Position numbers and translations under genes: made by a program
Shown here: positions 1 through 38,468 of the stretch, piece after piece
Layout: every line of letters begins with the position of its first letter
How positions within the stretch are numbered: the first letter of the stretch is position 1
Notes under the pieces: model-generated
The model's input: the letters and a program-made list of their open reading frames with translations, nothing else
Databases searched by the model: none
What the model was told of the DNA's origin: nothing
Assembly: GCA_945873335.1 (NCBI GenBank)
Contig: CAMCCH010000004.1
Span: forward strand, 1 to 38,468
DNA: 38,468 nucleotides
From: Bifidobacterium breve
GTDB taxonomy: Bacteria; Actinomycetota; Actinomycetes; Nanopelagicales; Nanopelagicaceae
Reading direction: 5' to 3'

Positions 1-39
1 ACTTTTGCGAAGCGTTCCTGCTCCATGAGTTCTCATCAT
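1..39 (-). CDS. aspS: Aspartyl-tRNA synthetase, N-terminal fragment (cut by window edge)
   Basis: Only the first 13 codons are inside the window. They read MMRTHGAGTLRKS, which fits the usual opening of bacterial aspartyl-tRNA synthetases (an R-[ST]-H-x-A/G-G-x-L-R pattern). The fragment starts 29 bases downstream of the hisS stop on the same strand, and hisS followed by aspS is a common bacterial arrangement. The enzyme would charge tRNA-Asp in the cytoplasm. Two consecutive ATG codons (39-37 and 36-34) are possible starts, and no strong ribosome binding site is visible. The call rests on a very short stretch plus context. Confidence 0.6.
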   Translation of the reverse strand, partial: MMRTHGAGTLRKS

Positions 40-68
40 AATAAATTCAACATGTCCGATCAGTGGGT

Positions 69-1319
69 TTAGAGCGCTTGGTGTAAGGCGCTAATCGTAA
101 CTGATTTTGAAACTCCACTAGACATCTCTTTGAGTTCAACGCTACCCGACGCTAATTCCGTATCACCTAAGACAACGACATATTTTGAGCCACTCTTATC
201 TGCAGCCTTCATTGCACCTTTGAGCGCGCGCTCTCCAAATGCAATCTCAACAACGTGACCACTATCTCGCAACTGCATTGCTACAGCTAGTGCTTCACTT
301 TTGGCCTTTTCACCTAGAGGAATAATAAATAGATCTGAAGTAAAGGAGTCCTTTGGTACAACGCCCTCTGCTTGAGCTGCGAGAAGAGCGCGATCAACTC
401 CTAATCCAAATCCAATTCCTGATAGCTCTTGTCCACCTAATTGCTCCATGAGGCCGTCATAACGCCCTCCGCCACCAATACCTGATTGCGCGCCAAGATC
501 TTCATGGATAAATTCAAAGGTAGTTCCGGTGTAGTAATCAAGACCACGAACCATATGTGGATTGAGAACATAAGCAATTCCTAGGCGTTTGAGGTGTTCT
601 TGAACTTGCGCAAATTGCGCGCGAGATTCTTGCGATAGAAAATCCATAAGCAATGGCGCTTTTGCCATCATTTTCTTCATCTCTTCGCGCTTGTCATCGA
701 AGAGGCGAAGTGGGTTTATTTTCGCGCGAGCAGATGTTGCTTCATCTAAATCTAGAGTTGCAATATATTTGTCGAGTTCGACTCGGTGCGCACTTCGTGA
801 AGCGCTATCTCCTAGTGAGGTGATCTCTAATCGATAGCGTTTCAGACCAAGTGATCTAAAACCTTGATCAGCAATTGCTATGACTTCAGCATCAATGGCT
901 GGGTCATCAATTCCAATTGCTTCAATTCCAACTTGATAAAATTGTCTGAAGCGTCCAGCCTGTGGTCTTTCAGCGCGGAAGAATGCTCCGCTGTACCAAA
1001 CTTTTATTGGCAATTGTCCGCGATCCAAATTGTGCTCGATAACAGCGCGCATCACTCCAGCAGTTCCTTCAGGGCGCAGAGTTATTGAACGACCGCCGCG
1101 ATCTTCGAAGGTATACATCTCTTTAGAAACAACATCTGTCGATTCGCCAACACCACGTGTAAAGAGTTGAGTATCTTCAAAAACAGGGAGCTCCATGAGT
1201 GAATATCCGGCTAAGCGGGCTGGTGCAATAAGTCCATCGCGAACCCATTCAAATTCCCGCGATGCAGGTGGAACGTACTCGCTCACTCCTTTAGGGGCAT
1301 GTATCTTCTCTTTTTTCAT
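69..1319 (-). CDS. hisS: Histidyl-tRNA synthetase
   Basis: A class II aminoacyl-tRNA synthetase of 416 aa, normal for bacterial HisRS, that attaches histidine to tRNA-His. Visible family motifs are the motif 2 region [12 protein letters not shown] (about residue 80), [13 protein letters not shown] (about 125), the histidine-A motif [11 protein letters not shown] (about 260), and GGGGRYDGL followed by [10 protein letters not shown] (motif 3, about 300). The last 90 residues match an anticodon-binding domain. The ATG directly follows the TAA stop of the upstream metallo-hydrolase (TAAATG), so the two are almost certainly co-transcribed and translationally coupled. aspS follows downstream. Confidence 0.97.
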
Positions 1320-2003
1320 TTAGAAGCGCCCCTTATTCTTACTTGATGGTTTAGAAAAATCTTTGAGATACGGATTCGTACGACGCTCATGCCCAATAGT
1401 GGTCTCTGGACCATGCCCTGGGAGCACTCGCAATACATCATCGAGTGGCACAATCTTGTTTCGCAAACTCTCTTCCATATCTTTTGCTGACCCAGTTGGT
1501 AGATCGGTACGACCAATCGAACCAGCGAAGAGAACATCTCCGCTAACCAATATTTCATCATCAATCGTAAATATCATTGAGCCACGGGTATGACCGGGTG
1601 CATGAAAGGCCTGAACCCTCATGCCCACAATCTCAATCGCATCACCATTGCGCAATTCTCTAACATCGCCTGGTTCAACAAAGTCCATCTCATCCAATGT
1701 CGCAGCAAATTCTGTACTCAGCGCTCGCTTTGGATGCTTGAGTAATATTCGATCCTCGCTATGGATGTATGCCGGTATCGAATATCCATTAGCGACTGGG
1801 CGAATAGAGAATGTGTGGTCGAGGTGGCCATGAGTGGCAATGATTGCAACTGGCTTTAGTTTGAATCTTTCGACAATTTCTTCTATCTCTTTAGAAGTAT
1901 CAGGCATTCCAGCATCAAAGATCAGGCATTCACTGCCTTGGCTGGGGGCAATAATCCAGGTATTTGTGGCAAACATTGGTGCGGCAAAGCCTTCGACAAG
2001 CAT
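1320..2003 (-). CDS. MBL-fold metallo-hydrolase (glyoxalase II-like)
   Basis: A metallo-beta-lactamase-fold hydrolase of about 227 aa. The zinc motif THGHLDHT (HxHxDH) lies near residue 58. Further ligands are the histidine in HAPGHTRGS, the aspartate in SGDVLF and the late histidine in LPGHGPET. The family includes glyoxalase II (S-lactoylglutathione or similar thioester hydrolysis), but the substrate cannot be told from sequence. An MBL-fold gene next to hisS is also found in mycobacteria. The ORF track starts at a GTG at 2012. I prefer the ATG at 2003 because AGGTG lies 6 bases upstream of it and the protein then opens ML-x-x-GF, which matches relatives. It sits immediately before hisS. 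Confidence 0.85.
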   Translation of the reverse strand: MLVEGFAAPMFATNTWIIAPSQGSECLIFDAGMPDTSKEIEEIVERFKLKPVAIIATHGHLDHTFSIRPVANGYSIPAYIHSEDRILLKHPKRALSTEFAATLDEMDFVEPGDVRELRNGDAIEIVGMRVQAFHAPGHTRGSMIFTIDDEILVSGDVLFAGSIGRTDLPTGSAKDMEESLRNKIVPLDDVLRVLPGHGPETTIGHERRTNPYLKDFSKPSSKNKGRF

Positions 2004-2059
2004 TACTGGCACCTAAATCTCTCAAGATTACGCTCGAATAATTGGTCGGCTAGAGGCGA

Positions 2060-2090
2060 TTGACGCTAACCCCATGGGACAGGGTACCTT
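2060..2090 (+). promoter_or_regulatory. Candidate promoter for the DUF349 gene
   Basis: TTGACG (2060-2065) and TACCTT (2085-2090) resemble -35 and -10 elements with a somewhat long 19-base spacer. Initiation near 2097 would give a 5' untranslated region of about 105 bases carrying the two hairpins listed next. This is pattern-based only. Confidence 0.35.
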
Positions 2091-2124
2091 TTAGCCCATC
2101 ACAACGCTTCATCCATCACCGCTA

Positions 2125-2186
2125 CCTAAGACAGAAAATCTTAGGAGTTGAAACCATAGCGAAGGTCTCGAAGAGATCACCGCGCT
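2125..2186 (+). promoter_or_regulatory. Structured 5' leader with two hairpins upstream of the DUF349 gene
   Basis: Two tandem hairpins can be drawn. The first is a perfect 7-bp stem CCTAAGA/TCTTAGG with a 7-base loop (2125-2145). The second is GGTCTC-GAA-GAGATC (2164-2178; 6 bp including one G-U), extended by an outer AGCG/CGCT pairing (2158-2161 with 2183-2186) across a small internal loop. The gene's AAAGGA ribosome binding site follows directly (about 2188-2193). No T-run follows either hairpin, so these are not simple terminators. I do not recognise a known riboswitch or ribosomal-protein leader. A cis-regulatory RNA role is inference. Confidence 0.45.
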
Positions 2187-2202
2187 GAAAGGAACATAAA
2201 CC

Positions 2203-3504
2203 ATGTCCGACTTCAACCCACAATCAATTGCTCCCTCTGCTGCAAGTGCTCTCATAGGAGATCCTGCACAATTTGGTCGAGTTGCTGAAGATGGAACGGT
2301 TTACGTAAGAACTCCTAAAGGCGAAAAAGCAGTTGGATCATATCCAGGTAAGAGTGCAGAAGAAGCGCTCGCTTACTTTGTCAGAAAATTTGAATTAGTT
2401 GCAGGCGAAATAGCACTTCTCGCTGCGCGCATCAAGAGTGGCGCGATGGTTCCCTCCGATGCACACATCGCCGTAAAGAAGCTACGCGATCAAGTTCGCG
2501 AACTCAACGGTGTTGGCGATTTAGCCGCCCTTGCTTCATCAGTAGAACAACTAGAGCCACTTATCGAGGGTCATCGCGAAGCATATGAAGCTAAGAAGGC
2601 TGCAGAAGCTGCTGCCAAAAGCGCTCGCCGTGAGCAAATTCTTGTAGAAAAAGAGAAGATTGTTGTCGAGGCCGAATCTCTTGCAATGTCAGAAAATTGG
2701 AAAGTAACTGGTGATCGTCTCAAGCAACTTCTAGACGAATGGAAGCTTGCTCCTCGTTTAGATAAGAAAGCCGATGGCGATCTTTGGAAGAGATTCTCAA
2801 GTTCACGCAACAAGTTTGATAAGCGTCGCCGCACTCACTTTGCTTCCCTTGAGGCTACACAAAGCGTAGTAAGTGATGCCAAGAAAGCACTCGTTGCACA
2901 AGCCGAAGCACTTGCTACATCTACAGATTGGGTAGCAACCGCTCGTCAATTCAAAACTCTTATGGATGCCTGGAAAGCAGCTGGACGCGGCAAGCCAAGT
3001 GATGACACTAAATTGTGGGCAAAGTTCAAGAAGTCCCAAGATGCATTCTTCGCGGCAAAAATTGCTGACCTAGAAAAACGTGATGTAACTATGGCAGCAA
3101 ATCTTGCTAAGCGTGAAGAATTGCTTCCACTCATTGAAGCGCTGCTTCCAATCAAAGATTTGAAAGAGGCTAAGAACGCACTTCGCGATCATCTTCGTTC
3201 ATGGGAGAAGATTGGAATGACTCATCGCGACAAGCGCAGCGCACTCGATGCTCGTGTGCGTGTGGTCGAAGAGGCAATCAAAGCTGCAGAAGCAGAGGTA
3301 TGGCGCAAAACTGATCCTGCTGCAAAGGCACGTGCCAATGAAGTTGTTCGCCAGCTCAGCGATGCTATTGATAATTATGAAAAGGCAGCAGCAAAGGCAA
3401 CTGCAGCAGGAAATGCTAAGAAGGCTGCTGAGGCTCTTGAATCTGCAGCTGCTCGTCGTGTTTGGCTGGCCGAAGCTGAAAAGGGTTTAGCAGAGTTCAA
3501 TTGA
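2203..3504 (+). CDS. DUF349 domain-containing protein
   Basis: A 433-aa, strongly helical, Lys/Ala/Glu-rich protein with repeated DUF349-type units. The pattern W-(x)n-LLxEWKLAxR...DxxLWKRF...FDxRR recurs around residues 165-215 (ENWKVTGDRLKQLLDEWK), 245-290 (TDWVATARQFKTLMDAWK) and 305-350. The DUF349 family is widespread in actinobacteria but has no settled function, and none is assigned here. No signal peptide or membrane segment is seen, so it is probably cytoplasmic. The ATG has a good AAAGGA site about 9 bases upstream. The gene is convergent with rel, with only 10 bases between the two stops, and it lies divergent to the hisS operon behind a hairpin-rich leader. Confidence 0.85.
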   Translation: MSDFNPQSIAPSAASALIGDPAQFGRVAEDGTVYVRTPKGEKAVGSYPGKSAEEALAYFVRKFELVAGEIALLAARIKSGAMVPSDAHIAVKKLRDQVRELNGVGDLAALASSVEQLEPLIEGHREAYEAKKAAEAAAKSARREQILVEKEKIVVEAESLAMSENWKVTGDRLKQLLDEWKLAPRLDKKADGDLWKRFSSSRNKFDKRRRTHFASLEATQSVVSDAKKALVAQAEALATSTDWVATARQFKTLMDAWKAAGRGKPSDDTKLWAKFKKSQDAFFAAKIADLEKRDVTMAANLAKREELLPLIEALLPIKDLKEAKNALRDHLRSWEKIGMTHRDKRSALDARVRVVEEAIKAAEAEVWRKTDPAAKARANEVVRQLSDAIDNYEKAAAKATAAGNAKKAAEALESAAARRVWLAEAEKGLAEFN

Positions 3505-3514
3505 TTCTTAGTAG

Positions 3515-5677
3515 TTAGTTGTTAGTTGTTCTATAAACGTCATAAACACCTTCAATGGTGCGAACTGCCGCTAATACTGCATCGAGATGTTTGGCGTCTG
3601 CCATTTCAAATGTAAATCGTGAGAATGCAGTTCTATCTTTTGAGGTCGTAACTGATGCACTCAAAATATTTACATGCTGATCCGAAAGTGTTCTCGTTAC
3701 ATCTGCGAGTAGAGATGGACGATCCAGGGCTTCAACTTGAATATTGACTAGGAATACACTCGCCGCGCCTGCACGCCAACGAACCTCTACAACACGCTCA
3801 TTCTGAGTTGAGCGCAGATCATCGGCATTAATGCAGTCCGCGCGATGAATCGAAACACCACTTCCTTTTGTTATGAAACCCATAATCGAGTCGCCGGGAA
3901 CGGGCGTACAGCATCGGGCAAGTTTTACTAAAACATCACCTACGCCTATTACCTCTACAGCATTACTTGAACGCCTTGAAGAAGTCACATGAGTTGGAAG
4001 AACATCCATTGTTGGTTCGGGATGAGAATCCTCTACCGACATTGAGGCGACAAGTTTTTCGATAATCGATGCGGCAGAGACATGACCATCACCAACTGCC
4101 GAATAAAGCGCTTCAATATCTGTATAGCGAAGTTCGTGCGCCAATTCCAATAGAGAATGTCCGGCAAAAATCTTCTGCAATGGAAGTCCTGCTTTGCGCA
4201 TTTGGCGAGCAATGGATTCGCGTCCTGCATCAATTGCTTCTTCTCTGCGCTCCTTGCTAAACCACGCTTTGATCTTTGATCTGGCTCTTGGACTCTTTAC
4301 AAAGTTGAGCCAGTCGCGACTTGGACTCGCAGAATCACTTTTGTTAGTAACAATTTCTACAACATCACCATTCGCCAACTTTGATTCCAGAGGGACAAGG
4401 CGTCCATTGACCTTTGCTCCAGCGCATCGATCGCCAACATCTGTGTGAACCGAATATGCAAAATCAACAGGCGTTGAACCACTAGGTAGAGCTATAACGC
4501 TTCCCTTCGGTGTGAAAACAAATACTTCGGGTGAACCTAAATCAAAACGTAGCGCTTCAAGAAATTCTGAAGGGTCCTCCGTCTCTTTCTGCCATTCGTG
4601 CAATTGGCGCAGCCAGAGCATTTCTGGTGAAGATGAATTACTTTCATTTCCCTGCTTGTATTTCCAATGAGCAGCGATACCGAACTCAGCGCGCGAGTGC
4701 ATATCGTAGGTTCGAATCTGTATCTCAATTGCCTTACCTGTTGGACCAATCACTGTTGTGTGTAGCGATTGATATAAATTGAATTTAGGCATCGCTATAT
4801 AGTCTTTAAAACGTCCAGGTACCGGGCTCCAACGCGCATGAATAGAACCAAGGACTGCATAGCAATCGCGAACATCTTCGACAAGAACGCGAATACCTAC
4901 GAGGTCATAAATATCATTGAAATCGCGTCCGCGAACAACCATCTTTTGATAGACGCTAAAGAAATGCTTTTGCCGACCAGTAACTGTTGCTTCAATGCCG
5001 TCACGAAGTAAGTCCTCACGAACCGCTGTGATTACATCCTCGCTCAGCGCCTGACGAGCAGGTGAGCGATCTGCAACGAGGCGAGCAATCTCCTCAAATT
5101 TCTTAGGTTCCAAAACTTCGAAGGAGAGATCTTCCAATTCCCACTTAATGGCGTTCATGCCGAGGCGGTGTGCAAGTGGCGCATAAATATCGAGTGTCTC
5201 ACGTGCTTTGCGATTAGCACTTTCAGGCGATACATACTTCCACGTGCGTGCGTTATGGAGACGATCTGCAAGTTTGATAACAAGAACTCGAATATCTCGC
5301 GACATAGCAACAACCATCTTGCGTACTGTTTCGGCCTCTGCAGTTGGTCCGTATGTGAGTTTGTCTAGCTTCGTGACGCCATCTACTAGAGATGCAATCT
5401 CATCGCCAAAATCACTTCGTAATTGCTCTAATGAATACGGCGTATCTTCAACGGTGTCGTGAAGTAGCGCAGCGATAATCGTTGCTGGATTCAGTCCCAG
5501 TTCAGCGAGAATTTCAGCGACTGCAACTGGGTGCGTTATGTATCGATCACCAGATTTACGCAATTGCCCTTCGTGCGCTTCCTGCGCAATCAGAAAAGCT
5601 CGCTCCACATTTTCCAGTGGAGCGTTTGCATGGTTTTCTTTGAGTGCACTAAGAATCGGTGCAATCAAAGTATCCAT
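3515..5677 (-). CDS. relA: Bifunctional (p)ppGpp synthetase/hydrolase (RSH, Rel)
   Basis: A 720-aa long RSH enzyme that makes and degrades (p)ppGpp in the stringent response. Domains in order are an HD hydrolase (H49 in ITHP, LLHDTVEDT at 71-79, RLHNARTW near 142), a synthetase (GRQKHFFSVYQKM, RFKDYIAMPK, YQSLHTTVIGP), TGS (VFVFTPKGSVIALPSG), a CC/zinc-finger region (ARCCTPVPGD) and a C-terminal ACT domain. The RFKD sequence matches the RxKD signature of bifunctional Rel/SpoT-type enzymes, not the ExDD of synthetase-only RelA. The hydrolase residues look intact. It lies 13 bases downstream of secF on the same strand. The apt gene present between secF and rel in mycobacteria is absent here. 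Confidence 0.96.
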   Translation of the reverse strand: MDTLIAPILSALKENHANAPLENVERAFLIAQEAHEGQLRKSGDRYITHPVAVAEILAELGLNPATIIAALLHDTVEDTPYSLEQLRSDFGDEIASLVDGVTKLDKLTYGPTAEAETVRKMVVAMSRDIRVLVIKLADRLHNARTWKYVSPESANRKARETLDIYAPLAHRLGMNAIKWELEDLSFEVLEPKKFEEIARLVADRSPARQALSEDVITAVREDLLRDGIEATVTGRQKHFFSVYQKMVVRGRDFNDIYDLVGIRVLVEDVRDCYAVLGSIHARWSPVPGRFKDYIAMPKFNLYQSLHTTVIGPTGKAIEIQIRTYDMHSRAEFGIAAHWKYKQGNESNSSSPEMLWLRQLHEWQKETEDPSEFLEALRFDLGSPEVFVFTPKGSVIALPSGSTPVDFAYSVHTDVGDRCAGAKVNGRLVPLESKLANGDVVEIVTNKSDSASPSRDWLNFVKSPRARSKIKAWFSKERREEAIDAGRESIARQMRKAGLPLQKIFAGHSLLELAHELRYTDIEALYSAVGDGHVSAASIIEKLVASMSVEDSHPEPTMDVLPTHVTSSRRSSNAVEVIGVGDVLVKLARCCTPVPGDSIMGFITKGSGVSIHRADCINADDLRSTQNERVVEVRWRAGAASVFLVNIQVEALDRPSLLADVTRTLSDQHVNILSASVTTSKDRTAFSRFTFEMADAKHLDAVLAAVRTIEGVYDVYRTTNN

Positions 5678-5690
5678 TTAGATCACGTCC

Positions 5691-6764
5691 CTACTTGCGA
5701 CCTTTTCGCTTAGGTTGATTACGTGGGCCACGTCGCTCTGCCACAACTGTTGAACCAGAAGCACTGGTTGCAGCAGATGAACCATCAGAATGTGACGCTG
5801 CTCCCCCGCGCGCATTGACTCGCTTTGCAAGTGCTTGCATTGCTGGTTCGCGCTCACGTAGAACAGCCAAGATGGGCGTTGCAATAAAGATCGAGGAATA
5901 TGTACCAGTTGCTAGACCAATAAAGAGTGCAAGTGATAGATCCTTCAAAGTTCCAGCACCAAGTAAGCCTGCACCAACAAAGAGGATAGAACCAACTGGT
6001 AGCAAGGCAATCAAGGAAGTATTGAAAGAGCGAACGAGCGTTTGATTGACGGCAAGATTTGCGGCTTGTGAATATGTGCTCTTTGAGGTTGAAGTAATTG
6101 TTCGAGTATTTTCTCGAACTTTATCGAACACAACAACCGTGTCATAGAGCGAATACCCAAGGATAGTAAGGAAGCCGATCACCGTCGCGGGCGTTACATC
6201 AAATCCAACGAGTGCATAAATTCCTACAGTAATAAAGACGTCGTGAACTACAGCAATAATTGCTGCAATCGCCATTTTTGGTTCGAATGCCATAGCAAGA
6301 TAGAGCATCACGACAATCACAAAGCCAATAAGTCCGTACAGAGCCTTGCGAGTGATTTCTTTACCCCACGAAGGGCCAACTATTTGAGTATCAATAGAGC
6401 CTACTGAAACCCCAAGTTTGCTAGCGAGTGCATCCTGGAGTTGATTTGATTCAACAGTAGATAGAGCTCCGGTTTGAACACGTACTTTCTCTGTACCAAT
6501 TTTCTGAATGATTGTTTCACTGGTAATTCCAGTTGACTCAACCGCAGCGCGAGCATCTTCAACTGTTACACCCTGCTTTGTGATGATGTAGGAAGAGCCA
6601 CCTTTGAATTCGATTCCAAGATGTAAGCCCTGAATAGCAAGTGCACCGATAGATGCAAGTATGAGGAGTGCGGAGATTGCATACCAGCGACGACGCTTTC
6701 CGATGAAATCAATTGAAGTTTCACCGCGATACAAACGTCCACCCATGCCTGATAGTGATGACAT
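5691..6764 (-). CDS. secF: Protein translocase subunit SecF
   Basis: A 357-aa inner-membrane protein of the SecDF complex, which uses proton motive force to assist late steps of Sec-dependent export. It has an N-terminal transmembrane segment (about residues 28-46), the family motif GIEFKGG at about 51-57, a periplasmic-type loop, then five further hydrophobic segments with VIGFLTILGYSLYDTVVVFDKVREN, a typical SecF sequence. The C-terminus is basic (RNQPKRKGRK). The ATG has a strong GGAGG site 7 bases upstream, within the end of secD. It is co-transcribed with secD (2-base gap), and rel follows. Confidence 0.96.
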   Translation of the reverse strand: MSSLSGMGGRLYRGETSIDFIGKRRRWYAISALLILASIGALAIQGLHLGIEFKGGSSYIITKQGVTVEDARAAVESTGITSETIIQKIGTEKVRVQTGALSTVESNQLQDALASKLGVSVGSIDTQIVGPSWGKEITRKALYGLIGFVIVVMLYLAMAFEPKMAIAAIIAVVHDVFITVGIYALVGFDVTPATVIGFLTILGYSLYDTVVVFDKVRENTRTITSTSKSTYSQAANLAVNQTLVRSFNTSLIALLPVGSILFVGAGLLGAGTLKDLSLALFIGLATGTYSSIFIATPILAVLREREPAMQALAKRVNARGGAASHSDGSSAATSASGSTVVAERRGPRNQPKRKGRK

Positions 6765-6766
6765 TG

Positions 6767-8287
6767 TTATGCCTCCTTTGGTGCAGAAATTGTTCCCAGG
6801 CTCTTAGCCGAGAAACCTGAGAGCGGATGACCTGAACTGTAGAAATTGAGTCTAGAGATAATGCTAGTAATTGGTTTCGTGAAGGCGAAGACAACTACTA
6901 AGTCAACCAGTGTTGTAAGTCCTAGAGTGAAGGCGAAGCCTCGCACTCCACCGACTGCAAAGAAATAGAGAAGCACTGCAGCGATGATAGATACAAAGTC
7001 GGCAACAATAATTGTTCGACGGGCTCGCGTCCAGCCAGTCTCAACTGCCGAACGTAGTGATCTTCCCTCGCGCACTTCATCTCGAATACGTTCGAAGTAA
7101 ACGATGAATGAGTCGGCGGTAATACCGATAGCGACAATGAGACCGGCTATACCTGCCAATGTAAGAGTGAATCCAATCCACTTACCAAGAAGGAGAATAA
7201 GTAGATAGACCAGACCAGCTGCAATCGCTAATGAACCAACAGTGATAAGACCGAGTCCACGGTAATAAAGAATTGAATAGATAAGAACCAAAATCAATCC
7301 AAGTGCACCGGCAAGTAAGCCTGCTTGCAACTGATCGGATCCCAGTGTTGGCGAAATCTGCTGCACTTCGCCACGATCAAATGCAAGTGGTAGTGCTCCA
7401 TATTTCAAAACATTTGCAAGATCTGCAGCCTCTGTTTGAGTGAAGCTTCCAGTGATTTGGGCATTACCTGAAGGAATCGGTTCGTTGATACGTGGCGCAG
7501 AAACAACTAATCCATCGAGGACAATTGCAACTTGATTTAGAGGAGTTGTAAGTGATGTAACGCGAGTTGTAAGCGCTCCAAATGCTTTTGTTCCTTCATC
7601 ATTGAAAGTAAGTGATACATACCAAATGCTTCCACCTTGTGTATCAAGACCGGCACTTGCTTTAGAAACTTGGCGTCCTAAAACTTCAGCAGGTGCCAAA
7701 ATATACTTGCTTCCGCCTTCTCGACTACAAGCAACAATGGCTTGATCTGCAGCATCACTACCTGTTCCTTGTCGATTTGCATCGATCGAACAATCCAATT
7801 TTGCAAAACGCGCATTTACATCTGGAGCGATACCAGCGACGGGGGTTGCGGCAGTGGCTGTATCTGAAAGATTTGGAACTCCAGAAGTTTCTGCAAGTAC
7901 TTGTCTAAAGCGAAGTTCTGCAGTCTGTCCAACCAACTCAACAACGCGTCGTCCAGTATCGCCAGGAACAGAGATAACAATTTGACGATTTGTGCCGCTA
8001 CCCTGCGCGGTTACTTCACTCTCTGCAACACCGAGTGAGTTCACACGCTGGCGAATGATCGAAACTGCTTGATCAATAGCTTCGTTAGTAACTTTTCCAT
8101 CTTCACCTGGTGCGATACGTGGTTGAAGAGTCACACTCGTTCCGCCTCGAAGGTCTAGACCTAAGCGAACTTGTGTTGCTCCTTGAATAAAGACCGCACC
8201 GAGTAGAGCAAAGAGAACGAGGGCCAAAATTGCCAGAGTACGTCCTGGGCGGGCAGACGTCTTTACAGGTTTAGTAGTTGTAGACAT
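6767..8287 (-). CDS. secD: Protein translocase subunit SecD
   Basis: A 506-aa partner of SecF. It has an N-terminal membrane segment (residues 18-36), the motif GLDLRGGTSV near 44, a large external domain (P1-like, residues about 55-320), and a C-terminal block of five membrane helices with AGLIVAIGITADSFIVYFERIRDE. The ruvB stop lies 11 bases upstream. YajC, which precedes secD in many bacteria including mycobacteria, is missing from this position. A TAGACT hexamer overlapping the ruvB stop sits 8 bases before the ATG and might be an internal promoter; this is weak. Confidence 0.96.
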   Translation of the reverse strand: MSTTTKPVKTSARPGRTLAILALVLFALLGAVFIQGATQVRLGLDLRGGTSVTLQPRIAPGEDGKVTNEAIDQAVSIIRQRVNSLGVAESEVTAQGSGTNRQIVISVPGDTGRRVVELVGQTAELRFRQVLAETSGVPNLSDTATAATPVAGIAPDVNARFAKLDCSIDANRQGTGSDAADQAIVACSREGGSKYILAPAEVLGRQVSKASAGLDTQGGSIWYVSLTFNDEGTKAFGALTTRVTSLTTPLNQVAIVLDGLVVSAPRINEPIPSGNAQITGSFTQTEAADLANVLKYGALPLAFDRGEVQQISPTLGSDQLQAGLLAGALGLILVLIYSILYYRGLGLITVGSLAIAAGLVYLLILLLGKWIGFTLTLAGIAGLIVAIGITADSFIVYFERIRDEVREGRSLRSAVETGWTRARRTIIVADFVSIIAAVLLYFFAVGGVRGFAFTLGLTTLVDLVVVFAFTKPITSIISRLNFYSSGHPLSGFSAKSLGTISAPKEA

Positions 8288-8298
8288 AGGACGAGAGT

Positions 8299-9345
8299 CT
8301 AGGCATCAGGCGCAGGTGTGTCGAAAAGGGTCGCAATTCCAGCGGGTGGTGTTCGTCCTATATGGCTCCAGCCCAATGCTGTTGCAATACGTCCTCGCGG
8401 AGTTCTAGCCATAAATCCATTGCGAACCAGGAATGGTTCAGCGACAGATTCGACCGTCTCAACCTCTTCGCCCACGGCAATAGCCAGAGTGGATAGACCG
8501 ACCGGTCCCCCGTTGAAGCGCTCAACGAGTGCAATAAGAACCGCGCGATCGAGTCGATCTAATCCGATTTCATCTACTTCATAAATTTCGAGAGCAGCTC
8601 GCGCATCTGCAAGAGTTATTGATGAACTTCCTTGAACTTGTGCGTAATCTCGAACTCGACGCAATAATCTATTTGCGATGCGCGGTGTACCTCGTGAACG
8701 TCGCGCAATCTCACTCACCGATTTGGTATCGATAGTGACACCCAACAACTTTGCGCTTCGCACCAATACTCTCTCTAATTCACTCTCTTGATAAAAATCA
8801 AGATGCGCTGTGAAACCGAAACGATCGCGCAGCGGACTTGGCAATAATCCGGCGCGAGTTGTTGCTCCAACCAATGTGAAATGTGGAAGCTGTAAAGGAA
8901 TCGCTGTAGCACCGGGGCCTTTGCCTACTACGACGTCGACTCGGAAATCTTCCATAGCTAGATATAAGAGTTCTTCTGCTGGTCTCGGCAAGCGATGAAT
9001 TTCATCGAGAAAAAGAATCTCGCCTTCAACTAATGAAGAGAGAATTGCTGCCAAATCTCCGGCATGTGTAATTGCAGGACCACTCGTAATTCGTATGGGC
9101 GTATCCATCTCGCTTGCAAGAATGAGGGCCAATGTTGTTTTTCCTAAACCTGGAGGACCTGACAATAAAATGTGATCGGCGCTTGCACCTCGTTGGCGTG
9201 CGGCAGATAAGAGAACGTCGATTTGTTCACGCACGCGTTCTTGGCCTATAAATTCCTTGAGGTTTTTAGGACGTAGAGCATTCTCCAAAACGGATTCTTC
9301 CCCCAACGACTGCGCAGCGACTAAACGCTCTTCGCTATTTTCCAT
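8299..9345 (-). CDS. ruvB: Holliday junction branch migration ATPase RuvB
   Basis: A 348-aa AAA+ motor of the RuvABC resolvasome. It has Walker [12 protein letters not shown] (about residue 57), Walker [10 protein letters not shown] (about 107), sensor/arginine-finger region [20 protein letters not shown], and a C-terminal winged-helix domain. The ORF track begins at 9405, but I take the ATG at 9345 ([10 protein letters not shown]). That gives the family's normal length and an 11-base overlap with the end of ruvA (ATGGAAAATAG), whereas the longer version would overlap ruvA by 71 bases with no homologous sequence. It is the last gene of the yebC-ruvCAB group, and secD follows. Confidence 0.96.
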
Positions 9346-9937
9346 TTGCAAGCGCTTTCTTGAGTAAATCACCGAGTGCAACATCGGCTGGATCAATGCC
9401 TTCATTTTGTAAACGTGAAACTAAAGCACTGATTGCATTATCAGAATCTTTAGGAGTAAAACCGAGTGACACAAGTGCGCTAGTGAGCTGTTCGCGCCAC
9501 GCAGGCTGATGGCTCAGATGGTTGGCGTGTGCACCCACACGAGTCATCTTGCCTTTTAGTTCGAGAATCATGCGTTGAGCACCCTTTTTACCGATGCCTG
9601 GGACTTTCTCAATTGCTGCAACATTTTCTTGCGCAATAGCGCGACCTAGATCTTCAATTGAAAGAGATCCCAATATTGATAGTGCGACTTTTGGACCTAC
9701 TCCTGAAACAGTCTGCAACAGTTCAAAAGTGTTCTTACTTTCTTCATCTAGAAAACCAAAAAGTGTCAATGAATCCTCGCGAACAACCAGAGACGTATGC
9801 ACAATAGCTTGCGCTCCTAGAGTCAGGGATGCACTCGTAGCACTGGTTACTAAGACTGCATAACCGACACCTTGAACTTCGATAATCACTCTATCGCTTA
9901 GAAGTGAGCGGACAGTTCCATTGAGCAACGAAATCAT
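9335..9937 (-). CDS. ruvA: Holliday junction DNA-binding protein RuvA
   Basis: A 200-aa tetrameric Holliday-junction binding protein that loads RuvB. Domain I (OB-fold, residues 1-63) opens MISLLNGTV. Two helix-hairpin-helix motifs are visible, [17 protein letters not shown] (about 72-88) and [16 protein letters not shown] (about 108-124). A short linker leads to domain III ([16 protein letters not shown]), which contacts RuvB. The start ATG overlaps the ruvC stop as ATGA, showing translational coupling. Confidence 0.96.
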
Positions 9938-10473
9938 CGTGCACGCAACTTACGTAAGCGCGATTTTTCAGCTTCAAGTGCGTTAGCAATTTTTGTATTC
10001 GCACTCCCACGCCAGATATTGCATATAGCAAGGGCTAGAGCATCAGTACTATCAACTGGCTTAGGCGCACTCTCTAACTTCAAAATATGTACAACCATGT
10101 CCGCAACTTGCTTCTTATTTGCGCGACCAGAGCCAGTTACTGCAGCTTTGACTTCACTCGGAGTGTGCATGACGACTGGTATTCCAGCTTTTGCTGCCAG
10201 AAGTAATGCGACACCTGCTGCCTGCCCAGTCCCCATGACAGTGCTCACATTGTGTTGTGAGAAAACTCGCTCTACGGCAATGACATCAGGTGAATACAAA
10301 TTGATCCACTCACCCAATTGTCTATCCAGATCAAGCAATCGCATCTCAAGAGGAATATCAGTTGGTGTCTTTATTACGCCAACACCAACGAGTGAGAGTT
10401 GTGTGCCAGTAGATCCCTCGACAATTCCTATACCGCAACGAGTGAGCCCTGGGTCAACTCCCAAAACCTTCAT
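9934..10473 (-). CDS. ruvC: Crossover junction endodeoxyribonuclease RuvC
   Basis: A 179-aa Holliday-junction resolvase of the RNase H fold. Catalytic acidic residues are visible in VDPGLTRCG (D7), IAVERVF (E about 68) and the C-terminal [12 protein letters not shown] pair (about 142-145). It contains the substrate-binding region [14 protein letters not shown]. Length is normal. It overlaps yebC upstream and ruvA downstream by 4 bases each (ATGA). This yebC-ruvC-ruvA-ruvB order is typical of actinobacteria. Confidence 0.96.
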
Positions 10474-11222
10474 CCCAAACTCGCCATTACCTCATCAGAT
10501 ACATCGAAATTGCTGTAAACATTTTGTACATCGTCTAGTTCTTCAATTGCATCGATAAGAGCGAATACTTTCGCTGCGCCGTCGGCATCGAGTGGAATTG
10601 AAAGGGAGGGCAGGAATGAAGAATCAGCGGATTCATAATCAATTCCTGCGCCTTGTAGTGCGGTGCGCACAGGAACTATGTCACTTGCCTCGCACACAAC
10701 TTCGAATGCTTCACCCATATCGTTGACCTCTTCAGCCCCTGCTTCAAGTACGGCTTCAAGAACTTTATCTTCAGTTACGCCACCATTTTTCGAAACAATG
10801 ATGACGCCTTTGCGATTGAAAAGGTATGAGACTGATCCAGGATCAGCCATATTTCCCCCATTGCGTGTAACTGCAACGCGCACTTCAGAGGCAGCCCGAT
10901 TTCTGTTATCAGATAAACATTCAATCATGATCGCAACCCCGTTGGGGCCATAGCCCTCGTACATAATTGTTTGCCAATCCGCTCCACCAGATTCAAGTCC
11001 GGCTCCGCGCTTTACCGCTCTAGAAATATTGTCAGCTGGCATAGATGCCTTTTTTGCTTTTGCAATGGCGTCAAATAGCGTCGGGTTTCCATCTACATCT
11101 GGACCGCCGTTGCGCGAGGCAACTTCAATTCCCTTGATCAGTTTTGCAAAAGACTTCGCACGTCGACCATCAGTAATGGCCTTTTTATGCTTGGTAGTAG
11201 CCCATTTGGAATGGCCTGACAT
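10470..11222 (-). CDS. yebC: YebC/PmpR family transcriptional or translational regulator
   Basis: A 250-aa YebC/PmpR (TACO1-type) protein opening with the diagnostic [14 protein letters not shown] and followed by [26 protein letters not shown] and [22 protein letters not shown]. Members are described as DNA-binding regulators, and more recently as factors that help ribosomes translate difficult sequences; which applies here cannot be told. It heads the ruvCAB run. GTGAGGTG lies about 6 bases before the ATG. The 44-base gap before pdxT contains no evident terminator. Confidence 0.95.
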
Positions 11223-11266
11223 GTAAACACCTCACTAGTTTTGAACTGGGCTTACTTTATCGCAAA

Positions 11267-11884
11267 CTATCTACGGCCACCTCGAACTAGGGCGGGACGT
11301 GCAATTTCTTCTATGAAATAGCGATGGATGCGATGATCCCCCGTGAGTTCTGGATGAAAAGATGTTGCCAAAAGATTGCCTTCTTGTACTGCCACTGGAT
11401 GTGATTGACCATCGGGTGAAATCACCGTAGCAAGTACTTTTACATTTTTTCCGATTTCTTCTACCCATGGAGCGCGTATAAATACCGCATGAACCTTTTG
11501 GCTACCTCCATCATTGAAATCTATATCGCTTTCGAAGGAATCAACTTGGCGACCAAAAGCATTTCTGCGAACAGTGATATCTAAACCGCCAAAAGTCTTT
11601 TGTCCTTCAATTGCATCCAAAATACGATCGGCCAGAAGAATCATTCCTGCACAAGATCCGTATGCAGGCATACCATCTGCAATACGCTTACGAATAGGTT
11701 GGAATAATTCATAGTGCTCAGCTAACTGCGCAATTGTTGTTGACTCTCCCCCCGGAATTACCAAAGCGTCAATGCTGTTGAGTTCTTCGATACGACGAAC
11801 TGATATTGGATCAACACCGCAGGCAATGAGAGAACTAACATGTTCGCGAACATCACCTTGAAGTGCCAGTACGCCAACTTTCAT
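11267..11884 (-). CDS. pdxT: Pyridoxal 5'-phosphate synthase glutaminase subunit PdxT
   Basis: A 205-aa class I glutamine amidotransferase that supplies ammonia to PdxS for direct PLP synthesis from ribose 5-phosphate, glyceraldehyde 3-phosphate and glutamine. It has the start [15 protein letters not shown], the oxyanion region IPGGESTT, the nucleophile cysteine in [10 protein letters not shown] (about residue 79), and the His-Glu pair in SFHPELTGD. Length is typical. It lies 9 bases after pdxS, so the two subunits are made from one message. Confidence 0.97.
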
Positions 11885-11893
11885 TGGAAATAA

Positions 11894-12781
11894 TTACCAA
11901 CCGCGCTCAGCAAGGCGGTGTGGTGCAGGAAGATCTGCAACGTTGATTCCAACCATTGCATCCCCAAGACCGCGAGAAACTTGCGCTAAGACCTTTGCAT
12001 CATCAAAAAATGTCGTTGCCTTCACACATGCTGCTGCGCGTTGTGCAGGATTTCCTGACTTGAAAATACCTGAACCGATAAATACGCCATCAGCGCCCAT
12101 GCTCATCATGAGCGCGGCATCTGCAGGAGTTGCGATTCCGCCAGCGGTAAAGAGAACTACTGGGAGTTTGCCATTGGCTGCTACCTCTTTTACTAATTCA
12201 AAAGGTGCCTGCATCTCTTTAGCTGCAACATAGAGTTCATCTTCGCGCATAGATGAAAGGCGGCGAATCTCTCCACCAATTTTGCGCATATGTTGCATTG
12301 CATTTGAGACATCGCCTGTTCCTGCTTCGCCCTTTGAGCGAATCATCGCGGCACCTTCATTGATACGACGTAGAGCCTCACCAAGGTTTGTTGCACCGCA
12401 CACGAAAGGAACTTTGAAATCCCACTTATCAATATGGTTTTCATAATCTGCAGGTGTGAGAACTTCTGACTCATCGATGTAATCGACGCCAAGGCTTTCC
12501 AAAATACGTGCTTCAACGAAATGGCCGATACGCGCCTTAGCCATCACGGGAATAGAGACAGCTGCTTGAATTTTTTCAATCATGTCAGGATCCGACATAC
12601 GAGCGACTCCACCTTGTGCGCGAATATCTGCAGGTACGCGTTCGAGTGCCATGACTGCAACAGCGCCAGCATCTTCAGCAATTTTTGCTTGCTCTGCATT
12701 GACGACATCCATGATGACGCCGCCCTTGAGCATTTCTGCCATTCCGCGCTTTACTCGACCCGTACCTGTTACCTGCGACAT
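11894..12781 (-). CDS. pdxS: Pyridoxal 5'-phosphate synthase subunit PdxS
   Basis: A 295-aa (beta/alpha)8 synthase subunit, highly conserved. Features are [14 protein letters not shown] near the N-terminus, [17 protein letters not shown] containing the Schiff-base lysine (about 81), [16 protein letters not shown], and the second lysine in [14 protein letters not shown] (about 149). An AAGGAG ribosome binding site is 8 bases before the ATG. It heads the pdxST pair, and a perfect inverted repeat lies just upstream (see 12801-12816). PLP-dependent enzymes encoded nearby include the class IV aminotransferase. Confidence 0.97.
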
Positions 12782-12800
12782 GTGACTGACTCCTTGTTAG

Positions 12801-12816
12801 AACTCTTGTAAGAGTT
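12801..12816. repeat. Perfect inverted repeat upstream of pdxS
   Basis: AACTCTT-GT-AAGAGTT has 7-base arms with a 2-base centre and lies 19 bases upstream of the pdxS ATG and 11 bases past the DUF3048 gene stop. The very short centre suits a dimeric-protein operator better than an RNA hairpin, though a terminator remnant is possible. No T-run follows on the minus strand. Confidence 0.5.
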
Positions 12817-12827
12817 AGAGGGCAATC

Positions 12828-13880
12828 CTACTTTGTCGCGGGGGTAGGTGTCGCCTCGGATTTGAGTGTGAAAGTAGGCGCTTTATCGCTCAGTGCTATC
12901 CAAATTTGGCCTGGCGCGAAGTTGATTGCTTCTCCATCAGGTGTACTCCATCGCGTACCCGACTCCGCACTTGGCCTTGACCACAAAGCTTGAAAACTCT
13001 TTCCATCGCGCAAAACAAAGCCTGTTCCTGATCCGATAGTTGCAGAGAACGGTGTGACTCCACCAACTTTGTCATAGAACTCTGATGGGGTAATTAAAAC
13101 ATTTTGAATCACAAGAGTAGATGGGCCAAGTGTTTTTCCCGAGTCAGCAAGATTTGGACCATTGTTATTGCTCAGTAACCAACGCTTCTCTGCCTCTGAC
13201 CACGTTGCGGTGTAAGAATTTGCAGGCCAATGCATAACGACTGATGTAATTGCCGTTCCCGATTCTGGTGCGTCACCGAAACTCCAGCCCATATTTTTTG
13301 ACGTTGCAATTGCATATCCTTTTTCCGCCACTTTTTGCATTAGCAAATCTGCTCGCAAAACCATTGCTGTAGGTGGCCTGCGAAGTGGATCAGTTGTATA
13401 GATCGTTGCAGGCTGACTCTGCGCACCTAAATCTTGAAGATTGGCCGCAGAGATAAGCGGGCGCAATTTTGATTGTGCACCGCTATAGGCAAAAATCACT
13501 CGACCGAATTGCGACAAAAGTTCTATGTCACTTATGCGCGCACTTCGGACAGGACCTATGCGAGTTGGAATCTTTGACGAAAAGACTGCAGCTAATCGCG
13601 TGAGCCCACCTTCAACTTGCTCAATATAAATAATGTCTGCATCTTCAAGACCAATTTGTGGATGCGCTGGCGGCGTGTCATCAATCTTCACAACCAACAC
13701 AGGACCATCGACTCCTGGTGCACCAGTGAGGCTATTTACTTGCACAGGTTCGATTATGTTCACCTTTTCGACAAGTGCGAGAAGAGAAGGTTTGAGAGCA
13801 TAAAAAGCACTCGCGCCGATAATTACGATCGACGCTCCTGCGACAACAACTTTTCTAAAGGACATCTTCTTCGAATTCAT
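12828..13880 (-). CDS. DUF3048 domain-containing protein, membrane-anchored, extracytoplasmic
   Basis: A 350-aa protein with one N-terminal hydrophobic segment (residues 10-30) and a long extracytoplasmic part, so probably secreted or anchored. The body carries DUF3048 (YerB-like) features: VVKIDDTPPAHPQIGLEDADIIY, VEGGLTRLAAVF, RIGPVRSARISDIELL and a C-terminal WSRPS region. Its function is not established. The start is uncertain: the ATG at 13880 overlaps the upstream gene by 26 bases, and an ATG at 13865 (MSFRKVVVAG) gives an 11-base overlap; neither has a convincing ribosome binding site. It is last in the PIM-lipid gene run, which suggests a cell-envelope role by context only. Confidence 0.85.
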   Translation of the reverse strand: MNSKKMSFRKVVVAGASIVIIGASAFYALKPSLLALVEKVNIIEPVQVNSLTGAPGVDGPVLVVKIDDTPPAHPQIGLEDADIIYIEQVEGGLTRLAAVFSSKIPTRIGPVRSARISDIELLSQFGRVIFAYSGAQSKLRPLISAANLQDLGAQSQPATIYTTDPLRRPPTAMVLRADLLMQKVAEKGYAIATSKNMGWSFGDAPESGTAITSVVMHWPANSYTATWSEAEKRWLLSNNNGPNLADSGKTLGPSTLVIQNVLITPSEFYDKVGGVTPFSATIGSGTGFVLRDGKSFQALWSRPSAESGTRWSTPDGEAINFAPGQIWIALSDKAPTFTLKSEATPTPATK

Positions 13881-14358
13881 ATGTCACTGGTAGCGGCGCA
13901 GTACCTGCAAGCCTAAATATGCGAATCATTTTGCTGCCACGAAGATTGTGTGTGCTATTTACTGCATCAACATGCAGTGCGATCGCCACTCGTATCTTGT
14001 TAGTCAGAGCAGATAATTCGGTCAGTAGTGCTTTCTCCGGTGCTCTGGCATTGCTTTGCCCATCTGCTAACAGAAGCCCAAGTGCTCCAGATAACCCACT
14101 CTCAGCTTGAGATCTATATTCCATAGTCGCTTCGCGTGCCTGATAAGAGGCAGCAGTAAGTAAGAGGGAGGAAGCGGGATCTGCAATCTCGCTATGCGCT
14201 ATCTCTAGTGCAATTGCTGCACGCCGTTGGAGCAATCCATCGAGATTAGCCCAGCTCGTTTCTACGCGATGATGCAATCTGTCCAGTCGCGTTGCCAAAA
14301 AACTCAAATACCAAAGAAAGACCAGAAAAATGATTAAAATAGCAAGTGTGGTTTTCAC
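13855..14358 (-). CDS. LemA-like single-pass membrane protein
   Basis: A 167-aa protein with an N-terminal membrane helix (residues 4-20) followed by a LemA-type helical pattern: TRLDRLHHRVETSWANLDGL near 23 and, at the C-terminus, ELSALTNKIRVAIALHVDAVN ending in GTAPLPVTYEFEED. Mycobacteria carry a related membrane protein with a NUDIX domain next to pimA; here no NUDIX box is present and the protein stops at the LemA-like part. The start is a GTG overlapping the pimA stop (GTGA), and the end overlaps the DUF3048 gene. A role in the envelope is inferred from position. Confidence 0.7.
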   Translation of the reverse strand: MKTTLAILIIFLVFLWYLSFLATRLDRLHHRVETSWANLDGLLQRRAAIALEIAHSEIADPASSLLLTAASYQAREATMEYRSQAESGLSGALGLLLADGQSNARAPEKALLTELSALTNKIRVAIALHVDAVNSTHNLRGSKMIRIFRLAGTAPLPVTYEFEEDVL

Positions 14359-15539
14359 TTATCGTCACCATCTCTAGTCAATAGGCGGTTCCATGATCGA
14401 TGGTCCTTTGCAAGGCCAACACCTTCGCTGCCAACTATGGACATCTCGTAAATACTAAATATCTGTTCAGCCACAACTTCCCAGTCAAATAATTGTGCAT
14501 GCTCTTTTCCTGCAATAGCGAGTTCTGTACGTTTTTGATTGTTGCGTAGTAAATCAATTATCACCTTTGCTAAATCTGTTGGATTCTCTGACTCAAATAG
14601 TGCTCCAAATTCTCCGCCGCCCAATAGGGAATCAAATGCTGGAATATCACTTGCGACAACGGTTGCACCACCTGCGAGTGCTTCGGCCAGAATAATTCCA
14701 AAAGATTCACCGCCTGTATTTGGTGCCACATAAATAGCAACAGATGCCATGAAATCCGCTTTCTCTTCTTCTGAGATGCGTCCGAGAAATTCAAAACGTG
14801 GAAGTAATTGCGGATCAATGCTCTTTTTTATCTCTTCGCTATCTCCGGGCCCTGCTACAAAAACTCGAACATCGGGTGCAAAGCGTGCAATTATCGGTAG
14901 CGCTTCCAATAGAACTGCCAGGCCTTTACGGGGTTCTTCAAAGCGACCCATAAAACCAATCGTATTTCCTTGCCACCTAGCTTGCGGAGTTCCTTTTGCA
15001 TATCTCTTGGCATAAATACCGTTCGGAATTACAACTGCATCAGTTTCTAAATGCTCTGTCAAAGTTGAGCGCGCAGCCTCGCTCACTGCAATACGTGCAT
15101 TGAGTTTTTCAATAGCAGGTTCGAGAATGGGACCAATTGCAAAGATAATTTTTTGGCGCTTAGCTGCTGCATGGAAAGTTCCAACAAGTGGACCTTCTGC
15201 CGCCCAGCAAGCAAGTAGTGATAATGATGGGATAGCTGGCTCATGTAAATGCAATAGATCAAACTCGCCTTGCGTAATCCATTGACGAACACGAGCAAAA
15301 GCAATCGGACCAAAAAGAATGCGCGCAACTGCGCCATTGTAGGGAATTGCAATTGGCTTACCTGCACTTACAACATATTCAGGTAGGGCATCCTCATCAA
15401 TCGCCGGTGATAGAACTGACACCGTGTGACCGGATGCAATGAGAAATTCTGCCAAGTCTCGAATATGCGCTTGCACTCCCCCAGGTGTATCCCAAGAGTA
15501 TGGGCAGACAATTCCTATTTTGAGTTTTTTCGTCAGCAT
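14355..15539 (-). CDS. pimA: Phosphatidylinositol alpha-mannosyltransferase PimA
   Basis: A 394-aa GT4-type glycosyltransferase that transfers mannose from GDP-mannose to phosphatidylinositol, the first step of PIM synthesis at the inner membrane face. It opens KIGIVCPYSWDTPGGVQAHI, with the glycine-rich GGVQ loop, then IPYNGAVARILFGP, DLLHLHEPAIPSLS, NGIYAKRY, GFMGRFEEPRKG and the donor-binding APNTGGESFGIILAEALAGG (E-x7-E). These strongly match mycobacterial PimA. It overlaps the acyltransferase gene upstream by one base (TAATG) and the LemA-like gene downstream by four. An AGGGAA site precedes the ATG. Confidence 0.92.
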   Translation of the reverse strand: MLTKKLKIGIVCPYSWDTPGGVQAHIRDLAEFLIASGHTVSVLSPAIDEDALPEYVVSAGKPIAIPYNGAVARILFGPIAFARVRQWITQGEFDLLHLHEPAIPSLSLLACWAAEGPLVGTFHAAAKRQKIIFAIGPILEPAIEKLNARIAVSEAARSTLTEHLETDAVVIPNGIYAKRYAKGTPQARWQGNTIGFMGRFEEPRKGLAVLLEALPIIARFAPDVRVFVAGPGDSEEIKKSIDPQLLPRFEFLGRISEEEKADFMASVAIYVAPNTGGESFGIILAEALAGGATVVASDIPAFDSLLGGGEFGALFESENPTDLAKVIIDLLRNNQKRTELAIAGKEHAQLFDWEVVAEQIFSIYEMSIVGSEGVGLAKDHRSWNRLLTRDGDDK

Positions 15540-16426
15540 TATTCGCGTTCCCTAAAATCTCCATCAATCCAGATGCGCTGCATCATGTGCCAATCGTGTG
15601 GGTATTGCGCAATCCCTTTAGCAAAGAGATCGGCGCTATTTTGCACTGTTGCTGCAACTCGTTCGTTTTCTGTGCCTTTCATAGCAATGGGAACCATTTC
15701 GAAATCGATATGTATTCCCGATTCGGTATAAGAAATGCCCGCGTAGATAAGCGGAGCTCCCGTACGTATTGCAAGCAGTGCAGGGCCGGCGGGCATGCGA
15801 GCTGGGCCGCCAAAAAACGTAACGTTGATTCCACTTCGCGATAAATCGCGATCGGCTGCCAGAGCGACGATCCCGCCCTGACGAATTCTCTGCATCAGTG
15901 TTGGAATTACGCGACCATCAATAGGAAGGGATTCCATGCCGAATGCTTCTCGGTATGACATAAATTTCTTGAATAGCGCCTCTGGTTTTAAGCGCTCTGC
16001 GACCGTAACAATTCGAGCACCCTTGCTACAGAAATAGGCGGCTGCATGATCGTAATTTCCTGCATGTGCAACCGTTACGACACCGCCGCTTTTTGATGCG
16101 ATTGCATCAAGTAATAAATGCTCATTAGTAGCAGTTACTGTGTTTTGAATGCGCTGCATAGACCAATCTGGTAGTCGGAAAGTGTCGCACCAATATCGAG
16201 CACTCGATCTCATGGCTTTATAGAGTAATAATTCCAAATCAAGTTCCGTGATATCCATTTGAGTGCGCGCAAGGTTAGATCGCAATCTTTGAACACTTTT
16301 ACCGTTTTTCTTAGTTGCAATATCTGCGAGTCGATAAGCATTGCTATAAACGAAGTTCTCAGGTAGCCAACGCAAAATTCTCCAGGCTCCGAAATAGAAC
16401 CAGGCAGTAATGTTTTGGAGAATCAT
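15539..16426 (-). CDS. Phosphatidylinositol mannoside acyltransferase (PatA-like, lipid A acyltransferase family)
   Basis: A 295-aa LpxL/HtrB-family acyltransferase. The catalytic HxxxxD motif is HAGNYD (about residue 120), and later family sequences include RDLSRSGINVTFFGGPARMPAGPALLA. In mycobacteria the enzyme at this position (PatA) acylates the mannose of PIMs. Because it lies between PI synthase and pimA in the same order, that role is the best inference; the acyl donor and acceptor are unproven. A weak hydrophobic N-terminal stretch could be membrane-associated. The ATG overlaps the upstream gene stop (ATGA). Confidence 0.85.
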   Translation of the reverse strand: MILQNITAWFYFGAWRILRWLPENFVYSNAYRLADIATKKNGKSVQRLRSNLARTQMDITELDLELLLYKAMRSSARYWCDTFRLPDWSMQRIQNTVTATNEHLLLDAIASKSGGVVTVAHAGNYDHAAAYFCSKGARIVTVAERLKPEALFKKFMSYREAFGMESLPIDGRVIPTLMQRIRQGGIVALAADRDLSRSGINVTFFGGPARMPAGPALLAIRTGAPLIYAGISYTESGIHIDFEMVPIAMKGTENERVAATVQNSADLFAKGIAQYPHDWHMMQRIWIDGDFRERE

Positions 16427-17019
16427 TTGGTACTACGCCACACAATCAAAATGCGTTGCAAAACAGTTACTACCCCGAGAATGGCTAGTAGCCACATTCC
16501 GCCGGCAAGTACATAAGGAATTCCAAGTCCACTAAATCCAATGGCACTCAAAGCAAGAATCAATCTTTCGGTCCGCTCTGCTATTCCACCTGAGCAATCA
16601 ATTCCCATTGACTCCGCTCTTGCGCGTATATATGGAACCAACATTCCCGTCACTAAAGTAAAAAGAATGACTGGAACGAGAGGATCATTGGCATCAATGA
16701 GGTAAAGAGTCACTCCAATAAGTACGGCTGCATCTGTTACACGATCAATTGTGGAATCTAAGAATCCGCCCCACTTACTGCCTCCTTGTTGTGAAATCCG
16801 CGCCATAGTTCCATCGAATAGATCACTAAGAGCGAAAAAGCAGATGATGAGAGTTCCCCAAAAGAAATTACCTCTGGGATAGAAATAGAAGGAGGATGCA
16901 ACAACTCCAATAGCTCCGGCCCATGTAACGCCGTTGGGAGTAATGCCAACACGCAGCGCAGTTGAAGCGATAGGCGTAATCACCTTCGTCACTGCCGGTT
17001 TCAAAATTGCGCTAATCAT
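16423..17019 (-). CDS. pgsA1: Phosphatidylinositol phosphate synthase (CDP-alcohol phosphatidyltransferase)
   Basis: A 198-aa polytopic membrane enzyme that joins CDP-diacylglycerol with inositol phosphate. The complete CDP-alcohol phosphotransferase signature D-x2-DG-x2-AR-x8-G-x3-D-x3-D is visible as DLFDGTMAR...GGFLDSTIDR. About five or six hydrophobic segments follow. The ORF track starts at 17109, but the first 30 residues are unlike the family and would overlap the divergent gene, so I take the ATG at 17019 (MISAILKPAV). A TACGAT hexamer 8 bases before this ATG suggests a leaderless start. It heads the PIM cluster with patA and pimA; that context favours inositol over glycerol phosphate as acceptor. 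Confidence 0.9.
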   Translation of the reverse strand: MISAILKPAVTKVITPIASTALRVGITPNGVTWAGAIGVVASSFYFYPRGNFFWGTLIICFFALSDLFDGTMARISQQGGSKWGGFLDSTIDRVTDAAVLIGVTLYLIDANDPLVPVILFTLVTGMLVPYIRARAESMGIDCSGGIAERTERLILALSAIGFSGLGIPYVLAGGMWLLAILGVVTVLQRILIVWRSTK

Positions 17020-17027
17020 CAAGTCCC

Positions 17028-17037
17028 ATCGTAGGCT
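17028..17037. promoter_or_regulatory. Overlapping back-to-back -10-like elements between divergent genes
   Basis: On the minus strand TACGAT (17033-17028) lies 8 bases before the PI synthase ATG. On the plus strand TAGGCT (17032-17037) lies 6 bases before the GTG at 17044. The start codons are only 24 bases apart, so any -35 elements would sit inside the opposite gene. Both hexamers fit TAnnnT. The arrangement implies leaderless transcripts on both strands; not experimentally shown. Confidence 0.4.
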
Positions 17038-17043
17038 GAGCGC

Positions 17044-17646
17044 GTGCCAACTCCTAGTTCTCGCGTGAGAGTCCATATCTATGGACACGAAAGCGCTGAC
17101 CCGCAACAAGTCGCTACCTACTTTGGGGCGACGCTAAGCACTGTAGTTGAGCCAGAATCTGAACTCGCAATTTTCGTTGTCGATCCATCTGCCGGAATTT
17201 CGCCAGAAACTATTTCTTTATGGCAGGGACTCGATGATTTCCAGATTCCTCGCATGGTTGTTGTCACGCATTTAGAGAACCAGAGCGCAGATTTCGATGA
17301 CGCTGTCATGCTTGCAACTCGCGTCTTTGATCAAATTGTTACCCCGTACCTTGTCTTACATGATGATGCGGGTTTTCCGTGCGCACTTATCTCTTTGGAA
17401 ACTCTTGAGATTACCGACTACTCCCATGATGATCATCAAGTCACCATGAGTACAAAAGAGCATCAAATTTTGGTGAGTGAATTCAGACAGGAATATTTGG
17501 AACATATTGAATCATCTGGCACTAACGCCTTTGCAGCCGGGTTGCTCTTTCCTGCAGTCCCTTTGTGGATTGAAAAAGAACTCGGCGTAAATATCGTTCG
17601 CAAATATATTGATGAGATTGAAAAGGCTCTACCAAGCAGCAGCTAA
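17044..17646 (+). CDS. Degenerate EF-G G-domain-like protein
   Basis: A 200-aa protein on the plus strand amid minus-strand genes. Residues about 40-95 resemble the GTPase domain of elongation factor G: AIFVVDPSAGISPETISLWQ aligns by eye with the DAVAGVQxQTxTVWRQA region, and PRMVVVTHLENQSADFD with PRIxFVNKMDRxGADF. However, the P-loop (GHVDHGKTT) is absent and NKMD is replaced by THLEN, so GTP binding is unlikely. Domains II-V are missing. The later LVSEFRQEYLEHIESS resembles the EF-G helical insert. Its function is unknown. The start could be the GTG at 17044 (TAGGCT 6 bases upstream) or the GTG at 17065. It overlaps the HIT gene end by 18 bases, convergently. Confidence 0.7.
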   Translation: MPTPSSRVRVHIYGHESADPQQVATYFGATLSTVVEPESELAIFVVDPSAGISPETISLWQGLDDFQIPRMVVVTHLENQSADFDDAVMLATRVFDQIVTPYLVLHDDAGFPCALISLETLEITDYSHDDHQVTMSTKEHQILVSEFRQEYLEHIESSGTNAFAAGLLFPAVPLWIEKELGVNIVRKYIDEIEKALPSSS

Positions 17647-18156
17647 ATCACTTCTTGTTTGTGAAAGCAATTGCGGCATAACTTTTGTCTTACCGATAAT
17701 CGGCATGAAATTTGCATCTCCGCCCCATCGTGGAACAACGTGCTGATGTATATGGTCGGCAACGCCGGCACCAGATATCGCTCCTTGATTCATTCCAAGA
17801 TTGAAGCCATGCGCACCAGAAACCTTGCGTATAGTTTTCATAGCGTGCGCGGTAAAGGCGCTCATCTCGTTTCGTTCTTCATCGCTTTGATCCGTCAGAT
17901 CTGCAACATGTCTAAATGCACAAATAAGAAGATGTCCAGGGTTATATGGATAAAGATTCATCACAGCATAAACATGTGTACCGCGCGCAACGATCAAACC
18001 CTCTTCATCACTGAGTTTTGGAATGCGGCAAAAAGGGCATTCAACATCATTGTCATCGAGTGGTCTGTTCTCTCCGCGTAAATAATCTAAACGGTGTGGT
18101 GCCCATAACCGTTGCCAACCATCAGGCATACCAATGCCATCTATATCTTCACTCAT
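17629..18156 (-). CDS. HIT-family hydrolase/phosphorylase (Ap4A phosphorylase-like)
   Basis: A 175-aa histidine-triad protein. The triad is HIHQHVVPRW (HxHxHxx) near residue 137. An N-terminal WAPHRLDYL and the zinc-type CPFC pair (about 39-42) match the actinobacterial group that includes mycobacterial Ap4A phosphorylase, also located next to thrS. It probably cleaves dinucleoside tetraphosphates such as Ap4A made by aminoacyl-tRNA synthetases; exact substrate is inferred. The ORF track uses a TTG at 18162; the ATG at 18156 (MSEDIDGIGM) is more likely, 2 bases after the thrS stop. Confidence 0.88.
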   Translation of the reverse strand: MSEDIDGIGMPDGWQRLWAPHRLDYLRGENRPLDDNDVECPFCRIPKLSDEEGLIVARGTHVYAVMNLYPYNPGHLLICAFRHVADLTDQSDEERNEMSAFTAHAMKTIRKVSGAHGFNLGMNQGAISGAGVADHIHQHVVPRWGGDANFMPIIGKTKVMPQLLSQTRSDLAAAW

Positions 18157-18158
18157 GA

Positions 18159-20147
18159 TCAAACCTGAATTCGGTCGTGAACTGCCTTTTGAATTTCCTT
18201 GATTGCTTGAGCTATCGGAATTCCATTTTTCTGTTCGCCATTGCGATAGCGGAATGAAACTGCTCCTGCGCTTACATCTTCTTCTCCAGCAATAACCATA
18301 AATGGGATTTTCTGCATCTGGGCATTACGAACTTTCTTCTGCATACGATCATCAGATGTATCAAGATCTACTCGAATTCCGGCAGCGCGCATCTGCTTCA
18401 TCACTCCGTCTAGGTAATCGGTGAAGGTATCAGCGACTGGAATACCAATTGCTTGTACTGGCGCTAACCAAGGTGGGAATGCTCCTGCATAGTGCTCTGT
18501 TAGAACACCAAAGAATCTTTCAATAGAACCAAATAAGGCGCGGTGAATCATTACCGGGCGTTGACGAGTTGAATCATTGGCAACATATTCGAGTTCAAAA
18601 CGTTGTGGCAATTGGAAGTCAACTTGGATAGTGGACATTTGCCATGTGCGACCAATTGCATCTTTTGCTTGAACTGAAATCTTCGGGCCATAAAAGGCGG
18701 CACCGCCTTCATCGAGAACTAATTCTAGATTTTGCTTTGTGGCTGCTCGTCGTAGTGCCTCAGTTGCCTCAACCCATTCGCTATCTTCGCCCACTGATTT
18801 ATCGGGATTGCGAGTAGATAGTTCTAGATAGAAATCATTCAGACCATAGTCGCGCAGAAGATTCAGTACGAAAGTAAGCAATGAATCTAGTTCATCGGGC
18901 ATCTGCTCTTTCGTGCAGTAAATGTGGGCATCGTCTTGAGTAAAGCCACGAGCACGTGTAATTCCGTGGAGAACGCCAGATTTTTCATAGCGATAGACAG
19001 TTCCAAATTCGAAGAGTCGTAGTGGTAACTCGCGATATGAGCGCTGACGTGATCTGTAAATCAAGTTATGAAACGGGCAGTTCATTGGCTTCATGTAGTA
19101 CTGCTGACCTGCACGCTTTATCGTGCCATCAGCATGATGTTCTTCATCCAAACTCATTGGTGGATACATACCTTCTGAGTACCAATCAAGGTGACCAGAT
19201 GTTTCAAAGAGAGCTGCTTTAGTTATATGTGGTGAGTACACAAACTCGTAGCCCTCATCTTCGTGACGCTTGCGAGAATAATCTTCCATCGCGCGACGAA
19301 TAATTCCGCCTTTTGGATGAAACACGGCAAGACCGGAACCGATCTCTTCAGGAAATGAAAAGAGATCTAGTTCAGTTCCTAAGCGTCTGTGGTCGCGCTT
19401 TTCAGCCTCTGCTAACAATTCCAAATATGCATTGAGTTCATCTTGTGATGGCCATGCAGTTCCATAAATACGTTGCAGCATCGGATTCTTTTCGGATCCA
19501 CGCCAATATGCACCAGCACTACGCATCAACTTGAATGCAGGAATATGTTTTGTTGATGGCAGGTGGGGACCACGGCAAAGATCGCTCCACACAGGTTGTC
19601 CATCGCGACCTAAATTGTCATAAATTGTAAGTTCAGCGCCACCAACTTCCACGCTTGCTTCATCCCCCGCACCAGATTTCAAACCAATAAGTTCGCACTT
19701 ATAAGGTTCAGCTTTGAGTTCAGCAAGTGCATCTTTTTCATTTGTTGTGCGACGCTTGAAACGTTGTCCTTCTTTTACAATCTTGCGCATTGCGCTTTCA
19801 ATCTTCTCTAAATCATCAGGATTGAAAGGTTTCTGCGGGTCAAAGTCATAATAGAAACCATCTGTAATCGGTGGGCCAATTCCTAGTTTTGTATCTGCAA
19901 AAACACTTTGCACCGCTTGCGCCATTACGTGCGCAGTTGAGTGGCGCAAAACCGCTAAACCTTGCGGTGAAGAAATTGAAACTCCAATCACTACATCACC
20001 ATCATGCAGGTCAGTCCAGAGATCTTTGAGTTCTCCATTTATCTCACAGACGACTATCTCTTTATTGTCGGCAAAGATATGGGTGGGACGTTGCTCTGAA
20101 TCAACGGATAGCGCAGCGCCATCTACGGTGATCGATATCGAGGCCAT
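18159..20147 (-). CDS. thrS: Threonyl-tRNA synthetase
   Basis: A 662-aa class II synthetase with the full bacterial architecture. It has an N-terminal TGS domain (1-62), an editing domain with [13 protein letters not shown] (HxxxH, about 70) and DGFYYDFD, and a catalytic core with the zinc cysteine in [12 protein letters not shown], motif 2 [30 protein letters not shown], the later zinc histidine in [16 protein letters not shown], and a C-terminal anticodon-binding domain ([10 protein letters not shown]). It charges tRNA-Thr and clears mischarged serine. An AAGG lies 8 bases before the ATG. It is 4 bases after pabC and 2 bases before the HIT gene, in one transcription unit. Confidence 0.97.
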
Positions 20148-20151
20148 GGGC

Positions 20152-20916
20152 CTACCTTACCGAAGAGGCTATAAGCATCGCTCGTATTTGAGCACCTAAC
20201 CTTTGTGAAATTGCCAATTCTGACAATTTTCGTTCGCCGATGCTCTCCACTGGTTGCGCTATTTTCAAACTGCTCAATAGTAAAGCCCCCGTAATGACAT
20301 CAACTTCTTCTAGCTCGACTTTTCGAACCGTAACCCCCAAGTTTTCGATTACCAATGCGCGCATCACTCCAGCAAGCAGTCCTTCAGAAAGCGGAGGTGT
20401 AATCCACTTACCATCTATATACAGAAGTAGATTCGAGATTGCACTTTCACAAATGCTATCACCTGAATTACAAACAATTGCATCATCAAAACCGGCTCGG
20501 TTAGCCCGTTCCAAGATATTCAAACGATCTGTGTAAGGAAATCGTTTCGTTGCGTTGATCTCATTATCTATGCGCTCTTTATCAATCGTTATTCTTGCTG
20601 GTTCTCGCCATTCGATGTATTCATCATGGGTAGCAAGCCATGAGCCATTATCTGCAAAGCAGATACGAAGACGACCATTAGGAAAAGGATTAGCATTTAT
20701 AACGCTAGCAATTGCTTCATTAATCTGATCTTCTGCGGGAATTGGTATCCCTGTCGTTTTTCCACCCTTGATTGCGCGTCGCATATGTCGCGACAAGGCC
20801 AGTGGTATGCCTTCAATGGTTCGAATTGTTTCAAAAATGCCATTACCGCTCATCCAACCATTTTCGAAAGGTGCATCTTGACTCTCAACTAAGGATTGGT
20901 TGTACCAAAGCTTCAC
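20152..20916 (-). CDS. pabC: Class IV PLP aminotransferase, probable 4-amino-4-deoxychorismate lyase
   Basis: A 254-aa fold-type IV PLP enzyme. Family landmarks are [12 protein letters not shown] (about 25), the catalytic-lysine region [12 protein letters not shown] (about 140), [31 protein letters not shown] (about 178-208) and the ALxxADEV-like tail. Branched-chain and D-amino-acid aminotransferases share this fold, but a start overlapping the pabB stop (GTGA) strongly favours ADC lyase, which releases p-aminobenzoate for folate. Length is close to that of ADC lyases. The start is GTG at 20916. Confidence 0.82.
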
Positions 20917-21929
20917 TGAAAATCACCTCCAACAATCGAGAGTAAGTGACGCGCTTTGAGTTGGGTTTCATGCCATTCATCTTGCGCATCACTGCCCCAC
21001 GTAATTCCAGCCCCAGTTCCAAAATGTAGAGCGTCGTCTCCTTTATTCCAGAATATTCGGATTGCAACAGATAAAAGCGCGCAATCATTTTCCACCCAAC
21101 CTAATGCCCCGCAGTACGGTCCGCGTCTCTTTGATTCCAAACGCGAAATTAGCTCTAACGCGGAAGATTTTGGTGCCCCACTTACGGACCCAGGTGGCAA
21201 GAGTGCATCACAAATAGAGGACCAATTCACATCACTTACTAACTCACCGGTGATATCGGAGACTAGGTGCGAGAGGCCTGGATGATTTTCTGTATTCAGT
21301 AATCGCGGAACTGTGATACTTCCTTGCACACAAATTCGACCGAGGTCATTGCGCATGAGATCAACTATCATCACATTCTCTGCGGAGTCCTTCTCGCCGA
21401 ACCCTTCCTCTGTAGCCGATAATCTCTTCGTACCTTTTATCGGTGCAGTTCGTATAGTTGATTTTTGACGTGATAGAAAAAGTTCAGGTGATGCTGAAGC
21501 GATTGTCAGTCCGGGAACTTCGAGATAACTCGAATATGGCGCAGGATTTTTGATCAATAATTCCGAAAAAAGCGCGCGTAGATCACCGTGGAAAGTTGAA
21601 CTGAGAATTCGACAAGCATTTACTTGATAAACCCATCCCTCTAAAATTTCTTCTTGAATTGCCTGAACGTATTCTTTGTACTGATTCTCTTGCAGCGAAC
21701 TGTGCCACTTATCTTCTATTTTTTTCCAAGGGTCAAGCGATTGCGGAAACGGAGAATCAATTACCTCTGCAAACCTGGCGGCGAGAAATTCACCTTCAAA
21801 AGTTGTAGATACAGCCCAGAATCCACCGCGATCTAAGTCTTTGGGGTCATTACTTATCTCTTCTAATCCAGTTGCTAAACGCCCACCCATCCAAAAGAAG
21901 CTTTCGCGCGCTTCGGATGCACTACTCAT
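20913..21929 (-). CDS. pabB: Aminodeoxychorismate synthase component I (chorismate-binding)
   Basis: A 338-aa chorismate-utilising enzyme. The PIKGTKR motif (the lysine typical of PabB, unlike the PIAGT of anthranilate synthase), DLMRNDLGRIC, HLVSDITG, PPGSVSGAPK and CGALGW are all visible. It converts chorismate to aminodeoxychorismate with ammonia from a PabA partner, which is not in this window. The ORF track extends to 22109, but that extension is antisense to the tRNA-Gly gene and unlike the family. I choose the ATG at 21929 (MSSASEARES), which also has TAGCGT 8 bases upstream. The protein lacks the longer N-terminal region of many PabB/TrpE proteins. Confidence 0.9.
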   Translation of the reverse strand: MSSASEARESFFWMGGRLATGLEEISNDPKDLDRGGFWAVSTTFEGEFLAARFAEVIDSPFPQSLDPWKKIEDKWHSSLQENQYKEYVQAIQEEILEGWVYQVNACRILSSTFHGDLRALFSELLIKNPAPYSSYLEVPGLTIASASPELFLSRQKSTIRTAPIKGTKRLSATEEGFGEKDSAENVMIVDLMRNDLGRICVQGSITVPRLLNTENHPGLSHLVSDITGELVSDVNWSSICDALLPPGSVSGAPKSSALELISRLESKRRGPYCGALGWVENDCALLSVAIRIFWNKGDDALHFGTGAGITWGSDAQDEWHETQLKARHLLSIVGGDFQ

Positions 21930-21937
21930 AGGAGAGA

Positions 21938-21943
21938 ACGCTA
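21938..21943 (-). promoter_or_regulatory. Candidate -10 element for leaderless pabB
   Basis: TAGCGT on the minus strand followed by 8 bases and the chosen pabB ATG. There is no Shine-Dalgarno sequence (the preceding bases are TCTCTCCT). It fits the TAnnnT pattern seen before several other unit-head genes in this window. Confidence 0.3.
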
Positions 21944-21960
21944 GTGATTGGGAGCGCACT

Positions 21961-21990
21961 TTGGCGCTTCGGGCATTCCTGCGATAGATT
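21961..21990 (+). promoter_or_regulatory. Candidate promoter for tRNA-Gly
   Basis: TTGGCG (21961-21966) and TAGATT (21985-21990) with an 18-base spacer resemble -35 and -10 elements. Initiation about 7 bases later would place the start only a few bases before the tRNA 5' end at 22001. Pattern-based. Confidence 0.4.
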
Positions 21991-22000
21991 TCGCTTCCTC

Positions 22001-22073
22001 GCGGACGTAGCGCAGTTGGTAGCGCGGAACCTTGCCAAGGTTCAGGTCGCCGGTTCGAACCCGGTCGTCCGCT
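22001..22073 (+). tRNA. tRNA-Gly (anticodon GCC)
   Basis: A full cloverleaf folds. The acceptor stem is GCGGACG/CGTCCGC, perfectly paired. The D stem is GCGC/GCGC. The anticodon stem is GAACC/GGTTC with loop TTGCCAA (anticodon GCC, reading GGC/GGT). The T arm is GCCGG-TTCGAAC-CCGGT. The discriminator base is T and CCA is not encoded. It is transcribed divergently from pabB. Confidence 0.97.
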
Positions 22074-22080
22074 CTGAATA

Positions 22081-22131
22081 AGCGCCGCTGTTCTTGATAT
22101 GAATTTCATATCGATACGGTGGCGCTCTTTC
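22081..22131 (+). terminator. Nested hairpin between tRNA-Gly and tRNA-Cys, probable terminator
   Basis: An outer 8-bp stem AGCGCCGC/GTGGCGCT (22081-22088 with 22119-22126, one G-U) encloses an inner perfect 7-bp stem GATATGA-ATT-TCATATC (22096-22112). CTTTCT follows immediately. This can serve as an intrinsic terminator for tRNA-Gly or as a processing structure ahead of tRNA-Cys, which begins at 22135. The T-tract is short, so termination may be partial. Confidence 0.55.
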
Positions 22132-22134
22132 TAT

Positions 22135-22205
22135 GGTCGGGTGGCCGAGAGGCGAGGCTCAGGACTGCAAATCCTGCTACACGGGTTCAAATCCCGTCCC
22201 GACCT
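22135..22205 (+). tRNA. tRNA-Cys (anticodon GCA)
   Basis: The acceptor stem is GGTCGGG/CCCGACC, perfectly paired. The anticodon stem is CAGGA/TCCTG with loop CTGCAAA (anticodon GCA). The T arm is ACGGG-TTCAAAT-CCCGT. Discriminator T is followed by a genomic CCA (22206-22208), unlike the two neighbouring tRNA genes. The cupin gene begins 36 bases downstream and is probably co-transcribed. Confidence 0.97.
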
Positions 22206-22241
22206 CCAGTACAAAACGACACAAGAAATTGTGAGGGTGTG

Positions 22242-22586
22242 ATGGAGCTAGAGAAATCAGAACGACCATGGGGTCGCTACGAAGTTCTGCAAGAAGGCGC
22301 ACACCATAAAATAAAATGCATCTGGGTTTATCCAGGAAAGCGTTTGTCATACCAACGTCATCAAAAGCGCGCAGAACATTGGTTTATTGTTTCTGGAAGC
22401 GCTGAAGTAACTCTCAATGGCGTAGTCACAAAGAATGTCGCTGGTGATTCCATAACTGTTGGAATTGGCGATCTACATCGCATCGGAAATATTGGCACTG
22501 ATGATGTTATATTTATTGAAGTGCAAACAGGAACATACTTCGGAGAAGATGATATTGAGCGTATCGAGGACGATTTCGGACGCTAA
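22242..22586 (+). CDS. Cupin protein, mannose-6-phosphate isomerase (type II)-like
   Basis: A single-domain cupin of 114 aa. It has the sequence features of the C-terminal PMI domain of mannose-1-phosphate guanylyltransferase / phosphomannose isomerase proteins: ERPWGRYEVL, YPGKRLSYQRHQKRAEHWFIVSGSAEVTLNG and GDLHRIGNIGTDDVIFIEVQTGTYFGEDDI. The metal-binding residues are the H-x-H-like RHQKRAEHW set (Gln, Glu, His) and the later His. It may interconvert mannose and fructose phosphates, which would feed GDP-mannose for PimA; this is inference. The ORF track's longer start runs through tRNA-Cys. The ATG at 22242 with GAGGG 4 bases upstream is chosen. Confidence 0.8.
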   Translation: MELEKSERPWGRYEVLQEGAHHKIKCIWVYPGKRLSYQRHQKRAEHWFIVSGSAEVTLNGVVTKNVAGDSITVGIGDLHRIGNIGTDDVIFIEVQTGTYFGEDDIERIEDDFGR

Positions 22587-22607
22587 TAGATATGAAAAAA
22601 CGTGGGG

Positions 22608-22613
22608 TATGAT
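22608..22613 (+). promoter_or_regulatory. Candidate -10 element for tRNA-Val
   Basis: TATGAT lies 13 bases before the tRNA-Val 5' end. No clear -35 is seen at the expected distance, and read-through from the cupin gene is also possible. Confidence 0.35.
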
Positions 22614-22626
22614 TTCCTCACAGCAA

Positions 22627-22698
22627 GGATCGTTGGCTCAGCGGTAGAGCACCACATTGACATTGTGGGGGTCACTGGTTCGATCCCAGTACGGTCCA
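22627..22698 (+). tRNA. tRNA-Val (anticodon GAC)
   Basis: The acceptor stem is GGATCGT/ACGGTCC (one T-G wobble). The D arm is GCTC-AGCGGTA-GAGC. The anticodon stem is CCACA/TGTGG with loop TTGACAT (anticodon GAC). The T arm is ACTGG-TTCGATC-CCAGT. Discriminator A; CCA not encoded. It ends 10 bases before the convergent kinase gene stop. Confidence 0.97.
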
Positions 22699-22708
22699 CG
22701 TAGTAATT

Positions 22709-23680
22709 CTAAACTTCTAGAAAAACGCGCAAACGCCGAATTGTCTCCTCCAAATACGTCGGAATCAATTCTTGATGTTCCTGATTTTTCGTTTCATAAA
22801 GATAGTTGAGCAACATCAACCGGCGATGAATGAGCAACATCTCTATGTCTGCTTTTGTATGTGCAGGTAATGGCATTACCGATTTGTAACCACTCAGAAG
22901 TGCTTGGTCTTGCTCGGGAGTGTCTAAATAGTACAAGGCTGTTGCGATATCTTGAATTGGTAAACCAATCCCGCTGTCATCAAAATCGAAAATAGAGAGT
23001 TGATTGTTGTGCCACTTCATATTCCAGCCATGTAAATCAGCGTGAATAACTTGGGTTGTGTTCTGCGAATAAAGTGCATCGGTTCCAGCAATAATTTTCT
23101 TGAATGCAGCGTCAATCAAATCCTTTTCCTGACTATCTAATTTACTCTTATCGCTGAGCAAGAAGTCTTCAGTCTCCCAAAATGGATCTTGAAACGATGG
23201 AAGGGCCGAATCACTAGGAAGAATGAAATCCTTCGATGAAGCATGCAGTCGCGCCATTGCCTGACCCAATGCATGTAACTGTTCCAAAGTCGGTTCGTCG
23301 CCAACTTCTTCACCATCTAGCCACGAATAGAGAATGCAATTGAGTTCTCGTCCACTATCTGAGTGCGCAAGTGTCGTGATGTACTCCCCTGCTCTATTTA
23401 CAACTGGATGGGCTGTTTGAATTCCATCTACATTTTCTAGGAATCTAACCCATGCCACTTCTGCTCGAATATTTTGGACGTTTCGAGGTGAATTAATGTT
23501 TATTCGAAGAGCAAAGTTTTGATAAGACGTAGTTGTCACTTTGAAAGTCGCGTTATATTCAAAATTTAGCGATTCGATACCTAATATTGCGAGGTCATAA
23601 GCCTCAAGAACTGTTGAGGCAAAAATAGTCAGCTTCGCTATCTGTTCAGATTCTGGTAAATCAAAGAATGTCTTCCCCAC
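22709..23680 (-). CDS. APH-family (aminoglycoside phosphotransferase-like) small-molecule kinase
   Basis: A 323-aa protein kinase-like-fold phosphotransferase. The Brenner motif IHADLHGWN (HxDxxxxN) and the metal-binding DFDDSG that follows are intact near residues 220-245; GRELNCILYSWLDGE resembles the hinge. Family members phosphorylate homoserine, choline, aminoglycosides or sugars, and the substrate here is unknown. The ORF track's ATG at 23869 would overlap the divergent lysE gene by about 150 bases. I choose the GTG at 23680 (VGKTFFDLPE), which has TATTAT exactly 6 bases upstream and fits a leaderless start. Confidence 0.8.
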   Translation of the reverse strand: MGKTFFDLPESEQIAKLTIFASTVLEAYDLAILGIESLNFEYNATFKVTTTSYQNFALRININSPRNVQNIRAEVAWVRFLENVDGIQTAHPVVNRAGEYITTLAHSDSGRELNCILYSWLDGEEVGDEPTLEQLHALGQAMARLHASSKDFILPSDSALPSFQDPFWETEDFLLSDKSKLDSQEKDLIDAAFKKIIAGTDALYSQNTTQVIHADLHGWNMKWHNNQLSIFDFDDSGIGLPIQDIATALYYLDTPEQDQALLSGYKSVMPLPAHTKADIEMLLIHRRLMLLNYLYETKNQEHQELIPTYLEETIRRLRVFLEV

Positions 23681-23686
23681 GAGAAG

Positions 23687-23713
23687 ATAATAACAATAGC
23701 CATCAGGTATTCT
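23687..23713. promoter_or_regulatory. Divergent leaderless promoters between the kinase and lysE
   Basis: On the minus strand TATTAT (23692-23687) is 6 bases before the kinase GTG. On the plus strand TATTCT (23708-23713) is 7 bases before the lysE ATG. The two start codons are 40 bases apart, and neither has a usable Shine-Dalgarno sequence. Initiation at the start codons themselves would explain both. Confidence 0.45.
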
Positions 23714-23720
23714 TCCTTGA

Positions 23721-24323
23721 ATGATTGCATTTATCCCTGGCTTCTTAGCTGGCCTTTCCCTCATTATCGCTATCGGGGCACAGAATGCATTTGTAATCAA
23801 GCAAGGTCTTACAAAGGAACACGTATTCCTTACTGTCGCTATTTGCGCCATTTCAGATGCACTACTCATTGCATTGGGGGCCGCGGGACTTGGCAGTATC
23901 TTGCAATCTCAGCCAACACTTCTTGAGATTATCCGATGGTTTGGGGTTGCTTACCTAACATGGTTTGGAATCAAGAGCGTTCGTTCCGTTTTCCATAACG
24001 CAGTAATCGGAACTACAACTGGTGAATCGGCCAGTGCCAAAAAAGTTGCGACAACAGTCTTAGGATTTACATTCCTCAACCCACATGTCTACTTGGATAC
24101 TGTTATCTTGCTGGGAAGTATCTCTAATCAATTCAAGGAGGATCGCTGGTTTTTTAGCCTAGGAGCGATGCTTGCAAGTCTCGTCTGGTTTACATCAATT
24201 GGCTTCGGAGCAAAAGCTGCATCGCGATATATGTCAAAGCCGATATTCTGGAAAGTTCTTGATTCAATTATTGCATGTGTAATGTTTTCAATTGCTGGCT
24301 ATCTTGCTTTTGCAACTCTATGA
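23721..24323 (+). CDS. LysE/ArgO-type amino acid exporter
   Basis: A 200-aa integral membrane protein with about six hydrophobic segments. The family signature GLSLIIAIGAQNAFVIKQGL sits near residue 11, with FLNPHVYLDTVILLGS near 128, both typical of LysE and ArgO (YggA). These export basic amino acids (lysine, arginine) or toxic analogues such as canavanine. No LysG/ArgP-type regulator gene is adjacent. A dimethylarginine-hydrolase-like gene lies about 3.6 kb away, but a link is speculative. The gene ends against the NHL-propeller gene with a 6-base convergent overlap. Confidence 0.9.
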   Translation: MIAFIPGFLAGLSLIIAIGAQNAFVIKQGLTKEHVFLTVAICAISDALLIALGAAGLGSILQSQPTLLEIIRWFGVAYLTWFGIKSVRSVFHNAVIGTTTGESASAKKVATTVLGFTFLNPHVYLDTVILLGSISNQFKEDRWFFSLGAMLASLVWFTSIGFGAKAASRYMSKPIFWKVLDSIIACVMFSIAGYLAFATL

Positions 24324-25223
24324 AATGGTTACAGCTCGACCACCTAAATACCATTCAGTGAAATAAACCTCACCGCGGACTGAAACAGTTATGCCGTGAG
24401 GACTATTGAGCTTTCCTTCAAGAACATCGGGAGCAACTGAATCTGCGCCAGATATTTTGTTAGGCCAACCCTCTCGTGTATTCACATTCGACGTTGGAAG
24501 AATCGCTCGAACTTGATCATCTAAATCTATGGCAAGAATCGCCCCAAAGAGATCGGTGACAAGCAAGTCGCTCCCGCGCACAGCAAGAGACGAAGGACTT
24601 GTCATAATCGGGGCGCTAACTGAGCGAATGAAAGTCCCATCTTCTTTGAAATAGAGGACCCTCTTATTACTTCTATCTGCCACAGCAATTCGATTTACTG
24701 ACTCTCGCGTATCAACTGCAACACCGTGTGGACAATCAAATTTTGTACCACTTGTTGAACCGTCAAATGTTTCGATAGCGCCATTTGCTCTGACAACGTG
24801 GACCAAGCTCAGACCATAGCCATCACCAATCCAGATATCTCCACTAGCAGCTAGTGCGATAGAGGTCGGTCTCCACTTATCTTGTTCATCAGAGCTTCGC
24901 ACTGGTTGCTTGATTGTGCGCAAAATTTTTCCTTCTAGATTGATTTGAACAACTTGGCCCGGTATTTGTGCGCCAGGATCACAAATCCAAATAGTGTCAT
25001 CACTGGCCACTGCAATACCGTGTGAAACTGCTACTCCGACTTCAATTCGTACATGCTTCTTCGTAGCGGGATCTAAAAATATTAGTGCTGCGCCGCCGGG
25101 TGCTTCGAAAACAATACGACCATCACTGAGAACACCAATACCTGAGTGCATCCACCCTTGCTTGGAATCTCCATCAAAGAGTGTTTGCCAAATAACTGGT
25201 GAGTTCAGATTCTTCAATTCCAC
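24318..25223 (-). CDS. NHL-repeat / SMP-30-like six-bladed beta-propeller protein
   Basis: A 301-aa cytoplasmic protein (no signal peptide). It shows repeated propeller strands: GIGVLSDGRIVFEA, SHGIAVASDDTIWICD, PTSIALAASGDIWIGDG, CPHGVAVDTRESVNRIAVADRSNKRVLYF, SSLAVRGSDLLVTDLFG and SPHGITVSVRGEVYFTEW. This spacing is typical of NHL or SMP-30/gluconolactonase-type propellers, which may be lactonases, hydrolases or non-catalytic. Its ATG overlaps the end of the P450 gene by 10 bases on the same strand, so it is translated with the P450 operon and probably acts in the same pathway. No specific catalytic residues can be assigned. Confidence 0.78.
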   Translation of the reverse strand: MELKNLNSPVIWQTLFDGDSKQGWMHSGIGVLSDGRIVFEAPGGAALIFLDPATKKHVRIEVGVAVSHGIAVASDDTIWICDPGAQIPGQVVQINLEGKILRTIKQPVRSSDEQDKWRPTSIALAASGDIWIGDGYGLSLVHVVRANGAIETFDGSTSGTKFDCPHGVAVDTRESVNRIAVADRSNKRVLYFKEDGTFIRSVSAPIMTSPSSLAVRGSDLLVTDLFGAILAIDLDDQVRAILPTSNVNTREGWPNKISGADSVAPDVLEGKLNSPHGITVSVRGEVYFTEWYLGGRAVTIS

Positions 25224-26416
25224 GACACCATCAGTTCGCCTGCTTCATATGTTGCAACAGGATGCGCAAATGGTCCTGGTTCATTTTGTTCAGCATGTAC
25301 AAGATGCAGACTTGGAATGGCGTTGATAAGTTGCATGACACCTTCGCGGATTTCTACGCGTGCGACTTGTTGTCCAACGCATCCATGTATTCCGTGACCA
25401 AAACCAATATGGCCAAAAGCATCGCGAGATAAATCGAACTTGTCGGGATCGGGGAACTGACGCTCATCATGATTTGCCGCAACTGGAGAAACAGATACCG
25501 ATTGTCCAGCTTTGATATGAACATCACCCAGAGTTAGGTCCTCTGTTGCAGTTCGAGGAAATAGAGTGAGAAACATTGCACCAACGCGCATGAACTCTTC
25601 CATTCCACCAGCAATCAGCGTTGGATCGTCACGAAGCGCTTTAAGCTGTTCAGGATTATTGAGCAGGGCTGTCATGCATGTTGTAATCATGTATGCGACT
25701 GAATCTCGACCTGAGACCATCAAAGAAAGAGTGAGACCTTCAATTTCAGGAACCAATAGGTCGCTACGGAGTAGATCGCTAAGTACATCTTCTGCTAACT
25801 CATCTTTTTTCACCGCCAGAACGCGACGCAGGAATTCAACTTTCTCCTCCGTTGTTGAATCCCCCACAAACAATCGTGAATATTCTTGGCGAAATTGTTC
25901 AGGAATTCCTAGAACACGCATGTGACCAGCTGCAGATATGGGTTGAGAATAATGTTCGGTCACATCTACCGGTGTTGGCTGAGCCATCAAATGCTTGAGT
26001 TGCTTGGCAACTATTTCTTTCATGTCGCTTTCATAACCGCGAGCAGAGCGGACCGAATACCTATTCAAGATTGTTCTGCGAATTCTTGCGTGTTGTTCCC
26101 CATCTAAACCTAGAACGTTTCCAAGATCTAGTTCGCTATCTGAACTCAGTCCGTATTGTGCTTCAAGTGCCTCACCATGATGAGCTGGCATGCGCGCTGG
26201 TGTTTGACTAAATCGCTTATCTTCTAGAACCATCTTTGCTAGTTCATATCGGTTGATAATCAAGCCTTCATGACCATCAGAATATTCAAGTGGCGTTGCT
26301 GAACCTTCTTCGCGCCAGATTGCAAATGTTGGAGACGGACATGTTGGCGTTCCATCGTTGGGAATTCTGCGTACTTCATGCATGGGGCATTGCTCTTGCT
26401 TTGTAACTTCACTCAT
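25214..26416 (-). CDS. Cytochrome P450
   Basis: A 400-aa soluble bacterial P450. The haem-binding FGHGIHGCVG has its thiolate cysteine at about residue 346. EEFMR supplies the ExxR pair on helix K, and FDLSRDAFGHIGFG matches the lead-in. The I-helix oxygen-activation site reads VSGRDSVAY, so the usual threonine is serine, as in some functional P450s. The opening part carries MHEVRRIPNDGTP. The substrate is unknown. It lies between the ferredoxin reductase (4-base gap) and the NHL gene (10-base overlap), giving a complete class I electron-transfer operon. Confidence 0.95.
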   Translation of the reverse strand: MSEVTKQEQCPMHEVRRIPNDGTPTCPSPTFAIWREEGSATPLEYSDGHEGLIINRYELAKMVLEDKRFSQTPARMPAHHGEALEAQYGLSSDSELDLGNVLGLDGEQHARIRRTILNRYSVRSARGYESDMKEIVAKQLKHLMAQPTPVDVTEHYSQPISAAGHMRVLGIPEQFRQEYSRLFVGDSTTEEKVEFLRRVLAVKKDELAEDVLSDLLRSDLLVPEIEGLTLSLMVSGRDSVAYMITTCMTALLNNPEQLKALRDDPTLIAGGMEEFMRVGAMFLTLFPRTATEDLTLGDVHIKAGQSVSVSPVAANHDERQFPDPDKFDLSRDAFGHIGFGHGIHGCVGQQVARVEIREGVMQLINAIPSLHLVHAEQNEPGPFAHPVATYEAGELMVSWN

Positions 26417-26420
26417 CGAA

Positions 26421-27581
26421 CTATGCCTCCATCATTGATCTAGATTGCCGAAATTCTCGCGGCATATTCCAACCTACGATTCCAGTGGTGGTTCCGTTGC
26501 TTATGGTAGCCGCGACAAAGCGGTTATCGCTAGGACTTCCGTGCACAATTGTCAGAGGAACTCCGGCTTCCAAACTGCCGAGCATGAGAATCTTGTTTCC
26601 ATAGATTTCAGACCAGAAGAATGGGTGAGTGGTAGGACTCGATTCTCCAGTGACGATAAATTTACCGACTGCTAATCCTTGCTCTATTGCAGATGTTTGA
26701 TTCTCAAGGCGCATCGCCTTCTTTGTAATCGGATTATTCCACCGCGCTACATCGCCTGCCGCATAAATGTGCGGCGCCGCTACGCCATTTGAGTCACATA
26801 AAATCCCATTAGTTATATCTAATCCAGAATTAGCCAACCATTCGACATTTGGAATACAACCAATTGCAACGACTGCAATATCACCTGTAACTGATGATCC
26901 ATCTGATAGCTCGAAAGTTATTCCTGATTCATCTTCTCTCACTGCAATAATCTCAACTCCATACTTAGTAAGTACATCATGCTCTAAAAACAAGTCATTG
27001 ACTCGAGAGGCGAAATGTCCACCAGTAAGCGGTAACTGAGGCGCTGGCATCCGATCAATGACGGTTGCCTTGATTCCAAAATCACTGAGAGCGGATATAA
27101 CTTCGGAGCCAAGCACGCCTGCGCCAATGACAACGGCGCTTTTGACTTCTGTTAGAGCATCCCGCAATCCAAGTGAATCATCGAGTGTTCGTAATACGTG
27201 GACTCGATTCATATTTTCTGTGCTCGCAAGTCTGCGAACAGATGCTCCCGTTGCAATTATCAAATCTTCAAAAGGTAGCGTTCGAGTATTTGTCTTTACT
27301 TCTTTTGATGAAACATCTAGACCTATTGCAATCTCCCCCAGAGAAAACTCAAGAGCCAATTCTGCAAATTTCTCTGATGAATCAATTGCAGTTTGACTAC
27401 CTTGCCATTTTCCAGAAAGAACCTGCTTTGAAAGTGGTGGCCTGTTGTAGGGAAGATGTTTTTCAGCACCGATAAGAGTTATCTTTTTTGTGTACCCCTC
27501 AGCGCGCAGTGATTGAGCACATGTAAGACCTGCAAGCGAAGCACCAACAATAATAAGACCAGGTTCTTCGACCGACATCAT
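26421..27581 (-). CDS. FAD-dependent ferredoxin reductase (P450 partner type)
   Basis: A 386-aa flavoprotein of the putidaredoxin-reductase / BphA4 group. It has FAD-binding IIVGASLAGLTCAQSLR at the N-terminus, YNRPPLSKQVL, the ATGASVRRL strand, a second NAD-binding Rossmann motif VVIGAGVLGSEV, and YAAGDVARW with the FAD-contacting aspartate. It would pass electrons from NAD(P)H to the adjacent ferredoxin. The track start at 27617 overlaps the ferredoxin gene. The ATG-ATG at 27581, 2 bases after the ferredoxin stop, is preferred and gives the usual short N-terminus. Confidence 0.92.
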   Translation of the reverse strand: MMSVEEPGLIIVGASLAGLTCAQSLRAEGYTKKITLIGAEKHLPYNRPPLSKQVLSGKWQGSQTAIDSSEKFAELALEFSLGEIAIGLDVSSKEVKTNTRTLPFEDLIIATGASVRRLASTENMNRVHVLRTLDDSLGLRDALTEVKSAVVIGAGVLGSEVISALSDFGIKATVIDRMPAPQLPLTGGHFASRVNDLFLEHDVLTKYGVEIIAVREDESGITFELSDGSSVTGDIAVVAIGCIPNVEWLANSGLDITNGILCDSNGVAAPHIYAAGDVARWNNPITKKAMRLENQTSAIEQGLAVGKFIVTGESSPTTHPFFWSEIYGNKILMLGSLEAGVPLTIVHGSPSDNRFVAATISNGTTTGIVGWNMPREFRQSRSMMEA

Positions 27582-27583
27582 TT

Positions 27584-27775
27584 CTACTCTTCGAGCGCAA
27601 TCGCCTTTGCTGGACATAACGTTGCCGCCTTGCGCGCAAATGCAACATATTCATCACTAGGTGTATCAGTGAGTAAAACAACCAAACCATCATCATCTTG
27701 ATCGAAAATCGAACCTGCAACTAATGCACATTGGCCCGCACCAATACAGGCTTCGCGATCTACTCTGATCTTCAT
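27584..27775 (-). CDS. Small [3Fe-4S]-type ferredoxin
   Basis: A 63-aa ferredoxin with C10-x5-C16 (CIGAGQC) and C54-P near the C-terminus. This three-cysteine pattern is typical of [3Fe-4S] (or convertible) ferredoxins that serve bacterial P450s. Electrons would flow reductase to ferredoxin to P450. A strong GAGGAGAG ribosome binding site lies 5 bases before the ATG, and this is the first gene of the ferredoxin-reductase-P450-NHL operon. The upstream 85-105 bases are AT-rich and hold the divergent promoter region with the dimethylarginine-hydrolase-like gene. Confidence 0.93.
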   Translation of the reverse strand: MKIRVDREACIGAGQCALVAGSIFDQDDDGLVVLLTDTPSDEYVAFARKAATLCPAKAIALEE

Positions 27776-27868
27776 TTACTCTCCTCGAATCTAAAATCTT
27801 ATGAGGATATTAGTGTAAAACTCGCCTAAGGTCGCGAAAGAATTTCGCTATTTCTTGATTAGTTGGTA

Positions 27869-27874
27869 CATAAT
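27869..27874 (+). promoter_or_regulatory. Candidate -10 element for a leaderless start
   Basis: CATAAT ends exactly 6 bases before the ATG at 27881 (CACCCC between). No Shine-Dalgarno is present. It supports the ATG at 27881 over the TTG at 27863. Confidence 0.45.
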
Positions 27875-27880
27875 CACCCC

Positions 27881-28738
27881 ATGACTCAATGGGGAACACC
27901 AGATATGTATTCCAATCTCGCACGAGTAATGGTGCGCACACCTACGACAACGGGAAAATTTGTCGAAGATGGCCATTGGCGTATGCCAGATACTGTGGCA
28001 CTCCTTGAAGAGCACAAATCATTTACTCGATTACTGGAATCCCTTGGTTGCACAGTAGATGTTGCGGGTTCAATAGAAGGTCTCGTTGATTCCGTTTATA
28101 TGCACGATCCAATGATCATGACTCCACACGGTGCAATCCTTTTGAAAATGGCAAAGCCGGTGCGCTCCACCGAGCCAGGTTTCTTTCGAAAAGATTTAGA
28201 AAAGATTGGCGTTCCAATCCTTGGAGAACTAACTGCTCCCGCATATGCAGATGGTGGCGACAAAGTTTGGCTCGATGAGAAGACGCTACTCATTGGACAT
28301 AGCTACCGCACTAATACAGCAGGTATCGAACAAATTCGCGATCTCCTTGCACCTTTTGGCGTAGATGTTCTCTCCTTTGATTTACCGCACTATGAAGGAC
28401 CAGGGGCTGTTCTTCATTTGATGAGTGTTCTCTCCCCTATCGCTGGTGATAAAGCCGTTGTTTATGAACCACTTGCACCTGCGCGATTGCTTCAATATTT
28501 AGAATCACGCGGAATTACTTGGTTTACAGTGAGTGAGAAAGAGATGCTGACACAAGGCAGCAACATCTTGGCTGTTCGCCCCAACGTTGTTGTACTTGCC
28601 GCGGGTAATCCAGAGATTGAAAGTAAATTGAAGGCAGCGGGCGTTGAAGTACATCTCTTTGCCGGAAATAACGTTGCAGTCAAAGGCGATGGCGGTCCGA
28701 CATGTATGACTGCGCCATTGCTACGGGTTCCAAACTAA
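27881..28738 (+). CDS. Dimethylarginine dimethylaminohydrolase-like (amidinotransferase superfamily)
   Basis: A 285-aa guanidino-modifying enzyme of the pentein fold. Visible features are VYMHDPMIMTPHG, the acidic ADGGDKVWLDEKTLLIGHSYRTN, the catalytic-histidine region GAVLHLMSVLSPI, and the C-terminal nucleophile in GDGGPTCMTAPLLR (C about residue 275). The layout fits dimethylarginine hydrolases, which yield citrulline, although arginine deiminase-like or amidinotransferase activity cannot be excluded. The ORF track uses a TTG at 27863; the ATG at 27881 with CATAAT 6 bases upstream is preferred. It converges with the secreted-protein gene, overlapping by 4 bases (CTAA encodes both stops). 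Confidence 0.8.
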   Translation: MTQWGTPDMYSNLARVMVRTPTTTGKFVEDGHWRMPDTVALLEEHKSFTRLLESLGCTVDVAGSIEGLVDSVYMHDPMIMTPHGAILLKMAKPVRSTEPGFFRKDLEKIGVPILGELTAPAYADGGDKVWLDEKTLLIGHSYRTNTAGIEQIRDLLAPFGVDVLSFDLPHYEGPGAVLHLMSVLSPIAGDKAVVYEPLAPARLLQYLESRGITWFTVSEKEMLTQGSNILAVRPNVVVLAAGNPEIESKLKAAGVEVHLFAGNNVAVKGDGGPTCMTAPLLRVPN

Positions 28739-30408
28739 ACTTTCTTGTATCCCTTAGGACATACTGGTTTAGCGCCAACAATCTTTTGAGTTACTGAACC
28801 CTTTTTGCACTTGATGGCAATACTCTTTGGCGCAATCGCTTTAGTAGCAGCTTTTGCTTCCCCGGCTGGTTTTTCAGCAGCTGGTTCAGTAGGTGCTTTT
28901 ACTGCTACTTGAGTGAGCTTTATTCGAATAGTTGGCACCGAGAAAGTGAAGTTCTTTGCCGATAGTTTCATCCAACCATTCTTTTCACTGAGCAAAGTTG
29001 TTGCAACATTTTGGACTGAGCCATCACCAGAGGTGATCGAAATCGTTGCACTCACTGGAGCCTTAGAAAAACCATAAAGGCAGCGCGCTGTATCTGATTT
29101 CATATTCAATTCATACGACCCCTTGAATTCAGCATTATCAAAACCGTTATGCGGACCAGCAACTTTGTAAGTCATAAATCCATCAACGAGTTCAGGCGGA
29201 CTTGGATCATAGATACTTGCATTGGTTGAAATTATTCCTATCAAGCCATTTTTCGCATCGAAGCATGCTGGCCAACGAGCAACGCGCCAATTACCTGGAG
29301 TCATACCTGTGATATCCCATCTCGAATTCTCAACAGGTGCCGCTTTCAAGTATTTTGCGAGAGCATCGACATAACCCACATTGAAGTTTGGATCCTCGGG
29401 ATTTTGCGTGTAGAGATACTGCCAATTCAACCGGTCACCTTGAGGTCGCTCGACGGGACAATCACGACCTCCGCAATTCATAAAAGCGGCGCTCAGAGCC
29501 TTATCTGCCGCAATCTCAGAAGTCTTTATTTCTGCGTAGCTAATGGGGACTTGGATTGAATTTCCTTCGATGCGTATTGAATTGATTTCTGAGGTCAGGG
29601 GTTCAACAGAAACGGAGGCATCCCCGACGCGTCCAAAGAGCCAACCAGTAATGCGATTATCCATCTGCATCGTCAAGCCGATTTTTTGGTTCTTGGTGAA
29701 CTCACTGCGGATTGCACATTTACCTAGTTCAATCCACGCACAATCAAATCCCCGCTCAAAGGGGCTTCCATCTGTAGAGAAGGATTCAAAGAAATCATCT
29801 CCTGAAGGCAAAGTGCGAACACGGAAAGGTACATAGTTGCCGGATACATATTTCACTGGAATTACAGATGCATTGAAGGAAAAGACATATGCAACTCCTG
29901 GGTCACGTGTTGCAGGGTTGTAATCAATGTTGTAGCGAATAGAGATTTGTACCCCGTATAAGTTTCCGGCATCATCTTTCCACACACTTATTGCGCCACC
30001 TTGTGGCGTTTGAGCTTTTGCGTTCGCTGCGATTTTAGGCATATCTATTTCGTGATCAAATATCGCTTTTTTTAGATTTCCAGATGAATCCCCTAAATCA
30101 AATTCCTTGATGCACATATCACTCGGCGTTGAATTTGCCGTGCATGGTGGAACAATAAAATTGAGCATCAGCGCTCGTAGAGATTTGCAACGAGGGTCAT
30201 CGACAGCAGAACAATAAAGTTGCTTCCCGCTGACATCGTCACGGCCCCATATTTGTGAATAATTCAATTGGCCAGATTCGATATCCCGAAATACAAAGCT
30301 AGACATGCCCGCTACTGGTTGATTCATCTGCCATGCGGCTTGCGCAGGGGTGGCAATCGGAAGAACTAGTGCCGCAATAGCTAAGGCAACAGATATAAGT
30401 TTCTTCAT
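28735..30408 (-). CDS. Secreted 12-cysteine protein A with C-terminal two-cysteine module
   Basis: A 557-aa protein that I do not recognise by family. It has a clear signal peptide (MKKLISVALAIAALVLPIATPAQA, probable cleavage after AQA). The mature part holds 12 cysteines, mostly paired (for example YCSAVDDPRC, PPCTANSTPSDMC, DCAWIELGKC, NCGGRDC). A Pro/Ala/Lys-rich linker (about 515-530) leads to the end module IKCKKG...GAKPVCPKGYKKV. It is a paralogue of the adjacent gene. The ATG at 30408 (MKKL) with GGAGAGG 8 bases upstream is preferred over 30444. It is the third gene of an esterase-B-A run. A cell-surface role is inferred. Confidence 0.8.
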   Translation of the reverse strand: MKKLISVALAIAALVLPIATPAQAAWQMNQPVAGMSSFVFRDIESGQLNYSQIWGRDDVSGKQLYCSAVDDPRCKSLRALMLNFIVPPCTANSTPSDMCIKEFDLGDSSGNLKKAIFDHEIDMPKIAANAKAQTPQGGAISVWKDDAGNLYGVQISIRYNIDYNPATRDPGVAYVFSFNASVIPVKYVSGNYVPFRVRTLPSGDDFFESFSTDGSPFERGFDCAWIELGKCAIRSEFTKNQKIGLTMQMDNRITGWLFGRVGDASVSVEPLTSEINSIRIEGNSIQVPISYAEIKTSEIAADKALSAAFMNCGGRDCPVERPQGDRLNWQYLYTQNPEDPNFNVGYVDALAKYLKAAPVENSRWDITGMTPGNWRVARWPACFDAKNGLIGIISTNASIYDPSPPELVDGFMTYKVAGPHNGFDNAEFKGSYELNMKSDTARCLYGFSKAPVSATISITSGDGSVQNVATTLLSEKNGWMKLSAKNFTFSVPTIRIKLTQVAVKAPTEPAAEKPAGEAKAATKAIAPKSIAIKCKKGSVTQKIVGAKPVCPKGYKKV

Positions 30409-30481
30409 TTCAAAGGCCTCTCCGCCAGCAACACCGTAAGGCAACTATTCACAGACTTAGTCACATTGTCGAGTGAACACG

Positions 30482-32122
30482 CTACTTCTTCGTGTACCCC
30501 TTTGGGCACTTTGGTGTTACCCCTTTGACCTTCACAGTTGTTTTACCTTTCGTGCAAGATATTGTCTTAGATGCAGCTTTGATAGACGAATTAGAGAAGG
30601 CGAACTCAATATTTGGAGTCGAATAACTGAACTTCTTCGCAGCAAAATTTACCCAACCATTTTCTTCCAAGATAGCTGCTTCTGAATAATTCAATCTCTC
30701 CCCTGCCTTTGAAAATGCTGACGCAGTAACGCTGCTAGGGGTCACATTTGATTTCAAAAGACATCGCAAGATATCCGCTCGCATAGCCACTTGATAGTCA
30801 ACTTTATTGATCTGTGATTGCGCATTCTTGAGTGCGCCTGAAACTTTTGAGACCAATTTCTGATTTTGAATCTCTGGAGGGTTCATTTGATACAGGCTCG
30901 CATTTGTAGAGACTACGCCTGCAAGATTTTTGGACTTAGAAACACAGGGTGACCATGAAATTCCTTGACGCCATTTTGATTCAGGCATCGAGGTCACTTG
31001 CCATTGGCTATCGACACCTTGAATATCGGTAAGCCCGTTAGAAACGACATCTGCCAAACCGATGTTGAACTCCGCATCTTTGAGGTTATCAGTGAGAATT
31101 CCCTCCCAGATTACATTCTCATACTGTTCATATGCTTGAGGGCATACCACGACTTCATCACCACAACGATTGTATGCCGCTTTTAATTCTCTGACTTTAT
31201 TGATATCCAAAACATTATTAATTGCATAAACAGGTGAAGATACTGATGCTCTTCCACCAATTACTAAAAGATTAGCGGATGCCGAAATTTTCTTCTCTTG
31301 AATTTTCAAATCTAAAATTTGTGAGGAAAGCCAACCCTGTAATTTGTTATCCATCTGCATCGATATTGATACATTTGTATCATCAAGAAAATGGCCTTGA
31401 GTCACGCACAATCCTTTTTCGCTCCAATGACAATCACTATCATCGTCTAGTTTCCCTGATGACGGATTTACACCCAAGAGATCCGAATCACCATCGGTGA
31501 CGATGAAATCAAGTGGAGCAAATTTTCCCGATTTGTATTTCACAGGATGGATGGCAATTTTGAAATCCACCAAATTAGCCAGATTGACTTTATTAGTCTC
31601 TTTATTTTTTGTGACTACGTAAGTGAGCGAAACTTCAGTGGCGACCTCAGATGCAGGGTCTTTAGACTTGCCCGGTGCAAACTTCCATATTGAAATTCCT
31701 CCCCCAACCCCAATCTTCGCGGCTGTGTTAGCGGCAATTCTTGGTGTGGGAACTTCGCGAAGAAAAGTCGCTGGAATCATCTTTCCATCGCGGCCTGTCA
31801 TCTCTACACCACGAATACAGAAATCTGAACTCGTCGATTTCGCAGAACAGTGTGGAAGAATTATTTGAACTCGAAACTCATCAAGACTAGAACAACGAGA
31901 ATCATTCAGCGCTTTACAGATTCGCTGCTTTCCATCACTAGTCGTTCCACTAATTATTGAGCTACGCACCTTACCGTGCTCGAGTATTTGGAAAACTATG
32001 TTTGATTTCGATGTATCAAGTTCGGGAACAGTAATCATTGTGTGAGCGGCTGCCGGATTCGAAGTTGAAACCGTGGAGACCAGAAATACGAATACAAAAA
32101 GTATTCTTTTGAAATCGATCAC
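30482..32122 (-). CDS. Secreted 12-cysteine protein B with C-terminal two-cysteine module
   Basis: A 546-aa paralogue of the downstream protein A. It has an N-terminal signal peptide (hydrophobic FVFVFLVSTVS, then NPAAA). All 12 cysteines fall at matching positions (RICKALNDSRC, PHCSAKSTSSDFC, DCHWSEKGLC, RCGDEVVVC, SPC, RCL, SCTKG, KCPKG). Shared blocks include MQMDN-[KR], the IISTNASIY/VVSTNASLY stretch, and a final CPKGY-[TK]-K. It lacks the Ala/Pro linker seen in A. The start is GTG overlapping the esterase stop (GTGA), so expression is coupled. The function is unknown. The 73 bases before gene A contain no clear promoter. Confidence 0.8.
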   Translation of the reverse strand: MIDFKRILFVFVFLVSTVSTSNPAAAHTMITVPELDTSKSNIVFQILEHGKVRSSIISGTTSDGKQRICKALNDSRCSSLDEFRVQIILPHCSAKSTSSDFCIRGVEMTGRDGKMIPATFLREVPTPRIAANTAAKIGVGGGISIWKFAPGKSKDPASEVATEVSLTYVVTKNKETNKVNLANLVDFKIAIHPVKYKSGKFAPLDFIVTDGDSDLLGVNPSSGKLDDDSDCHWSEKGLCVTQGHFLDDTNVSISMQMDNKLQGWLSSQILDLKIQEKKISASANLLVIGGRASVSSPVYAINNVLDINKVRELKAAYNRCGDEVVVCPQAYEQYENVIWEGILTDNLKDAEFNIGLADVVSNGLTDIQGVDSQWQVTSMPESKWRQGISWSPCVSKSKNLAGVVSTNASLYQMNPPEIQNQKLVSKVSGALKNAQSQINKVDYQVAMRADILRCLLKSNVTPSSVTASAFSKAGERLNYSEAAILEENGWVNFAAKKFSYSTPNIEFAFSNSSIKAASKTISCTKGKTTVKVKGVTPKCPKGYTKK

Positions 32123-32889
32123 TTTGTTAGTCCTTCAATAAAGGTCAAGGAGTTTTGAAAGATAAGTTCAGCATCATAATCCAGGGTGGCAACGTGATAA
32201 CTGTTAGTCAATTCGATGCGGTTCTTATTAGTCGAGGAAATTCCCTTCATCACTATTTCTGTGTTCGAAACAGGCAATGTGTGATCATCAACGCTATGAA
32301 ATAATTGAACAGGCAAAGTAATTTCCCCTAATTTCTCACGAGTGATTTTGAGCATCTTGAGAAGTTCGTGAACACCTACAAGCGGAGTCGCGTTATATCC
32401 CCATTCTGAAATTCCAGGGCGTTTGATATCACCTGACACCGCTTTACGCATTTTTACAATGCGCGATACCCACCATGCTACTGGTACTGGAACAAATGGA
32501 AGATGAATCATTGGATTAACAAGGATGATGCCGCGGATTCTTGATTGATGTTTTTGTGTTACATGCAATGTGGTTCCGCCACCCATCGATAAACCACACA
32601 TAAAAATAACATCACATTTTTGTGACAATTCATCCAAAACTGACTCCACACATGCCGGCCACTCTTGCCACTTCACCCTATTCAAATCTTCTGGCTTTGT
32701 TCCATGACCTGGTAACAAGGGAACTCGCACTGTGTATCCGCGACCATTGAGAAACTCCGCCCACGGCCGCATCGATGCAGGAGAGCCAGTGAATCCATGA
32801 ACAAGAATGATTCCAATTCTTTCGTTAGCGCCACTTCCTTGGGCGGCGAAAGATTGAAGTAATCCGGCAGGTGCCCCATGTGAACTCAT
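32119..32889 (-). CDS. Alpha/beta hydrolase (carboxylesterase / monoacylglycerol lipase-like)
   Basis: A 256-aa serine hydrolase. The oxyanion-hole HGFTGSPASM lies near residue 30, the nucleophile elbow GLSMGGG near 98, the acid in HSVDDHTLP (about 205) and the base histidine in NSYHVATLDYD (about 232). This resembles carboxylesterase Est30 and monoacylglycerol lipases; the substrate is unknown. No signal peptide is seen. The ORF track begins at 32925; the ATG at 32889 (MSSHGAPAGL) has TACCTT exactly 6 bases upstream, so a leaderless start is likely. It heads a run with the two secreted 12-cysteine proteins. Confidence 0.88.
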   Translation of the reverse strand: MSSHGAPAGLLQSFAAQGSGANERIGIILVHGFTGSPASMRPWAEFLNGRGYTVRVPLLPGHGTKPEDLNRVKWQEWPACVESVLDELSQKCDVIFMCGLSMGGGTTLHVTQKHQSRIRGIILVNPMIHLPFVPVPVAWWVSRIVKMRKAVSGDIKRPGISEWGYNATPLVGVHELLKMLKITREKLGEITLPVQLFHSVDDHTLPVSNTEIVMKGISSTNKNRIELTNSYHVATLDYDAELIFQNSLTFIEGLTK

Positions 32890-32895
32890 GGGGCT

Positions 32896-32936
32896 AAGGT
32901 ACGCCTTACATCCTTGTCTGTTCAATCACCTACCAT
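32896..32936. promoter_or_regulatory. Divergent -10-like elements between the esterase and exonuclease genes
   Basis: On the minus strand TACCTT (32901-32896) is 6 bases before the esterase ATG. On the plus strand TACCAT (32931-32936) is 8 bases before the exonuclease ATG at 32945. Neither start has a convincing ribosome binding site. Confidence 0.4.
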
Positions 32937-32944
32937 CAGACAAT

Positions 32945-33604
32945 ATGAACGTTGCGCGAAGTTCCAATACCAATAATGGCCGACACCTGAGTTCGACCAC
33001 TTTTGTTATTTTGGATCTAGAAACAACCGGTGCTTCACCAAATGCAGGTGCGGGTATCACAGAGATTGGTGCGGTGAAAGTTCGCGGCGGTGAAGTAATT
33101 GGAATTTTCGAAACTTTCATCAATCCTAGAGAATCAATTCCGCCATATATAACTGAGCTTACTGGAATCACAGATGAAATGGTCATGTATGCCCCGCCTA
33201 TTGAAAACGCGCTACCAACACTTTTGGAATTCTTAGGCCATGAAGATGAATGCATCCTGGTTGCACACAACGCACCCTTTGATTTAGGTTTTCTCAAAGC
33301 AGCATCGGCGATGCATGAGTATCCGTGGCCGAAATATCAAGTGTTAGACACTGTAAAACTCGCACGCCATTTACTGACTCGAGATGAAGTCTACGACTGC
33401 AAACTTTCGACACTTGCACAATTCTTTGATACACCTATCCAACCAACGCACCGCGCACTCGATGATGCCCACTCCACCGTTGCAGTTTTACATGGCCTCT
33501 TTGAAAGACTTGGAGGTTTTGAGGTTGATACGGTGGAAAAACTCTTTGAATTTCTTGCAGATAAGAAGAAGCGCTTGCGGGAGAAAATACCAAAAGAGTT
33601 CTAG
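32945..33604 (+). CDS. DnaQ-like 3'-5' exonuclease (DEDDh family)
   Basis: A 219-aa exonuclease domain protein. Motif ExoI is FVILDLETTG, ExoII is VAHNAPFDLGFL, and ExoIII is THRALDDAHSTV with the h-type histidine. Such domains proofread for DNA polymerase III or act alone in repair or RNA trimming; here nothing else is fused, so its partner is unclear. The ORF track start at 32888 overlaps the divergent esterase. The ATG at 32945 (MNVARSSNTN) is chosen. Its stop shares the palindrome CTAG with the convergent trpD stop. Confidence 0.9.
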   Translation: MNVARSSNTNNGRHLSSTTFVILDLETTGASPNAGAGITEIGAVKVRGGEVIGIFETFINPRESIPPYITELTGITDEMVMYAPPIENALPTLLEFLGHEDECILVAHNAPFDLGFLKAASAMHEYPWPKYQVLDTVKLARHLLTRDEVYDCKLSTLAQFFDTPIQPTHRALDDAHSTVAVLHGLFERLGGFEVDTVEKLFEFLADKKKRLREKIPKEF

Positions 33605-34635
33605 GAAGAAATCTTCTTACTCAGTTCGCCCCATTGCAGCACCAATCTAGATGCGGCTCCGCTATCAATAGCAATGACAGCTTGCTCAATTCCAGATTTC
33701 ATTCGCTCATGTAAAGAGAGTTCGAACTTTCCAGCGTAAGCAGCAATAGCAGCAGCTGCGTTGAGAACCACTGCATCGCGATGTGGGCCGCGCTCCCCCG
33801 AAAAGATTGCATTGGTGATCCGTGCATTTTCAACACTATCTCCTCCGACGAGGGCCGATATTGGAGCACGTTCAATTCCGAAATCTAACGGGTCCAAAAG
33901 ATCACTTGAAATACTTCCTTTTCCAATCGTTAGGACTGAGGTAGTCGTAGCAAGTGTTATCTCGTCTAACCCATCATCTCCGCGGAATACAAAGCCATCG
34001 ACTCCTCGATCAGCTAATACTTGTGCCATTACTAAATGCATTCGATCATTTGCAACGCCAATGGCTGCCGCTTTCGGACGTGCTGGATTTGCAAGTGGTC
34101 CCAAAATATTGAATACAGTTGGCACTCCTAACTCTTTACGAGCAGGGGCTGCAAAGCGCATCGCTGGATGAAATTTAGGCGCAAAACAAAATCCAATTCC
34201 CAGCTCGGAAAAAGTCTGCTCAACACCTTTGCCATCAAGGCCAATGGTTATACCGAGTGCCTCTAGGAGGTCCGCCGAACCTGACTTAGATGAGGCTGCG
34301 CGATTTCCATGTTTGAGAACTTTCGCTCCAGCTGCCGCTGCAATTATTGCGGCAGTTGTCGAAATATTTATCGTATGTGCGCCGTCGCCACCAGTTCCAA
34401 CTGTGTCTACTGCTCTCTCATTTATTGATATCGGTGCACAGTGTTGATACATCTGTGCCACCAGCGCACCGACTTCTTCAGAAGTTTCGCCTTTTGCCTT
34501 TAGGGCCAGCAAAAATTCTTTAGTAGTTTCTATATCTGTGCGATCTTCAAGAATTTCATTGATGCACCACGAGATATCGCCAACTTCTAAATCAAGTCCG
34601 CTCTTGAGGCGATCAATATGAGTACGCCAGCTCAT
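33601..34635 (-). CDS. trpD: Anthranilate phosphoribosyltransferase
   Basis: A 344-aa enzyme of the second committed step of tryptophan synthesis, joining anthranilate with PRPP. The PRPP-binding GTGGDGAHTINIS (about 82), KHGNRAASSKSGSADLLEALG (about 108) and the DGLDEIT-like metal site GDDGLDEITLATTT (about 220) are all present. Length is normal. No other trp genes are nearby; the position next to ctaE-qcrCAB resembles the mycobacterial order. It follows the receiver-like gene by 11 bases on the same strand. Confidence 0.96.
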   Translation of the reverse strand: MSWRTHIDRLKSGLDLEVGDISWCINEILEDRTDIETTKEFLLALKAKGETSEEVGALVAQMYQHCAPISINERAVDTVGTGGDGAHTINISTTAAIIAAAAGAKVLKHGNRAASSKSGSADLLEALGITIGLDGKGVEQTFSELGIGFCFAPKFHPAMRFAAPARKELGVPTVFNILGPLANPARPKAAAIGVANDRMHLVMAQVLADRGVDGFVFRGDDGLDEITLATTTSVLTIGKGSISSDLLDPLDFGIERAPISALVGGDSVENARITNAIFSGERGPHRDAVVLNAAAAIAAYAGKFELSLHERMKSGIEQAVIAIDSGAASRLVLQWGELSKKISS

Positions 34636-34646
34636 CTCAATAGAAC

Positions 34647-35078
34647 TTACGCAGATGTAAGGCTTGCACCGCGCAGCAAATTCGCTGCTGTATGGGCAAG
34701 TGTAAAAGGATCGATTGGATGCATTACTGATGCTTCAGCCATCGACCACGCTGCTAGCCATGCATCTTCTTTGCGACCTGTAATCACTAGAACAGGTGGG
34801 CATTCAAAAATTTCATCTTTGAGTTGGCGGGCAATTCCCATTCCGCCTTCAGGAACCGCTTCGCCATCGAGAATGAAAAGATCTATCTGGTTATTTGCAG
34901 TTGCGCCCTTGCGATCAGTGAATAGTCGAAGCGCTTTACCTGTAGCAAATTCAATAATTTCATGGGTAGGTAAATCTGCTGCCAAACGAGTACCTAGAGC
35001 GCCAGAAATAGCGGCACGAACAGAGGAATCATCTGAATAGACGAGTATTCGTAATGTGGCGCTAGCACTCATAGACAT
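34647..35078 (-). CDS. CheY-like receiver protein lacking the conserved lysine
   Basis: A 143-aa stand-alone receiver-like domain with no output domain. The acidic pair (YSDDSS, about 15-17), the phospho-acceptor-type aspartate (LFILDGEAV, about 71) and the threonine (VITGRK, about 99) are present. The usual lysine of the K-P turn is replaced by histidine (SVMHPIDP), so this may be an atypical or pseudo-receiver. No histidine kinase gene is nearby. It is likely co-transcribed with trpD. TAGACT lies 6 bases before the ATG, suggesting leaderless expression. Its function is unknown. Confidence 0.68.
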   Translation of the reverse strand: MSMSASATLRILVYSDDSSVRAAISGALGTRLAADLPTHEIIEFATGKALRLFTDRKGATANNQIDLFILDGEAVPEGGMGIARQLKDEIFECPPVLVITGRKEDAWLAAWSMAEASVMHPIDPFTLAHTAANLLRGASLTSA

Positions 35079-35084
35079 GCGATA

Positions 35085-35090
35085 AGTCTA
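35085..35090 (-). promoter_or_regulatory. Candidate -10 element for the receiver-like gene
   Basis: TAGACT on the minus strand followed by TATCGC and the ATG at 35078, again a 6-base spacing. No Shine-Dalgarno is visible. Confidence 0.4.
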
Positions 35091-35202
35091 TTCTCGAAAG
35101 TGCAAAAGCCAGCGCAATCATGAGTGACCTGTTTCACCTGCAGAAGCCCGAATTGCCCTTCACTTTGGGTGCCTGCAAGGAGACTCCGAGAGCCTTTTCG
35201 GG

Positions 35203-35208
35203 AATAAT
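35203..35208 (+). promoter_or_regulatory. Candidate -10 element for leaderless ctaE
   Basis: AATAAT is followed by CGCCTC and the ctaE ATG at 35215. There is no ribosome binding site. The remaining 110 bases of this divergent gap show no gene or obvious terminator. Confidence 0.45.
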
Positions 35209-35214
35209 CGCCTC

Positions 35215-35844
35215 ATGCAAACGACGAGCGCGCCAGACCGCCATAAAATCACTCGCCCTAATGCAGTGGCTGTTGGAACAATTGTTTGGCTCTCCAGTGA
35301 ACTGATGTTTTTCGCTGGTCTCTTCGCAATCTATTTCACGATTCGCGCAGTGCAAGGACCGCAAATCTGGTTGGAATCTACGGAACTACTAAGCATTCCA
35401 TTTGCGGCGCTCAATACTACGGTTCTTGTTCTTTCCTCAGTCACTTGCCAATTTGGAGTTTTCGCAGCAGAACGTTTTCAAAATAAGCGCACCGGCACAT
35501 TGATTCAGATCAACAAATGGGGAATGCGCGAATGGTTCTCGCTGACATTTCTTATGGGTGCATTCTTTATCGCTGGTCAAATTTATGAGTATGCAGTTCT
35601 AGTTAGCGAAAATTTGACTCTTTCATCGAATGCTTATGGCTCTGTCTTTTATATTGCCACAGGCTTTCACGGACTTCACGTCACTGGTGGGCTAATCGCT
35701 TTTCTCATCGTCATGATCCGCGTTGCTAAAGCACGTAGATTTACACATCAGCAAGCAACGACTGCAATTGTGGTCTCTTATTACTGGCACTTCGTCGATG
35801 TTGTTTGGATCGCACTCTTTGCAGCGATCTACCTAATTAAGTGA
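35215..35844 (+). CDS. ctaE: Cytochrome c oxidase subunit III
   Basis: A 209-aa membrane protein of the aa3-type terminal oxidase. It has five hydrophobic segments, with [17 protein letters not shown] near residue 25, [21 protein letters not shown] near 145, and a final [19 protein letters not shown], all typical of subunit III in its short bacterial form. In actinobacteria it is part of the bcc-aa3 supercomplex, and it heads the ctaE-qcrC-qcrA-qcrB operon here. The qcrC GTG is 15 bases downstream. Confidence 0.96.
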
Positions 35845-35859
35845 TTCGAAGGGTACCTC

Positions 35860-36651
35860 GTGAAATATCTATCTAGATATCGCAGACACAAATCGGCCGG
35901 ACCATTACTTCTACTCTTCGCTCTTTTTGCAATCGGTACGACGTTCTCTGTTGCAAGTGCAACTACTACCCCTGAACAGAGTGAGTTTTCGCGTTCGACT
36001 GCAATTGAAGAAGGACGTGAAATTTTTCTCAAAGGTTGTTCTTCTTGTCATGGTTTGAACTTGGAAGGCAGCGCTATTGCTCCATCGCTTCTCGGTGTTG
36101 GCGCGGCATCCGTTGATTTCCAAGTTGGTACTGGACGTATGCCTGTTGGTGACTTGAGCGTTCAAATTATGCGCAAGCCTCCTGTCTATGATGAAAAGGA
36201 AGTAGCGGCTCTCGCCGCCTACGTTGCCTCACTTGCACCTGGTCCTGAAATTCCAACGGAAGCCTCACTCAATTATGAACGCGATGGAAGCACAGCCGAA
36301 GGTGGCGAGCTATTCCGCACAAATTGCGCGATGTGTCACAACTTTGCAGCACAAGGTGGAGCGCTGACACAAGGAAAATATGCACCAACACTTATGGGCG
36401 TTGAAGCGAAGTACATTGCTGAAGCGATGACAACTGGTCCGCAGGCGATGCCAGTATTTAGCGATAAAACTCTGACACCTGAAGAAAAACTTTCTATCAT
36501 CAAGTGGGTAAAAGCAGTTGAAGCAGAGCCTGCTCTCGGTGGCGCATCACTTGGTCGCGTAGGCCCCGTTACAGAAGGATTACTAGTCTGGACTCTTGGA
36601 ATTGGTCTGCTCATCGGAGTAGCTGTTTGGCTTGCGATGAAGGCGAGATAA
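35860..36651 (+). CDS. qcrC: Di-haem cytochrome c subunit of the bcc complex (QcrC)
   Basis: A 263-aa membrane-anchored cytochrome. It has an N-terminal hydrophobic segment (residues 14-34), two haem c sites CSSCH (C60, C63, H64) and CAMCH (C156, C159, H160) with probable methionine ligands in GRMPVG (94) and PQAMPVF (197), and a C-terminal membrane helix (about 238-259). The two fused cytochrome c domains are characteristic of actinobacterial QcrC, which replaces a soluble carrier by handing electrons directly to oxidase. The start is GTG with AAGGG 7 bases upstream. Confidence 0.96.
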   Translation: MKYLSRYRRHKSAGPLLLLFALFAIGTTFSVASATTTPEQSEFSRSTAIEEGREIFLKGCSSCHGLNLEGSAIAPSLLGVGAASVDFQVGTGRMPVGDLSVQIMRKPPVYDEKEVAALAAYVASLAPGPEIPTEASLNYERDGSTAEGGELFRTNCAMCHNFAAQGGALTQGKYAPTLMGVEAKYIAEAMTTGPQAMPVFSDKTLTPEEKLSIIKWVKAVEAEPALGGASLGRVGPVTEGLLVWTLGIGLLIGVAVWLAMKAR

Positions 36652-36655
36652 GAAC

Positions 36656-37651
36656 ATGTCTAATGAATTGGAAGCAATCAAAGATCCTGGAGTGCCAGCG
36701 CACATACATCGCCAGGCCGATCTTGATCCAAAAGCTGAACAGAAAGCAGAGCGACAAGTAGCAATTCTCTTCGCACTCTCATCCTTAGGAACTCTTCTTT
36801 TCATTTATTCATATATTTGGATCTCAGAAGATCTATTCATTTTCTTTCCAATTCTTGGAAGTACAAATGCAAAGCAACTTTTCTTGGGATTAGGTCTTGC
36901 ATTTTCACTCTTCTTTATTGGAGCTGGCGCAATCCACTGGGCAAAGACTTTGATGCCCGATGAAGAAGTTATTGCGATGCGACATGAGATGCGATCAGAG
37001 GATGAAGACCGTAGTGAATTAGTCAAGACTGCAAAGCAAGGCGCCGCTGCTGCTGCCCTTGGTCGTCGATCACTCATCAAACGCTCACTTGGTTTATCAC
37101 TTGGTTTAGTTGGATTATCACCGTTGCTACTTCTGCGCGATCTTGGCCCTCTTCCTGGAAAGAAATTAGAGACCACAAGTTGGAAAACGGGAACTCGTTT
37201 AGTCACTGATCCAGGTGATCGTCCAATAAAGCCATCTGATTTAGAAGTTGGAGCGGTTGCTCAAGTTTTACCTGCAATAAAAGAAGGTGGCCACCGAGCA
37301 CTCTCTGACATTGGAAAAGATGCGGTTCTCCTCATTCGTCTTCGCCAAGAAGAATTCCAACTAGATCCAGAGCGCCTTGCAATGACCTACGAAGGCATCA
37401 TCGCCTTCTCGAAGATTTGTTCACACATGGGCTGCGCCGTTGCACTCTACGAGCAACAGACAAAGCACCTCCTATGCCCATGTCATCAATCAACTTTCGA
37501 CGTTACTCGTGCGGCAAAAGTTATCTTTGGCCCATCTGCCCGACCTCTGCCACAATTAGCAATAACAGTTGATGACGAGGGTTACCTTGTTGCACAGAGT
37601 CCTTTCAACGAACCTGTTGGACCTAGTTACTGGGAGAGAAACTCACAATGA
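36656..37651 (+). CDS. qcrA: Rieske iron-sulfur subunit of the bcc complex (QcrA)
   Basis: A 331-aa Rieske protein. The cluster ligands are CSHMGC (C255, H257, with C260 as a disulfide cysteine) and CPCHQS (C274, C276 disulfide, H277). Three hydrophobic segments (about 38-55, 73-95 and 145-162) match the three-helix actinobacterial form. [11 protein letters not shown] before the third resembles the twin-arginine signal that directs its folded domain across the membrane. The gene lies 4 bases after qcrC and overlaps qcrB by 4 bases (ATGA). Confidence 0.96.
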
Positions 37652-38468
37652 CCGCACGCGAGCGAGTAGCAGGCACAGTCGCCAATTATGTAGACGAGCG
37701 CACTGGTGCTGCTAAATGGATGAAGAAGAATCTCAACAAAGTCTTCCCCGATCACTGGTCATTCCTACTTGGTGAGATCGCACTTTATTCTTTCATTATC
37801 TTGTTGCTCTCAGGAACTTTTCTTACATTTTGGTTTGATCCATCCCAACGTGAAGTTGTATACGAGGGAAGCTACGAACCACTCAATGGAATAGAGATGT
37901 CTGCTGCATATGCATCAACTCTTCATATTTCATTTGAAGTTCGCGGTGGGCTTTTGATGCGCCAGATCCACCACTGGGCTGCACTTCTATTTATGGTTGC
38001 AATCGTTGTTCACTTACTCCGTGTTTATTTCACTGGCGCTTTTCGCAAGCCTCGCGAATTCAACTGGATTATCGGTGTAGGACTTCTCACACTTGGAATC
38101 GTTGAAGGCTTTCTAGGCTACTCATTGCCTGATGATCTTTTATCAGGCACGGGAGTACGTATCGCTCAAGCGATTATTCAGGCGCTACCTATTGTGGGTT
38201 CCTACCTCTCATTCTTTGCCTTCGGTGGCGAATTCCCTGGCGAGTCATTCATTCCGCGCATCTATACAGTTCACGTTTTGTTATTGCCGGGAATTTTCTT
38301 AGCACTAATAACAGTGCACCTCATGTTGGTCTGGTACCAGAAGCACACCCAATATCCAGGCCCTGGTCGCACAGAGAAAAATGTTGTTGGCTACCCACTC
38401 TTTCCTGTGTACATGGCAAAGGCTGGCGGATTCTTCTTCATCGTATTCGGTGTAACTGCATTCTTATC
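37648..38468 (+). CDS. qcrB: Cytochrome b subunit of the bcc complex (QcrB), 3' truncated by window
   Basis: The first 273 codons of a cytochrome b, running off the window and so not in the ORF track. It translates as [20 protein letters not shown], then membrane helices with [24 protein letters not shown] and [20 protein letters not shown] (haem-ligand histidines) and a second histidine pair in [10 protein letters not shown] and [13 protein letters not shown]. It forms the quinol-oxidising site of complex III. The ATG at 37648 overlaps the qcrA stop. Confidence 0.95.

Follow-up and report, generated by a model that had tools for sequence, protein, structure and literature searches.

The two neighbouring genes described here, A and B, belong to a multigene family that has not been described before, and they probably encode disulfide-stabilised, rapidly diversifying surface proteins that are attached non-covalently and possibly bind glycans. 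Homology, export signals, paired cysteines, a modular tail, tandem arrays and allele turnover are seen in the data; the bonds, the mode of attachment, the ligand and the role of A and B are what we infer. On this reading, both proteins would be exported by Sec to the cell surface and, outside the cytoplasm, would form the intrachain disulfides C223-C231, C382-C443 and C534-C550 (numbering of A), two further ones within the group C66/74/89/99, and an additional C312-C317 bond in the branch of A and B. The lysine-rich tail with two cysteines would fold as a small hairpin and keep the protein at the envelope, with no covalent bond made by a sortase. A beta-sandwich at the conserved C-terminal end, possibly a jelly roll that binds carbohydrate, would be the constant part, while the divergent N-terminal part would be displayed and would vary between strains through recombination and gene turnover. 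The role would likely be surface binding or masking: the proteins would bind glycans, or help the cell to evade phages or grazers.

The genes lie head to tail on the minus strand of the window, the whole stretch of 38,468 nucleotides that was analysed (G+C 46%), in a genome of 1.30 Mb that is 84% complete in 101 contigs. The size and G+C of this genome, together with the distribution of the protein family at family rank, suggest that it belongs to the Nanopelagicales (acI, such as Planktophila). Gene A (28735..30408, minus strand) encodes 557 aa with 12 cysteines and is convergent with an arginine-deiminase-like gene; its mechanical open reading frame opens at a TTG at 30444, and we took the ATG at 30408, where a Sec signal peptide begins, as the start. 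Gene B (30482..32122, minus strand) encodes 546 aa, also with 12 cysteines, and its GTG start at 32122 overlaps the stop of the upstream alpha/beta-hydrolase gene. These positions and lengths agree with those of an earlier sequence-only reading of this DNA, and so do the export signals that it proposed: judged by sequence and hydropathy, both N-termini read as Sec signal peptides, spanning residues 1-24 in A (30337..30408, minus strand; cleavage PAQA/AW) and about 1-26 in B (32045..32122, minus strand; PAAA/HT). There is no lipobox in either, the signal peptides ending in AQA and AAA with no cysteine at +1, and so the proteins do not class as lipoproteins; nor do they class as sortase substrates, LPxTG being absent from both, and hydropathy reveals no second hydrophobic segment in mature A or B. 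The same reading had the two proteins sharing little identity over long stretches. The identity is indeed modest, 30%, but it extends over the whole length (568 columns; BLASTP E 4e-90), which makes A and B clear homologues, beyond a mere matching of cysteines. A recent duplication is ruled out by this level of identity and by B having the longest branch on the family tree. The two sequence blocks that had been singled out as conserved fared differently: STNAS.Y recurs throughout the family, in the form [ST]TNA..Y, but MQMDN[KR] is limited to A, B and the close orthologues of A; at its position the family consensus differs, and only the downstream TGW[LF].GR is widely kept.

The claim that every cysteine of one protein has a counterpart in the other stands in full. 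All 12 cysteines of A (66, 74, 89, 99, 223, 231, 312, 317, 382, 443, 534 and 550) align with cysteines in B, and the proposed layout of four close pairs, two singles and a final pair is exact; a crude binomial estimate puts the probability of 12/12 matches arising by chance at 30% identity at about 5e-7. We followed the pairs over 86 full-length family members, with positions numbered as in A and changes read on the family tree. C382/C443 is present in all 86 members, and C66/C74 and C89/C99 in 85. For C534/C550, 84 members have both cysteines and two have neither; for C223/C231, both are present in 80, neither in five and a single one in one, with four changes on the tree, implying that the pair has been lost jointly more than once. 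C312 and C317 occur together in seven members, confined to the branch holding A and B, and an extra pair near 167 and 172 is common to five members of a single branch. Such paired keeping, loss and gain is the behaviour expected of disulfide partners, and the family thus joins an export signal to cysteines that are conserved, gained and lost in pairs, as extracytoplasmic disulfide proteins do. The earlier suggestion of several disulfides formed outside the cytoplasm is supported by this pattern across the 86 members, and it is from sequence that we infer the bonds themselves. C66, C74, C89 and C99 are almost invariant, and so the partners within that group are not separable. A full-length AlphaFold2 model of A, built from four sequences, was poor (pLDDT 44) and usable for the tail hairpin only.

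From the N terminus onwards, the proteins consist of a signal peptide, a divergent region, a conserved C-terminal domain of 125 aa, a linker and the lysine-rich two-cysteine tail. In A, the divergent N-terminal and central region covers residues 25-360 (29329..30336, minus strand) and holds C66, C74, C89, C99, C223, C231, C312 and C317; the conserved domain, with C382/C443, covers residues about 361-505 (28894..29328, minus strand), and the low-complexity linker, 61-65% identical to that of the orthologues, residues 506-531 (28816..28893, minus strand). The corresponding domain of B, placed by alignment, comprises residues 371-516 (30575..31012, minus strand). The structural model of the domain is mostly beta (pLDDT 70, pTM 0.66) and supports a beta-sandwich fold; the few invariant polar residues of the family, T395, N396, R442 and S490, sit here. 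The domain bears a weak resemblance to PP2 (PF14299), the model of plant phloem protein 2 and the Nictaba lectins, which matches it in 30 of 52 members (best E 1.3e-4); in the sampled genomes, this domain accounts for most matches to the PP2 model, which cover about positions 58-130 of its 148. Searched by itself, the domain also matches ANAPC10 weakly (E 0.078), and the weak top of the Foldseek list includes jelly-roll sandwiches, APC10/DOC1, the carbohydrate-binding modules CBM86, CBM4 and CBM32, and a hyaluronan-binding module. One could go further and take the domain for a true PP2/Nictaba-like or galactose-binding-like module, making A and B cell-surface lectins that would bind polysaccharides for attachment or for gathering nutrients. 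We regard this as a tentative possibility: the PP2 match is confined to the model's second half, and the gathering cut-off (25 bits) is reached in none of 61 genomes, the best score being 23.8 bits. The family consensus does no better (E 7e-4, with a reversed control at E 0.028 to an unrelated family), nothing that Foldseek found for the domain model in the PDB and among viral models reached E <= 1e-3 (most TM-scores were 0.2-0.36), and A, B, the family profile and the domain, used as queries, brought up no credible PDB sequence. The domain also differs from PP2 in being bacterial and exported and in having the C382/C443 pair. The lectin proposal specifies our reading of A and B as attached, diversifying surface proteins and does not exclude it; a carbohydrate-binding role of the modelled domain is plausible.

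The tail occupies residues 532-557 in A (IKCKKGSVTQKIVGAKPVCPKGYKKV; 28738..28815, minus strand) and 521-546 in B (30485..30562, minus strand), with matches to our 35-position tail profile, A4, at E 3.8e-11 and 9.9e-13, respectively. The net charge of these last 26 residues is about +8, and the tail of A is predicted to form a hairpin (pLDDT about 81). The window's genome has 14 tail matches at E <= 1e-3 on 11 genes (one gene, on contig C46, carries four), plus one weak match; several complete relatives have 16-23 matches. Within a sample of the class, the tail is confined to the bacterial family in which the full-length members occur (5 of 114 genera); in a sample of the phylum, it turned up outside the class once in each of two genomes from a single other genus. 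In the window's genome it is found on, among others, a trypsin-like protease and an fn3 protein, and in the genome G072 it ends an exported protein of 2256 aa with Listeria-Bacteroides (InlB) repeats and TIG domains (L084:1090-7857). In three proteins, three or four tails stand in tandem between P/Q-rich spacers: L012:3-1262 (the C46 gene), L085:11797-14082 and L090:1890-4127. No Pfam or NCBIfam model for the tail was found among the tailed proteins scanned. Being shared by unrelated exported proteins and sometimes repeated, the tail is best read, from its sequence context, as an attachment or binding module, and the tandem copies fit such a module better than a cleaved signal. The non-covalent wall-binding modules of Gram-positive bacteria, such as the GW, LysM and CWB2 types, are similarly short and C-terminal, sit on unrelated exported proteins and in some cases occur in tandem, but the tail has about 26 aa, two cysteines and many lysines. 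The sorting tags LPXTG and PEP-CTERM are likewise shared at the C termini of many exported proteins; unlike them, the tail lacks LPxTG and a hydrophobic segment before its positive end, and it occurs in tandem repeats. The tail offers a simple sequence mark for finding the surface proteome of these bacteria. Exported proteins ending in it are also encoded on IMG/VR contigs (L073, L075, L076, L081 and L082, and also L074 and L077-L080); by eye, these are trypsin-like proteases and an exported protein of 562 aa whose family we did not recognise. Full-length members of the family were not found in IMG/VR, where the tail occurs alone, on other proteins.

That the family might be undescribed and restricted to a lineage had been suggested from the sequence, and our searches bear this out. 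A and B have no match above the curated cut-offs in Pfam and NCBIfam and none in PHROGs or among PDB sequences (Pfam, PHROGs and the PDB were also queried with relatives or the family profile), and we found no earlier description in the open-access literature; among the genomes sampled, full-length members occur in one bacterial family only. The tandem pair, on the other hand, turned out to be a small part of something much larger and more modular. Full-length members in the window's genome number at least six: besides A and B there are three on contig C17 and one on C20. Contig C46 has a partial member, and several other proteins resemble the family in the C-terminal domain or the tail alone. 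Copies per genome range from several to perhaps twenty or more; these numbers are rough, since up to 26 first-look candidates were listed per genome and only seven scored. Tandem arrays reach about seven to eight family or tail genes (L086, L088 and L089). In a sample of the order, the family was detected in 50 of 201 genomes, all within one family of streamlined (1.2-2 Mb), probably freshwater actinobacteria, and in a sample of the genus, 17 of 61 genomes gave a match; three quarters of the sampled order genomes do without the family, and so this way of life does not depend on it. A study of KEGG-annotated proteins described low functional redundancy in the secreted proteomes of small-genome freshwater bacteria (PMC11039613). 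A family without annotation would be invisible to such a measure, and several to perhaps more than 20 copies in a genome of 1.3-2 Mb point to a variable surface in some of these bacteria.

The many copies, the cross-bracing by cysteines, the tandem arrays and the presence of the tail on the 562-aa exported protein, which to the eye resembles an S-layer protein, would also suit a structural coat, an S-layer-like or fibrous outer layer with the paralogues as alternative subunits. We think this rather unlikely, however, as the family is missing from most relatives, its members are very divergent (about 30% identity) and no S-layer domain is matched. Still less probable are secreted hydrolases or proteases with unrecognised catalytic domains: trypsin-like proteases do carry the same tail, but what invariant polar residues there are sit in the C-terminal domain, no catalytic family is matched, and conservation is lowest in the N-terminal region, the place to expect a separate catalytic site.

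Many family and tail genes appear, from their upstream sequences, to share one regulatory switch. Of 82 upstream regions, 17 contain the heptamer GCATAAA (a block-of-two shuffle gave 1.65 on average), and in 15 of these it lies 53 to 81 bases before the start; it is followed by CGG, mostly exactly 15 bases on (spacer 15-16); spacers of 16-18 gave background matches only. A strict motif search of ten genomes gave 22 sites, 14 of them directly upstream of family or tail genes and the other eight preceding no credible gene. As the pattern was derived from some of the target genes, the agreement is in part circular; several confirmed sites precede genes outside the derivation set, e.g. L092, L094, L095 and L099. 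Examples of GCATAAA-N15/16-CGG before family or tail genes are L011:3502 (minus strand), L083:13474 (plus strand), L086:13648 (minus strand) and, in the window's genome, G000:C17:14518, upstream of a paralogue (gene at 14581). Neither A nor B has GCATAAA-N15-CGG in the roughly 100 bases before it; in G072, A's relative L051 comes second in a two-gene unit, and the first gene of that unit has the motif. An ECF sigma-type gene lies near the arrays in G072 and G061 (Pfam Sigma70_r2 and r4) and, judged by sequence, on contig C58 of the window's genome; next come a gene for a single-pass membrane protein of anti-sigma shape and then a tail gene preceded by the motif or something very like it. At E < 1e-20, the membrane gene was detected in 12 of 61 genus genomes, each of which is one of the 15 that have the family at the same threshold (Fisher p about 3e-10, with kinship of the genomes ignored). 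A sigma gene, a single-pass membrane gene and a common target motif are what ECF sigma/transmembrane anti-sigma regulons have, and the genes with GCATAAA-N15-CGG form a candidate ECF-sigma regulon; it differs from the known ones in that the membrane partner has no Pfam match, the targets are an undescribed surface family, and A and B are without the motif. The motif makes the control of the surface proteins directly testable.

Turnover is visible at the locus itself. Beside the deiminase-like gene, the same locus holds A only in L016 and L017, B only in L111 (genome G863) and both in the window; on the other flank, L016, L017 and the window have the hydrolase gene, and L111 has a different one. 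The A orthologues in L016 and L017 are 86-87% identical to A, in neighbourhoods near-identical to that of the window, and the B orthologue in L111 is 56% identical to B, with 12/12 cysteines. Between A and L016, dS is 1.83 and dN 0.124 over residues 25-230, against 0.31 and 0.006 in the C-terminal domain, where dS is close to that of the neighbouring gene (0.32), and the N-terminal half thus looks recombinant. dN/dS stays below 0.12 over the whole A gene and its mature folded regions, so that the positive selection which an arms-race antigen should show is not in evidence; the signal peptide and the linker, both short, gave 0.3-0.5 in one comparison. Taken together with the tail and the motif, A and B could, more speculatively, be part of an undescribed surface-display system of streamlined actinobacteria, in which a sortase-free tail would anchor the repertoire, an ECF sigma/anti-sigma pair would switch many of its genes via GCATAAA-N15-CGG, and turnover and recombination would alter what is displayed. 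As a separate observation, a gene set next to A and B (window positions 24318-28738) is kept beside them in relatives; it contains the arginine-deiminase-like gene and, by eye, also a flavoprotein reductase, a cytochrome P450 and an SMP-30-like gene.
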